The notes beneath the pieces are model-generated. The model was not told the origin of the DNA and did no database searches. It was given only the letters and a program-made list of their open reading frames with translations. Positions 1 to 64,000 of a DNA stretch of 64,000 nt are shown piece after piece; positions within the stretch are counted from its first letter, which is position 1, and each line of letters opens with the position of its first letter. The translations under genes and the position numbers were made by a program. The stretch comes from Entoloma clypeatum. Lineage: Eukaryota; Basidiomycota; Agaricomycetes; Agaricales; Entolomataceae. The stretch covers positions 1,116,001-1,180,000 of the forward strand of contig OY751496.1 of the NCBI GenBank assembly GCA_963565915.1, written 5' to 3'.

Positions 1-148
1 GGATGTGCATCTGGCGATGAAGGAGGTCGGCAAGGGAAGTTTTGAGGGCATGGATTTGGTCTCTCATGGAGAGTGCTTCATTCATAAGGGCAGCAATGGC
101 GGGGTTGATGTCAGTGGTGGAGGTGGAGGTAGTGGTGGTGTTGGACAT
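1..148 (-). pseudogene. N-terminus of the extra ORF (ORF3) of a Ty3 element, cut by window edge
   Basis: The minus strand opens with ATG at 146-148 and reads a protein nearly identical to the one encoded at 2879-3250 on the plus strand (both begin MSNTT and share NEALSMRDQIHAL). In the plus-strand copy this ORF lies between the chromodomain end of pol and the 3' LTR, so this is the same third ORF of the minus-strand element that fills 305-5356. Its C-terminus and the LTR lie beyond the left edge. The function is unknown; the readable part is helical and Thr-rich at the start. Confidence 0.6.
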
Positions 149-304
149 GGCAGCAAGGATGGTTGAAAGATAGAAGAAGAATGGGGAGGCTATATTGGGC
201 AGGGGAGTAGACTAGAGCTGGGAACTTGGTGTGTGTTTGACTGATGAGGTTGGTACTGTCATGGATTTCGAAAGTTGCCTTTTATTGTGGGCATGACGGG
301 TTCT

Positions 305-803
305 GTCAATGGAAATCACGGATCAAATCTTGAGCATTCTGAACATTAGCTTGAGGTTCCCATGTGTTCTCTTCTGGGCCATATCCTTCCCATTGGATGA
401 GGTACTGGATATTTCCATGGAACTTTTGAGAGTCTAGGATTGTAGACACATGGTACTCTTCTCATCCTTCGATGATGATCAGATCAGGGGCTGGTTTCTT
501 TTTCTGGATGGCATACTTCGGAGTTTCATATGGTGACAACAGGGTCTCGTTGAACACAGGGTGAATCATCTTTCAAGTCTGCGGAAGATCAAGAAGGTAC
601 ACGCTGGCTCCTTTCTTCTCTAGGACTTTGAATGGTCCATGTCAGAGTGCATCAAGTTTCTTTGAGGGGCAATTGGTCCTGATGTTAGTCCCTTCTAGCC
701 ACACCTTGTCTCCAATGCGGTAGTCCTGAGATGGACTTCGTCATGTGTCAACTGTCTTCTTCATCTGATCCTGCGCTTGTTTCAGCACTGCATTGGCTTC
801 TTC
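305..803 (-). pseudogene. Ty3 Pol C-terminus: integrase GPF region and chromodomain
   Basis: Downstream of the integrase core the minus strand still reads a KVWLEGTNI segment, HGPFKVLEKKG (the GPY/F module), an IHPVFNETLL segment and a chromodomain with [17 protein letters not shown]. The chromodomain module is thought to steer integration towards particular chromatin. Several in-frame stops (for example before HGPF and before EEYHV) break it. The change before HGPF is TGA where CGA is expected, as C-to-T decay would leave. A second copy of the same chromodomain lies at 2506-2760 in the opposite orientation. Confidence 0.75.
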
Positions 804-1553
804 TCATGCCTGTTTGAGTTTTTTCAAGAAGTTGTTGGCAGCCGGATTGGTATCTTCTAACACAAGTTCTCCCTTCCAAGGATGTAAACTGTAGTTGAGG
901 TAAAATGGGGTGTGCTTCGTCGCCTGATGTTCTTTGTCATTGTACTGGAACTCTGCGATTGCAATCCACTCAGCCCAATCATCCTGTAGATGGTTGACAA
1001 AGTTCCGTAAGAATGCCTCCGTTTCCTGATGTGATCGCTCGGCCTGTCCATTGGTCTGTGGGTGGTATGCGGAGGACAGATTCTTCTTGATCCATAGCAT
1101 GCGGCAGAGTATCTCCATGAACTTTGCGGCGAACTGCGGTCCCCTATCACTGATGATCTTCTTGGGGATCCAATGAAGCTTCCATATCTGATCCCAATAG
1201 ATCTTGGCTAATCCTTCAGCCAATAATTCCACGGTTGTCGGAATGAGGTGAAGCATCTTCGAATGTCTATCCGTGATGACCAGAATTGCATTTTTTCCAT
1301 CAGATTCTGGTATCGGTCCCACGACATCGATTCCTATGTCTTTCCATGGGTGACTTGGTGCTGCATGGGGATGTAGCAGAGCATGTCGCTTTTGTCGGTT
1401 GATCTTGGTGTGTTGACAAGTGTCGCAACCTTTCACATATTTTTTCACATCATGCAGGATGGTAGGCCACCAGTAGGTGCGAGTGAGGAGTTCATGTGTT
1501 CGGTACTGTCCTGGATGTCCAGCCACTGGTGCATCGTGTGACTCGAACATCAA
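804..1553 (-). pseudogene. Ty3/gypsy integrase domain
   Basis: An open stretch of 249 codons carries the integrase zinc domain (GHPGQYRTHELL then CDTCQ, an H2C2 arrangement) and the catalytic core. The three acidic residues sit in IGIDVVGP (D), ISDRGPQF (D) and TNGQAERSHQE (E). The reading continues upstream across the hAT-like insertion at 1600-1902, and downstream into the chromodomain remnant. Integrase would insert the element's cDNA. The domain itself looks catalytically complete, but the polyprotein around it is broken and lacks reverse transcriptase, so no autonomous function is expected. Confidence 0.85.
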
Positions 1554-1599
1554 TTCTTGTCATAATTGTGGATCTGAAGGGACATAGACTCGTTCTCCT

Positions 1600-1902
1600 T
1601 AGTGTTTAAAGGTCCGGCTTTTCCGTTTTTGTGAATATCTCAACAACTACTGGATGGAATTTCATTATCCAAGAGATGACCCCCATTTATTTTAGCTGCC
1701 ACTTGCTTTTATGACATGTTGAAATACCTCAACAATGGCTGGGCAGAATCTTTTCATCCAAGAGAAGACCCCCCGGTTTTCTAAGTCCTCCATCTGCCCA
1801 AATATTTCGGTAATTTTAGTGATTTATCTGGATTTCTGAAGCCATTTTTTAAAAAGGATAAACCGCAAAAAACCAAGAACTGGACCAGACTTTTAAACAC
1901 TA
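1600..1902. mobile_element. hAT-like non-autonomous element, family 1, copy 1 (303 bp)
   Basis: The element begins TAGTGTTTAAAGGTCCGG and ends with the inverted sequence CCAGACTTTTAAACACTA. It is flanked on both sides by the 8 bp target duplication GTTCTCCT (1592-1599 and 1903-1910). Removing it and one duplication restores the pol reading from TYAGE to RVYVPSDPQL. The TAG/CTA ends and 8 bp duplication point to a hAT-type transposase in trans. It contains two diverged copies of an internal segment beginning AATATCTCAACAA and AATACCTCAACAA. No coding capacity. Confidence 0.9.
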
Positions 1903-2505
1903 GTTCTCCTGCATAGGTGATCCCATTCTCCAGCTGATACCAATGAGGATTCTTTTTTAGGCCCTGCGCTACTTCTGTCTCCATGCGGTTCAAAGCCTTG
2001 ATGCGTGCGATCCATGGGTTTTCGATGGTTGTGATGTTTCCAATCTTGATGGAATCAGATGTTTCACCCCCTTCAAAGAATTGTTCCTCCATGAACATCT
2101 CCATTTGTACCACATCTTCTGATTCCAACCATTTCAAGAATAGTCCCTCCTTGAGCATTTGGTCACTGTCTTGTGGTTCGAGTTCTGCTTCATACCAGGG
2201 TAAGCACGACAGAATGTCCGCTTTCACATTGGTCTTGCTGGGCACATGCTGTAATTCGAAGTCATAGTCTTGTAACTTCATTTTTCAGCATCGCTGTTGT
2301 TGATTCAGGTTCTGAGGATGATGGAAATATTCCAGGTTCTTGTGATCGGTCAAGATCTCGAAACGTTCTCTGGCTTCGAGCAGATAGTGTCTCCAATCTT
2401 TCAATGCTTCCATGACCGCCAGGAGTTCCTTGTCGTATATCTCGTAATTCTGTTCGGCCACAGACATGGTCCACGACAAGAACACGATGGGGTGCCATTT
2501 GTCTC
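1903..2505 (-). pseudogene. Ty3/gypsy RNase H domain, frameshifted
   Basis: Two overlapping minus-strand readings give GDKWHPIVFLS, YDKELLAVMEALKDWRHYLL and LTDHKNLEYF, then DYDFELQHVPSKTNVKADILS. These are the standard landmarks of the Ty3 RNase H domain, which degrades the RNA strand during reverse transcription. The reading breaks near 2283. On the N-terminal side it stops exactly at the junction with the inverted fragment at 2506, so the reverse transcriptase domain that should precede it is absent. Confidence 0.8.
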
Positions 2506-2760
2506 CGAAGTATGCCATCCAGAAAAAGAAACCAGCCCCTGATCCGATCATCATCAAAGGATGAGAAGAGTACCATGTGTCTACGATCCTGGATTCTCGA
2601 AAGTCCCGCGGAAAGATCCAGTACCTCATCCAATGGGAAGGATATGGCCCAGAAGAGAACACATGGGAACCTCGGACAAATGTTCAGAATGCTCAAGATC
2701 TGATCTGAGATTTCCATTGGCAGAACCCGTCTTGCCCACGATAAAAGACATTTTTTTGAA
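2506..2760 (+). pseudogene. Ty3 chromodomain fragment in opposite orientation
   Basis: On the plus strand this reads KYAIQKKKPAPDPIIIKG, a stop, [11 protein letters not shown] and [19 protein letters not shown], closely matching the minus-strand chromodomain at 305-520. It is the left end of a plus-oriented 3' fragment (chromodomain, extra ORF, polypurine tract, LTR) that runs to 3686 inside the minus-oriented element. It is 5' truncated: no reverse transcriptase or integrase precedes it. Confidence 0.75.
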
Positions 2761-2878
2761 ATCCATGACAGTACCGACCTCATCAGTCAAACACACACCG
2801 AGTTCCCTGCTCTAGTCCACTTCTCTGCCCAGTATAGCCTCCCCCTTCTTCTTCTACCTCTCAACCATCCTCGCCGCC

Positions 2879-3250
2879 ATGTCCAACACCACCGCTACCT
2901 CCACTTGCACCACCAACATCAACCCTGCCATCGCCGCCCTCATGAATGAAGCACTCTCCATGAGAGACCAGATCCATGCCCTTGAAACTTCCCTCACCGA
3001 TCTCCTTCATCACCAGATGCATATCTGGCTCCACTCACTGTCCAACCTCCCCGTTGCCCCAAGTCCCGAGGAAAAACAAATTCTCGGAAATTACACCAGC
3101 ACCCTCGTCATTGAAAATCAACGTATTCGGTTGGCTATCAAAGGCCTCGAGCTTGCCGTTGCCATCAACGAGGAGCTAATATATGATTGGAGCCTCAAGG
3201 AGAGTCCAAACTGGTCTGACCCCAACAACAATGAGGGATGGGGACAGTGA
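2879..3250 (+). CDS. Extra ORF (ORF3) between pol and 3' LTR of a Ty3 element, 123 aa
   Basis: The ORF starts at an ATG preceded by a short pyrimidine-rich leader and ends 34 bp before the LTR. The protein is Thr/Asn-rich at the start, then largely helical with Leu/Ile/Ala heptad-like spacing (IENQRIRLAIKGLELAVAIN), and ends in a Trp/Asn-rich tail. No known domain is recognised. Its place after pol recalls env-like or accessory ORFs of other LTR elements, but there is no signal peptide or membrane segment. A homologous N-terminus lies at 1-148. It may be a structural or regulatory accessory protein; function unknown. Confidence 0.5.
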   Translation: MSNTTATSTCTTNINPAIAALMNEALSMRDQIHALETSLTDLLHHQMHIWLHSLSNLPVAPSPEEKQILGNYTSTLVIENQRIRLAIKGLELAVAINEELIYDWSLKESPNWSDPNNNEGWGQ

Positions 3251-3271
3251 CTCTGTGAGAACACAGAGCTT

Positions 3272-3283
3272 GAGGAGGGGAAC
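3272..3283 (+). promoter_or_regulatory. Polypurine tract
   Basis: The purine run GAGGAGGGGAAC sits immediately before the LTR start TGTTACGG. In LTR elements this tract primes plus-strand DNA synthesis, so it identifies the following LTR as a 3' LTR. Confidence 0.75.
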
Positions 3284-3284
3284 A

Positions 3285-3686
3285 TGTTACGGACTCTATG
3301 GTATGAGGACCACATCATATCTTTTACCTATCATCCGAACGCGGCGCCCTCTTATGAGCTTACTATGTCTAATGTCTACTTTTGCAACCTTCGATTCCCA
3401 GTCTGACTCACTACATTACTTCGTCATCCCCTTTAGTATACTTCACTCCTGTGCTGACTCGCTTTCCGCAGTCAGCTTACTCACTGTACATAGCCTTCCG
3501 CAGTCGCCTTACTCATGCGCACTGCCTTCCACAGTACTGACTCATCTGCTATCGCCTATAGTCAATACCTATATAAACCCTCTGTAGCATAGTTAGATTC
3601 CTTAGATTTAGCAAACACATTGCTCTTCGCCTTTCCACTTCCTGCATACTCTGCCCGAACCTTGGAATGGTTTGTTAAGCATAACA
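3285..3686 (+). repeat. 3' LTR of a Ty3 element (402 bp, family A)
   Basis: The LTR starts TGTTACGG and ends CATAACA, giving TGTTA/TAACA inverted termini. It contains TATATAAA at 3570-3577 and, 34 nt later, AGATTTAGCAA at 3604-3614, the likely 5' end of the transcript. A second copy of this LTR is at 17420-17801. The right flank begins GTCTC, and GTCTC also occurs at 2501-2505 just left of the truncated fragment. Confidence 0.85.
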
Positions 3687-4190
3687 GTCTCCAGGTTTCC
3701 ATTTCTGATCTGACTTTTTGGGTGCATCTTTGTCGCGCACCTCAACCATGCGAACCCGGTGTTTGCGATCATTAAGGTTAACCCTGAAATCCAAGTGTTT
3801 GGTTCGGCATGTTGTTGGGCACTGGTTAAATGTTATGGCACCGGTCGTCCAATTGATTGTGGGGTTGTGGTGTACCAACCAGTCATGTCCCAAGAGCATG
3901 TCCATTCTCCCAATGTCCAGTACCATTGCTTCCATGGTTTCTTGATGCGCTTCCAAATCCAGCTTGACTTCGGCAAGTTGGCTCGCTTTCTGTTGTCGAT
4001 TTGGTGATCCATCCGCATTTAGAATTGCTATGGGCAGTATTCCTTGCATGGGGAGGTTCTGTTCGTGTACTATTCTGGGATGGATGCATGTGCGCTCACA
4101 TCCACTATCTACCTCAGGTCGGATGACCTTTGGTCCTTGTTGTGTTTTGAGCTGAGCTAACAGCCTGATCTCTCATCGTTTTGGAGGTTT
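3687..4190 (-). pseudogene. Ty3 retropepsin (protease) fragment
   Basis: The minus strand reads VDSGCERTCI (the DSG catalytic triplet) and, about 60 residues later, LLGHDWLVHHNPTINW, the second conserved block of the aspartic protease. The upstream reading stops near 4190. The downstream reading is cut at the LTR junction at 3686/3687, just after KWKPGD. The protease would mature the Gag-Pol polyprotein. Its neighbours on the same strand are the gag relic (4559-5356) and, beyond the inverted insertion, RNase H. Confidence 0.8.
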
Positions 4191-4558
4191 GTCTCCCTTT
4201 ACAATCTTAGTTGACGCAGCGGCTCGCTTGGTAGGGATGACATAGGTTCTATTGTCTGCAGTCATACAAGGCAAGCAAGTCCATTTAATAGATAAGGGTC
4301 GCAACTTAGCATCATTTAATCAGCTCGTCTGCCAACACCGTCCAAGTGCCGGTGTTTCGACGCAGTGATGTGTGGCTAGCGTCTACGACCAGCACTGCAT
4401 ACTGGTAGAGTTCGGGACGCGCAACATGCACGTCTGCTCATCCAAGAATGTATGTGATACCTTCGCCCTGTAGTGAGGACGATGCCATGGGCGTCGTCCC
4501 TTGTTATTGACAATATTAAGTTTGAGGGACAAGTGTGTCCCTCTAGGTTCTCCTTTTC
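4191..4558. other. No gene recognised
   Basis: This lies between the gag zinc knuckle and the protease relic on the minus strand. All frames are interrupted. It is probably decayed gag-protease linker; nothing else is visible. Confidence 0.4.
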
Positions 4559-5356
4559 CTATTTGGGAAAATCCTTCTCGTTGGTTTCTAAGATTGTGGT
4601 TTCATCATTCTTGGCATCTTCCTCAGACGCCTTCCTAACCCTTCCAGAGTTCTTCTTTGGCTTGTGGCAATTGCGCAAAATATGTCCTTCTTGGTCGCAG
4701 TTGAAACACTTGTGACACTTGTTGGCGATAGAGAATTGTGTGGCAATATCATCGGAGAGACCTAGCCAGGTGATATTCTCATTGTCAACAGCAAGAGTGT
4801 CCAATTTGTTACTGGCCCAGTGCCTGCCGGACCCTTCCATCATGTGGGATAGCACCGCAAGAATTTTCTGATCATCTGTTAGGCTCTTTTGGAACCTGAT
4901 GTATAGTTTGGTGGCTTTCCACCACTCATCGAAGGTGTGTCTGTCCTTGAACATCCCAGGATCCTTGATGATCTTGGATGTATCCATTGTTTGTACTGCC
5001 AGAGCTTCTGCCATGTCTAGAGTCTGCAGAGGAGAAGAGGGGTCGGGTTGTTGGGATGAAGATGGGGTTCAGGATACAGGTAAGGATTGAAAATGAGTCC
5101 CTGTTCTAGGCGTCTGTTCGATATCTGACTGCACGGAGTCAAAAGTAAATTTGTCAGGGGACTCGTCGGCGGAATCGGTGGCAAAATGCTCAGGGTATTT
5201 CCTCTGTAGATCTCTAAGGAATCTCTGTTCCTGCACGTCTGTTGGTTGTGCGAAGGGGTCAAGTCTCTCGTTCCATGCCCAACGGTTGTACTCGGTCTAT
5301 TGCTCTTCAGTGGTGAAGTGGGCGTAGATCTGCTACTTCGAGTAAGACATGATGAT
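4559..5356 (-). pseudogene. Ty3 Gag with zinc knuckle, decayed
   Basis: The minus strand opens near 5350 with MSYSK and reads TEYNRWAWNERLDPFAQP and YPEHFATDSADESPDKFTFD across several stops. The clean 151-codon stretch at 4559-5014 then carries FDEWWKATKLYI and a CX2CX4HX4C zinc knuckle (CFNCDQEGHILRNC). The spacing between the capsid-like part and the knuckle is short, suggesting an internal deletion. Gag would form the particle and bind RNA through the knuckle. No 5' LTR was found upstream. Confidence 0.75.
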
Positions 5357-5879
5357 GTGGCTCTGGGATGTCTCAATGTGAGCGTTCTAATCAATCTTCT
5401 GATAACGGTTGTCTGGACACCAATAAACTCTGTGATCTCTGTGATCCAACCTGTCTGAGGTCCTTCTTGAATGCAAATGCTTTCGAGTTCATTCTGTTGG
5501 GCATTATAGCGTGTGATCTGGTGTTGCTGAGCAAGATGGATGCTCGGTGTGCTAAAGCAATTCTGCAACTCCGCAAACACATTGTCATGCCCTTTGCCCG
5601 GTCTGCCCCGCAGTCTTCAGTGCATCGCTGACAGCCATCATGCCCCCAGTCCAATCGATCTGGCAGTGGAAACCCCATTTTTACTGTCCCTGCATGACAT
5701 ACTGGGACAGACCACTTCACCACCTTCTATGGTTCACATTGATGGCACCGGCAAATGCGCCAGCACAGGATTGGGTTGTTCCTAGCTGGGGGTCAGCATT
5801 GCAATCCCGACTTCCAGGAGTCAGAGGTTGGTGTTGCTGTGGTTCTATTGTCATGTGTCTTGGCATTCCTATTACTTGT
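5357..5879. other. Decayed leader or flank, no gene recognised
   Basis: This region is upstream of the gag relic. Minus-strand frames are broken and I could not find the family A LTR ends here, so the 5' end of the pseudo-element is lost or too diverged. Confidence 0.35.
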
Positions 5880-6836
5880 AGTTACCTTTTAGTAGTGTAT
5901 AGATGAGTTGCTACATCACCTCGTGTGTTCGTCAAATCTGCCCATTGTGACCATGAACTCAGCCATGGATTCAATCCTTTCTGGTTTTGACATAACCTAT
6001 TGTAGGTCTTTTGCCCTTGTGCCAGCTTTCTTGTATAGCTTGAACCTCTCTTTGGCGTATGCCTGGCACTCATACATAAAGTGACGTGAGGTCTCCCAGA
6101 TCTCCATTTGCTGCTCTTTGCACCAGTCGCAGTAGGAATTGTCCCTTTCCAATTCTGTGGAGAAAAGTGTTCAGTGGGGCGCAGGCTATCCGAAGACAAG
6201 TGACAGCACTAATCTGGCATCTCGTCGTTGTTTCGCAGGCCTTGCAATGATTCAACATGGGGAATTGGGGGTCTATGTGAGAGAAGCACTCATGTCGTGG
6301 TGAGTTTGCCCACCTCCTCTTCCACCTCCTTTTTAGTCACTCATGGAAGCTCTGCTTCATTGCTGAGATGCTAATGGGGGGAGGGTGGTGTAGCATCGGT
6401 GGGAGAGATAGAGGGTGGCTTGATTCCCCCATGGCCATGAGCTTGGCTTATCCATCTGCCCTCTTGTTGCTGCTCACATCACTGTGCAATGATATCCAAG
6501 AGATTCTGATATGGGATCTCCTGTCATGTATTCTCAGGTTGTTGTTTATCTCTCCAGTCAGCTGTAGAATTCTCTCAACACATGTTGCACCAACTTAGCT
6601 CTGGGGCATCGAGCTGCTCTGATGGCTCCCTGGTTGTCGGAGTATGCGACTATCTTTCCCCCCAGAGAGTCTCCCTCATGATGGAGCATCCAGGCGCCCA
6701 TCCGTAGGTGTGTTGGCTTTCGTGTCCAAGGTATAGCCTCAACCAAAAGCATCAATGAAGGAGACAATGGTATTATCATGCAGTTTGGGGTCTGGCTATC
6801 ATCCTCATTGTCACCTACTCTTTTTGGTTCAATCAA
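5880..6836 (-). pseudogene. Non-LTR retrotransposon C-terminus: RNase H and CCHC-like knuckle
   Basis: The minus strand reads VAYSDNQGAIRAARCPRAK followed by LVQHVLREFY, the DNQxA block of the RNase H domain found at the C-terminus of many fungal LINE-type and related elements. After a broken linker it reads CAPLNTFLHRIGKG and, in another frame, CDWCKEQQMEIWETSRHFMYEC. That is the CX2C...HX4C knuckle that follows RNase H in these proteins. The reading then fades (AYAKERFKLYKKAG). Several frameshifts and stops make it a relic, and no reverse transcriptase domain is visible upstream. Confidence 0.65.
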
Positions 6837-7354
6837 CCCAGACTTGTTCTGCTATTCTTCAGAATCTCAGCTGATTCCTTCCGTTTTTGGGTGAGAAAAC
6901 AATGAGTCAATTTCTCACCATCTGAATTTAGGAAAGTGGCGCCCAGCGCTCAACCTATAAAGGTTCCCTCATGCCCACCTTAACCTGTAGTAAATCTCCT
7001 TTGTGATGTCCCTCCAACCTGACTCCATTCTTGGCACCTGGCCTGCTGATGAAGAAAGCGCCTTGCAGCTAGGCCAATGAAAAAAGGTGTAAGTCCAAGT
7101 CATTCATCGTCAATCACATCAATAACAGATATGCATTGTCGTTTCTAGCTGCAAATCTGATCCACTCGTCCACCATGGCCGTCACTTCGGGCGCACCGTT
7201 CATTCATTCTGCTGTGTCTACCCTTTGATCACTAAGGGCATGACATGTTATATATAAAATTGGGAGATAAGACTGAGGCGGATTTCTCTCCTGAGTAAGC
7301 CCATCATTTGTCTTTGTCCACTGCACCTATATCATGTCTGGTTATAAGTGAAAA
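6837..7354. other. No gene recognised
   Basis: This lies between the LINE relic and the DUF6698-like pseudogene. It may hold decayed 5' parts of either, but no motif could be supported. Confidence 0.4.
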
Positions 7355-8386
7355 AAATATAGGGTTTATCAAGGGCTCATTGATATTGTTCCTGGGCTTG
7401 AGGAATGAATTATGACAAGCAGTGCTGATGAGGACCTCCTCCACATCGCCGATTTGGTATGTGTAAAAGGTTGTTATCTTGGTGAAAATCCCATGATGTT
7501 TGATTTCCAGATTCAGAAAGGATCTTCCTCTGCCTGCTCCAACAACATGAAAAGCATGAAGGGGCCGATACTAGACTGGATAGCTCCGAAAGATGGCTAT
7601 CTTGACCCACGTGTTGCGCAGAACAATAAATCGGAGTGAGGATTCCATCATCCTGTCATGGGGTTTCTTTTGTGTCCAATTGAATATGACTGGTCAAATG
7701 ACAAGTATGTTCATCACCCCATATGCAACATGCATGCTGATAGATACATTTCTTCAGAGTTCGGCGCCAATTACACACCACCAAGCTCTCCACTAGTGGT
7801 GACCAGTGGCCTTTTTTCCTTTACAAAGATCATACATCCAACGACAGTGATCCTTGGTTAATTTAATGATATCCCCTTTTGCCATTGTAACCTCAGGCAT
7901 ATTTACATCACTGAGCTCTGTCAACACAGAGATAAAGGCAACACAATCAGGAAATGCTCAAATTCATGGGATGAACTCCATAACATTAGGCTCAATTGCA
8001 TATGTTGCCACCCAGGTCCGTTGGCTATCTCGTTCTATCATGAACATTATCCTCTGACTGTATTTTCTATAGGTCCGGTTTGCCCTCAGTTCTGCATCGA
8101 CTTTTTCCAGATCTGACACCATCACTGACTCTGAGCGCTTTTACAATTCAATCCTTGAATTACTAGAGGACCCAGAGGAGAAAGAGTATGTTGCACCCCT
8201 CGAAAAGTGGTGGAATCAGTGTGCTGGGATGTTTCTTTGCCTCTTCACTATATTAACAATTGTCAGCCAGATCTTCTCTTCTTCTACTTCTGGACTTTGG
8301 CCAAACAGTGAGAACAGTGTACTGTACGAGCTAGAATTGCAAAGATCAGAGCCAGCCAAGGCCGTCCTTGTTGAACAATTTCAATG
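7355..8386 (+). pseudogene. DUF6698-like agaricomycete gene, disabled
   Basis: Readable blocks in order are YQGLIDIVPGLEE, HIADL, IQKGSSSACSNNMKSMKG, GFHHPVMGFLLCPIEYDW, GDQWPFFLYKDH, NAQIHGMNSI then AYVATQ, and VRFALSSASTFSRSDT then DSERFYNSILELLEDPEE and WWNQ. Introns with clean GT-AG ends include 7457-7510 (54 nt) and 8016-8072 (57 nt). Two in-frame TGA codons sit where CGA is expected (before IMTSS and before GFHHP), and the WPFFLY exon runs into TAA, so it is a pseudogene. The block order matches a family expanded in Agaricomycetes that I believe is DUF6698; its function is unknown. A second copy is at 18757-19830. Confidence 0.7.
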
Positions 8387-9128
8387 ACTTTTGCATCTTA
8401 CTTTGAGAGAACTGAATATAATTTCTTGATGCAATCTTATTCCATGCTGGGTTTGTCTTGTGGTACTGCTCTTTTTGTGGTTCTGGAAATACAAATCTGA
8501 GAGACCTTGTAAAACATATGACCAGATACTGTATGGCCTGCAAGCCCTGGGGAAAAGAAATTCCTTATTGGAGGCTTCAATTCTTGAGAAAAGTGACAAT
8601 CTTACTAGTGCATATACAAAGTGATATCACTGATGAGTTTGATAATCTTGGACACACTTTGATATATGCCCATGTTCACCAACTCCATCATAGCTCCTAG
8701 GATTTTGGCTTGTGCCAGGCACATCAACCCAGGTGTGCTTACCTAGTTTGACAACTTTGACAACTTGGTGCCTCTGGTGAGTCCTGCAACACTCAAAAAG
8801 ATTATCCTTGATGGTCACTTTTGCCAGGTGTGTTGTAGCACCAGAGATTTTCAATGTCCTCAGATACATCAAGTTGAGAGCTCTTGTGAAATATGCATAT
8901 GTTACTAGCTTGGATATATCTAGTGAGTTTTACAGTACTGAATGAAAATGTGTTAGATACACAATTCTCCAGGTCTGCCATAGAGCCTAGGATTGCCATT
9001 GTCCTCCAAAATGTCAGCCCAAGAGCCCTTGCAAAAATTGCCTACCCTATCCACATATGTATCAAACAATAGACCTGACCATTTCTAAAATATCTGAGGA
9101 GTTTATATTTGTCATACACTCCTACCAG
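8387..9128. other. Low-information AT-rich stretch
   Basis: No gene is supported. Short phrases resemble the tandem units at 9737-10395, such as CATGTTCACCAACTCCATCA, suggesting a diverged part of the same repeat that the hAT-like element at 9129 has split. Confidence 0.35.
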
Positions 9129-9728
9129 TAGTGTTTAAAGGTCTGGTTCGGTCTGGTTTTTGACCCTCAAAATATTGAGACCGAGACCGAGATCGATTTT
9201 TCGGTTGACATGATCTTGAAAAAACTGAACTGGACCATGTGAAACTGGTCATACCGGTTCTGTTTCTCAGATAGAATGAAACCAAGACCGGTTCAGACTG
9301 GTCTTCACCTGCGGTTGGTATACTCACCAACCACGGTGTGTTTTTGGAGTTTTTGATGATTGTTTGACTTTATTTGGGTTTTTGATATCAATAAACTCCA
9401 AGTTTTTCAGTGATTCTTTGACCAATTTCTGATATCAAAATTTTTTTTAAAAAAACCGCAATTGGTATACTGACGAACTGCGGTCCAATCTTGAATTTTT
9501 GCAGTTGGTGAGTATACCAACTGTGGGTGACCGTTGGTTAAAGACTGGTTTAAACCAGTTCAAACCGGCTTTTTAGCGGTCTCCGAAAATCCTGAAAAAA
9601 GACGAACCAGAAACCGGTTGTGATCCGAAACCTTAAAGACCGAGACCGGCGGTCCGGTCTTTCACTGGTTCGGTTCCGTCCGGTCTCAGTCTGAAACCAA
9701 CAAAAGTAAACTGGACCTCGAAACACTA
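9129..9728. mobile_element. hAT-like non-autonomous element, family 1, copy 2 (600 bp)
   Basis: The ends are TAGTGTTTAAAGGTCTGG and the inverted CCTCGAAACACTA. They are flanked by the perfect 8 bp duplication CCTACCAG (9121-9128, 9729-9736). The interior is rich in GGTCTGGTTT and AAACCGGT phrases on both strands. It holds two small hairpins with a 6 nt loop, ATACTC at 9320-9325 and GAGTAT at 9510-9515. No coding capacity. It is the longest uninterrupted copy of the family in the window. Confidence 0.92.
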
Positions 9729-9736
9729 CCTACCAG

Positions 9737-10395
9737 ATTTGCCAGAATATTTAGGCTGGCAAGTTCTGCAATGCCAAGAATACATACTCTTGATGCTCAC
9801 TCTTACCAGATCTACCTTAGCACTGAAAATTGCAATTGTTTCCAGAAATGTCAGCCTGAGGGTAATGTCCATGTCATCCATATCCATTGCAATTTTCAAG
9901 ATTGTTATCACAATCAGAAACCCCAGCCTGGAAATTCTTGTGGGGTATGCAAACTCTATCCACATATATATAACATTTCAGAGATGTCAAGTTCTGCAAT
10001 CCCTAACCATTTTGTACATAGTGCTCACATGCACCATGTCCATCATGATTTTCGGGATTGTTGTCGCGGTTGGGGGCCCCAGCCTGGAAATGGTTCTGGA
10101 GTATGCAAACTCTATGCACATATATATAACACTTCAGAGATATCAAGTTCTGCAATCCCTAACCATTTTGTACATAGTGCTCACATGCCCCATGTCCATC
10201 ACAATTTTCAAGATTGTTATCACAATCAGAAACCCCAGCCTGGAAATTCTTCTGGAGTATACAGACTCTATCTGCATATATATAACCATTTATACTTGGT
10301 GTATTCCACATTCTGTGATAGTGGTGTTTCAAATGATCACTCTCACAAGGTCTAACATGAGAGTAGATATAGGAGAACTTAAAAACATGATCCAT
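9737..10395 (+). repeat. Tandem repeat, about 156 bp unit, open in two frames
   Basis: The phrase CCCCAGCCTGGAAAT recurs near 9919, 10076 and 10231, with the intervening sequence also conserved (CATTTTGTACATAGTGCTCA). At least three units are clear, with diverged ones at the edges. Because the unit is close to a multiple of three, two frames stay open for about 190-220 codons. I regard this as a by-product of the repeat, since the translations are low-complexity and match no family I know. Confidence 0.6.
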
Positions 10396-10410
10396 ACCTA
10401 ACTAAATATA

Positions 10411-10860
10411 TAAATGGGAACAGCCTCCACTCGCGCCCAATGGCCGTCTCTCAACACCAACAGCCTCCCCTCGTTCCCAACAGCCTCCAATCGTGCCCCA
10501 TGGCTGGCCCTTGTGCCCAATGGCTCCTCTCGGCCTCCCCTCATCACCAACAGCCTCTACTCGCGCCCAATGGCCATCTTTCGTCACCAATGGCCTGCTC
10601 TCATCCCCCAACGGCCTCCCTTCATACCCAACAGCCGTGTCTCATGCCTAACAGCCCCCACTCTCATATTACAGCCCCCACTTGTCCCCAGTGGCTGTAT
10701 CTCATGCCCAATGAACTCCCTTCGTGCCCAATGGCCATGTCTCGTGCTGACCGGCTCCCACACTTGTGTATAACGGCACCCACTAATGGCCTCCTTACCT
10801 ACCCCCACTTGGGCATCTGTACCCTCCAATTCCACCTGCACCTGCTGGGTATCAACCCAT
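10411..10860. repeat. Degenerate minisatellite built on GCCCAAYGGCC
   Basis: Irregular units of roughly 20-35 bp end in variants of GCCCAATGGCC, GCCCAACAGCC or GCCCAATGGCTC, separated by TCATG or TCGTG phrases. It is followed by the phrase CAACCCATGGGTCACGGGTC, which also recurs in the other arrays of this family (12270, 14860, 15770). No reliable coding sequence. Confidence 0.6.
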
Positions 10861-11617
10861 GGGTCACGGGTCACTCCTGATATGGCTATGAGTATGGGGA
10901 GAGCTCTGGATATCTGCAGAACTACCCATGCTATTTGTTGAGGCGACGCTAAGTCCAACAACATTGTGAGCCCAAATGGTTGAACTGAGAGGAGAAATGT
11001 GGAACAGTGTGAAAGGGGCTGTATTGCCAAGAGACCCAGCGGGAATCTCAAGAGAACAAGCTAAAGAATACAAGAGAAAGTGGGCTACTTATATACTGTA
11101 ATACATGTGGCATACATGTGTCGCGCAGCCATAGATATGATGAGATATGATGTAGATTAGATGAGATGAGATGAGATTAGACAAGATAAGATAAAAAGTG
11201 AAAGTACAATGATAACACTATTGCCCACACATACACCCAGGGGTGTCACCCTTGGGTGCCATTCCGCAGGTATTCTGTACCCCCACATACCCTTGAAAAC
11301 CCTCAGCTGTAGGTGCAGGTGTCCTTACCCTTGGTGAGGGATATGGTTTTCTGAGAGTAAGAGTACAGGTACAATTTTTTTACCCATGGGTTACCCCTGT
11401 CTATCACTAGCTAGACAGAGCTCAGTGCTGTCTCTTCTTTGTGTCTACATACATAGATGTAGTTGACTGTACCCTAGTACACCACTATATGAATTGCTGG
11501 TTTGAAAAAAAAAAAGTATCTAGGTACAGACTGGACTGCAATCAGATGCCAGAATATAAATTTGGTTTATAAAATAAGATTAAAAATTAAAAATTGTGAC
11601 TATATAATGGTTCAGTT
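10861..11617. other. Unassigned stretch with GATGA microsatellite
   Basis: This contains a GATGA/GATTA-rich microsatellite at 11132-11195 and TATA-like and LTR-like phrases, but no LTR ends could be paired. No gene is supported. Confidence 0.4.
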
Positions 11618-12880
11618 CCACATGAGTTATCCACTTGAGAACTGGTTTATTTGCCAACTATCATTCTGGGTTAATTCAGCCTGATAACCAAGCAAAAGAG
11701 TTGTTGCATGGAAGCAGAATCACAAACAATGAGCTCCTGCCAGCCCAGCACAGAAACCACACCAAGGTAGCTGTTGTGCATGAGACAGCTGTTGGGCAGG
11801 ATTGCATATGAGGGGAGGCCTACCCTCCAATTCCACCTGCATCCGCTGGGTATCACTCATGACACTGGTAAGTTTTTCTGGAGGAAAAATCTATTGTAAA
11901 AGAGGAATCCTCTTTCCTTTGGGTGTATCTTTGAGAAAGATACAAAGTATTTCATATAGAAAATTTTAGGAAACATATAATGTGTTTCCAAAGTATTTCT
12001 TCTGGTAAAACTTTTCATTTTTCCAAGAGTTTTTCTCAAAGATAAACTTATTCCATTGTTCAAACAATGGATCTAGTTTTTCCTCAAGAAAAACTGTAGG
12101 ATAAACAAAAAGTTTTTTGGCCAAAAATATTTGGAAAAAACATTACATGGTTCTTGAAAATTTCCATATAAAATACTTTGTATCTTTCTTAAAGATATAC
12201 CCAAAGGAAAGAGGATTTCTCTTTCATAATGAAATTTTCCTCCAAAATTTTTTTTCAGTGTCAGGAGTGTATCAACCCACAGGTCATGGGTCACTCCTGA
12301 TATGCATACGAGTACGGGGAGAGGTCTGGGTATCTGGCCTCCCTTCACACCCAACAGTACTCCCTTTGTGCCCAATAGTCATGTCTCATGCCTAACAGCC
12401 CCCACCCACATGTAACAGCCCCACTCACACCCAATGGCCCATTGGCATCAACTCATGCCCAACCATTGCATCCCATACTCATCCACTGCCACCACCTATC
12501 TGTAGGCAATAGCACAGATATGGGTAACCCATGAGGGTCACAGGTACAGGTTGTCATGAGTCTGAATACGGGTTGTGTTTTCATAACCTGCAATCCGTCA
12601 CATGTCACGCTATATACACCACTTCCAACAACCCCACTACCTCTCCCTCCCTCCCTCTCTCATGCCCAATGGCCACCACCTGTGCCCAACAGCTCCCACT
12701 CATGTCCAATGGCTCCTACTCGTGTCCAACAGCTGTCTTTCATGCCCAATGGCCTCCCTTGCATGCCCAATGGCCTCCCTCCATGTCCAATGGCCCCCAC
12801 TCATATATAATGGCCCTCTCCCATGCCCAACAGCCCCCACTCACATATAACGGCCCCCTCCCATGCACACGTCCACCCTT
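11618..12880. repeat. Left arm of a long inverted repeat
   Basis: From CCACATGAGTTATCCACTTG onward this is the reverse complement of 15130-17170, apart from insertions unique to each arm. Shared blocks include AGCCTGATAACCAAGCAAAA, CAGCCCAGCACAGAAACCAC and the GCCCAAYGGCC array. The left arm carries the CACTA-like insertion at 11854-12269. The right arm carries the family 2 element at 15857-16995. Each arm therefore preserves the empty site of the other. Confidence 0.75.
11854..12269. mobile_element. CACTA-like foldback MITE (416 bp)
   Basis: The ends are CACTCATGACACTG and, inverted, CACTCCTGACACTG, flanked by the 3 bp duplication TAT (11851-11853, 12270-12272). The inverted repeat arm at 15780 keeps the uninterrupted sequence GGGTATCAATCC. 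CACT ends with a 3 bp duplication fit the CACTA/EnSpm superfamily. Most of the element is a long imperfect palindrome: CCTTTGGGTGTATCTTTGAG on one side answers AAAGATATACCCAAAGG on the other. No coding capacity. Confidence 0.8.
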
Positions 12881-13572
12881 CATGCCAAGGGAGGGTAGTT
12901 GAAGAGAGGCAGCATTGTTATATATGAGTGGTGGCCATTGGACACGAGAGAGAGGGAGAAAGAGGTAGTGAAATTGTTGTAAGTGGTGTGCATAGCCTGA
13001 CTAGACTGGCCACAGTCCAGTTTGCTCCAGGTTCGGCACTTTTTCATTCAACCTAAACCTATACCTCCAGGTTCAGTTCAACAGTTTGTCAAACCAAAAC
13101 CTAAACCCCAAGGTCCAGGTTCAGACTGGGTTCGGACCAAGGTTTGGGGAAAAAAACCTAGAAATTCATTGAGAGGTGGTAACTACATATTCTACTAGTT
13201 ATCTACACAAAAATCGTGGTTAGGATCAATTTTGAGCTATGCTGACCATTAAATGAGTTGAAACCCTTACAGCAAGTGTTCTGTGGGTATATATTCCTGC
13301 AGTACAAACCTACCTATATATGTCCTAAATAATATAGAAAAAGAACAAGAGACATATGCCCCACGGTTGTGTCAAATAAAATTGATCATGGTATGTTTTG
13401 AGGCTTTTGAGAGAGTTATGAGGTAGGATCAAAGTTAGACATTGGCCACCTTATTCTTTCAGTAGAAACATACTTAGATACATATTAAAGAAGTCACAAA
13501 AGAGATAATAGAAATTGGTTGGGGGGTTGTGCCGGAATTCACACATTTGCGGCACATTTGAGGTATTGATGA

Positions 13573-13840
13573 TAGTGTTTTGAGGTTTGGTCTCAAGGAC
13601 AAAAAACTCAAAAAAACACTGCAGTAGGTGAGTATACCTACTGCAGCTGATTTTTTGTTGAAGACCAGTTTAAACTGGTTCAAACCGGTTTGGTCTCACC
13701 ATGTGGGTCAACTGAGACCAGTTTATAGCGGTTCAGTCCAGTTTTTTTTTTCCTTTTGAGTACCATGAAAGACTGGTCTGGTCTCTGGTCCTACCCTTTT
13801 TGGATCAACAAACCAGACTGGACCAAAGCTTTAAACACTA
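13573..13840. mobile_element. hAT-like family 1, copy 3 (268 bp)
   Basis: The ends are TAGTGTTTTGAGGTTTGG and the inverted ACCAAAGCTTTAAACACTA, with the perfect 8 bp duplication ATTGATGA (13565-13572, 13841-13848). A 9 bp stem with loop GAGTAT sits at 13621-13644, as in copy 2. Confidence 0.93.
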
Positions 13841-13890
13841 ATTGATGATATTGAAACCTATCTACTCATCTGGAAATCACCTGCCTTATC

Positions 13891-14144
13891 TAGTGTTTGA
13901 AAGTCCAGTCCAGTCCAGTTTTTTACCCTAAAAAAAGTAGACCTAGGACCTGAACCTATGCATAGGTTCAGTCCAGTTTGTGACCAGTTCATAGATTTAA
14001 ACCTATAAAACCAGGCAAAAACCTATGAAACTGGACTAAACCAGGCCAAAGTTCAATTATTCTGAAGGAGGAAAGACTGGACCAGTGGAGTCCAGTCCAG
14101 TTCAGGTCTCAAACCAAATTTTAGGGCTGGACTTCAAAACACTA
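13891..14144. mobile_element. hAT-like family 1, copy 4 (254 bp)
   Basis: The ends are TAGTGTTTGAAAGTCCAG and the inverted CTGGACTTCAAAACACTA. The flanks GCCTTATC (13883-13890) and GCCTTATT (14145-14152) match at 7 of 8 positions. It lies 50 bp from copy 3, inside the same family 2 host element. Confidence 0.88.
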
Positions 14145-14455
14145 GCCTTATTACTTCAGCCAAAGTATACTCCTATATGTACACAAAAAGGAATGAAAGA
14201 GACAAGAGGGATCCGATGAGTGGATGTGCCTCAATAAGTGCTTTTGGAATGCACTTGGAGTTTTGATACAGGTATCAAGCTCCTCCATCTCTCGCCACCC
14301 CCCACCGAGGTTTGCAAGGTTCAGCCAGCCAGTGAACACAAACCCTCATTGGGGTTCAGGTTCAACAATTTGTCGAACATGAACCCAAACCCTTGTGTTC
14401 AGTTCAGAGTTCAAACCAGGTTCACAGGGTTTGGAACCGGACCGCAGCCAGTTTA

Positions 14456-15129
14456 TACGTGACATGTGATTGGTTGCAGGTTACAAAAACACAACCTGAA
14501 CTTGGACTCATGGCAACCCATACCTGTGACTCTTATGGGTTACCAGTATTCATGCTATTGTCTAGCTACATGTCCTCTCTGCATGCCATTGTGGACCTTC
14601 CTGTGGTCACGGGGTGCATGTGTGACCCCCCCTCACTCCTCAAGTGCATGTTGTGTCCCAGTGCCCTCATGTACTACATCATCCCTGTCATGTACTACAC
14701 CTATTCCTGTTGTGGATCTCCCAGCCCACCTTCCCATCTCTGGCCACTGCCTTTGCCTTCTGCACCATTTGGCAGACAGATAGGTAGGCAATAGCATGGG
14801 TAGTTCTGCTAATACCCAGGACTCTCCCCGTACTTGTACCCATATGGGGAGTAACCCATGACCCATGGGTTGATACCAGGTGGGTTGCAGGCAGAATTGG
14901 AGGGTACGGGTTCCTGTGTGGGTTTTGTGGACATTATATATATTAAAACTATATAAATAAATAAATAAATATACTACCCCCACCTCGTGTTTGCGAGTGA
15001 GAGGGGGTGCTATGGTGGGGGTGGGTGCTGGGTTGGCGCCAGTGGCTGTTGGGTACATGACGGATGGCCGTTAGGCATGAGACATGGCTGTTGGGTGTGG
15101 GATATGGCTGTTGGGCACAAAGGGCAGTT
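14456..15129. repeat. Diverged copy of the 15.4 kb repeat and start of a GCCCAAYGGCC-type array
   Basis: 14456-14560 continues the flank of family 2 copy A and is a diverged direct copy of 15440-15540 (GGTTGCAGGTTA, CACAACC, GGACTCATG, CAACC). From about 14820 the phrase CCCATGGGTTGATACC and then the array beginning GGGTGGGTGCTGG appear. No gene is supported. Confidence 0.5.
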
Positions 15130-15856
15130 GTTGGGCATGGGAGGGGCCATTATATGCAACTTGGGGCCGTTGGGCATGAAGGGCGGCTGTTGGGCATGGG
15201 AGAGGGCCATTATATACAGGTGGGGGCCGTTGGGCATGGGAGGGGGCTGTTATATGTGAGTGGGGGCCATTGGGTGCAAGTGGGGGCCATTGGGTGCAAG
15301 ATATGGCCGTTGGGCACAAAGGGCAGCCATTGGACATGGGAGGGGGCCATTATATGCGAGTGGGGGCTGTTGGGCACGGGTGGTGGCCATTGGGCATGAG
15401 AGAGGAAGGGAGAAAGAGATAGTGGGGTTGTTGGAAGTGGTGTACATAGCGTGACATGTGACAGGTTGCAGGTTATGAAAACACAACCCGTATTCGGACT
15501 CATGACAACCTGTACCTGTGACCCTCATGGGTTACCCATATCTGTGCTATTGCCTACAGGTAGGTGGTGGCAGTGGATGAGTATGGGATGCAATGGTTGG
15601 GCATGAGTTGATGCCAATGGGCCATTGGGTGTGAGTGGGGCTGTTACATGTGGGTGGGGGCTGTTAGGCATGAGACATGACTATTGGGCACAAAGGGAGT
15701 ACTGTTGGGTGTGAAGGGAGGCTAGATACCCAGACCTCTCCCCGTACTCGTATGCATATCAGGAGTGACCCATGACCTGTGGATTGATACCCAGCGGATG
15801 CAGGTGGAATTGGAGGGTAGGCCTCCCCTCATATGCAATCCTGCCCAACACCTGTC

Positions 15857-16995
15857 TAGACTGGCCACGGTCCGGTTCGCTCCAGGTTCGGCACTTTTTC
15901 ATTGAATATAAACCTATACCTCCAGGTTCGGTTCAGCAGTTAAATGCCGAACCGAAATCTAAACCCCAAGGTCCAGGTTCAGACCAGGTTCAGACCGAGG
16001 TTCGGGAAAAAAAACCTAGAAATTTGTATTGAGAGGTGGTAACTACATATTCTACTAGTTATCTATACAAACAAACCAAAGTCATGTAGATATGTTTGAT
16101 TCTCCTCAAGCACCATCCCACTCACGAAAATGTGAAAATGCGCCACATCCAAGAAATGCCAGGCTATCAGCTATCAAGGCCTTCCTTCTGTGCATGAATG
16201 CGACACTTTTTAGATAGAAATGAATAGAAACCAGTAAGATCTCATGGAGATATAGTTTGTGACTCATCAGCCCTTTTGTTATAAAAACTCGAAAATGCGC
16301 CACATCCAAGAAACACCGTGCTGTCGACTATCAAGGCCTTTCTTCTATGCATAAATATGACACTTTTGAGATATAAATGAACAGAAACCAGTAAAATCTC
16401 ACGGAGATATGATCTGTGAGTCATCAGCCCCTTCACTTATAAAAATTCAAAAATGCACCACATCCACGAAACGCTGGGCTGTTGTCTACCACGCCCCTTC
16501 TTCTATAAATAAACACAATGCTTTCGAGGTAGAAATGAAATAGAATGAAGTAGCATTTACTGAGTTATTCCTTTCATATGCCCCTTCACCCAGAAAATCG
16601 GGAGATTGTGCCACACCTGTGAAGCACCTGGATGTTTTATACCAAGTCCATTCTTCTACAAGTAAATACAGTGATTTTGAGATAGAAATGAAGAGAAACA
16701 AATGAAGACTTGCCGAGATAATGTTGATGAAGGTGATGTAGAGCAGTAGTGGAGGTGAACGCGAGATCATCGATCATTGATCAGTGGCTGTGAGCATCAT
16801 CTAAAATGGTCAAACAGTCAAAAAATGTTGTAGAAAATTTTCTCAACAGTGCTCACTCCACTCAAGGTTCTGCAGGTTTGAACCTCAGGTCTGGGTCCAA
16901 CTAAATGCTGGACCTGGACCTGTAATGGAGGTTCAGTCCAGCAGATGGTTCGGACCGGGTTCTCAGGATTCAGGAACCAGACCGTGGCCAGTCTA
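15857..16995. mobile_element. hAT-like element, family 2, copy B (1139 bp)
   Basis: The ends TAGACTGGCCACGGTCCGG and the inverted CCAGACCGTGGCCAGTCTA are flanked by the perfect 8 bp duplication CACCTGTC (15849-15856, 16996-17003). The left arm of the inverted repeat keeps the empty site near 11785 (CAACAGCTGTCTCATGCA on the opposite strand). It contains a four-unit tandem array but no transposase, so it is non-autonomous. Confidence 0.92.
16120..16770 (-). repeat. Tandem repeat, about 155-159 bp, inside family 2 copy B
   Basis: GAAAATGCGCCACATCCAAG occurs near 16131 and 16290, with diverged versions near 16449 and 16602, and the sequence between them is also conserved (GATAGAAATGAA, CCAGTAA, CTCA, GGAGATA). 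Short minus-strand frames stay open across units but resemble no known protein. Confidence 0.7.
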
Positions 16996-17170
16996 CACCT
17001 GTCTCATGCACAACAGCCACCTTGGTGTGGTTTCTGTGCTGGGCTGGCAGGAGCTCATTGTTTGTGATTCTGCTTCCATGCAACAACTCTTTTGCTTGGT
17101 TATCAGGCTGAATTAACCCAGAATGGTAGTTGGCAAATAAACCAGTTCTCAAGTGGATAACTCATGTGGA

Positions 17171-17418
17171 TTTGCAGGCAAGAGGGTGTGCTATGATGGG
17201 GGCGGGTGCTGGGTTGGTGCCAGTGGCTGTTGGGTACGAGAGGAGGGTGTTGGACATGCGAGACAGCCATTGGGTAGGCGAGAAGGCCATTAGTGGGTGC
17301 TGTTATACACAAGCATGGGGGCCAGTCAGCACGAGACATGGCCGTTGGGCATGAAGAAAGTCTGTTGGGCATGAGATACAGCCACTGGGCATGAGTGGGA
17401 GCTGTTAGGCATGAGACA
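17171..17418. repeat. GC-rich minisatellite of the GGCCRTTGGGCATG type
   Basis: It has the same unit type as 14990-15420 and is cut on the right by the LTR at 17420. Confidence 0.6.
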
Positions 17419-17419
17419 T

Positions 17420-17801
17420 TGTTACGGACTCTACAGTATGCAGACCACGTCATCTCTTTTACTTATCATCCTGACTTGGTGCCCTCTTACAAATACACTA
17501 TGTCTAATAGCTACTTTCATTTCCTTAGATTCCCAGTATGACTCAGTCTGCAGTAGCCTTACTCAGCTCCGCAGCAGTAACCTTACTCAGCTCCGCAGCA
17601 GTATTACTCAGTCCGCAGTTGTCTTACTCATGTGCACTGCCTTCCACAGTTACTGACTCATTCACTACCACTCATAGTCAGTACTATATAAACCTCATGT
17701 ACCATAGCTACATTCCTTAGATTTAGCAATCACATTGCTCTTCGCCTTTCCACTTCCTGCATACTCTGCCCAAACCTTGGAATGGTTTGTTAAGCATAAC
17801 A
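17420..17801 (+). repeat. 5' LTR of a Ty3 family A element (382 bp)
   Basis: It starts TGTTACGG and ends CATAACA, like the LTR at 3285-3686. TATATAAA at 17685-17692 is followed 34 nt later by AGATTTAGCAA at 17719-17729, the predicted transcript start. It is identified as a 5' LTR because the sequence just downstream is a matching self-primer site (17804-17814). The flanking GACAT (left) has no partner, and the element body is lost beyond about 18160. Confidence 0.85.
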
Positions 17802-17803
17802 AG

Positions 17804-17814
17804 TTGCTAAATCT
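17804..17814 (+). promoter_or_regulatory. Self-priming primer-binding site
   Basis: TTGCTAAATCT lies 2 nt after the LTR end and is the exact 11 nt complement of AGATTTAGCAA at the predicted mRNA 5' end (17719-17729). The fission yeast Tf1 element primes reverse transcription with 11 nt of its own mRNA 5' end. The arrangement here is the same, and no tRNA-type TGG site is present. Confidence 0.8.
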
Positions 17815-18160
17815 CGTTAGGTTCGCCCAGAGCAAAGAGAGCAACTACCAGACAAGTCAAGACGTCGCGCTTCTTTGAAGACTTCACCAGTAACCCATTC
17901 AGCATGCCAGAAGCCCGACAGGAGGAGCTAAGTCCTTGAGACAGTATTGATTTTACGCTCATCCAGCAGTACATTGAATCAGAGATCCGTCACATCCTAC
18001 ATCAGGAAAATGGGAAGGCTAGGATAAGATTAGATAAGGTCATCAAATATGTAAAATATATCAAAGATCCATCAGAATGATATATGGTCCAATAATGGAA
18101 TAGAAGGCATGGTGGCATTGGCAAGATTCACAAAGTCTGCCAGAATTATGGCCCTTCCCA
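17815..18160 (+). pseudogene. Leader and decayed gag start of the family A element
   Basis: A broken plus-strand reading gives SMPEARQEELSP, a stop, DSIDFTLIQQYIESEIRHIL and KVIKYVKYIKDPSE. Its place directly after LTR and primer site suggests a Gag N-terminus, but I do not recognise a domain. Confidence 0.4.
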
Positions 18161-18472
18161 GAATGGCAGTAACATATAATGTAGCAACCGGCATACACAA
18201 GTGTGATACACAGTTATAATTGAAACACAGAATGATGAAAGAGATCAGGATGTACCAACCTTTATAAGTGATGGTAGGGGTTTTGAAATCCTACCAGTCA
18301 GACACATAAGTGTAACTGAAAGTTAGAATGGCAGTAACATATATTGTAGCAATTGGCATACACAAGCGTGATACACAGTTATAATTGAAACACAGAATGA
18401 TGAAAGAGATCAGGATGTACCAGCCTTTATAAGCGACGGTAGGGGTTTTGAAATCCTACCAGTCAGACACAA
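18161..18472. repeat. Tandem duplication, 165 bp period
   Basis: GAATGGCAGTAACATATA starts at 18161 and again at 18326, and about 145 bp of each unit match with few changes (for example GGTAGGGGTTTTGAAATCC in both). No gene. Confidence 0.85.
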
Positions 18473-18756
18473 GATGACCAGGTGCTTTCCAGTAATTGTC
18501 AGATTTACAAAAATAGATCAACAGACAGCAGAATGACAGACCTGATCCTTCCATACCAAAATGTGGTGAGTCAATCGCCAAACAACAGAATGTCATTGAA
18601 TTTTATTATCACTTAATTCTGACTTGTTCAATGATTGTTAAATACCCATTTGATATATCATACTATTTATTACAGCACCAAAAATCAGAAAAATTGAGAA
18701 AAATATCAGAAAAAACACTATGACACAATCTGGTCGTGATACTACAGGTAAATTAA

Positions 18757-19830
18757 TCATGTCACCAATTGTTGTTGCCTCAGCAGTGCCCTCTTCTCCT
18801 TCAGCTTGGCGAGTGCACTTGTTTTGGTTATGGCATGCTCGTGCTTGATGTAGCTGGAAAATACCTGGCTGTCCAAAAATCAATCCATTAGCCTTGGAAG
18901 TGAGTGAGACTTGGGTTGAGGATGCAATACTTACCAATTCCACCAGTCTAGCAGTTCATCAACAAAATCCTTCTCATCTGGATCATCCAAGAAGTCTAAT
19001 ACACTTTCGTAAAATCACTTGGAGTCAGTGGTAGTGTCGTTCCTACAGAAGACCGAGGAAGATGACAGTGCAAAGTGAAGCTGCCAGATGATCAATCATT
19101 GACATGACGATGGGATGGGGACTGCCAAACACACCTGCGTGGCTACGTATGCTATAGAAGCCGTGGTGGCATGAGTCATACCATGTATACGAGCATTGCC
19201 CAATTTTGTTGTCTTTGTTTCCTTCTCAACTGAGCTGGGCTAGGTAAAAATGTGTTTGTATGCCTGTCCGGGAAATAAGATGCATGATCACGAAGAAATA
19301 AGGGCAACATACCCAAACTAAAAGGCGACTTCTGAAGAGACCATCCCAAGGCTCCTCGGGGTCGTACTTGTGGTCTTCGTAAACTAGCAACGGCCATTGA
19401 TTGCCACATACAGTTATTTTGCCGCTGCGAAGTTTCTCTTGAACCCTGATTCAAATTTGGCAAGTCATGTCAAATGAGAAGAGCACAGACAAGTAACTCA
19501 CCCCTTATCCTGCCAATCTAAACCAGCGGGACAGAGAAGCCGCCCCGTGACCATATGGTGGAAGCCTCGGTTAGTCTTGACGTTTCTGGAGAGGGGGGGG
19601 ATTCAATGCCGAGCCTCTCTCGGTTATCCAATCTAACACCACACCTTTCAGTCCCTTGGTGTTGTCAGATCTGGCATTCGATATGCCCTTCTGAATCTTT
19701 GATGAATCGGAAGATGGTTTATAATCGTGAAGGGCAAAAAGCATATGAGCTCGGCCATTTCTATGATTCCACATGGCTCCGCCGCCAGGAGGCGCTCTGG
19801 TAGGCGGGGAATGATGTGGCAAAGTTTATC
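18757..19830 (-). pseudogene. Second DUF6698-like gene, disabled
   Basis: Minus-strand blocks in order are IQKGISNARSDNTKGLKG, VKTNRGFHHMVTGRLLCP, NQWPLLVYEDHKYDPEEPW, GLFRSRLLV, NARIHGM, ASIAYVATQ, FALSSSSVFCRNDTTTDS, FYESVLDFLDDPDEKDF, LLDWWNW and KTSALAKLKEKRALLRQQQ. It keeps nearly the full family length and several intron boundaries. It carries a TAG in the HIFT block, a TGA in the TTDSK block, and a frameshift in the C-run near 19590. The complete Ty3 element at 19865 inserted just beyond its 5' side. Role unknown. Confidence 0.72.
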
Positions 19831-19864
19831 GAATACTTGACGTGCCCTCCTGGCCCTGTGTATG

Positions 19865-20586
19865 TGTTATATCCGTCTCCGAATCTCCGATCCACTCCGA
19901 TCGTCCTCCGACTTTCCGGACTTTCCGGACATCCGTTACCTCCGCATCTCCGCATGTTGCCGTCGTGCATTTCATATTCATAACTCCATGCCTTTATGCA
20001 TTTCATATTCATATTCCCGTTTACTTATGCATCGCCTTTTCCGCATGGTCTGTTGACCGACATCTCCGATGTTCGTTACAGTCGCTGGCAACTTACGCCA
20101 CAACTCCGGACCTACTCCGACCATCTCCGTAAAGTAATCTCATTTAGATATTTAAGCTTGTACCATACCTGTAGTTCCTCAGTTCGAATATCAACAAAGT
20201 TCACTCCTCTACTCCCCGTTCATGCCAGAGATCCTCGCTGTGGTACAATACGCCGACGACATCCTCATCTACTGCTCTTCCTCCATCGTTACCCTTCGAC
20301 GAGCTCAGTACTGTGTCCGAGTCACAACTCCGACGTCGTCCGACCATTTCCACGTCAACGTGTCTCTCACCGAGATCTTTCCGAGGACCTCCGCATCTCC
20401 GACCTCTCCTCCGACCTCCTGAAATTGGGACACCTTATCCAACAAACGGCGGCGCAACACATACGTTGAAGCCACGTCCCTCCCCTTCGTCGTTCCTCCG
20501 CATTCCCGGAGTTCCGCTCCGGCCTCAGTCCTTCGTCCGACCTCCAACGGACTCCGACGAAGCTCCGACTTTTCACCTACTTAACA
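19865..20586 (+). repeat. 5' LTR (722 bp)
   Basis: TGTTATATCC at the start and CTTAACA at the end give TGTTA/TAACA termini. The TATA-like TATTTAA at 20149-20155 lies 32 nt before AGTTCGAATAT at 20181, the predicted transcript start. The first 96 bp alone contain ten TCCG tetramers. Confidence 0.95.
20222..20284 (+). other. Reverse-transcriptase-like YADD phrase inside the LTR
   Basis: Within the LTR, just after the predicted transcript start, an ATG opens a 66-codon frame that reads ILAVVQYADDILIYCSSS. This looks like the catalytic YADD box of LINE-type reverse transcriptases and differs from the element's own RT box (VVVYLDDILIYSDD). It is present in both LTRs (also 26946). It could be a captured RT fragment or chance; no other RT motif surrounds it. 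Confidence 0.4.
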
Positions 20587-20588
20587 GT

Positions 20589-20599
20589 ATATTCGAACT
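20589..20599 (+). promoter_or_regulatory. Self-priming primer-binding site
   Basis: ATATTCGAACT, starting 3 nt after the last LTR base, is the exact 11 nt complement of AGTTCGAATAT at 20181-20191. That is the predicted mRNA 5' end, about 30 nt after a TATA-like box. This matches the Tf1/sushi self-priming mechanism in length and placement. No tRNA 3'-end match (TGG) is present. Confidence 0.85.
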
Positions 20600-20626
20600 C
20601 AAACCGTTTTTGGATTCCTGCTAGTC

Positions 20627-21775
20627 ATGGCACTCCGAAACACCAAGACAGCAAAAGCCGCAGAAGCTGGCACTTCTAGGCAACAGGTTCTACAGAATGT
20701 CGAACAACGTTTAACAGAACTATCCCCCGTAACTCCCACTACTCCGACACCTCCGGGTTTTCAGCCCATCACACCTCCGCATAATATTCCGATCCCCACT
20801 TCCCCCATAGAATCCGCACCCCCGTCTCCTCAGAATATTTTCGGCCCACAAGCCCTTGCGGATGCTTTCCTCTTAATGACCAATGAACTCAAACGCAGCA
20901 AAGGTCACAAGCATCATAAAAAGGCTAAGGATCCGGACACCTTCGACGGTTCCGATCCCCGGAAACTGAACCAGTTCATCCTCCAATGCACATTGTTCTT
21001 CCGCGACAACTCCGAGTATGACGATGACTCTGCCAAAATCACTCTCGCCATCTCTTTCCTCCGAGGCACAGCTCTCGATTATTTCGAGCATTTCATCATC
21101 GAACCGGACCCGGATAACCCCCCGGACTGGTACGAAGATTGGTCCGCATTCCTCCGCACACTCCGCACGGAATTCGGGGTCATTGACCCCGTTGCGGATG
21201 CTGCCGACTCTCTGGACAATCTCAAAATGCGCGAAAATCAACATATTCTCAAGTATAATATCGAGTTCACACGCCTTGCTGCCAAAACGCACTGGGACAG
21301 CTCCGCCCTGCATCACCGGTACTACTCCGGGTTGGCGGAGCGGATTAAAGATGTCCTTGGGACTCAAGCAAAGCCAAGCACGTTACCAGCACTTAGGGAG
21401 CTAGCACAGACTATTGATGCTCGCCACTGGGAACGTCATCGCGAGAAGTCCCGCTCCGACAAGTCCGCATCCAAATCCGACAAATCCGAAGCTAAAACCC
21501 CCTCCGCAAACTCTGATAAAAACAAACCACAGACACAGAACCAGGGCAAACAGTCGAAGCCTTCCTCCGCTCCCAAGTCCGACATCTCCGACAAACTCGG
21601 AAAAGACGGAAAGCTAACTCCGGAGGAACGCAAACGCCGTTTTGACAACAACCTCTGTATGTTTTGTGGCAAAGCTGGACACATCGCGAAAGATTGCCTG
21701 AAGTCTTCGTCCTCCGCCTCTAAGGCTAAGGCGCGCGCTGCCCAAGCCAAGACCACGGACGAAACAAAAAATTAG
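20627..21775 (+). CDS. gag: Gag polyprotein, 382 aa
   Basis: The start is the first ATG after the LTR (MALRNTKTAK). Residues about 1-80 are Pro/Thr-rich. About 90-270 form the helical capsid-like retrotransposon Gag domain (KLNQFILQCTLFF, ALDYFEHF, DWSAFLRTLRTEFGV, GLAERIKDVL). About 275-335 are Lys/Ser-rich. A single CX2CX4HX4C knuckle (CMFCGKAGHIAKDC) lies near residue 344. Gag would assemble the cytoplasmic particle and package the RNA. It ends at TAG 21773-21775, directly after the slippery A_AAA_AAT, so a fraction of ribosomes should continue into pol. Confidence 0.95.
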   Translation: MALRNTKTAKAAEAGTSRQQVLQNVEQRLTELSPVTPTTPTPPGFQPITPPHNIPIPTSPIESAPPSPQNIFGPQALADAFLLMTNELKRSKGHKHHKKAKDPDTFDGSDPRKLNQFILQCTLFFRDNSEYDDDSAKITLAISFLRGTALDYFEHFIIEPDPDNPPDWYEDWSAFLRTLRTEFGVIDPVADAADSLDNLKMRENQHILKYNIEFTRLAAKTHWDSSALHHRYYSGLAERIKDVLGTQAKPSTLPALRELAQTIDARHWERHREKSRSDKSASKSDKSEAKTPSANSDKNKPQTQNQGKQSKPSSAPKSDISDKLGKDGKLTPEERKRRFDNNLCMFCGKAGHIAKDCLKSSSSASKAKARAAQAKTTDETKN

Positions 21776-21830
21776 CGGGCAGTCCACAGGACTCTGTACG
21801 GCCTGAGGACTGCGTTGAACCCATCCGTAC
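21766..21830 (+). promoter_or_regulatory. Programmed -1 ribosomal frameshift signal with H-type pseudoknot
   Basis: The slippery heptamer A_AAA_AAT (21766-21772) is in the gag frame and abuts the gag stop TAG. After a 6 nt spacer, stem 1 pairs GCAGTCC (21779-21785) with GGACTGC (21807-21813). It continues past an A-A mismatch with CAGG/CCTG (21787-21790, 21802-21805). The 11 nt loop contains GTACGG (21796-21801), which pairs perfectly with CCGTAC (21825-21830) to form stem 2. The geometry (loop 1 of 5 nt, no gap between stems, loop 3 of 11 nt) is that of viral frameshift pseudoknots. Pol lies in exactly the -1 frame. Confidence 0.85.
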
Positions 21831-24800
21831 TACCGCTCTACTCAACGCTTCCGCTCTTTCCGATCCCAATTCCCTCCGTGTCCGACTTACATCTCCGCTT
21901 ATCTCCGATTCTTCTCCGATAGCCGCCCTTGTGGACTCCGGCTCTACTCATTGTTTTATTGACTCCCATTATGCTTCATCCTATAAACTCCCTTTCACCT
22001 CCATACCTCCGATCGAACTTAAATTATTTGACGGAACGTCCAACTCCGTCATTACTCAGGCGGTTGATCTCCCTGTATACTTTTCCTCCGGTGAATATAT
22101 GGCCATTACAGCCTACGTGACTCCGCTCGATTCCTCCTGTTCTATGGTTCTTGGATACAACTGGCTCACCCGCTACAATCCTATGATTGACTGGGTATTG
22201 GGCAGTATTACTTTCCGTCCACAGCTCTTGAAGGAGTCTCCGACCTTGACGTCTTCTGCCAGGTCAGCTCCGCTACCTCCGCAGACCTCTCCCGATACTC
22301 CGACCTCCGACTCCGGCACACCCGCTGCTACTCCGGACGTTGTTCCGAATATTGCATTGATAAATGCAGCCGCATTTGTGCGCGCCTGCAAACTTCCGGG
22401 TGCCCAATCCTTCCGAATTCACCTCTCCGACCACACGATCTCCGCCCAATCCGTTTCTATGTCCGAGGAACCTCCGGACCTCTCCCATATCCCAGAGGAA
22501 TATCACGATTTTGCCGATGTTTTTAGCAAGACAAAAGCAGACACCCTCGCTCCGCATCGTCCGTATGACCTCCGCATCGAGTTAGAAGACGGATCGACTC
22601 CCCCTATTGGCCCTATGTACTCCATTTCACAATCCGAACTATCTGCCCTGCGAAACTTCATAGACGAACATTTGGCCATTGGCTTCATTCGCCCCTCTCG
22701 CTCTCCGCATGGCGCTCCGGTCCTCTTTGTCCGAAAGAAGGATGGTTCCCTCCGCCTGTGCGTCGACTATCGGGGCCTGAACAAAGTTACCAAGAAGGAT
22801 CGATACCCTCTTCCGCTCATCTCCGACCTCCTTTCCACTGCCGGAAAAGCGCGTGTTTATACCACTCTCGATCTCCGGCATGCATATCATCTTGTCCGCA
22901 TTGCCGACGGAGATGAATGGAAAACCGCTTTCCGCACTCGTTACGGATCGTTTGAATGGCTTGTTATGCCTTTTGGACTATCCAACGCCCCTGCTGCTTT
23001 TCAGCGATTTGTGAATGACATCTTCAGTGACCTCCTCGATGTTACAGTGGTGGTCTACCTTGACGACATTCTCATTTACTCCGACGACCCCGCCAAGCAC
23101 CCCGACGATGTCAAGGAAGTTCTCCGACGTCTCCGCAAGAACGGACTTTACGTCCGCTCCGACAAGTGCGAATTTTCTGTCGACACAGTCGAATATCTTG
23201 GTTTCATCCTTTCTCCCTCCGGTCTCCGCATGTCCGAAACCAAGGTGAAGACCATTCAAGAGTGGCCTGAACCTCGGAAAGTGAAGGACGTACAGTCTTT
23301 CCTAGGATTCGCAAATTTCTATCGACGTTTCATCCACGGTTATTCGGACATCGTTGTTCCGCTCACCCGACTCACCCGGAAGGGTACTCCGTTCCGTTTC
23401 TCCGACTCCGCACGGAGTGCGTTCAACGAGTTGAAGCTCGCGTTTACCAAAGCACCGGTCCTCACTCATTGGATTCCTGATCGACCTATTATCATCGAGA
23501 CGGACGCCTCCGACTACGCACTTGGTGCTATTTTGTCCATCCGGACCTCCGACGAGGAGATACACCCAGTAGCGTTCCACTCCCGCACCTTCACCGCCCC
23601 GGAACTCAACTACGACACGCACGACAAGGAGTTACTTGCTATCCATGAAGCATTCAAGGTATGGCGACATTACCTTGAAGGCTCCGCTGCTCCGATCGAC
23701 GTTGTCACGGACCACAAGAACCTGGAGTATTTCGCCACTACAAAGGTTCTCACCCGCCGACAGGCCCGGTGGTCCGAGTTCCTCTCTCAGTTCAATCTCT
23801 TGATTCGCTTCCGCCCCGGACGTCTCGGTACCAAGCCGGACTCTTTGACTAGACGATGGGACATCTATCCCAAAGAGGGGAATAGCGACTATGCATTGGT
23901 AAACCCAAGCAACTTCCGACCGGTCTTTTCCCAAGAACAGCTGTCCGCATCTCTCCGAGCTACGGAGTTGTTCACCCCTGTTCTCCGCGCCACAGTCATA
24001 ATGGACATTGAACAGTTGCACTCCGACATCCTCCGTTCACTCCCATCCGACCCAATCTATGCCGACCATCTCAAGGAGCCCAAACCGCACTGGTCCGTAG
24101 ACTCCGACGGTTTCCTCCGTCATAGTGGTCGCATTTATGTCCCCGACTCCGATAACCTCCGGCTCCGCACCCTCCGCAACAAGCACGACCATATTCTCTC
24201 CGGACACCCCGGACAGAACAAGACAGTTAGTCTCATTCAACGAGATTATACTTGGCCTGGTGTTCGAGACTTTGTCAAAAAGTACTGCAAATCCTGCACC
24301 ACTTGCATGCGCTCTAAACCCCAACGCCACAAGCCCTATGGTATGCTGAAGCAACTCCCAGTTCCGAACCTTCCGTGGAACTCCATATCCATGGACTTCA
24401 TCGAGACACTTCCGACCTCCGGCGGTTTTGACGCAATCCTTGTTATTGTTGACCGAATGACAAAACAAAGCATTTTTGTTCCGACTACGATCCACTGCAC
24501 CTCCGAAGATCTAGCCACCTTGTTCATCCTGCATGTGTTCTCCAAGCACGGAGTACCGGAGCATGTCACCTCCGACCGAGGCCCGGAGTTCGTCTCCCGC
24601 TTTTTCCGCTCCCTCGGAAAAGCCCTCAACATGACTCTGCACTTCACCTCTGGCTACCATCCTGAAGGCGACGGTCAAACCGAACGTACCAACCAGACCT
24701 TGGAACAGTACCTCCGCATTTTCTGTAACTATCAACAGGACAACTGGTCCGAACTACTTCCGCTTGCGGAGTTCGCGTACAACAATGCTCCGAGTGCTAC

Positions 24801-25470
24801 GACCGGGATCTCGCCCTTCTTTGCCAATAAAGGTTATCATCCGAACCTCTCCGTCCATCCGGAGCGCGACCTCGCATCCGCCCGTGCCCGACAATTCATC
24901 GTAGACCTGGACGAGCTTCACCAAGAACTCAAATCTACAATCCTAGAAGCTCAACGACGTTATCAAGGCCCCGCCGATCTCCGGCGTGCTCCGCCCCCTC
25001 CGCTCGAAGTAGGACAGCAAGCTTTTGTGAAGGCTAAGTTTTTCCGCACTACACGACCCTCCAAAAAGCTGTCTGAAAAGTACCTTGGCCCCTTTGACAT
25101 CCTTGCCAGGAATGGTACACACTCTTACACCCTCCGACTTCCGGACACCATACGCGGTGTTCACCCCGTTTTCCACATCTCCATGCTGGAGCCATCTGTT
25201 CCGAACGACATTCCGAACCGGACAGTAACTCCGCCTCCTCCGGTCGACGTTGAAGGAGAAGTGGAATACGAAATCGCCGAAATCCTTGACACCAAACTGG
25301 ATCGCCGGCGTTCTTGCAAACTGCTCTACCTAGTCCGTTGGCTAGGCTATGAAGGAACCGATGAGGAACAGTCCTGGCTACCCGCCACGGAACTCGAACA
25401 CGCGACGGACTTAGTTGCGGACTTCCACTCCGCGTATCCGGAGAAACCGGGCCCCTTATCACACCTATAG
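21772..25470 (+). CDS. pol: Pol polyprotein: protease, RT, RNase H, integrase, chromodomain
   Basis: The -1 frame is open from 21730 to TAG 25468-25470 without interruption. Domains follow in order, with residues counted from GTG 21931. Protease: DSGSTHCFID at 2-11 and LGYNWLTRYNPMIDW near 75. RT: YLDDILIYSDD near 374. RNase H: ETDASDYALG near 523 and TDHKNLEYF near 590. Integrase zinc domain: GHPGQNKTVSLIQRDY and CKSCTTC near 750-795. Catalytic core: SMDFIE, TSDRGPEF and TSGYHPEGDGQTER, all three acidic residues present. Then a GPFDI module, VHPVFHISMLEP and a C-terminal chromodomain (LLYLVRWLGYEGTDEEQSW) near 1110-1170. All catalytic residues I can check are intact. It is expected to be made only as a Gag-Pol fusion. 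Confidence 0.95.
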   Translation, partial: LAGSPQDSVRPEDCVEPIRTTALLNASALSDPNSLRVRLTSPLISDSSPIAALVDSGSTHCFIDSHYASSYKLPFTSIPPIELKLFDGTSNSVITQAVDLPVYFSSGEYMAITAYVTPLDSSCSMVLGYNWLTRYNPMIDWVLGSITFRPQLLKESPTLTSSARSAPLPPQTSPDTPTSDSGTPAATPDVVPNIALINAAAFVRACKLPGAQSFRIHLSDHTISAQSVSMSEEPPDLSHIPEEYHDFADVFSKTKADTLAPHRPYDLRIELEDGSTPPIGPMYSISQSELSALRNFIDEHLAIGFIRPSRSPHGAPVLFVRKKDGSLRLCVDYRGLNKVTKKDRYPLPLISDLLSTAGKARVYTTLDLRHAYHLVRIADGDEWKTAFRTRYGSFEWLVMPFGLSNAPAAFQRFVNDIFSDLLDVTVVVYLDDILIYSDDPAKHPDDVKEVLRRLRKNGLYVRSDKCEFSVDTVEYLGFILSPSGLRMSETKVKTIQEWPEPRKVKDVQSFLGFANFYRRFIHGYSDIVVPLTRLTRKGTPFRFSDSARSAFNELKLAFTKAPVLTHWIPDRPIIIETDASDYALGAILSIRTSDEEIHPVAFHSRTFTAPELNYDTHDKELLAIHEAFKVWRHYLEGSAAPIDVVTDHKNLEYFATTKVLTRRQARWSEFLSQFNLLIRFRPGRLGTKPDSLTRRWDIYPKEGNSDYALVNPSNFRPVFSQEQLSASLRATELFTPVLRATVIMDIEQLHSDILRSLPSDPIYADHLKEPKPHWSVDSDGFLRHSGRIYVPDSDNLRLRTLRNKHDHILSGHPGQNKTVSLIQRDYTWPGVRDFVKKYCKSCTTCMRSKPQRHKPYGMLKQLPVPNLPWNSISMDFIETLPTSGGFDAILVIVDRMTKQSIFVPTTIHCTSEDLATLFILHVFSKHGVPEHVTSDRGPEFVSRFFRSLGKALNMTLHFTSGYHPEGDGQTERTNQTLEQYLRIFCNYQQDNWSELLPLAEFAYNNAPSATTGISPFFANKGYHPNLSVHPERDLASARARQFIVDLDELHQELKSTILEAQRRYQGPADLRRAPPPPLEVGQQAFVKAKFFRTTRPSKKLSEKYLGPFDILARNGTHSYTLRLPDTIRGVHPVFHISMLEPSVPNDIPNRTVTPPPPVDVEGEVEYEIAEILDTKLDRRRSCKLLYLVRWLGYEGTDEEQSWLPATELEHATDLVADFHSAYPEKPGPLSHL

Positions 25471-25541
25471 AAGCACGCAAGACTCTCATATTGCAAAAAA
25501 AATAATAAAAAATAATGAAAAGAAACTAGAGGGGGGAGGGG

Positions 25542-26507
25542 CTACTGGGTTTTGGCCTTTTTGGCCGGCGGACCCTCATTCTCCGACCCTTCCTCCGACT
25601 CCTCCGTTTTTTCCCCTGTTTCTTCCTCCGCTTTCCTCGCCTGCTTTTTCTCCTCCTCCATTTTCTCCGCTTGCAGTTCCGCAAGCTCCCCCTCGTCCAA
25701 CCCCTCGTCCTTCTCCTCGTCCTCTTCCTCGTCCTCTTCCGCACTTTTCACCTCCCCTCCGTCATCCTCCGACTCCGGAGCCGCCGCCTCCAGCAAGAAG
25801 TTCCGGTAGGCGAGGTGGTTGTTTAAAATTTGCAGCTGCCGGAGCAGCGCCCAACCGACCCTCGCCGACCGCTCCTCTCTCTCCTCCAGAGCCTCCCGGA
25901 GCTCCTGGAGCTCCTCCGCGACCCCTGCGCCGCAGCAGTTCTTTGCCCCGCTCGGGCCCGCGACCTCCGCGACGGCCTCCTCCGTCTTCCCCCGTTTACG
26001 CTTCGCCCTCGTCTCGCCGGTTTTCAGGCAAACCCGTTTGCCGTCTTTACACCGCTGGCATGCGGTGCCTTTCCCCTGCCTAAGGAGACTGTCAGTAAGA
26101 AAAAAAAGATGAAAAAAAAAAAAAAAAAAAGCGGGTACTCACAATGGCCACTTGCACTCCACCTTCGCCTGTGCACAGGCCTGACACGCCTCCCCCCGGA
26201 CCTCCGATTCCTCCGCTCCGCTCTCCGCCCTCTGTTTCCCCGCCTTCTTCGCCCTCTTCCTCTCCGCCTCCGCCTCCGCCTTCGCCTCCGCCTCTGCCTT
26301 CTTCTTCGCCTCTGCCTCCCTCGCCCTCCTCTCGGCCTCCGCCTTCTTCCTTGCCTCCGCCTCCTCCTTTTCCTTGCGTATCTGCGCCAGACGGCGCAGG
26401 AGCTCCTCTTCGGAGTCGTCTAGGTTGGCGCTGGATCGGGGGGGCTGTGTGCTCGAGCCTTGGGGCATGTTGGTGGTAACTGGAAGAAACCCTTGAAAGC
26501 CGCTCAT
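25542..26507 (-). CDS. Antisense spliced gene with Zn2Cys6-like cluster, coiled coil and acidic tail (303 aa)
   Basis: Exon 1 is 26507-26143 and exon 2 is 26088-25542, with a 54 nt GT-AG intron at 26142-26089 (GTGAGT...TGACAG). The joined frame is open from ATG to TAG for 303 codons. Residues about 30-95 are a charged helix rich in Lys, Glu and Ala (RLAQIRKEKEEAEARKKAEA). A six-cysteine motif CX2CX6CX13CX2CX6C (CQACAQAKVEC ... CQRCKDGKRVC) spans the splice junction. It is close to the fungal Zn2Cys6 consensus except for the slightly long middle loop. KRKRG and KKAK look like nuclear signals. EELQELREALEERERSAR is a likely coiled coil, followed by an Asp/Glu-rich tail. The layout suggests a nuclear DNA- or RNA-binding regulator carried by the retrotransposon, transcribed towards pol from within or beside the 3' LTR. 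That role is inference. Confidence 0.75.
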
Positions 26508-26575
26508 CTCCGTTAAATAACCGAGACCACATGACCTTGTTTATTTTCTCGCGGTCTTCCATGGGTGTCAGACCT

Positions 26576-26587
26576 AAGAGGGGAATA
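26576..26587 (+). promoter_or_regulatory. Polypurine tract
   Basis: AAGAGGGGAATA lies one base before the 3' LTR start at 26589, where plus-strand priming is expected. Confidence 0.8.
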
Positions 26588-26588
26588 C

Positions 26589-27310
26589 TGTTATATCCGT
26601 CTCCGAATCTCCGATCCACTCCGATCGTCCTCCGACTTTCCGGACCTTCCGGACATCCGTTACCTCCGCATCTCCGCATGTTGCCGTCGTGCATTTCATA
26701 TTCATAACTCCATGCCTTTATGCATTTCATATTCATATTCCCGTTTACTTATGCATCGCCTTTTCCGCATGGTCTGTTGACCGACATCTCCGATGTTCGT
26801 TACAGTCGCTGGCAACTTACGCCACAACTCCGGACCTACTCCGACCATCTCCGTAAAGTAATCTCATTTAGATATTTAAGCTTGTACCATACCTGTAGTT
26901 CCTCAGTTCGAATATCAACAAAGTTCACTCCTCTACTCCCCGTTCATGCCAGAGATCCTCGCTGTGGTACAATACGCCGACGACATCCTCATCTACTGCT
27001 CTTCCTCCATCGTTACCCTTCGACGAGCTCAGTACTGTGTCCGAGTCACAACTCCGACGTCGTCCGACCATTTCCACGTCAACGTGTCTCTCACCGAGAT
27101 CTTTCCGAGGACCTCCGCATCTCCGACCTCTCCTCCGACCTCCTGAAATTGGGACACCTTATCCAACAAACGGCGGCGCAACACATACGTTGAAGCCACG
27201 TCCCTCCCCTTCGTCGTTCCTCCGCATTCCCGGAGTTCCGCTCCGGCCTCAGTCCTTCGTCCGACCTCCAACGGACTCCGACGAAGCTCCGACTTTTCAC
27301 CTACTTAACA
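26589..27310 (+). repeat. 3' LTR (722 bp)
   Basis: It is the same length as the 5' LTR and identical to it wherever I compared, except one base near 26645. It ends CTTAACA and is followed by the target duplication GTATG. Its left part is just upstream of the antisense gene's ATG, so it could host that gene's promoter. Confidence 0.95.
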
Positions 27311-27315
27311 GTATG

Positions 27316-28040
27316 AGGGTAAATCAGCCCAAAGAGGATTGAGAAAAGGAAACCCAGGATGTACTCATAAGTAAGTGACTCATCTGCAAGCTCCTCTATT
27401 GTAGCCAGACTTTCCAGACCTTGGGTGAGCAACACCTGTACATTGCACATGGCATGTACCGTTCTTCCGAAGTGTCACCCATGGTTGGTCAAAGGATCCC
27501 CTGGGCAGCTGGTGAACAATGATTTGGTCAGATCAAAAATTGGATACAAAATTGGGGACCCACGGCTTTTTCCTGCTCACAGACTTGAGAGCCAGGGCGT
27601 TGACGGATTGTTGGTCACCTGTACCAGGTGGCGCGTTCTCATCGGGCATTGAGGGGGGATAGAGGAGGGGGAAACAAGATGGGAGGCGGGGAGTGAGTTA
27701 AGAAGTTACCATCCAGCAATTTTTAAAGGCCAACCTGACTCAGATGAGTCAACAATTCAGAGATGAACTTGGTGAGTCATGTTGCGCCTCTGATTTATTC
27801 AGAAGTACGTCCCATTTGAGTCAGCAGTGGTTTCCTACAGCAAGATATAAGCTTGTGTCCTCGAGCAAGAAATAGGCATCTACCATCAACATTTCCAACC
27901 ACTGTAGCCTCTTGTCTTCTCTACTAATGCCCAGACACCATCTGACTTTGCCGTTTCCCAAAGTGCCGATGCTGCAGCAAAGTCTGCTCATCGCCATTGA
28001 AAAGTCAACCCACTGCGTGCTTTCCCTCAACCCCAAAATG
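27316..28040. other. No gene recognised
   Basis: This is right flank of the Ty3 insertion. It should contain sequence upstream of the minus-strand DUF6698-like pseudogene, but I cannot support exons. A short open frame at 27425-27652 has no recognisable feature. Confidence 0.4.
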
Positions 28041-28842
28041 CTTTGCCTGGAGACTTTCTTTTGGTATGCCACGACTTGTTGACTTCCACCAGATTTTTTA
28101 ATCGTTTGCGTAGGCCCATGCACAGTACAGCACATGTGACACCGGATGCACTGCATGTCTATCACGGGGGCCACCAATTCCTTGGGCCTTGCGGCCATCT
28201 ATCTGCCCATTCATGGCCGTTACGCAGGGGAATGGGTCGCGGAATGTGCTGAAGGCAAATGCGGATATTTGGGTAGGTCTTGTCCGGTTGTTTGCCAAAG
28301 ATATTTTGTTCTTATTCACCAATCTAGTCTTTCTAGAGAGGGTGTACACCAAGCCCGGGCTCCCAGTGAAGAAGTATGGTGCCAGGGGTACATCACTTAT
28401 CTCTTAACGCCTCAGTGCAGGCGGCTCACGAGAAACATCACAGACACCTTCACACCTCACCCTCTGCCATGCCTCCACCACTCAGAGAGGGACTCCAAAG
28501 TTGAGGCTCTGAGGAAATTGTTGAAAAGGACGTATGTGCAAGCTGGTATGTCACAGCTGCCGAGATGCAAATGGCTTTGATTCACCTAATGTAACAGATC
28601 TCAACGATCTGCCACCTCTGGGCGTCACAGCAGTAGATTGGCATCATGAAACGGATTGGAGAAAGATCGTTAGACTTGACCGTTTAGAGCGACCTGGGTT
28701 AAGCAAAAAGGAGTTCTTTGGTCTCTTCACAAAGTGCGAGGTATGTGGGCTTGCTGCAGCCCGCAAGGTGTTCCACTACCATTATTGCAGTCCGAGGCCA
28801 GTAGGCGAGGATGGTTTGGAACTAACCGACTGTGAGGAGTAA
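28040..28842 (+). pseudogene. Agaricomycete hypothetical gene with C-terminal Cys/His cluster
   Basis: Readable blocks are GLAAIYLPIHGRYAGEWVAE then CAEGKCGYL, an intron at 28273-28327 (55 nt, GTAGGT...TCTAG, phase 1), and VFLERVYTKPGLPVKKYGARG. After further interrupted sequence come IVRLDRLERPGLSKKEFFGL, FTKCEVC and RKVFHYHYC. The last is a compact CX2C...HXHXC cluster that might bind zinc. I recall similar short proteins in mushroom genomes but know no function. The middle part (28360-28560) reads through stops, so it is either multi-exon or broken. Confidence 0.45.
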
Positions 28843-28984
28843 GAACCAATGCTGAACATAGACTGTACATACCTGAACTCTTCGTCTGATTGTGGCCAAT
28901 AATAAACCAATTTTCCCTCTGTGTGTATGTGAGAAAGAATCAAGCAAAATTAGAACAAGAGATATACCATACATTTGGCGGCTT

Positions 28985-30190
28985 GGGAGGCAACTGCGCA
29001 TGTGGTATGTGTTTGCCTGTGGTACTGAGAATGTCTGTCCACAGATGCAAGCTTGAGACCAAGCTGGTGGCACGTCCATTGCTTGGAGTGGCACCTAAAG
29101 AAGAATGGATGAAGTGTGCAGTGAGTCAATAACTGATGCCCCAGTGATCAGGGAACAGGATCATAGTGGATCATGGAGGCGGTGCAAGGGCTCGTATGAA
29201 AGGTCCAAGAAAAAATAGGCAACATCCAAAATGTCCGCAACGGTAACAAAACGAGGCCTGTCCTAGGGGCGTCGTCAAACTTGTATGGGCTTACATGACA
29301 AAAGAGCATATTCATGAAAAACCAGGTGCGAAGGCGCTCAAGGTTACATCTCCCACAGTCAAAATGAAAGGCCGAAGATCCAGAAGAGATCATTAAGGGC
29401 AGAAAAGGTGTAGCTGACATGAGAGTTTGAAAATATAGTCCACCATCCAGGATTTGCAAAGGACCAGGAGCAAAAGTGCTCAAGGAGCCCCCTATACTAG
29501 TGGCTGAAACAACAAAGGAAAGGATACAGAAGAGATTAAGCATGATAATTATGATTGAGGTATCTGTGGAGGACCAGGAGCGAAGGCACTCAAGGCCGCA
29601 TCATGAATAGTTGGAGTCTAAAGCCCAAGGTCTAAAAGAGATCAGGTGTAGGGAAGTTGTGGCGGATATAAGAAGTGTAAAATACGGGCAACAGTACGGG
29701 ATTCAGGGAAGACAAGGAGTGAAAGCACTCAAGATCCACCTGAATTTGTTGAAATGCAGAGTGAGAGCACTTCAACTCAGCCTTGGCGTTAAGAGGATGG
29801 CACAAGTCTAAGTGTTATGAGGAGCGAGAATGCTCAACCGCGATTCAGGCATCATTCACGGTTCGTGCTATAGTAGGTCATTGTCATGTACCGGCATGTG
29901 TCAATCAGATTTGTGAAGGACCAGCTGAGGAGCAAAAGCGCTCAAGGTAACGCTGTTCCGGATACTAGTAGTTGAAATGAAAAAGCAAGCGGTCCAAAAT
30001 AACTCAAGCCGTAGCTGACGGTGACACAAGGAGTTGAAAGTGTTGGGTGTTCATGAACTTGAAGCGAAAGGGCTCATGGTCCCCCCTCCATTTGAATTGA
30101 AGTTACTATAGGTGGATTCCGCCTGAGAGTGTGTTGAAGTGTCACAGAGGACAGCGATCAGAGCTTCAGTGTTCCACGCCCTTAAACCCT
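28985..30190 (-). mobile_element. 5' end of a truncated Plavaka element (copy 2)
   Basis: The minus strand at 28985-29110 reads VPPAWSQACICGQTFSVPQA then NTYHMRSC, the N-terminal C/H cluster of a Plavaka transposase, and is nearly identical to 34300-34440. To its right (the 5' side) lie spaced copies of a motif like GGACCAGGAGCAAAAGCGCT near 29325, 29455, 29570, 29715, 29930 and 30060. These are typical of the subterminal repeats bound by CACTA-type transposases. The transposase body is missing; copy 1 begins near 30260. Confidence 0.6.
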
Positions 30191-30267
30191 GTCCCATTCT
30201 CCGTTCCGATCAGTAGGTTTGAAAAATGACGTTAAGCCTCCTGAGGTTGGTGTATCAAATCGGAATA

Positions 30268-33200
30268 TTATTCATATATCCCTCGGTAATTGTCTTCCAA
30301 ATCATAGTCACTTTTGTGGTTATCATCTCCTGAAGTATCGCTCTCCACATCCTCCCAACCCTCCAAGTCATGATCTTCCAAGGCCATTTCTGCGTTATGC
30401 GATTCATGATACACGTTGCTACCCATATCTGTAACATGTGTATCCATGTTGCCTGGCGGTGGTTCGGGATCCGCAAATAGATCATCTGAAGCATTGAGGT
30501 TTCTTGAGGTGTCAGGAATACAGCTAGAACGGTGTGCATGAAGATGCCCAACACCCAGGCCGCAATGATAGTGCATGAGCAAATCCCAGTCAGAAAACCT
30601 GCCAATTTGATTTGGATCAGTGTCAAACTCATAGTGCACTGCTGAACATACCGGCCAACATAATACAGCTTGTAGTCTCCACTATCTTTGGCACAACGTG
30701 ATATGTCAATCTTGTTTTCTTTTTGTTTGCCCTTTGCAAAGGCAGGGAGAATATGACACCCCCACAGTACATTGTGCGGATCCAGAAAGCCAAAGGAAAT
30801 CATCCTCATGCATAGGAGGGAAGCGGACTGAGTCCAACATGAAATTATTCCATGCTGAAGACCCCGCATCAACAACCTCATACCATTGCACCCACAAAAA
30901 TTCCAAGCAGCGGGCCTCATAGTCCCGCATTCCTGGCCCTGTATAGATCACATTGGCATGATATGCCCCTAGTATTCGCGCGTACAAAAAGCGATGTAAA
31001 TTTGAAGGGTTGGAATCATCTGCGTAATCTGCAAGTAACATGACGTTGCAACGAGACGCCCCCGGCTTGACAATATCAGTCCCGCGCCGCACATCATAGA
31101 TGGTGAAGTTGAATCGAAGGATCTTGTGTTGGTATATACAGTCGCGCTTGAAGAACACATAATCATGTGCAGTATCACCCAGACTATGGGAGGATCTGGC
31201 ATTGGGGGCTGTACTGAGCTCAGGACAAGATTCAGCCTCCTGCTCAAGTGTCGCTTGGATACGGGGGAGTAGATGGTCTCTCAGCTTTGGAAAAAAATTC
31301 TGTACTAGAGGTTTGAGGGAGCACATATAAAAGAGAGAAAACTGGTCACCTTGATGGCAGGATCGCCACCATTCCATTGTAGAAAGGTGGGAATATGCAC
31401 AGGGAGTTTCTGTGACGTTCCCATATTGTAACGAACCCCGGGATTGACGGTTATATCCTCCAGCTCTATTTGAGAGGGAAAGCCATTTATGTTTTTGTGG
31501 ATCATGCAGATGTGTCGTTGTTGCTGTTTGATCTTTGACAATTGCTGTGGTATCGATCGGCCACTAGTCCGAAGGAACTGCCCTTTTGTAGTTCGGTGCT
31601 CCCGCTCACTCTGATAGGCGGTTGATATCAAGTGGCTCAATCAGGGTGTCAAGAGAAACTTACTGGCTGAGTAGAGTATGAGTCTGTTGTACCAAATCGC
31701 CGAATAGTATAATGATAGTCGCCAAGCGCATGGTATTTGTAAGTCTTCAAGTTAAACCGTTTCGGTTGTCTCGCACTGTGACCTTTCTGAGATTTCAAGT
31801 CGGAAGATCCTGGTTCTGTTGTGGCCATGTTTTTTTCCTGATGCCGCATTCAGGCAACCTTCTCACATTCCAATTCCCATGTTGGAAATGCTACACATGT
31901 TCCCTCCTGGAATCTGCGAAGTCTGTCGCCCAGAGATGTAGTGACTTGTGACAAATGTCTTTGAGTGAGATCTGTGTGCATCCATAGCTTGGCAGGACCA
32001 TGCCAGTGAGCCAGATTGAACAGAAGCTGGAGAATACATGTATTGTGGGGTTCAGGAAGGAGGCCATCAAAGGCCGGGATAGCGCACTGGATGAGCATTT
32101 AGACATGAGTTATGTTCATTTTAAATCTAGCTGTCAACCCTACTTACTTGCAACATATCCTCATAATCATGTGCCGTCATCTTCTTTAGTTCCAACTGGT
32201 TTGTTGTTGTCCTCCTTACACCGTCAATCCCGAAAGGCAGAATCTCTCTGAAGCTAATGAAGTTGAAGCTTAGTGTTAGATCCCAAAGGTTATACTGATA
32301 ATGCTTACCACCGATCCAGTTCATATTTCATATTTTCATTCCTGCAGTCTAGAATGCGTAGCAGGTGGATGAATACTGCCTTCCAGACGCCAAGCTCAAC
32401 TTCATGCATTAGGTCTACAACTAGCATGTTGAACATATTGAAGTCGAGTGGCGATAGCTTATCCAAGAATGCATTCTGAAACAGTGGGTCGTTAACCTCA
32501 GCCGCATAACAAAAAGGCACACTCACTGCTGTTGGAACCAGAGAATCCTTTTTTAGAAGCCTCTCCACACCCGTGCTGTCAACCGCACAGTTGCTCCCAT
32601 ATATGACCTCTCGCACAGCCTCAACATGACTACAACGCTTCACACCATCAATACGGGCAAGGGACAGGCGCTGCGCCATGTCCCAACGCATTCCCATATT
32701 AGGAACACAATCCAATGGTATGAGACACCAAGAACAAGGGCAGCAACCAAGATTGCGGATGCTGGCTAGTAGTATTCTAAGATACATGAGTTTTTAGTAT
32801 TCTGACGATGTGGTGAGAACTCACTTCTCCTTGTAATCTGCGGAATATGTGAATATGCGTGGGTAAAAATGGCGCCAAATGCCATCACAACATTTGACAA
32901 CCATTCCATGCCGGTATGCTTCCAGAAATTCATCGTCGAGGATGATTGACCATTGAGCATGGTACATTTCTCGATGGCAATGCCCCATAAACGTGGAATT
33001 GGGCCCCTTGCTGATATTCTCCGCGGCGAAGGTTGCAAAGGCATCAGGGAGCTATCATTCAACAGGATTGAGGTCTGCATGACATCGGCATACATGGTTT
33101 CACACACCGTTTCCAGATAAGCAACATGTTCGAATGCATGACAGGAAGGTTTAGACCTTTGATCTTTTGACTCATTTCCTATCATGAGATAAACAGGCCA

Positions 33201-34445
33201 CAATTTAGCGTTGCTGAAAGACGTGAGGTGGGTACCATCAGAGGCGAACATGAGACCAATCACAACCCTTGGAAGGTCGCATCCCGGTTCTTGGGAAGAA
33301 TCTTGGAGCTCACTATGAGCCTTGATGAACGCCTCTGATGTGTACAGCTCGCCATGGACCTGGACTGGCTGAGGAGCATCATTTGGTTGCCAAAATAATT
33401 TGTAAGTTTTGAAATGGAGGTGGGGGTGCACGGAGGGTCGGGTGATTTTCTCCCTGATCATGGAGGTCAACTTGCGATGATGAAGAATGCCCGTGTCGAA
33501 CTCTTTTTGACCCGGGTGCAGCATTCGTTTTTGAAAGGGAACATTAATTTTAATTGGTGTTTGGATCCACCCTCTGGGTCTGCTATCCTGTTCGTCCTCC
33601 CAGCCATCGTCCTCCTCGCAGCGCTCTCTGCTCAGCTGGGTGTCAATAAGTCGCCAATTCTTGCCTGCAACATCCTCCAGGTGAAAGTCTGGATGTCCAA
33701 CTATCTTGAGGAGATTCTGGAAGCTGGACTGCGATTTCTTTTCACCATCATTCCAATACCATTCTCCTAGCAGAAATGTTGATTGGTTTGGATATGGGCA
33801 GTAGCTGTGGGCCAGAGGGGTGGAAGACAGGTCTGAGGATGCATCTATCAAGTCATTGGGTGTGATGTTGTCGCTAGGATCATGATCAGGGAAGCGAGTC
33901 GCATGGTATTGTCGGAAAAGGCCAAATCCGTTGTGCATGGATTTGATGATCCTTCTGACCAGAGACACAGGCCCCGGAAATTGCTGAGATGGGGGCTGAG
34001 ATGCCATTGTTGGCTCCGCTTGCGCACAATCTGACAGGGCCTGCAAAGACGCAGGGGGAAGTGCAGCTGGAGGTTCAGGTGCTATATCCTGATAGCGCTT
34101 TGGCAATTGGTGATGTTCTCGGCGCATCCTCCATTCCGCTATAGGTTGATGGAGATCATCATAGTTGGTGGTTGTCTCGTGGCCTGAACACAATCTCTCG
34201 GTAAGCAATGACAGTGGCTAGGCAATTCACCTCATTCAAAGGCAGCTCAGCGGCAAGACCTCCTTGGCCTTTTCCAAGGCAGAAGAAAGTCCTTTCTTTG
34301 TCTTCGGGCAACTGCGTGTGTGATATGTGTATGCCTGTGGTACTGAGAATGTCTGTCCACAGATACAAGCTTGAGACCAAGCTGGTGGCACATTCATTAC
34401 TAGAATAGCACCTAAAGGAGGATGTATGATGTGGGGGGGCCACCT
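30268..34445 (-). pseudogene. Plavaka (CACTA-superfamily) transposase, multi-exon
   Basis: Minus-strand order: N-terminal Cys/His cluster (CICGQTFSVPQA, YHTRSC) and KTKKGLSSALEKAK; LPKRYQDIAPEPP; YPNQSTFLLGEWYWNDG; FQNLLKIVGHPDF; then the core with GLMFASDGTHLTSFSNAKLW and GNESKDQRSKPSCHAFEHVA. Next exons read LASIRNLGCCPCSWC, VVDLMHEVELGVWKAVFIHLL, CAIPAFDGLLPEPHN, FNLKTYKYHALGDYHYTIRR and FFKRDCIYQHKILRFNFTIY. The last read LYARILGAYHANVIYTGPGM and DWDLLMHYHCGLGVGHLHAH. The SDGTHL and DLMHEVELG blocks carry acidic residues typical of the DDE core. Length and block order fit a near-complete transposase, but joining exons near 32790 needs a non-obvious acceptor, so I do not claim it is active. 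Confidence 0.82.
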
Positions 34446-34609
34446 GCCGTGCAGTGGAGGGGCGTCCTGTTGAAAGAAGTGTGAAGTACCCTTTTTGACT
34501 CAGAAGGGTTGTGGCAATGTGGTGAGTCATTGACTGGTGCCTGGCAATCAAGAACCAAATCATAGTCAATGTTGAGGGTGGTCGCATTGCCGATAGTTGA
34601 AAGGCCAAA

Positions 34610-35185
34610 GGCCCAGATCATTAAGGGCAGGGAAGGCATAGCTGACGTGAGAGTTGGCAGAGATAGTAAACCATCTGGGATTTACGAAGGACCAGGAGCA
34701 AAAGTGCTCAAGATCCACCTGCGTTTGAAGTTGACATAACACAAGTAATGATTGAGGTACTCGTGATGGTCCAGGATGCTGGGAGGTCGTGGCCGATATG
34801 AGAGATGTAGAAAAGACAGGCAACAATGCGGGATTGTAGAAAGACCAGGAGCAAAAGCGCTCAAGATCCACCTGCATTTGAAGTTGACACACAACACAGT
34901 AATGATTGAGGTATCTGTGAAGGACCAGGAGCGAAGGCGCTCGAGGCCGCATCGTGAATGGTGGGACTGTAGAAAGAAGCTCGAGATGCTGGGAGGTCGT
35001 GGCTGATATGAGAAATGTAGAAAAGACAGGCAACAATGCAGGATTGTAGAAAGACCAGGAGCAAAAGCACTCAAGATCCACCTGCATTTGAAGTTGACAC
35101 ACAACACAGTAATGATTGAGGTACCGGTTCGGGTGCTAATGATGGAGGAGCAGCCCAACCAGGAGCAAAAGCACTCAAGATCTGG
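34610..35185. repeat. Plavaka subterminal repeats, 5' side of copy 1
   Basis: At least five copies of a motif like GACCAGGAGCAAAAGCGCTC (centres near 34695, 34855, 34935, 35065, 35170) lie upstream of the transposase. Most are followed by AAGATCCACCTGCATTTG. The core GAGC...GCKCTC is an imperfect palindrome. The 29.4-30.1 kb array is a second set. These are probable transposase-binding sites; the exact element ends were not found. Confidence 0.6.
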
Positions 35186-35259
35186 CTCTGCCATATGATG
35201 CATCCTTGCGATGTTAATAGATAAACCTAGACTCGTTCCTGATACGGCCTCTTCAGGCT

Positions 35260-37206
35260 ATGAGAGTCATTGATCTTAACACCCCGCCGTTGAGGCCTCG
35301 TGATACAGAGCTCGCTATTGATCTTGATACTCCACCATTGAGTCCCCACCACATCAATGCAATGTCGTACAATGTGGATTTGAACTGTCACCCCAAAATG
35401 TCACTCGCTGCTCAGTCGCCATGTCCACAAACCCTTGTTCGCGATCTTGAAAATATGTCCCTGTCCCGAACCCGGTTTCCTGTTTGCCATGTCAGAGGAA
35501 TCGACATTGACAATCTGGAATCTCTGCCATCAAATTTCCGCAGCCACCCACAGGTGGGTCACGAGGAAAAAATTTATGGCTATCTGCACGATCCGAACAA
35601 GATGTTTGAGGCAAGAGAAAAAAAACTTTGCCTCCGATTAACAGTCAACGTAAATTGCAGCACGACAAGGATCTCAGCTGGCGCCCAACATACACAAGGT
35701 CTGATGCAACCAAGAAACCACAGCAGGACACTGCCAAACCCATCATGAGACCCTTAATGACCAGTGGGGAGGATTTAATTTTCGGAAAATTGTCGGCTTT
35801 TGTATGTATCCTTTCACCTTCTCCGATACTTCACTAATCCGAATATCAATCATAGGGCCTCATTTCCTCCAACAATTGGAGAATGCCTTTACCATGAGGG
35901 ATAAACATCGTGGAATATTTACAAAATTCACGAGTACGTTTTCACTGGAGACGATTGAGAAATGGGAGAAGATGGCACGCGACTGGCACGCATCCCAATC
36001 AAACCCTGCTCAGTCGAACATAGCTGTTCCGAATCCCTATGAGGAGCCTATCTCAGGTAAGCTAATTTTTGTTTACATTTTGAATATGATATCTTATTGT
36101 CCCCTAGCTACAACACTGCAGGATGTCAAACTGGAATTAGTGAAAGAAGATGCAAGTGCTGCCGCGGAAGGTGTTGTGTCGGCTCACAAGACGACATTGA
36201 CATCATTCTTGGTAATGGGCCTGGATCTTGAAGACCAACAGTATGTCTTGGCATTTTTCTTTTATCTGTGTCATTTTTATCTAATCAATTTACCAAGATG
36301 ACAGCTTTTGCTTGAGACCACTGAGGTCAAGAAGTCTCCCACTCCGAAACAACTTGCAGACCTAGAGGAGAAATGGACCCTGCTACTGCATCAAATCCAG
36401 CGGTGGCGTGAGCCGAATCTGCTGAGACAGCCGCCCTCCACCTCCCCTCATCACTTTCTGCCTCCCTGCAAGAGTTCTCTGCCCTCTCTGTCCTTGTTGA
36501 TAGGGAAACTCGCCTGTGTATAGCACAAGCAGAGGATGCCCTTGCCGACATTCGCCGTCAACGCCGCATTATCTCGGGCCCATGGCAATTCAAACACCTC
36601 AATGTCAACGGGACCGGAAACAAGGCCAATATGCAGATGCGTGCACTTTACAACCGTTTCAATCTTCGGATGTGACGCTGTGTTCTCCGCTATCGTGCAG
36701 CATATCAGGTGTTACTCAGTCTTGATTTTCATGGTTCATGGAAGGATCGGCTGCACGAATTGAGGGATAATGATGTTCGTGGACCTGGCAAAGATGATGA
36801 TGCTGCGAGCAATGGGCGCTTTGAGATATCTTGGATCTGGATTGTCCCAAGAGTGTCTACAGCTCCAGATATGGAGGATTTGGAGGCGGCATTTGATGAG
36901 AGTCTGCAAGTTGAGTGGATGAAATCAAGGGCACGAAAAGCACAGTGGGAGGAGGTGCTCCTGGTCGGGGAGGAGAGGCGTCGTGTTGTTTCGTATTTTG
37001 AGTGGAAGGCTCAATGGTGGCATCTACAAGGTGGACGTCGGCTTGTGGTTGGGGAGGATATCTGTTATGGCCTTGTCGCATATGCTGCAAAGCAAGCTGA
37101 CCTTTGTGATTGTATGGCTGCAAGTTGTGCATCCCTCTGGCTGCCTGTCTTGCGTGCGAAGGGATTGTCAGCTAATTGGGGTTCTTCATATGTGGTTGAG
37201 CGCAAT
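35260..37206 (+). pseudogene. KDZ-type transposase C-terminal half, truncated
   Basis: After an intron-containing stretch the plus strand reads HETLNDQWGGFNFRKIVGF, IEKWEKMARDWHASQSNP and TLQDVKLELVKEDASAAAEG. It continues with TTLTSFLVMGLDLEDQQ, PTPKQLADLEEKWTLLLHQI, CIAQAEDALADIRRQRRIIS, FKHLNVNGTGNKANMQMRA and ISWIWIVPRV. It ends with VEWMKSRARKAQWEEVLLVG and RRRVVSYFEWKAQWW. This block order is the C-terminal tail of the KDZ transposases common in mushrooms. The Cys cluster and catalytic domain are absent. Instead a 150-codon ORF (35260-35748) begins MRVIDLNTPPLRP and repeats DLDTPPLSP. Whether that is a captured exon or a fused new start is unclear. Introns such as 36057-36105 keep GT-AG ends. 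Confidence 0.65.
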
Positions 37207-37429
37207 TAACAGTGCCCTGGTCAAGGTACTGCATCTGTTCCACAACCTAATTATGGTGCCACATCTGTTCCACCGAACCCAGAGCACAATGTGGAGGAGG
37301 GTGATGTAAATGATGATGAGGTAATTGATGATGAGGTTGACAAAGGTGAAGTGAATGCCACATATGATGAGGATGGTGAAGGGGTAGATTTTTTTGAACT
37401 TGACGGTTAGATAGTGTAGAAATTTAGAG

Positions 37430-38130
37430 TTTAATTAATGATATGATGGAGGCTGGAATCATTGCAAGTCAGTATTTAATGATACAATGGAGTTCTGGAA
37501 TCATTCCTAGTCAGTATTTAATGATTGGAGTACTGGGATCATTCCTAGTCAGTATTTAATGATTTCAATCACATGAATCCATCATTCCTAGCCAGTATTT
37601 AATAATGTCAATCATATGAACCCATCATTCCTAGCCAGTATTAGATGATTATTTAATGATTTGAGATATGAATTCATCATTCCTAGCCAGTATTAAATGA
37701 TTATTTAATGATTTCAATCATATGAACCCATCATTACTAGCCAATATTTAATAATTTCAATCATGAATTCATCATTTCTAGCCAGTATTTAATGATACAG
37801 GTGGAGTACTGGAATCATTCCTAGCCAGTATTCAATGATTTTAATGATATGAATCCATCATTTCTAGTCAGTATTTAATGATGTACAGTATTTCAATGAT
37901 CTCAATGATATGATGGAGTTCCTGGAATCATTCCTAGCCAGTATTCAATGATTTCAATGCTATGAATCCATCATTATAGTTAATATTTAATGATATGACA
38001 GAGTGCTGGCATCATTGCCAGCCAGTATTCAATGATTTCAATGATATGACACAGTACTAGCATCATTCCAAGGTCAGCATTCAATGATTTTAAGGAAACA
38101 ACAGTATTATTCTAGCCAATATATAATGAT
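37430..38130. repeat. AT-rich tandem array around CATTCCTAGCCAGTATTTAA
   Basis: Units of roughly 40-60 bp repeat the phrase ATCATTCCTAGCCAGTATTT followed by AATGATTTCAATGATATGAA, with variants AGTCAGTATT and AGCCAATATT. I count more than a dozen units. They are irregular and end just before the truncated Ty3 pol at 38289. No coding sequence. Confidence 0.85.
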
Positions 38131-38288
38131 TTGAAGCAATGAATCTATCATTTTTACTCTGATTATAAGAATAGACATCATCATAATAAAAATGATATAT
38201 CCTCATCATAAAGATCATGGCATTGTGCACCGAACCCCTCATGGCACTAGCCCTATTATAATGATAAAAATGCTAGCTACCACTCAGA

Positions 38289-41143
38289 TTGGTTACTTTA
38301 CCAATGGGTTGGACAAATTCGGTACTGATCTTTCACGATGATGTTACACATATATTGCAGGACGAAATACCAGATGTTACTATTCCCTACATCGACAATG
38401 TGGCGGTTCGCGGCCCATCTATGCGATATGAGTTGCCTGATGGCAGATACAAAACTATAGAAGAAAATCCAGGCATTAGGCAATTTGTATGGGAACATGT
38501 ACAGAATGTGAATAGAGTGTTACAGAGAATGCGGTATAGTGGAGGAACGTTCTCTGGGTATAAGTCGCTAGTATGTGCGAGCGAGATAGTGGTAGTTGGC
38601 CATCATTGCACGTACAAAGGACGGAGACCCGAGACAGATAGGTTCGGAGTTATAAGCCGCTGGGGACCTTGCAAAGATATACATGATATGTGGTCGTTCC
38701 TTGGAACGGCTGGCACTTGTCAAAACTTTATTAGAGACTTTGCAAAGAAGGCAGAACCTCTAGTCAAGTTGACATGAAGTCGTGAACTCTTTGTCTGGGG
38801 ATCTGAACAGGAGGAGGCCATGCAAGACATAAAGGATGCTTTAGCGGCGTCCCCCACGACCAAGCCAATAGATTATCATGGTGGAGGTGCAGTGGTCCTT
38901 TGCATAGACTCCTCGTGATGGGCAGTTGGCTTCTATATCTGTCAAGAGGATGAGAGTGATTCTAAGAAGAGGACGTACACGAAGTTCGCATCGATAACAC
39001 TAAATGAGTGTGAGGCGAGATATTCGCAACCAAAGCGAGAATTGTATGGTTTATTTCGCGCATTGAAGGAAGTGAAGTTTTGGATCTTGGGCTGTCGGAA
39101 CCTGGTTATAGAGACTGATGCGAAGTATATCAAGGGGATGCTCAATAATCCTGGTCTTGGACCGAACACTGCTATAAATCGGTGGATTGATTACATTTTG
39201 ATGTTCCACTTCACAGTAAGGCATGTGCCAGGCAAGACCTTCGCACCCGATGGTCTATCGAGGCAAGAAGTGCAACCAGGGGATGAAACCTACCATATTG
39301 AGGAGGACTGGGTGGATGAACCAGATGGACCGCCACGGTACGAGTATCCCAATAAGGAAAATGGTATCCCTAATGCAGAAAAGAATGACCCGTTAGAGAT
39401 CGACGAGTTTAAAACAAAGATAGACACACATGGTGGTTATCTTTGGGCTACGTCGGTTAAAGACTTCCAGGGAGAGCTTGCTGACGCTCGCGAGAGATTG
39501 AATATTGAATGATTATATCTTGAGCGAGTGTGTAAGGCCGGGCTGCTCTCGCAATTTGTGGGGGAACCGGCGTTGCCCGACAACTCTTTGAAATGGGATG
39601 AATCAATGCGAGAACCTTATGATGAAGATCATTGCATGATGACCACAAAGTTGCAGGATGACCGCATTCCTGACATCAAGATTTGGCTCGAGGATCCTTT
39701 TGTGAGACCAAACAGCCTGAATGACCGACAGTATAAACAGTTCATGCAGCGGGCGAGACAATTCTTTGTCGCTGATGATGGCCGGCTCTATAAAAGAGGT
39801 AGCGAGGGAAAGCACAAACTAGTGGTCGAAAAGGGGCATCACATGTACATGATGAGGGCGTCCCATGATAGCCTTGCGCACCACGGCTTCTATGCAACAA
39901 AGGAGCTTATTGCGCAAAGATTCTGGTGGCCGGAATATGAACACGATGTTCGCCTATATGTCCAGACTTGCCATATATGTCAGCTGAGACAGAAGACATT
40001 GGTTCGCATTTCTCCTATGGTAACCCATATGCCGGCTGTTTCAGGTCCTGCATGCTGATACGCTACACATGACGCCGGCGTCGAACGGTTGTAAATACAT
40101 TGTTCATGGCTGCTGTGCACTATCTACATGGATGGAAGGGCGGCCGCTAAGGCAAGAAACGGGTAGGACTGTTGGGCACTGGCTCTTTGAAGACATACTA
40201 TGTAGGTGGGGCGGTATGGCTCATGATTGTGACCGATAACACGGGGCCATTCAAGAAAGCTTTGGCCTGGATAGAACAGAAGTATGGAATTAAGGGGATT
40301 ATGATATTGGCTTATAATTCTAGAGCAAATGGACGGATCGAGAGGCCGCATTGGGACCTTCGTCAGGCTTTGTTTAAGGCCACAGGCAGTGATATAAGCA
40401 AGTGGTTCTGGTTCTTCCACCATATGATGTGGGCAGATAGGATCACAATTCGGAAGGGTTTGGGATGCTCGCCATATTTTGTGTGTACAGGGGCGCATCC
40501 CATCCTTCCCCTAGATATTGTTGAGGCGACGTGGCTAGTGAAACTTCCAGATGGGCCGCTGTCAATGGCAGACCTGATTGGATTTAGGGCTCGTGCGCTC
40601 GTGAAGCACCAAGTGCATGTTGATGAGATGCGTAAGCAGGTTATGTGTGCCAAGATGACGGCGGTACTTCGTTATGAGCAAGAGCACCGGCATAAGATCA
40701 GAGATTATGACTTTAGAGAGAGAGATCTAGTGTTAGTACACAATACAGTGGTTGAAAATAGTCTCGACAAGAAAACGAAGCCCAGGTACTTCAGTCCTAT
40801 GGTGGTCGTTGCGAGGAATAAAGGTGGAGCATACATCATCGCGGAACTGGATGGGTTGGTATGGCATGAGAAGGTTGCAGCATTTAGACTCATTCCCTAC
40901 CATGCGAGATGTGCCATTGCAGTCCCTAAAGGGGTGTTAGACTTCATCAATATTACAAAAGCGACATTGGAAGGATTGAAAAATTCAACCGGGGCTGCTA
41001 AGGACAGCGGTGAGGACCTGTGGTTCAACAGAACGAGGCTGGACTTAGATAAGAATGACAGGTTTGAGGATACGCCTTGCAAGGCTACCGTGGATGACGC
41101 GAGGGCAGTCTCGGATGAGGATTCCAGCTCGGATGATGAATGA
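38289..41143 (+). pseudogene. Ty3-like pol of a second lineage: RT, RNase H, integrase
   Basis: It starts inside RT (MVTLPMGWTNS), so gag, protease and half of RT are missing. The RT box reads IPYIDNVAVRGP, with Asn where the second catalytic Asp should be. RNase H follows (RELYGLFRALKEVKFWILGC, IETDAKYIKGML, DGLSRQE). The integrase has a zinc domain (HHGFYATKELIAQRF, CHICQLR) and a core with HADTLHMTP, VTDNTGPF and ANGRIERPHWDLRQ. Stops near 38918, 39510 and 40055 break it. The final 323-codon stretch (40172-41143) is open and ends in an acidic tail. This is a different lineage from the 19.9 kb chromovirus: no chromodomain is visible. Confidence 0.85.
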
Positions 41144-41149
41144 CTGGGC

Positions 41150-41589
41150 TCGTGGGACTTACTTTGAAAGAAATCGCCACTGGTATAATCTCGCAAGGCC
41201 TAGGGCCATGTTGGAATGACTTAGTGATCGTATTGAACACCTATGTGCCAGCAGAGGAAGACCTGTATTACGGACTATACAGTAAAAACCTCTACAAGGG
41301 GACCTGTGGCTTTTGCTGTGGCAGGAAAGGTGAAGGGCAGTCTACTCATACTGCTCCTTCAATTCGGAAAGGAGAAGGTTGTGTCGCTGCTTAAGGTATT
41401 GTGCATACTTTAAGTTGTAATCAAGAGAAGAAATTGTAGTGAGAAATTGGGATCAGATGAGGGCCTCGGTGTCATGAAGGGACTTCTCGGTGTGAGTCAG
41501 GGGCGTCTCCAGGATTGACCCAGTCTCTGAGAGGATCTTGTTTGCGAGAGGATTGTCCATCATGAAGCGAGCGGCTGCGGGGTGACATA
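41150..41589. other. No gene recognised
   Basis: This is downstream flank of the second-lineage pol. A short plus-strand reading (YYGLYSKNLYKGTCGFCCG) looks protein-like but matches nothing I can name. Confidence 0.35.
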
Positions 41590-42703
41590 TTAACGATAGA
41601 TGAAGAAGATGGAGACGTTTAGTACGGTACCTTCTTTGTGGAAATTACCTCGCTGCTCCACTTGTGCTGGTCCCATCGGCGCTGTGTCCTTGAACAGGGC
41701 TTCCTTGGTCTCCAGCCACGGTTTCTTGTTGGATTTGGGACCCGGGGCTGATTTACCCTTCGACCCAGACCCTTTCTGTGATATGGGGAAAATTAGAAGA
41801 GATTGTTGGGGGCAGTATGTCGACGTACCGTGCCGGACGATGATTTCTCCGTCAAAGGAGCTGTAACGGACTTCTTGGCAGACCCATTGTCCGCAGTTAT
41901 GGGATGGAGGGTCTCGGGGTCGACGCCCATCTTCTTGCACAGTAATGAGAAGCGGCTTCAATACCATTGGAAGTTGGAAGGTAGTATAAGAATAATGACA
42001 GACCTCATGATCAGATTCATCATCTCGCAATCGCTTATGAGGTTCAACGGGGTGCTCAGTGTTTCTGTCGCTGTCGTCGCTGTCCCTGGCTGGGTTAGTT
42101 CGGGTTCCGCGGCAGCAGATGGGCTGTTTGCGTCCGGGATATTAGAGACGTCGAGATTGAGATCGGCGTTGGGATCAGTTACCTTGACCTGGTCGAGCCA
42201 TTCAATTAGTGCGGGGGATGGACTGCAGCTCTCACGTCAACTCACTTCGGGTTTCTCGCTGTTGGCCAGAGGCTCACTTGCAGGTGGAGGCGCGGTCTCC
42301 TCAGTGGATGTAGGTCCTTGACGCAGGTATCATATGTATGCGACCATGTCCTTGAGGGTGAAGAACATGGGCGGGAGTCTCCAAGACTTGTTCTTGTCAT
42401 GGAACGCCTGTAGGCCATTCCTAGCTACGAAAACGTGGTCCGCGAGTTGTGCATCCTTGAGGTACTTGTTGGAAATATGTGCATGACGGAGATTTAGAGG
42501 CTGACGGAATAGTTGGAATGGTCAAACAGGTTCGGTGCACTGTCGCGATGTACTTTGAGGTCGTCATATGCATACCGACAGATGAGGTATGCCTCGGAGC
42601 AGGTTGGCAGCTTCTTGGGGGGTGCCTGGGGATCTTCCAGGAATGAACTGATGAGCGAGGCTAAGACCTTTTTCACGGCCTGGGTTTTGTCTTCGTTAGA
42701 CAT
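41590..42703 (-). pseudogene. Antisense multi-exon gene B after pol, decayed
   Basis: The minus strand starts MSNEDKTQAVKKVLASLISS and reads CSEAYLICRYAYDDLKVH. After a one-base frame change near 42515 it reads HISNKYLKDAQLADHVFVAR and WRLPPMFFTLKDMVAYI, with an in-frame TGA near 42330. Further segments include VTDPNADLNLDVSNIPDA, a Lys/Ser-rich part (KGSGSKGKSAPGPKSNKKPW) and a C-terminus near 41590. Intron-like breaks separate them. It lies antisense to pol in the same element as gene A. No known domain. Confidence 0.5.
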
Positions 42704-43399
42704 CTTTTTTTAGAGGCGGTGTGTGACCCGAGGGCAAGTTTGTCTAGTGGGGTTGATTTGTGCTAGGGTGAGGGTGGAGTTTACTCTTTGAGTGGTCGTG
42801 GGCTTTTATAGCTTCCCTGGCAACTTAGTAACAAAAGTTTTTTTTGTGGCCGTGCTATACTGGATGGTAGTGGCACCCGGGATTGCATGGTTAGGCATGG
42901 CGGTTCCCTCTATGATGGGATAGTCAGCCCTGGTGATAGTCAACGGGGGGAGCTTCGCAATGCTAGTCTTGCCTTCATGGAATAGAGCGACGTCCAACTC
43001 GGAGAGTTGTATTCTTTAGTGTGGGGGAGTGGGGGGTCGCGAGCCTGTTCCAGTACAATTGCGAACCTCAAATCGCCATAAATGAAACAGAACATGAAAG
43101 AGCGGAATCTCAGAAGGAGATATCAGAAAGACATAATCACCGTCAAATAGATATACCGAACCCCTGAGTGCCATGCAGCATAACGATCAAAGTAAAACGA
43201 GATGTCGTCCAACGTCTTTGCGATAGACTTAGTAATACTTTAGTTCTGAGCAGGAGGCCCTTAATGGACTTAATCAAAGATTGAAGAAAAGCAGTATATT
43301 TGGGTGTAAGCCCGCAGCAAGTGTATACAGAGAAAATATAAGGGCATATAGCCCGTGATATGTGCAAATATATAAAAAAAAAAAGAAGGCCCACAGTAC

Positions 43400-45044
43400 C
43401 TAGGCGACATCGTGAGACGACCCCTGAACAAACAGATCCTTCGCGACTTCATCGGCATCTTCCTCCACAGGAGAGTCCTCATCAGAAGCCAAGTCCGATT
43501 CCTGGACAGGCGCAACCTTCTTGACGAAGATGGGATTCTTGTGGGAGGACTGTTGACCAGCGGGAGGGTCGAATCGAGCGAGGCCAAAGACTTCGAAGAG
43601 CTCCTGGCAAGACGCCTTGTCAGCTACCAGGCCCTGAGGAAAGTCGCCCTCACGACGATACAGCTGAGCCAGCTGGTGAAGGAAGAGGGTAATGGACCAC
43701 TCGCGACGAGCGGCAATGGCCGACAAGGCTTCCGGGAGGTGAAAGTGGAGAGCGGTCGAGGCATGGATGTCAACAACGGTCTCGCGGATGGCTGGAAAAA
43801 TAAAATAAATTCTCAGTGGCTAGAAGAAAAGAGACCATGGTAGGACGCACCAGTAGTACTTGACTGACCAAAGGCATGGGCCATGGTCGCGAGTAGCTCT
43901 GCACGTTCACCACTCACCTCGAAAGAGCACCCTACCCGGCTGCCGCTCTGGCAGTTGGAGCACTTCTTGCCCCAACCTTGGAAACGGCAGCGAGCTGCAC
44001 TTGGTCCACCAGCGCAAATGAGGCAGGGAAGGCTGGGCTAAGAAAAGGCATAGTTAACTATAGAATGAGTCAGGAAGAAAGAAAATGTACCATAACGGGC
44101 AACGCAACACGGAGTTGTCGCAACTCATCTGCCTTGAGGGCAGTACCCGCTTTCGCGTCGACCTGCGGTGCTTTCGTGACCGTGGTGGGTTTTGGTTTGG
44201 GTTGAGTAGGGGGCCTCGTGGGCACTTTCTCAGTGGCCGCGGGCGCTGTTATGACACAGGGCCTTGTAGCAACGGGTTGAGGTCTGGCGGGGGTGTGCGT
44301 GCCGACCACTCGACAATGTTGTCCTCGCTGTCTGCTTGCGAAGCTTGACGACCGATATCGGAGCGACGTTTCTGGAAGGAAATTTAGTAAGAAGTAAAAG
44401 AAATGATCAGAAAGTTCACCTTGAGAGCTCCCTGACTGGGAGGCGAATGAGGAGCCGCACGCTTACCGCTAGCACGTGTCACAGGCTTCGACTGTGCAGC
44501 GAGAGAGGTCGACTTGCCCTTGTCCTCAATGTGGGGTGAAGTTGGACCGGCCGTCATGCACCCCATGGCCTTCGCGATGAGCTTTGTGGGCCGTTTCCCG
44601 CTAGAGATGGATGGTTCAGGGACAGGGATGGCCTTGTCCTCTTCCAGTAGGCGATCCTGCATAAATATAATGTGGGAACAAGCAAATAAGCAAACGACTC
44701 ACCTCAGGGAGGTCTTGGAGGTTTGCCCATGAAGGTCGGGCCACCATTTCCACCAGTGGCGGTCCATCATGTAACCGGCGCGGTATAAGTTGTATGCAAT
44801 GGTGTTTAAGAGCCGCTCGGCATAGTCGTCCACACAACCTGCAGCCGCGACCTGAAAGAAGAAATGTTTTAGTAGGAAACAGGGTCTCGCGAGCATGACT
44901 TACCAGTGTATCGTGAAGTTCTGATAAGATTTCCTGAACCCGTGCTTCTCCGGACTTGCAGAGTCGGTTGAGATCGGTGAGGATATTGAGTTCAACCTCG
45001 AACTTGGAAAGACGAGTGTAGAGCTCATTCGGAGAAGTGGTCAT
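43400..45044 (-). pseudogene. Antisense six-exon gene A after pol: six-cysteine cluster, helical region, acidic tail
   Basis: Exons are 45044-44904, 44851-44703, 44656-44420, 44371-44091, 44037-43851 and 43791-43400. All five introns are 46-59 nt with GT-AG ends. The protein starts MTTSPNELYTRLSKFEVEL, has a Trp-rich block (MDRHWWKWWPDLHG), a basic/Pro linker with KKRRSD, and a six-cysteine cluster CX2CX8CX8CX2CX7C (CLICAGGPSAARC ... CSNCQSGSRVGC). A helical part (EALSAIAARREWSITLFLHQ) follows, then an acidic tail (DLASDEDSPVEEDADEVAK). Two single-base frame disruptions (start of exon 3; the C-run near 44293) mark it as a recent pseudogene. Order and composition parallel the antisense gene of the 19.9 kb element. 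Putative nuclear regulator; inference. Confidence 0.65.
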
Positions 45045-45353
45045 GTTGAACGAGAGGAAAAGTGAGAACTGGAGAATGAGGAAGAATGCCCCAGCCTGTA
45101 TGGGAATTGGAAGTCTCGCGAGGCTACTGCGGAGAAAATTTATCTGTCAAGATCCATCAGCATGGAGTTAGGTCGCAAGAATGGCAAACCTTTGATATTA
45201 CTTGGTATAGGTGAACATGAGGCCAGTGGGGTCGCAAGAAACATGTTTTGGGGTGGAACTCAAATATATGGAAAGCGGTGCTAGAGTGGACTGGTCATAT
45301 CGCTGTCGTTAGATAGGATTGACTGGGACAGTCAGGATTTAGTGTGGGGGAGA

Positions 45354-46513
45354 TGATAAGGCCACAATGCGTCTAGGCCTAAAATCTGCGCATTTTGCAT
45401 CCTTTCACACTATCTCTAAGGGATATAGAGAGTCCTAGATGAGCTCCGATTCTGAGGACTTAGTGGCGACGTTAGAGAGAGACCAGTGATCCTGGCAATG
45501 TAGGACATAGCGCTGGTCACCACTATGGGCTTAGCTATGATACTCAAGAGCTATGGGATCATCTCGCGAGATAGAAAAGACTATCAAGTGCCTCTTGCAA
45601 CAAAGCGTGAAACAAGGAGATGGGTTATATTGGAGTTATTGATGACACTAGCACTGTCTACCATATGTCGGGGCTTGACCGGAGACATTCTCGCAAGAGG
45701 TTTGGTCAATGTGCGCCGTGCTTCACATCCAAATCGTCTGTATCGGGAATATTGAAATGACATCGGATGATACAGACCGAGATCGGGTTTGACATGTCGC
45801 GATCAATGTGACCTTATGGTGAACTTTGATAGAGATCGAATCTGATGGGTGGCTTACCGAGGTGACCCTTAATTGATGCAGTTGATACCTCACGGTAACT
45901 AGTCGGCATCATCCCGGGTACATCGCAAAACCAAGATATTGAAATAGTGGCCTCTCCAGTGCGGCAGAGGTTCGGATATGGAAAAGGGGCGTACCTGTGG
46001 CGTTGTCTACCACATGGGCACATCGAAACGACTTTAGCGAAGGTCATTTGACTGGATACCATCTATCAATACCACATGCAACCTTTTTCTATATTTATTG
46101 CTGCTCATGTATAAAATCTCATAGTTTTGTGGTAGATAGGTTAGGTTAGATTGTGCCCCAGAATTGATAGCATTTGTCTTGTGCATCTGTTGTCGTAATC
46201 ATTGAAGCCTCGAGATCGTTTGGTTTGCATCGGAAGTCAGTCGCGATTGTGTTTTGTGTGTTCGAGAACTTGTCAATCATCAAAATCGTGTTATCTATCG
46301 GTTGTATTGGTCATTGTCGTGTTCGTATTCGGTTGAGATCGTGTTCACGAAGTCTTGTTGGTTTGGAAATCACAAACCTCAGTTCATTATCTATTGAGAA
46401 CTATCTCTAAGTCTTGTTCTAGACTTATCGAGCCATCACTAAACAAGTTATTCAATTGTTGTTTGGAAGAGTCGCATCCTGAGTGATCCCACTCATCACC
46501 CCGAACTATATCA
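45354..46513 (+). repeat. Probable 3' LTR of the second-lineage Ty3 element (about 1160 bp)
   Basis: A purine-rich AGTGTGGGGGAGA precedes TGATAAGG at 45354. The matching inverted end TATATCA falls at 46507-46513, giving TGATA/TATCA termini. TATAAAATC near 46108 could be its promoter. A second purine tract (TTTAGTGTGGGGGAG) lies at 43010-43024 between antisense genes A and B. No second LTR or target duplication is available to confirm the ends. Confidence 0.5.
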
Positions 46514-46589
46514 ATTGAGAAGTACGCATCGTGAGACTTGTTTGGTCTTCATTGTTGTGTTTGGTGTTTGTGTGTGTGATAGAGATATC

Positions 46590-46817
46590 GCTCGCGCTCA
46601 TCCCCAGACTCACTTCCTTTGTTTCACCGCCCTCAAATATCTTTTGCGTGGGCTGCCGTTCGATGTGCTGAAAGTCAAGGGTCGTTGGGCAAGTGAAGCC
46701 TTCATAGTTTACTTACAGGCGCACACTGAAATCATGGCCCCATACATGCAAGATAGTCCCAAACTTATGAACCAATTCCACCATCACACGATACCTCCAA
46801 TTAGAAGGCAGGCATAG
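46590..46817 (+). pseudogene. Tyrosine recombinase C-terminal fragment
   Basis: The plus strand reads FTALKYLLRGLPFDVLKVKG followed by RWASEAFIVYLQAHTEIMAP. This contains the conserved GRW...Y end of tyrosine recombinases of the DIRS/Crypton kind found in mushroom genomes, with Y as the likely nucleophile. The catalytic Arg-His part upstream is missing. It directly follows the putative LTR. Confidence 0.55.
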
Positions 46818-47021
46818 ACAGGAGTGCTCTAACTACATAGTGGGGGACAAGCTAAGCATCATGTGTCATTGCACTCCTACCTTATTGGGGGAGCGCTGCT
46901 CATCTCATCTGGTTTCACTTAGGTGTGGCTAGTCGGAGCCCCTTCGGGGCATCGCCCACCATATGCATTGTTACCACTTATTACTTCCTACCTCATGTAA
47001 ATACCATCTTCCTTCTTCATG

Positions 47022-47130
47022 CCATTTACGCAGTAACATCAGTACCAAAGATTGAGAGAAAGATTCAGAGTACAGTGAAGTTTGGAGGAGGAAACATTAT
47101 GGTTTGGGGTGTTGGAACAGCATATGATCA
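47022..47130 (+). pseudogene. Tc1/mariner transposase fragment
   Basis: KIERKIQSTVKFGGGNIMVW matches the conserved KFGGGSxMVWG block that surrounds the second catalytic Asp of Tc1-type transposases. Only about 35 codons remain, and the following GCM/Asp segment is lost. Confidence 0.6.
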
Positions 47131-47154
47131 CATCAACACTGGAGGTAATCATGG

Positions 47155-47415
47155 TGTATGTGTCATCTTGCAGTCCTAGTAGTTACTCTATGCTATGTGC
47201 TACGGATCGTGTATCTACGATAGAGAGAGGAACCCCACTACTAACCTCGTGAGGCGCTTGCAAGGTGGGGGTTACTTGGTAAGAGCATTATATTGCACAG
47301 AGAATAAGGACAGTCTTATATACTAGTCTACTTATTTGTACATTATTTGTACATCATGGGATTGGGCACATGACGCTATAGATGAAATATCTATAGGAGT
47401 GGAATTCGTTCAACA
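47155..47415 (-). repeat. 3' LTR of the copia element, left limit approximate
   Basis: On the minus strand the LTR begins TGTTGAACGAATTCC at 47415, right after the polypurine tract GAGGGGGAG (47416-47424). The other end could not be fixed; the segment TTACTTGGTAAGAG is shared with the copia LTR at 58022-58464. Confidence 0.55.
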
Positions 47416-47441
47416 CTCCCCCTCGATGTGTATACATCGGA

Positions 47442-50400
47442 TTATGAAAATGTCAAGCCTAAATGTTGGCAACATCTTTCAAATAGTTTCCAACTAAGAT
47501 TTTTAGTTAGCATATCTGCGGGGTTGGATGTGCCTTCAATGTACTCTACAGTGATCAATCCATGAGAGATGTACTCTCGGATGACGTGATATCTCAGATC
47601 GATATGTTTAGTATGGTGTTCCTGTACAGGGTTGTTCCCAATAAAGATTGAGCCATGATTGTTAGCATAGATCGGGACATTCCACATTAGGAAGCCAATC
47701 TCCTGGAAGAGTTGGATTATCCATTTTACTTGGCGGCTGCAATTGGATATCACCATGTACTCTGCTTCAGTAGATGAGTGAGCAATGGTTTTTTGTAGAT
47801 GACAAGTCCAGCCTACAGAAGCACCTGCAAGCTTCAGGAAAAATCTGGTGCAGCTTCAATGCTTAGTTTCATTGGATGCCCAGTCAGAATCCATGTAGGC
47901 ATGTAAGCCCACATTTTGATCACCGGAATATGTCAGTTGGTAATCAGAAGTGCCCACGAGGTAGTGGATTATATACTTCGCTTTATCAATGTGTTCCTAG
48001 GTAGAATTTGCCTAGAACTGTGATAATGTAATCACAGCAAAGGCAATGTCAGGTTGTGTACCAATCATTAAATATAGCAGAGACCCTATGATCTGCTGAA
48101 ATTGTGATCGAAGCGCAGCAGTGGCGGTGCCTGTAAGGGCGACCTTACGATCCAACGACTCCGAAGTGCTCCGAAGCGACTCCGACATCGGACGACTTGC
48201 AAGGGAAATCCAAAGTTAAATTAGACTCTACGAAGTACAATACGAGGCATACCTTGCAAGTTTAATCCAAAGAGAAAGTTCTGAGGATTCCCTTGCAGGC
48301 TGGACAGCTATATAGATGATGAGAATTGGAAATGAGGAGAGGAATGTTGAAATACGACAAAGATTGGGAGTAGGGATGGGAACGGAATATGTAAATCGGA
48401 AGTGTGCATGTGGTGGTATAAATCATTGCTCTGACGTGCACTCCAACGTGGAGGATGGGTCGGAGGTGTCGAAGGATAGATGGAAACGAAAGGAAACGTA
48501 AAGTATAGTAATATAAATAATAGACGTACCACAATGGTCGGAGGGTCGGAGGATGTGTCGGAGGTGTCAGATTGAGGAAATCGGATGGTTGCCCTTACAG
48601 TGCCAGCATTTGCTGTCGGCTTGTATCCAGTAGGTAGAGGAGTCTTGGCAATCATAGCATTTGTCATGCCGAATCTCTCTACTACTTTCTGTAAATAGAC
48701 ACATTGATCAATCATGATCATATTCTTGGTATGCATGATGCACATTCTCAAGAATTCAGTGGGTTCACCTAGATCACAAGATTCCCAAATAGCCATGAAT
48801 TTGGCTCTTTTAACGGTTGTAAGCTTAGTGTCTGGTCCCATGAACATTGCATCATCGACATAGATTATTGCTAGTATGATGGTTCCATTCAGGGAATAGA
48901 AAACAAAGATTCAACTAGGGAAACCTAGTTTCTTCATGGATTTCTCCATGGCATGCCACCATGCAAGTCCAGCCTGCTTTAAACCATAAATTGCCTTATG
49001 CAGGCGCCAAACAAGAAGTTCTTTGCCTTTTACGTTGAAGCCTTCAGGTTGCATCATGTATAGCTCTTCCTGGAGTTTCCCATAAAGAAAAGCAGCAGTT
49101 ACGTCAAGCGCGAGAATCACCCAACTCTCAAGCGCGACGATAGTGAGCATGAGACCTACTGTCTCGAATCGAACTACAGGAGAGAATACCTCGTCGAAAT
49201 TGATTCCCTCAATTTGCGAGAACCCTTGTGCAACAAGCCAAGCCTTTTTACGGCCGTCGGTTTTTATGTTGAAGACCCATCATGATCCGATGGCCTTCCG
49301 TCTCGTCTGTAAAGGTGTTAGATCATAGACATCACGCTGCTTGATGCTATCAAGTTCCTTACAGCATGCATCCAACCACTCATCCTGGAGGTTTTTCAGC
49401 ATTTTGGCAATGTCGCAAAACTTCATCTCCCAGATATCACAGAACTGTGAGAGATTAGATTCAGAGTGAGGAACAGCTGATGCAAGTAGCGTGTTCAACT
49501 CAGTGATCTGTTTCGTGTCTCCCCCTCATTTCTGAACTAATTGTTCTAGGTACAAGTTAAATGCTTTTGGACCTGGCTCCACATCATTCATCATTTTGCA
49601 CAGTAAGCTCTCCACATCCATATCTTCCAAAGGTTTGTCATCAGGAACTTTGGGGTCATCGGGAGGAGTACCAGAAGATCCACTAGGCCCTGCATCAGGT
49701 GGGGCTAAGGGGGAACTAGGTTCCACTTCTTCCTGTCATGATCGGGGAACATTGCGGAGCCGGAAAGGTTCATGCTGCTGTTTCTCTCAATTCATGGCTT
49801 CACACCAAGAGCATGTGTGATTGATGTCGTGTTGTTATTGCGCGGGGTGCCGTTGCTCCCCATAGATGTTGCCTTCCCATCAAGGCGGGTTAGCGTTCCT
49901 TCGTGGTTGAGGGGCATCAGCAGGCGGAGGATTCGCCAGCTGGTTCTGGACCTCAGGGTCATCCTGATTCGAAGGTGGTACATCAGCGCCGTCGTGCTGG
50001 TTTCCTTTTGGAGTGGAAGGGGGATCAGAGGATTCATCTCTGCTCGGCTGATTATGCCTGTGGGAATGATAATGAACATCTTCATCTCCGAAGTGGTGAT
50101 CAACATTGTCATCAGGGTTTCCATCATCCTGAGACTCATCATGGGAAGGCTCATTTCCCATGGGTGTGTGTTGTGGCACTTTGGTATCCAGACATCTCGG
50201 AAAGAGTGTTTCATCAAATACCCCAGTAGTACCGATAAAGATACTGTTTTTATCAGTCATAAACTGATATCCTTTCATTCCTGGTTCAAAACCCATAAAG
50301 GTCATAAGCTCTGCATGTGGATTTAATTTATTCACAGTGTTCTTCAGGAATATAAATATAGGCAGCGCAGCCTAAAACACGGAGATTAGATACATCCGGT

Positions 50401-50798
50401 TTTTCTGCTTTTAGAGATTCAAAAGGTGTTTTCCAATATAGTCGTTTAATTGGCATGTGATTGTAAACATGCACGGCATGTAAAACACAAAACTCCCACC
50501 ATGATTGTGGTAAGCAGGTGGCAAATCACATTGCCTGTGCTTTCACTACAATGGTGCGGTTAATCCTTTCAGCTCAACCGTTTTGTTGGGGTGTATTAGG
50601 AGCTGAAATTTCCACTGCAATTCCAAGATCCTCGAGGTATTTTACTACCCCAGTTTCCTTTTTGAATTCTCCCCCTCCATCAAAATGCCATCAGTGAAAT
50701 TGGGCATTAAACTGGGTTTTCATAAGTGTTGTCCACTTTTTGAATGCATCAGAGGTATCAGATTTGAGTTTCAACAATACCGTCCAAGCATGCCCAGA
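47442..50798 (-). pseudogene. Ty1/copia Pol C-terminal half: integrase end, RT, RNase H
   Basis: Minus-strand blocks are DGGGEFKKETG and NTPQQNG (integrase), FMGFEPGMKGYQFM (integrase C-terminus), a Pro/Asp-rich linker, and LDVTAAFLYGKLQEELYMMQ then PEGF (RT). WRLHKAIYGLKQAGLAWW follows, then RNase H with MDSDWASNETKH, STEAEYMVISNCSRQVKWII, KHIDLRYHVIREY and NPADMLTKNLSWKLFE. Multiple stops and the solo LTR at 48132-48599 interrupt it. This is copia domain order (integrase before RT), distinguishing it from the Ty3 elements. Confidence 0.85.
48132..48599. repeat. Solo LTR (468 bp) inside the copia element
   Basis: It starts TGTAAGGGCGACC and ends GGTTGCCCTTACA, with the 5 bp duplication GTGCC on both sides (48127-48131, 48600-48604). 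Removing it restores the copia reading from TANAGT onward into the RNase H part. TG...CA ends plus a 5 bp duplication fit a solo LTR left by recombination. It contains TCCGAC-type phrases like the LTR at 19865, but the termini differ. Confidence 0.85.
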
Positions 50799-53135
50799 TT
50801 AGTCATCCAAGAAGCTGACATAGTATTTAAATTTGTGATAGAAGGTGATTGGAAACTCTTTCAGGTCTGAATGGAGCAACTCAAAGGGTCTGGAAGCACG
50901 TGAAGATGAAGGAGGGAAGCTTTTCAACCTCAACTTCGCTTCTGCACAGGGAGGGCATGGCTTATTCTTAAGGGGAAATTGGATGTCCCTTGGGAATCCA
51001 TCACATGCATCAGGTGCCTTTTTCAGGACATCTTTACCAGGGTGTGCAAACCGCTGATGCCAAATGCTGTAATCGGCTTTATAGACATCGATATTTCTAG
51101 CATTTAGCTGCGTGATTTGTTCAACACGTGTATTTACCCAATATATTGTCGAACCGGGAAAATGAGGTTCACATCTAAGTACACACTTTCCATCTTTGAA
51201 GAAACTAAGATTGTCAGCTGAGCCAGCAACATTTAATCCAGATTCTTGAAGAATTTCACCCATTGACATGAGGCAGGTAGAAAGCTCCAGGATGTGTAAA
51301 ACCGGATAAAGCTGAGTCATTAGACTTCTTGGCTTTCCTTGACGTGATGGTATCATGTGAGTGATGAACATGGTCCCTCTTTCTTTTATAGAGATCTTTG
51401 CTTTGCCCACAGTTTGGGCAGTACAGATTGATTTCTCTTCTTCGTACATTGCAAAGTCACTCATCTCTGCAGTGAAGTGCATACTAGTGCCAGAATCCAT
51501 GATCCACTTGGCATCATTAGTATCTTTGGATTTGTTCTTAGATTTCAAACATGAGGCAAAATGATCATAGATTTCCTCCATGAAGGAGGCAGCAACAACA
51601 GGTAATTTTAAATAACTACAACCTGGTTCTAGTGACTCATCACAAATCTGGGTGTGCTCATCTGTCATTGTGTGCTCATGTGAAACTTGTGAAAGAACGT
51701 ACCTCGGGTCGTCGCATGATGATCCTCCAAAAAGCTCTTCGTCAACGTCATCTGCCCAACTGAAACATGTCCGCTTGGACAGTCCAGGTTCATCTTTGTC
51801 ATACTCGTATTCCTCATTGAAGTCCATCACCGTATCGGCATCATAATCTTGGTGTTCCATCAGGAACAGGAAAGCTTCATCTGTTACCTCATTGTCAGGG
51901 GTCAAATATATCCCCAGAATGTCTTCGGGGTATATGACATTATTGACGTTCTGGAGGGTCTGGGATGTTCCCACAATGCCAAGAGATGTGACAACATTGC
52001 GTGCTGCCTGCATCTCAGGGTACATTGATGGTTGATTTACCGGAGCACCTGTGAAACACTGCATGGATGTGTTTGTCATGTGATTGAGAAGCTCTCTCAC
52101 ACCTGCAGTCATAATATGTTCAGCGGGACTTGATGTCAACCGCAATTTGAGAGGAGGAGGATGACAAGGGTCAGTCATCGGAGTAGAAGATTGTTGGGGG
52201 GGAATGACACGTCCCGAGCCCATGCCAGTGGTGAAGGAAGGTGTCGGCAGATTCATAGTCATTGTCGATGAGGCAACATGAGAGCAGCCGGCGGTGTCAC
52301 CTGCAGCAGCCTCTTGGGCGCGCTGGGCCTTTTTCCAACTCCGCAACCCTTTCTTTTTGGGTAAAAACAGCTGCTTCTTGTTTTGATCACCGGAGTTGTT
52401 CAACGGTGTCTCCTTTGCCTTTCCTTTGCCTTTGTTCTGTTGATGAGATTTGCCGGAATTCTGGTTTGACCCAGAAGCATCTGCAGGTCCCGGACCATTG
52501 CGCCAGCAAGGTTCCTGTCCTTTCCGCTTGACAGCGGAGATCTTGTTGGCAGCCAGAAGTTGTGCTTCAGCTTGTGTGCCCATGTACTCTGCAGTTACAA
52601 TCTCTTCAACATGGGTAAGTTTGAAAGTGTCCAACTTCCATTCTTTGGCCAGATGTGAACCAAGATGTTTCCATTTGGGAGGTAGACGGTGCACAGCAAG
52701 CATCCCTTGCAATTTAGGAGCGAAGGGGATCTTGTGCCCGTTGAGGCATGCCAAGAGATCACAGAATTTAGAGAATTCCAGATGGGGGTCACCACCAGAC
52801 AGGTGCCAATCAAGAGTCAAGGCAAAGTCCTTGAAGATCTCGTCGGGGCCTTTGTTCTCAAAGAGAGTCTTCAGCTGATCCCAAACTTCTTTCAAAGTCT
52901 GGAATGCTGTAACCTCATGCTTTACAGATTCCACCAGAGATAAGATGATCGCACCACGTGCTTTCAAGTCTCTCTCTTTCCACTCGCGGAGCTCTTTCTT
53001 GTCTTCTGCTTTAGAAGTGGATGTCAATGCGGAGGCTTGTGGCCAATCCCTGGATACAAGCATCCAGGTCCCTTCAAACTGTAAGAACCCTGTCATCTTA
53101 TCGCTCCACTCCTTCCAGTTAGAGCCAGTGCCCAC
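50799..53135 (-). pseudogene. Ty1/copia Gag, protease and integrase N-terminus
   Basis: A 778-codon open stretch carries the Gag domain (GTGSNWKEWSDKMTGFLQFE, WDQLKTLFENKGPDEIF). A basic region follows in which the usual zinc knuckle is degraded to CWRNGPGPAD. Then come the protease triplet in WIMDSGTSMHFT, the pre-integrase block (YSIWHQRFAHPGKDVLKK, PCPPC) and the first integrase Asp (HSDLKEF). An in-frame upstream sequence (MTSGGFDTGVPSGF) is out of phase by one base, so the true start is probably near 53200. It ends at a stop after FLDD. Confidence 0.8.
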
Positions 53136-54498
53136 TAATAGGAATCAAAGAGTTGATTAAAAATCCAGATGGTACACCAGTATCGAAGCCACCTGAGGTC
53201 ATACCATTCCTGGGCTGTTGATACAAAGGTGCAAGGGGGTGTCGGAACACAATCCCGGCAACACATGTGGGTGGGGGGGGGGGGGGGAGGTCCTCAGGGG
53301 TGAAAAAAAAAAGTCCGACACCCAGATTAATTGACCCAAAACGGCAGTCAGGATGCCCAGCAACACACGAGTTTCACTCCGGCATCTCCCCCATCAGCAA
53401 ACCAGACCTGTGCTAGGTAGCACTTGATAGCACTACATAGTGGTATAGCACTGTAGCATACATTATTTTGTTTGTAGCACTACAGGGTTACATACTCATG
53501 CTACACAGTGCTACAGAGTCACATACTCATGCTACATAGTACTCCATAGCAAGGCATATCTTATATACCATTAGCATTGGTCTCTTGCTATCACTAATCT
53601 CACAAAGCATAAACCCAAAGAGAAATGATTGAACCAATTAACCAATTCATTGTAGGATATACATAATTACACAATTAAGAACATATAATATACCTCCTGC
53701 CCCCGTCTTCGCACCTCCCCATTCCCCCCCTTCCCTTTGCACGTGCTGCAACCACCTGTCTGTCCCTCACCCTTGTCTGTGCTCTGACCTGTGTCCCATA
53801 CGCCCCTCGCCTGCGCTTCGTGCACCGGTGCATCCCACCCGTGTTTGTGTCCTGTGTCCCCATTCCCACATCTCCCGCCGTTGCTCGGATGTCTCACTGT
53901 TCCTTCGTGTCTCCCAGCATTTCTCGCATGAGTGGTCTGACATGACATGGATGGTGTGGCGCTCACCTATACAGGGTGTCCTTGGCCCTCATGTGAACGA
54001 AGAGAGGGGCCGTTTTTGGGTGTTGCATGGGCCGGTCCGCGTCTTGCATCGTCTCATGTCCCTCAGCCATCATCCGAGCTCATCCCCTGCATCCCATATG
54101 CCCCTCGCCTCCGTTTTGTGCACCGGTGCATCCGCCCATCTTTGTGTGTCTCATGTTGCCATTCTCACGTCTCCTGCCATTGCTTGGGTGTCTCGCTGTT
54201 CCTCGCATGAGTGGTCTGATGGACAATGGATGGGTGGTGCTTACCTATACAGGGCATGGCAGCAACAAGTGGACATTGAAGGCTAAATACTCGGCAAGTT
54301 CCAGGCCCAGGCACCATGATGAACAGCAGAACTTGCCAACCTCGGCAACAGCCAAAAGTCGAAAACAACCCAAGTCCCACATCATGTCTGCCTCCCATCA
54401 CCTCCCTCCACCCTCCACTCCCCCTCCACCCTCCATTTCCTCCTCCTCCATCACTCCCTCCCCCTCCCTTCATTCATGAGGGACATGGAGGCCACCGC

Positions 54499-55616
54499 TA
54501 GTGTTTCAAGGTTCAGTCTTAGTGGACCAGAACCAGACTGGACTGGACCAAAAATGGGACTGAAAAAGAGACTGAACTTCGGTCTTGGTCTCTCACATTT
54601 TGAGACCCCTTGGTCTCTGGTTTCAATGAAGAAAAAATTGTGAGAGACCAGCCAGAGATCGGTTAAAACTGGTCTCAAACCGGTCTTTTATATACTATAA
54701 GCATCAACCCATGGGTCGATGCAGTGTACCTATGTGCAAGTAGCGATGGGGTTGAGTTCCCGCACACATTTTTGCAGTAGAGAAAACATGTAATACAACT
54801 ACAAAAAATAACTAGGAGACACATGCGTGCGGCATGCATGCCTCGTACTGCACCCTGGTGGGAACCCCAGCCCCATCCTCACAGCTGGGCATGAGTGGAC
54901 GCTGCTGGACATGAGTGGACGCTGCTGGACATGAGTGTACACTGTTGGATGTGAGTGGACACAGTTGGGCGTGACTCATGGCAGTTGAGCACAAGGGGCC
55001 ATTGGGCTCAAAGGGACGCCGTTGGACACAAGTGGGCATGACTCATGGCAGTTGGGCACATGAGGAGGCCGTTGGGCTCAAAGGGACACCATTGGACGCA
55101 AGTAGATGCCATTGGGCATGACTCATGGCAGTTCCCAACAGCCTCCTTGCGTGCCCAATAGCCGCCTCTTGTCTGTAACGCCTTTCTGCATGCCCAACAG
55201 CCCCTTCTTGTGCCCAACTGCCACGAGTCATGTCCAACAGTGTCTACTTGTGTCCAATGGCATCCCTTCGAGCCCAATGGCCTCCTCATGTGCCCAACTG
55301 CCATGAGTCATGCCCAACGCCCTCCTCGTCTGCCCTGTGGATGGAGCCAATTGGGGACAAGAGGCGGCCGTTGGGCATGCGAGGAGGCAAAAAGCAGGTG
55401 AGAGGTGGTGAAAGTGGAGCATGACACATCAGAGCATGAAAAAACCAGTTGAGACTGGTTAAGACTGGTTCAGTCCTTGTTTGGCAGCCGGGAAAGACCG
55501 GTTTCACATGGTTTGGTCTGGTTTTTCCAAAATTGGTGGTGCCAAAAGACCGGTCTCAGTCTCGGTCTTTCCTTTTTTGGCCAAAAGACCGGACCAGACC
55601 GAACTTTTGAACACTA
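54499..55616. mobile_element. hAT-like family 1, copy 5, itself interrupted (1118 bp)
   Basis: It starts TAGTGTTTCAAGGTTCAG and ends CCGAACTTTTGAACACTA. The flanks GCCACCGC and AGCACCGC match at 6 of 8 positions. About 190 bp at each end resemble the other copies (AAACCGGTC, GGTCTGGTTT). The middle (about 54690-55425) is an insertion of the GCCCAAYGGCC minisatellite. Confidence 0.75.
54690..55425. repeat. GCCCAAYGGCC-type minisatellite
   Basis: Units such as ATGAGTGGACGCTGCTGGAC and GTTGGGCTCAAAGGGACGCC recur on one strand to about 55130. They then appear as reverse complements (GCCCAATGGCCTCCTCATG) from about 55135, forming a small inverted pair. It is the same unit family as 10411-10860 and 15130-15420. 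Confidence 0.6.
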
Positions 55617-56877
55617 AGCACCGCGCCATCTGTGTCACGTCAGAGGAGCAACGGTGGGAGATGCGAGAATGGGACGTGGAACACACACAAAGATGGGCGG
55701 ATGCACCAGTGCACAAAGCGCAGGTGAGGGGCATACGGAATGCAGGTGACAAGCGCGGATGACAGCTGAGGAACATGAGACGACACATGGGCACAAGACA
55801 GGAACCTGCCCACATGACACCCAAAAATGGCCCCTCCCTTCCTTCGTTCACACGAGGGCCAAGGATGCCCCATATAGGTAAGCACTGCGCCATCCATGTC
55901 ACGTCAGATTACTCACACGAGAAATGCCGGCAGACATGAAGAAAACCGCGAGACACCCGAGCAACGGCGGGAGATGCGATGAATGGGACAGGACACACAA
56001 GAAAGATGGAAGACCCAAGAAACGGCACAGAAGACATGAGAACAGGGACATGGGACACACACAAACATGGGCTGGATGCACCAGTCCGTGACATGCAGGC
56101 GAGGGGCATACGGGCGGGCGCAAGTCAGGGACCCACCCACAAGACATGTGAAAATGACAGGACAGGAAGGCAGAGGAGACGCAAGAATGGTGGTGACAAG
56201 AGAGACTTTGTGTGGGCGAGGCGGGGGACACAGGGCATGTGGGATGCATGGGTGGCGAGAGGGACGACTCCCAATATCTCCTTTGTTGTATATTTTTAGT
56301 GTGGCACAATATTTGATGCCCGTTTTCATGTTGTAATTTGGTTTTGAGCAGTTTGTGGCATGCAAGAGTGTCAATCTATAGAAATATTGAGTACTACACC
56401 AGGCTATGAGACTACAATACTATGGTGCTACCAGGTTTCTACACTACTATGATGTTACAATGCTACTGTGCTTTAGTGCTACATTGCTACACCTGTCAGT
56501 GAGGTCACCACATAGTGCTATGGCTGCTATGTATGTGAGTGTGTTTGCTATGGTTTGCTACCAGCTTGGGGACCACTTTGCTGATGTTGCCCTCCTGCAC
56601 GCTCTTGTTGCTGCCCGACCTCCAAGAGGTGCTGTGTGCCCTGAGCTGCTCGGCGCATGGGAAGAAAAGCTCAGAGCCACCACACCCGCACTTGTTGATT
56701 TTGTAATTGAGCAAGAGGGCCACATACTTCCTTATTTTATCTCATGTTTTTCACAGAAATATATATGTTTGTGAACATAACATACTATATTAGGAAGGAG
56801 GGGGGGGGGGTCTAGCGAGGCCAAAAAAAAAAAGTCCGATGTATGTTGCTGTAGTCGCGTTCCGACACCCCCTTGCA

Positions 56878-57309
56878 AAGGCACGGTTGAGACCCTGATT
56901 GTAAGCATGTGACAACCAAGGTCAAAATCAACTTCACCTCTGACAACAATCCGATTAGATCCAGCCAATCTTGATTATCTGGACGCTCTAGGTAATGATC
57001 GGATCATGGCCGGGTTCTGGTTTTTCCAACTATTAACGCCTGTAAGTCACGCCCAATGCCCCCTCGTCGCGCCCAACTGCCGTACCTCACGACTAATGCC
57101 TGCATCTCCCTTGTGCCCAAGGGCCGTACATTGACAAGTTATTTCCTATTCAAATGTGCGTCAGTGCCATCAATGTTGCAAATGACTGTAATTCGAAGAC
57201 ATGCTGCAAACATTACATACACTGCTCAACTATCACTGAAAGATTAGTTCCACATCACATTCAAATACATAATCAAATAGGTCTGAACTGTTGCACACAC
57301 CATCATGTA
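56878..57309. other. Copia leader remnant, then unassigned sequence
   Basis: The first 120 bp should be the copia leader displaced by the inverted-repeat element. 57040-57125 holds one more GCCCAAYGCC-type repeat. I found no 5' LTR end or primer site. Confidence 0.35.
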
Positions 57310-57775
57310 TCACGTTGAAGTGGAATCTTGAGACTCCTTCCATGCGACTGCCTTGACTTTCAGGTCTTCTTTGCTATCAGCTAGGTATGCATGCCAGACA
57401 TTGGTCAGTTCCGAGTCATTGGCATGTGGATTGGTCGTCTGAATGATTTTTCCTTCCTTGTCTTTCACTATGACATTCAAGTGAAAGGGCTCAGTTGGCA
57501 CTGTGCCACCCGCATGCCCCTTCCCACTACGTAAAGAAAGGGAAGAGCTCATACAATGGGACCAAAGTCGGGACTTACGTGACTTCAGCCTCAACCGCAC
57601 CCTTGTCATCGACACCAGTTGTGCTTTCTGCCCAATCGTAGAGCGCTTTCTTTTCCAAATATTCTCGGATAACTTTCTTCGATTTACTTGAGTAAAGGCC
57701 TTCACCAATGCGAGCCGATGTTATGAAGCGTTTGGTGACAAGGGACATGAGGTATTGCGAAGTATATGATCGATT
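57310..57775 (-). pseudogene. C-terminus of an unrecognised spliced gene
   Basis: The minus strand reads YLMSLVTKRFITSARIGEGL, KKVIREYLEKKALYDWAEST and GVDDKGAVEAEV to a donor at 57578. A 52 nt intron follows (57578-57527, GTAAGT...ACGTAG), then GKGHAGGTVPTEPFHLNVIV, NDSELTNVWHAYLADSKEDL and KVKAVAWKESQDSTST to a TGA at 57310. The splice phase is correct, so this looks like a once-real gene. The N-terminal side is cut off by the copia element at 58022. No domain is recognised. Confidence 0.5.
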
Positions 57776-58021
57776 TGGGATCGCTCTGATATACTTGTTT
57801 TTGCAGAGGTGGCTGTTATCGATTTCCTTTGCTTGGCTTTATTTGAATTGCCTGTCACTTCCTTTCACCATGGGGAACGATTGGGGAACGACCACGGGAC
57901 ACAGGGGCACAACTTTGACCAAGAAGACAAACTTACTGCAGTTCTCGATGTTTTACAATTTGCATTCACAACAAAGTACTTGCTCTGAAAATCTCCTGGT
58001 CGCGTATTTGACGGAACGAAG

Positions 58022-58464
58022 TATCGAACAGCACACCTACATACGCAGGGAAGCCTGGGTAAGATACTCACATTGGAGGCAAGAAGAGCGAGAAGAGCTT
58101 GAGTGATGAAGGTACTTGGTAAGAGTCCTATTATTGCAGATACAGATACATCGAGTATTTATACCTACAAGGATGCGCACAGACCATGTACAAACAAGTA
58201 CAAACTGAGTTCTGTCGCAGAACCATAAACTCACGTTTATGGTAATATGTGACTTATAGTCATATAGTGTGACAAGCACATGATGTGACATAACATGACA
58301 TATGTTATGCACGTCTGACACATATCTAATGAGTCAGGGATCTAGAGCGAGTCTAGATTGTTCTAAGTCTAGAACACTTCCATATGTAACTCCATATGGG
58401 AATACACATGTTTATAGACATGTGATTGACTGTCGAGACATCCGTCTAGAATGTATTCTCAACA
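58022..58464 (-). repeat. 3' LTR of the pol-less copia element (443 bp)
   Basis: On the minus strand it starts TGTTGAGAATACATTC after the purine tract and ends CTGTTCGATA. The unusual TA end is shared by both LTRs, so it predates insertion. The left flank is CGAAG; the partner duplication is outside the window. Confidence 0.8.
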
Positions 58465-58813
58465 CTCCCCCTCAAGTGTGATTCCGTAAGGTTTCAATAC
58501 TTGTTCACAAGAAGACATTCAAGTCCTAGTGAAGAGCCAAAATAAATGGCAGCAGCCGTAAGGGCGCTAAAGGGGATCTGCTGTGTCGTTTAGCATACGC
58601 TGTCATTTAAGGTCTTATCAGAGACCCATAAGTCTAATTCCAAAACAAGAATAGACAGGTCTCATCAGAAGTCAATCTGAGATCAATAGATCATCAAAGG
58701 ATAAAAATACCTTTGAGAGATATGAAATAGCGCAATAAACATGCAGCCATTAATGGCGCTTGAAGCAGCCAGTGTAGCGCTTAGAGCAGCCACTGAAGTA
58801 ATTGATTATTTAA

Positions 58814-59032
58814 TTACTTTGTACCACTAACTACTTTTACTTCTTTCTCCGACGTCTTATCGTCGGTGGTCGTGGCAGTGTTATTGCCAGAGGATGATGA
58901 AGAAGCAGCGGCGGAGGCTGCAGTAGTGGTGGTGGTGGTGGTGCTGGCGTCGGTCGAGGCAACATGCGCCAACTGGTCGGCATGTGCGAAGCGAGTGTAA
59001 AAGGCGGTGGAGAAGTAGGCGAAGAATGCCAT
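58814..59032 (-). CDS. Small ORF, 72 aa, near the 3' end of the copia element
   Basis: It starts MAFFAYFSTAFYTRFAHAD, continues into a long Thr/Ala/Ser run, and ends DKTSEKEVKVVSGTK. The aromatic N-terminus could be a short hydrophobic segment. It lies between the hairpins and the polypurine tract. No family is recognised, and low-complexity composition limits confidence that it is translated. Confidence 0.35.
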   Translation of the reverse strand: MAFFAYFSTAFYTRFAHADQLAHVASTDASTTTTTTTAASAAASSSSSGNNTATTTDDKTSEKEVKVVSGTK

Positions 59033-61746
59033 TGGAAGCCTGCTCTAAAACTCGATTTGAGGAGCGTATTTAAGGCTTTGCCTATCTCGCACGGACCATG
59101 CTGAGTCAGGTGTTTGGCCTGATTGCATCAGCAAACCACGTGTGATAGTTTATTGTCATTCCAGACGAGTATCAATGGTTTTGACCATGGTTCACACAAA
59201 AATGAGACTACCAATGCAGGCAGCCCAAGAAGGCGCTCAAGACATAGTGGTACTCAGTTTTTATGGATCACATAGTAGTTGCAGCCAGTAGTAGCGCAAG
59301 AACTAGTATGGAAAGAGCATGTGGCACTAAGGCCGGGGATAAGTCAGAAGACATAACTCATTTAAGAGCTCGTTAGACTTGATCTGGCTCAAAGGGTCAT
59401 TTAACCAACTGATGATATCATGCTTGGCATGATCTAAGCTATAAATAGCTTATTTATACTCTGGGAAGCTGCCAAATAAGGCGCTAACAACCATGGATTT
59501 AGACAAGGGTGCCTTTATCCTGAGTATGTAATATTATCATGGCAACACTTAAGGTGTGCTTATAGATAATGTCATCTGAGTCGAGTGTAATACTCCAGAC
59601 TTCAGGGATGTGGATGAACTAGTTAGGTTCAGAGTCCACTGTGATAGTTTATGCTCTGTTCTGGAGTAGGGTCCAGTTTATCGTCATAGTGGACGTAGAG
59701 TCTTCAGAATATAATATCTGAGACAGCTGGTAGTTTCGCCATCGTTTCCCATATCGTCTGATGTACTATCCAAGCTATTTGCAAAATATAATCGCAATGA
59801 TTGATATTGCAGCCATTATTTGAGCGCAGATATAATCAAGCCTAGTAACTGTGGCAAGCCCAAAGGGGCGCACATTGTTATGCAAAGGCTAGACAAGCAA
59901 ACATCATGTGGATTGTTTTAGGATTAATAGAGAATGAATTATCTCCCCCTGAAAACCAATTCCATGGAGTACATTTTACAGATTTTATAGGCAATCAAGC
60001 CAACTGTTATATGTGATGATGTGCAAGCAATATTGCAGATTATAGTCAAATAAATGACTTGCGATGTAGTTCTTTGTAGTTGGCAATACTTATGTTGGTG
60101 AACAACCGATTTATGTTCAGAGGTCAATAGAGAATCCACTCTAAGACATCAACACAGATTTACTATGTTTGTTGCATGATACAACAATAACGCGTGAGGG
60201 TGTTATTTGGTCTTTTTTTGTCAAAGGAGGCAGCCAACACAGGCGCTCTACTCAATGCAAGAACCAGATCATTGTCGCAGCCAAAACAAGGCGCAGATCA
60301 GATGATGGGTTGATCCAAATCTCAAGAGTGTGACAAGCACTCTGATGCGTTTCATGCGATCAAATAGTAATCTTGGTATTCCAAGAACCATATAATGCAA
60401 ATTAATGCATTATTAGTAAGCCATCAATTAAGATGCTTCATCAAGTAATCATGGAAGATATACTTGGGAATAGAACCCAACAATAGTCTGATAAGACTAA
60501 CGGATCAATTCATATAATATTCTCTTTTATCCAGAATTCATCGTTTCTGGGTGAGAAATCATAGGGGTATAAGCTGGGATAAGCTTTTTCTTTTGTTCAA
60601 GTTGACCATTTGATAAGTATGCAGCGGTCACGGCGCTCCTTTAATGGTACAACCTATAGAGTGTTGTATACGAAGCAATGCATCTGATGGTGAGATCAAA
60701 AGATCAAAGATCAGTCTTCTAGCAATGGTATCGCAAAGCAAATAGCGCAGAATGCTGCCATTAAAATGCTTCTCTATATTCTCCCCCTTTTCACAGTCAA
60801 GTATGGCAATCATTTCCCATGTATCTTTGGCTTTCAAAGAGCATATACTGAAATAGATGCAGAACTTGGTTGGGAAACCAGAAATTCATGCAGAAAAAAT
60901 AATCGCAAACTGCGGAGGAATTACTCTCCAAGTTATGCTGAGGTAATTACTCTCAGGCGATTTATTCCAGCAATATTTGTAAGCTGTGATACAATCTGAT
61001 TTTTTTGACTATATCCATTTATGCCATAGGGTGTGTACCATCACGGTCATCCCTATATGATTCTGTGACAAGGTCATCGCTGCTTGATTAAAGCGCAGAT
61101 GCCTTTATAAGTCAAAATGCAATGCCAGCCAAAAAGGCGCAAGATGCATCAGAAATCATTCCCATGCAAGAAATGGAGAGTTCAGATAAGAAGCTTTGCA
61201 TTGCCCCAAATCATCACTTCTTTTGATGAAAGAGTGGAGGAACAAGATTGGTTGGCTAGACCAATTTGAATCGATTTAGGTTGAAGGGTTGAAAAACTCT
61301 TCTTCGCATAATAAAGTATTATATATCGGCAGCCAGAATGACAATTTTTGAACACTATCGCAGCCTGTCAAGGCGCAGAATAAGTGTTATGCAAATGCCA
61401 TAGCGCACGAATACAATATTACTTTTTAAATGCTTTGAAAGCATTTTCTGTCTTATCCAATATAAGGTGGAATATTAATTCCTGAAAAGGAAAGATAGAC
61501 GCAGCAGAAAGACAAATTAATGACTCGCGCAGTCTTCTTGACAAGCTTATTAAGCTGTTTCCTTTATAGTGGGTGGCTCAACGGCACATCCAACTTACCG
61601 GAATTATTCCAGATTGGATATAAGTTATTTGAACATAAAATGCATTTGCATTTTTAAATCTCTCTTTCTTTCGTTCAAAATATGAACACATTGCAAATCA
61701 ATGTATTGATTGCAAAGAAAGAAAATACAATCGTTCTACACAATGA

Positions 61747-62610
61747 TTATGCTGTTATAAGGTCCAGGCGTGGAAACGCTATGTCGTAATTGTCGATGGG
61801 TGGACCCTTGCATTGTTCTGTTATGACGGCATCATGCACCAGACCGGCGACGCAGCTAGAGTAGCGCAGAGCACCAGGGTCTGTCGGTGCAGATAAGAAA
61901 GACTTCTTTTTCCATAAGTTCCGAAACAGCTGATGAAAAACATCGCACGATGTCGGTTGAGGATCATAGGAGATACCTATGCCGTAAAGGTAATCCTCAA
62001 GTGACAAATCGGGAACAGGGTCAACACGATGATGATTGTATGTTTCAACAATCAATTCTCGAACCTTATCATAGGTGAGATCATCATTGTAAAGAAGGGT
62101 TTCTATGGCAAAGTCATCCCAATCAGGAGACGGGAGGGCAGATAGAAGCATTAGGGTCCGAGTCGATGAAGAAATAGAATGATGTGCGCCGAGATGATCA
62201 AAGATTTTATCAAGATAATCAATCTCGGTTGCAGGTTGTCGCTTCATAGAAAGTTTGAAGGATAATGCAGCACGAATGTCAGACAGAACTGTTTCATAAA
62301 CAGCTCGTCCGAACCTATTCTTCAACTCAAACCAAGTTTCAGAAGACATATTTTTGGTGAGTTTGATCGACGGGTCGACACGAAGTCGAATATTGGCTAA
62401 AGCCATTTGATCCCTAATGTTCCATGCCTTGACTTTAGTTGTATGGGCTTTCCTCGTAAGGTTAGCAGACATCAAGGGTCGCTTCTCAGCACCATCAACA
62501 ATTTGCCACAAACCCTGAGATCTAAGGAACGAACACATGGTGTTCGCCCACTCAGGGTAGTTTGTGCCGTCAAGAACGGGAACAGCAATCAAAGAAGTGA
62601 TTGAAGACAT
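61747..62610 (-). CDS. Copia-type Gag (UBN2-like), 287 aa
   Basis: The start MSSITSLIAVPVLDGTNYPE is followed by WANTMCSFLRSQGLWQIVDG, IRDQMALANIRLRVDPSI, TWFELKNRFGRAVYETVLSD and MLLSALPSPDWDDFAIETLL. These are the landmarks of the copia Gag capsid domain. The ORF is intact. No zinc knuckle follows, and no protease, integrase or RT is found in the element. Gag could package its own RNA while a partner copia supplies the enzymes. Confidence 0.8.
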   Translation of the reverse strand: MSSITSLIAVPVLDGTNYPEWANTMCSFLRSQGLWQIVDGAEKRPLMSANLTRKAHTTKVKAWNIRDQMALANIRLRVDPSIKLTKNMSSETWFELKNRFGRAVYETVLSDIRAALSFKLSMKRQPATEIDYLDKIFDHLGAHHSISSSTRTLMLLSALPSPDWDDFAIETLLYNDDLTYDKVRELIVETYNHHRVDPVPDLSLEDYLYGIGISYDPQPTSCDVFHQLFRNLWKKKSFLSAPTDPGALRYSSCVAGLVHDAVITEQCKGPPIDNYDIAFPRLDLITA

Positions 62611-63865
62611 GTTTGTTTCTAAAAAGAAACAGTGGTCAGCAAATATTCAAGACCAATTTAAACCGATAAGAGGTATTGTCTGAATTGTTTGTGACACATG
62701 TCAGAGAGAGTTTATGTAATAGCCTTTATTTATGTGACTAGGGGTCACAATGCTGTGGTATTTACATAAAGACGGTCGCCTATAGATCAGGCGATTGCTC
62801 CATCTTTATTACCCCGGGTGTAACCTCGGGTGTGATTCTCCTTTCTTCATCGTCACTATTATTGAAGGGGGACGGTAAGTCCCTCGTTCGAGCTCTCCGG
62901 ATGTTACTTGGGCGTGGCGCCCAGGGATCCTAGAGTCAAAGTTCAACAAGTGAAGAGAATATAGATGGGGATGCATACTGCTTTTTTCTTTCCACATTTG
63001 CGAGTACAGACATGGCATGCATGCCGTCCGTATCGCAATTGCGTGACTTTCACCTTTCGGATGCGTGGTGTGACCATGCAATTCAGAGTACAGAGGTGTC
63101 GTCTGTGGAAACCGTCATCTCGCTGAATAACGCGGATGTCACGGTGTGACCAATGGTTTGCTTGAATGAAACCATAATGGAAGCAGATGCAAGATCCTTT
63201 CATCTAGGAACGATTTTAAGTCAGCATCAAATCTGAGATCGTGCAACCATAAAAATGGGAAGTCCCTGAGGCAACCCAAAAAGGGCGCTTCTACCAGGTA
63301 CAGGGTGCAACAGATCAAGATTGATCGACGAAAAAGGTTCAAGGAACAGAAAGTTCCTGAGAATCGTAATGTCCGAATGTCAGCACATCGAGATACACTC
63401 GATTTGGTTAAAACCAAATGCCAGACAGGACATGACACAGCGTGAGAAAACCCCAAATCTAGATCGCAGCCAAATGAAGGCGCAGATACAAGAGAGGGTT
63501 TTTCACAGGGGTGTGGCGGCCGCCTATCAAGGCGCTCAAACCACAGGCTTGTACAAAATGTCCAAATATAGACATAGGCCATAAAAGGCCCTAGTCTAGA
63601 TCAAGAACTAGATGCAGCCCTAGGGGCGTTTTGCTAGTCTTGGACATCAGAACTAGGTGCAGCCCAAAGGGCGCTCACTAGTCTGGAACCTCCGAGTATC
63701 AAACCAGATAACTAACTTAGACTAGTTTATGCTACTAGCTAAAGAGGCAGTAGCAGCCCAAAGGGCGCTTTTAAGACTCGCGCTCACTGGCTAGGCCAGG
63801 TTAGTATCTAACAGGCTAGACAGTCGCAGCAACTCCGTCAGAGCGCGCAGACTGTACTGGGCAAT
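62611..63865 (-). other. Leader of the pol-less copia element
   Basis: This is non-coding between primer site and gag ATG. It contains hairpin copies (63271-63769), a 6 bp hairpin TCGCCT/AGGCGA near 62775, and repeated CTAG phrases around 63600-63740 that flank the hairpins. Minus-strand frames at 62809-63081 and 63139-63582 are open but show no recognisable domain. Confidence 0.45.
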
Positions 63866-63880
63866 CCGGGGCCCATAACC
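63866..63880 (-). promoter_or_regulatory. Primer-binding site of half-tRNA (initiator Met) type
   Basis: Immediately inside the 5' LTR the minus strand reads GGTTATGGGCCCCGG. GGTTATGGGCCC is the complement of the anticodon stem-loop of eukaryotic initiator tRNA-Met (GGGCCCAUAACC). This is the interior site used by Drosophila copia, whose primer is a tRNA half. The match to this fungus's own tRNA is not checked. Confidence 0.65.
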
Positions 63881-64000
63881 TATCGAACAGCACACCTACA
63901 TACGCAGGGAAGCCTGGGTAAGATACTCACATTGGAGGCAAGAAGAGCGAGAAGAGCTTGAGTGATGAAGGTACTTGGTAAGAGTCCTATTATTGCAGAT
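63881..64000 (-). repeat. 5' LTR of the pol-less copia element, partial
   Basis: The 120 bp to the window end are identical to 58022-58141, starting TATCGAACAGCACACC. The rest lies outside the window. Confidence 0.9.

Follow-up and report, generated by a model that had tools for sequence, protein, structure and literature searches.

A selected, spliced antisense gene for a zinc-cluster-like protein in a young Ty3 chromovirus of Entoloma clypeatum

Additional antisense open reading frames located between pol and the 3' LTR are known in plant LTR retrotransposons (PMC7264820, PMC11963269). In the passages of these sources that deal with them, they occur in most copies of some families and some encode a product that is nuclear or predicted to bind DNA. 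The functions of extra antisense genes in LTR retrotransposons are called yet unknown in the corresponding section of a review (PMC7264820). An extra antisense gene named brtn was also described in Boty-like Ty3 elements of Botrytis, according to excerpts of three papers (PMC8365987, PMC4227169, PMC5987419). Among complex retroviruses, the antisense HBZ gene of HTLV-1 is presented, in the relevant passage, as encoding a nuclear regulator (PMC11963269). In parallel, the VANC proteins of Arabidopsis VANDAL are encoded by a DNA transposon in which, as the extracts of two papers have it, a short motif is repeated within non-coding tandem repeats (PMC5735166, PMC10398659). Finally, a passage of PMC5559640 states that Zn2Cys6 proteins typically recognise two CGG triplets, arranged as inverted, direct or everted repeats, and that they do so as homodimers with a downstream helix.

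The antisense gene reported here was found in the window, the 64,000-nucleotide stretch of Entoloma clypeatum DNA that was analysed. It shares with the plant frames its position, its orientation, its presence in most copies and a predicted nuclear, DNA-binding product, as far as the extracts on those frames go. It differs from them in its host, a fungal chromovirus, in a single short intron at a fixed place and in an element-wide motif, and a six-cysteine cluster stands in place of their TRP28. The antisense gene brtn of the Boty-like Ty3 elements of Botrytis cinerea, reportedly the subject of Zhao et al. 2011, is comparable in that it, too, is an additional antisense gene carried by a chromodomain Ty3 element of a fungus, a likeness drawn from partial descriptions only, whereas its host is an ascomycete. 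The sequence-only reading had likened the locus to antisense genes of complex retroviruses; this parallel holds for the layout and for nothing beyond it; HBZ is a protein of a different type, and the likeness is claimed in layout, not in sequence. As in the Zn2Cys6 regulators Gal4, Hap1 and Pho7, the cysteine spacing is followed by basic and helix-like stretches and by an acidic region, and a CGG-type motif occurs in direct repeats, here within the element. Nevertheless, the protein has no Pfam match, a second family departs from the residue pattern and binding is predicted. The VANC-type trait of a short motif repeated in the encoding element is seen in the density, spacing and codon-shuffle excess of TCCG/CTCCG, the motif being a candidate target; unlike in VANDAL as described, it also saturates the coding regions. 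Within the open-licence PMC literature, no account was found of a basidiomycete Ty3 element with a spliced antisense gene of the zinc-cluster type, nor of the fixed intron, splice-dependent cysteine cluster, selection over two families or motif load.

The pol gene of the host element contains RVT_1, RNase H, integrase and Chromo domains above the Pfam cut-off, which are features of Ty3/Gypsy chromoviruses. Its LTRs, of 722 bp each, differ at one site and are bordered by the target-site repeat GTATG, and the element is therefore a young Ty3 chromovirus (Table 1). Further copies were sought in the source genome of the window (60 Mb, 20 contigs, the window lying in contig C15). Both LTRs exceeded 500 nt in 14 of 20 element stretches, with identities of 95.7-100%, two of them at 100% and the 95.7% value stemming from 31 gap positions. 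The gag gene is intact in 12 of 14 spanning copies and pol in 9 of 16, with pN/pS of 0.21 and 0.40, respectively, among close copies. A near-identical copy of the antisense gene was observed about 58 kb downstream in the same orientation (G000:C15:1199864-1200829). Elsewhere in the window, degenerate large frames at 30255-34127 on the minus strand resemble a Plavaka/KDZ-type DNA transposon, and frames made of internally repeated peptide blocks at 9771-10401 and 34566-35203 suggest tandem repeats.

Table 1. Features of the host element and of its antisense gene (window coordinates).
Feature	Position	Strand	Evidence or content
Ty3/Gypsy (chromodomain) LTR retrotransposon hosting the antisense gene	19865..27310	+	LTR pair, 5-bp GTATG repeats at both sides, pol domains
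5' LTR	19865..20586	+	722-bp LTR pair
gag	20627..21775	+	DUF4939-like and zinc-knuckle matches, both slightly below Pfam cut-offs
pol open frame, stop to stop	21730..25470	+	other frame than gag, overlaps gag end; domains from 22099 on
Antisense gene, exon 2	25542..26079	-	second CX2CX6C, basic stretch, helix-like stretch (by composition), acidic tail, C-terminal PPAKKAKTQ, stop
Six-cysteine cluster codons CQACAQAKVECKWPLQGKGTACQRCKDGKRVC	26028..26186	-	split by intron
Antisense gene, intron	26080..26142	-	63 nt here, 46-63 nt across copies; donor GTGAGT, branch-like CTGAC, acceptor CCTTAG
Antisense gene, exon 1	26143..26468	-	conserved ATG at 26468; N-terminal Lys/Glu/Ala-rich stretch (coil by composition); first CX2CX6C
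Leader between 3' LTR and formerly proposed start ATG, polypurine tract included	26508..26588	-	TATTTAA box at 26519
3' LTR	26589..27310	+	722-bp LTR pair

The antisense gene consists of two exons on the strand opposite to pol, between the end of pol (25470) and the 3' LTR (26589-27310). Its structure was followed in 30 close copies (L001-L030, L001 being that of the window) and in 11 diverged copies (L051-L061) picked from the family-1 exon-2 match list of the same genome. The central proposal of the sequence-only reading, an intact spliced antisense gene on a young Ty3 element, was upheld, the two-exon frame being kept in other copies and the LTRs being near-identical. Its boundaries were revised. 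The start that had been placed at 26507 is a GTG in 13 of the 30 close copies (L003, L004, L005, L006, L008, L009, L011, L012, L013, L019, L021, L022 and L029) and the ATG at this place is out of frame in all ten scorable diverged copies; 40 of 41 copies have an exact ATG at 26468, the region being unrecognisable in L060. In the same way, the acceptor AG formerly set at 26089 lies only 3 nt from the branch-like CTGAC and is lost in seven of the 11 diverged copies (L051-L054 and L058-L060), where CTGACAG reads CTGACAA, whereas all 41 copies have the acceptor CCTTAG that ends at 26080. The intron is thus 26142-26080, of 63 nt. The 54-nt version (26142-26089) does translate to the announced 303 amino acids and a stop, but the corrected product has 287.

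The spacing of the fungal Zn2Cys6 cluster is CX2CX6CX5-12CX2CX6-8C. The six-cysteine motif of the antisense gene exists only once the intron is removed, as had been proposed, although with the spacing CX2CX6CX10CX2CX6C instead of a central X13. With the 54-nt intron the central gap of 13 falls outside the Zn2Cys6 spacing, and with the 63-nt intron the gap of 10 falls within it. The intron holds a T run (window 26112-26130) that counts 19 T here and 7 to 19 T among the 30 close copies, a variation that explains most of the change in intron length among them. Upstream of the gene, the leader (81 nt) is the least diverged stretch in nearly all copies, with 0-2% in 11 of 12 and 7% in L059, against 5-24% for exon 2 in ten diverged copies. 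The polypurine tract accounts for part of this conservation, and the rest of the leader could correspond to an antisense promoter or a 5' UTR.

A lack of conservation of the frame among other copies had been named in advance as a refuting outcome, and the copies show the contrary. A full-length frame is found in 35 of the 41, namely 28 of the 30 close ones (not L026 and L027) and seven of the 11 diverged ones (not L053, L054, L059 and L060). In all 35, the length of exon 1 is 2 modulo 3, and their introns, of 46-63 nt, take all three remainders modulo 3 (21, 8 and 6 copies). The comparison of synonymous and non-synonymous changes among copies, also called for beforehand, revealed purifying selection: pooled pN/pS was 0.35 in the frame over the 21 pairs of seven diverged intact copies, and 1.08, 0.98, 1.35 and 1.11 in four other frames for the same pairs. 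The value of the minus-1 frame, 0.43, is expected, its third positions coinciding with those of the true frame. Pairwise dN/dS ranged from 0.19 to 0.54 among seven diverged intact copies (L001, L051, L055-L058 and L061). By region, in eight chosen pairs, the ratio was lowest in the zinc region (0.14) and highest in the acidic tail (0.86). Among the 28 intact close copies, the antisense gene had a pN/pS of 0.28, between the values of gag and pol.

A genome search with the end of pol gave 114 scored matches, of which 82 were assigned to the family of the window element (family 1, 88-100% identity) and 32 to a second family (family 2, 81-83%). The family-2a element L062 carries in its 3' region an antisense gene of 303 amino acids with a Lys/Glu/Ala-rich N-terminus, a CX2CX6CX8CX2CX6C cluster, a basic stretch, an acidic part and a C-terminal KKQRTK. 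The 53-nt intron is in phase 2 and interrupts the frame three residues past the third cysteine, the very place and phase seen in family 1, and both families have in common a C-terminal KK.[KR]T and an identical order of parts. The six cysteines are invariant in the four aligned proteins, and families 1 and 2 otherwise share 27%. BLASTP between the proteins of the two families returned no significant, usable match, the sequences being too diverged, and their relation is therefore drawn from pol, position, intron and cysteine order. Exon 1 of sub-family 2b (L063) is nearly identical to that of 2a (L062) while exon 2 is about 70% identical, with a dN/dS of 0.47; this pattern suggests recombination at or near the intron.

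Genome searches with exon 2, each taking the best 150 candidates, yielded at least 161 match rows for family 1 and at least 153 for family 2, some loci giving two. For pairing with pol, 132 of the 161 family-1 rows and 35 of the 153 family-2 rows were used, chosen by eye near pol matches. Among the rows used, the antisense gene was found on the opposite strand at most 900 nt downstream of 77 of the 82 family-1 pol matches and 31 of the 32 family-2 matches, and no same-strand gene was found downstream of pol. Because both families carry the gene at the same place, with the same intron site and phase, it predates their split. Since the frame, exon length, splice site and pN/pS are kept and a second family has the same layout, selection maintains the antisense gene as an accessory gene in a young lineage of chromoviruses.

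The cysteine spacing fits that of Zn2Cys6 in all 35 full-length copies of family 1 as well as in families 2a and 2b. In the window's gene it arose in 0 of 20,000 residue shuffles of the protein. The Zn2Cys6 residue pattern of PROSITE PS00463 fits 34 of the 35 full-length family-1 copies (not L028), whereas families 2a and 2b misfit. Pfam scanning of the corrected spliced proteins gave no Zn_clus match even at E <= 10, and the other Pfam matches were sub-threshold noise only (ADD_DNMT3 at E 0.025, PIN_9, Acyl-CoA_dh_2 and DUF7573). No match was obtained in a PDB sequence search. Likewise, no homologue was found at the thresholds used in a protein collection, which is perhaps poor in fungi, with the whole protein, residues 103-232 or the four-sequence alignment. 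Part of the protein-collection, PDB and Pfam searches and the family-1 exon-2 search used the 54-nt splice, which adds a net three residues at the junction; the rest used the corrected one. The protein is designated here as zinc-cluster-like and is not filed as a Zn2Cys6 member, because of the missing Pfam Zn_clus match, the departure of family 2 from the residue pattern and a motif strand bias that fits an RNA target.

The element carries this motif, TCCG/CTCCG, at extreme density. Its 7450 nt, both LTRs included, contain 213 TCCG and 63 CGGA, or 185 and 58 when a single LTR is counted. The density of TCCG is thus 28.6 per kb, against 1.7-1.8 per kb outside the element in the window. All parts are concerned, with 38.6 per kb in the LTR, 22.6 in gag, 28.7 in pol and 24.8 in the antisense gene region, and TCCG is found in all three codon phases of pol (32, 29 and 33). 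In 400 synonymous-codon shuffles of pol, TCCG was the most enriched 4-mer (94 vs 51.4, z 9.3) and CTCCG the most enriched 5-mer (55 vs 20.9, z 9.4); the reverse complements CGGA (32 vs 20.2) and CGGAG (9 vs 3.3) were also enriched, with z 3.5 each. In the whole element, the 213 TCCG compare with a second-order expectation of 140. Five other transposon-like stretches of the window contain 0-3.9 TCCG per kb on their coding strand.

Codon usage was considered as a cause of this density and rejected, the counts of gag and pol being reached in 0 of 500 synonymous shuffles. The excess is weaker in the antisense gene, where the CGGA count was reached in 4 of 500 shuffles and that of CGGAG in 0 of 500, and in family 2 CGGAG was in excess (0 of 500) but CGGA alone was not (102 of 500). 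Preferential survival of CpG in the TCCG context was rejected as well, since decay rates are similar across contexts: in diverged copies CpG was lost at 78 of 316 CGGA, 18 of 54 TCCG and 181 of 599 other sites. The observed/expected ratio of CpG is 1.16 in the element and 0.55 in the surrounding DNA, and the plus strand of the element is C-rich (C 0.34, G 0.20).

The sites also show a preferred spacing. Of 212 pairs of successive TCCG, 77 are separated by 8-12 nt, against 27.8 +- 4.5 under random placement (maximum 43 in 1000); when one LTR only is counted, this holds for 62 of 184, against 23.0 +- 4.3 (maximum 38 in 1000). In pol alone, 28 of 93 pairs have this spacing, compared with 5.7 of 50.6 after codon shuffling. 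Distances of 9 nt are the most frequent (21 cases), and the preference fades past the first turn, the number of pairs per 5-nt bin dropping from 69 first to 38-40 and later to 21-38. A peak at 10 nt is likewise seen for everted TCCG-to-CGGA pairs (9 vs 1.6). L063 shows the 8-12 nt spacing less strongly (5 of 24) than L062 does (14 of 44), and in family 2 the motif belongs to the longer context CTCCGAC. The strands are unequally served: TCCG and CGGA number 213 and 63 in the element and 45 and 4 in L062, and CTCCG and CGGAG number 137 and 17 in the element, 35 and 0 in L062 and 22 and 0 in L063.

Genome-wide, clusters of three CTCCG number 2755 + 2559, against 460 + 436 for the reversed pattern. 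Among the matches listed (100 places, all on C1), some were assigned by eye to families 1 and 2 and others to further repeats, so that the motif may not be exclusive to gene-bearing elements. Another repeat rich in CTCCG clusters, possibly a third element family, was observed at G000:C1:302710-307548, C1:914945-915147 and C1:2461143-2461345. Two isolated CTCCG triplet clusters lie outside the element in the window, at 48159-48184 and 48539-48563; the first also occurs at C1:514978, and the frame near them is presumably Copia-like.

The explanation retained as the most probable, with fair though far from complete confidence, is a gene under selection whose product is a nuclear, DNA-binding regulator of the element that carries it. 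Once transcribed and spliced, the gene would give a nuclear zinc-cluster-like regulator with two CX2CX6C arms predicted to bind zinc, a basic stretch, a possible dimerisation helix and an acidic tail. The KKAK of its C-terminal PPAKKAKTQ resembles a nuclear localisation signal and is consistent with a nuclear product. The protein might then bind the short CGGAG (CTCCG) sites gathered in the LTRs, in gag and pol and in its own gene, where they frequently form direct repeats with a spacing of 8-12 nt, close to one helical turn, and so recognise its own element. That CTCCG is its target is a tentative proposal, somewhat more likely to be wrong than right. Such binding would keep the element's own copies transcribable, through activation or anti-silencing, or would set their level. 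Activation or anti-silencing is favoured, by analogy with VANC, because of the depletion of CpG in the surrounding DNA, which suggests that the genome mutates methylated CpG in repeats.

The strand bias of the motif speaks against a regulator of this kind, as a double-stranded DNA site does not require it. It would suit a protein acting on element RNA, in its packaging, export or translation, the CUCCG repeats of the sense RNA being the target of the protein or of Gag; the motif is indeed asymmetric toward the sense RNA in the window element and in both L062 and L063. Yet CGGA and CGGAG are also enriched over the codon shuffles of pol, the preferred spacing is close to one turn of DNA, the C-terminus resembles a nuclear localisation signal and the cysteines have the spacing of a DNA-binding cluster and not of a CCHC knuckle, so that an RNA target is judged improbable. 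The C-rich plus strand and the CTCCG clusters of other genome repeats would agree with a captured fragment of a fungal transcription factor that works mainly on host genes near insertions and has no link to the CTCCG of the element, the density of this motif being a habit of base composition. This is likewise an unlikely account: TCCG exceeds both the codon shuffles and the second-order expectation, survival of CpG fails as an explanation in view of its similar loss across contexts, and the other transposon-like stretches of the window are poor in TCCG.

It could also be that the antisense transcript itself is functional, as double-stranded RNA or by interfering with sense transcription, and that the protein is incidental. 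The gene is convergent to pol and retroelement antisense RNAs can work in this way, according to a passage of PMC7264820; nevertheless, purifying selection on amino acids, exon lengths that preserve the frame and a conserved splice site leave this a very small chance. As for a chance open frame in repetitive GC-rich DNA, other long frames do occur on both strands (for instance 25415-26083 and 25827-26423 on the plus strand) and the minus-1 frame also has a low pN/pS, though for the expected reason given above. The selection tests and the second family contradict it, and it can hardly be entertained any longer.

The reading of the gene as coding for a nuclear regulator of its own element can be carried further, to a self-addressed system in which the protein would coat all copies of its family and relieve their silencing, or activate them. 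The element would in that case have rewritten its whole sequence, coding parts included, with more than 200 TCCG/CGGA sites, many of them at helical-turn spacing, and the whole would correspond, in an LTR element, to VANC anti-silencing, its sites being set in gag and pol by synonymous choice. This extension is speculative and rather doubtful.

The antisense gene has a clear cysteine cluster that depends on splicing, it is intact in many young copies and present in two diverged families, and its candidate DNA target lends itself to direct tests. If the link between the protein and the motif is true, it would show how an element addresses its own scattered copies and escapes host silencing. In the same case, the motif load would be a constraint that shapes codon choice in gag and pol.
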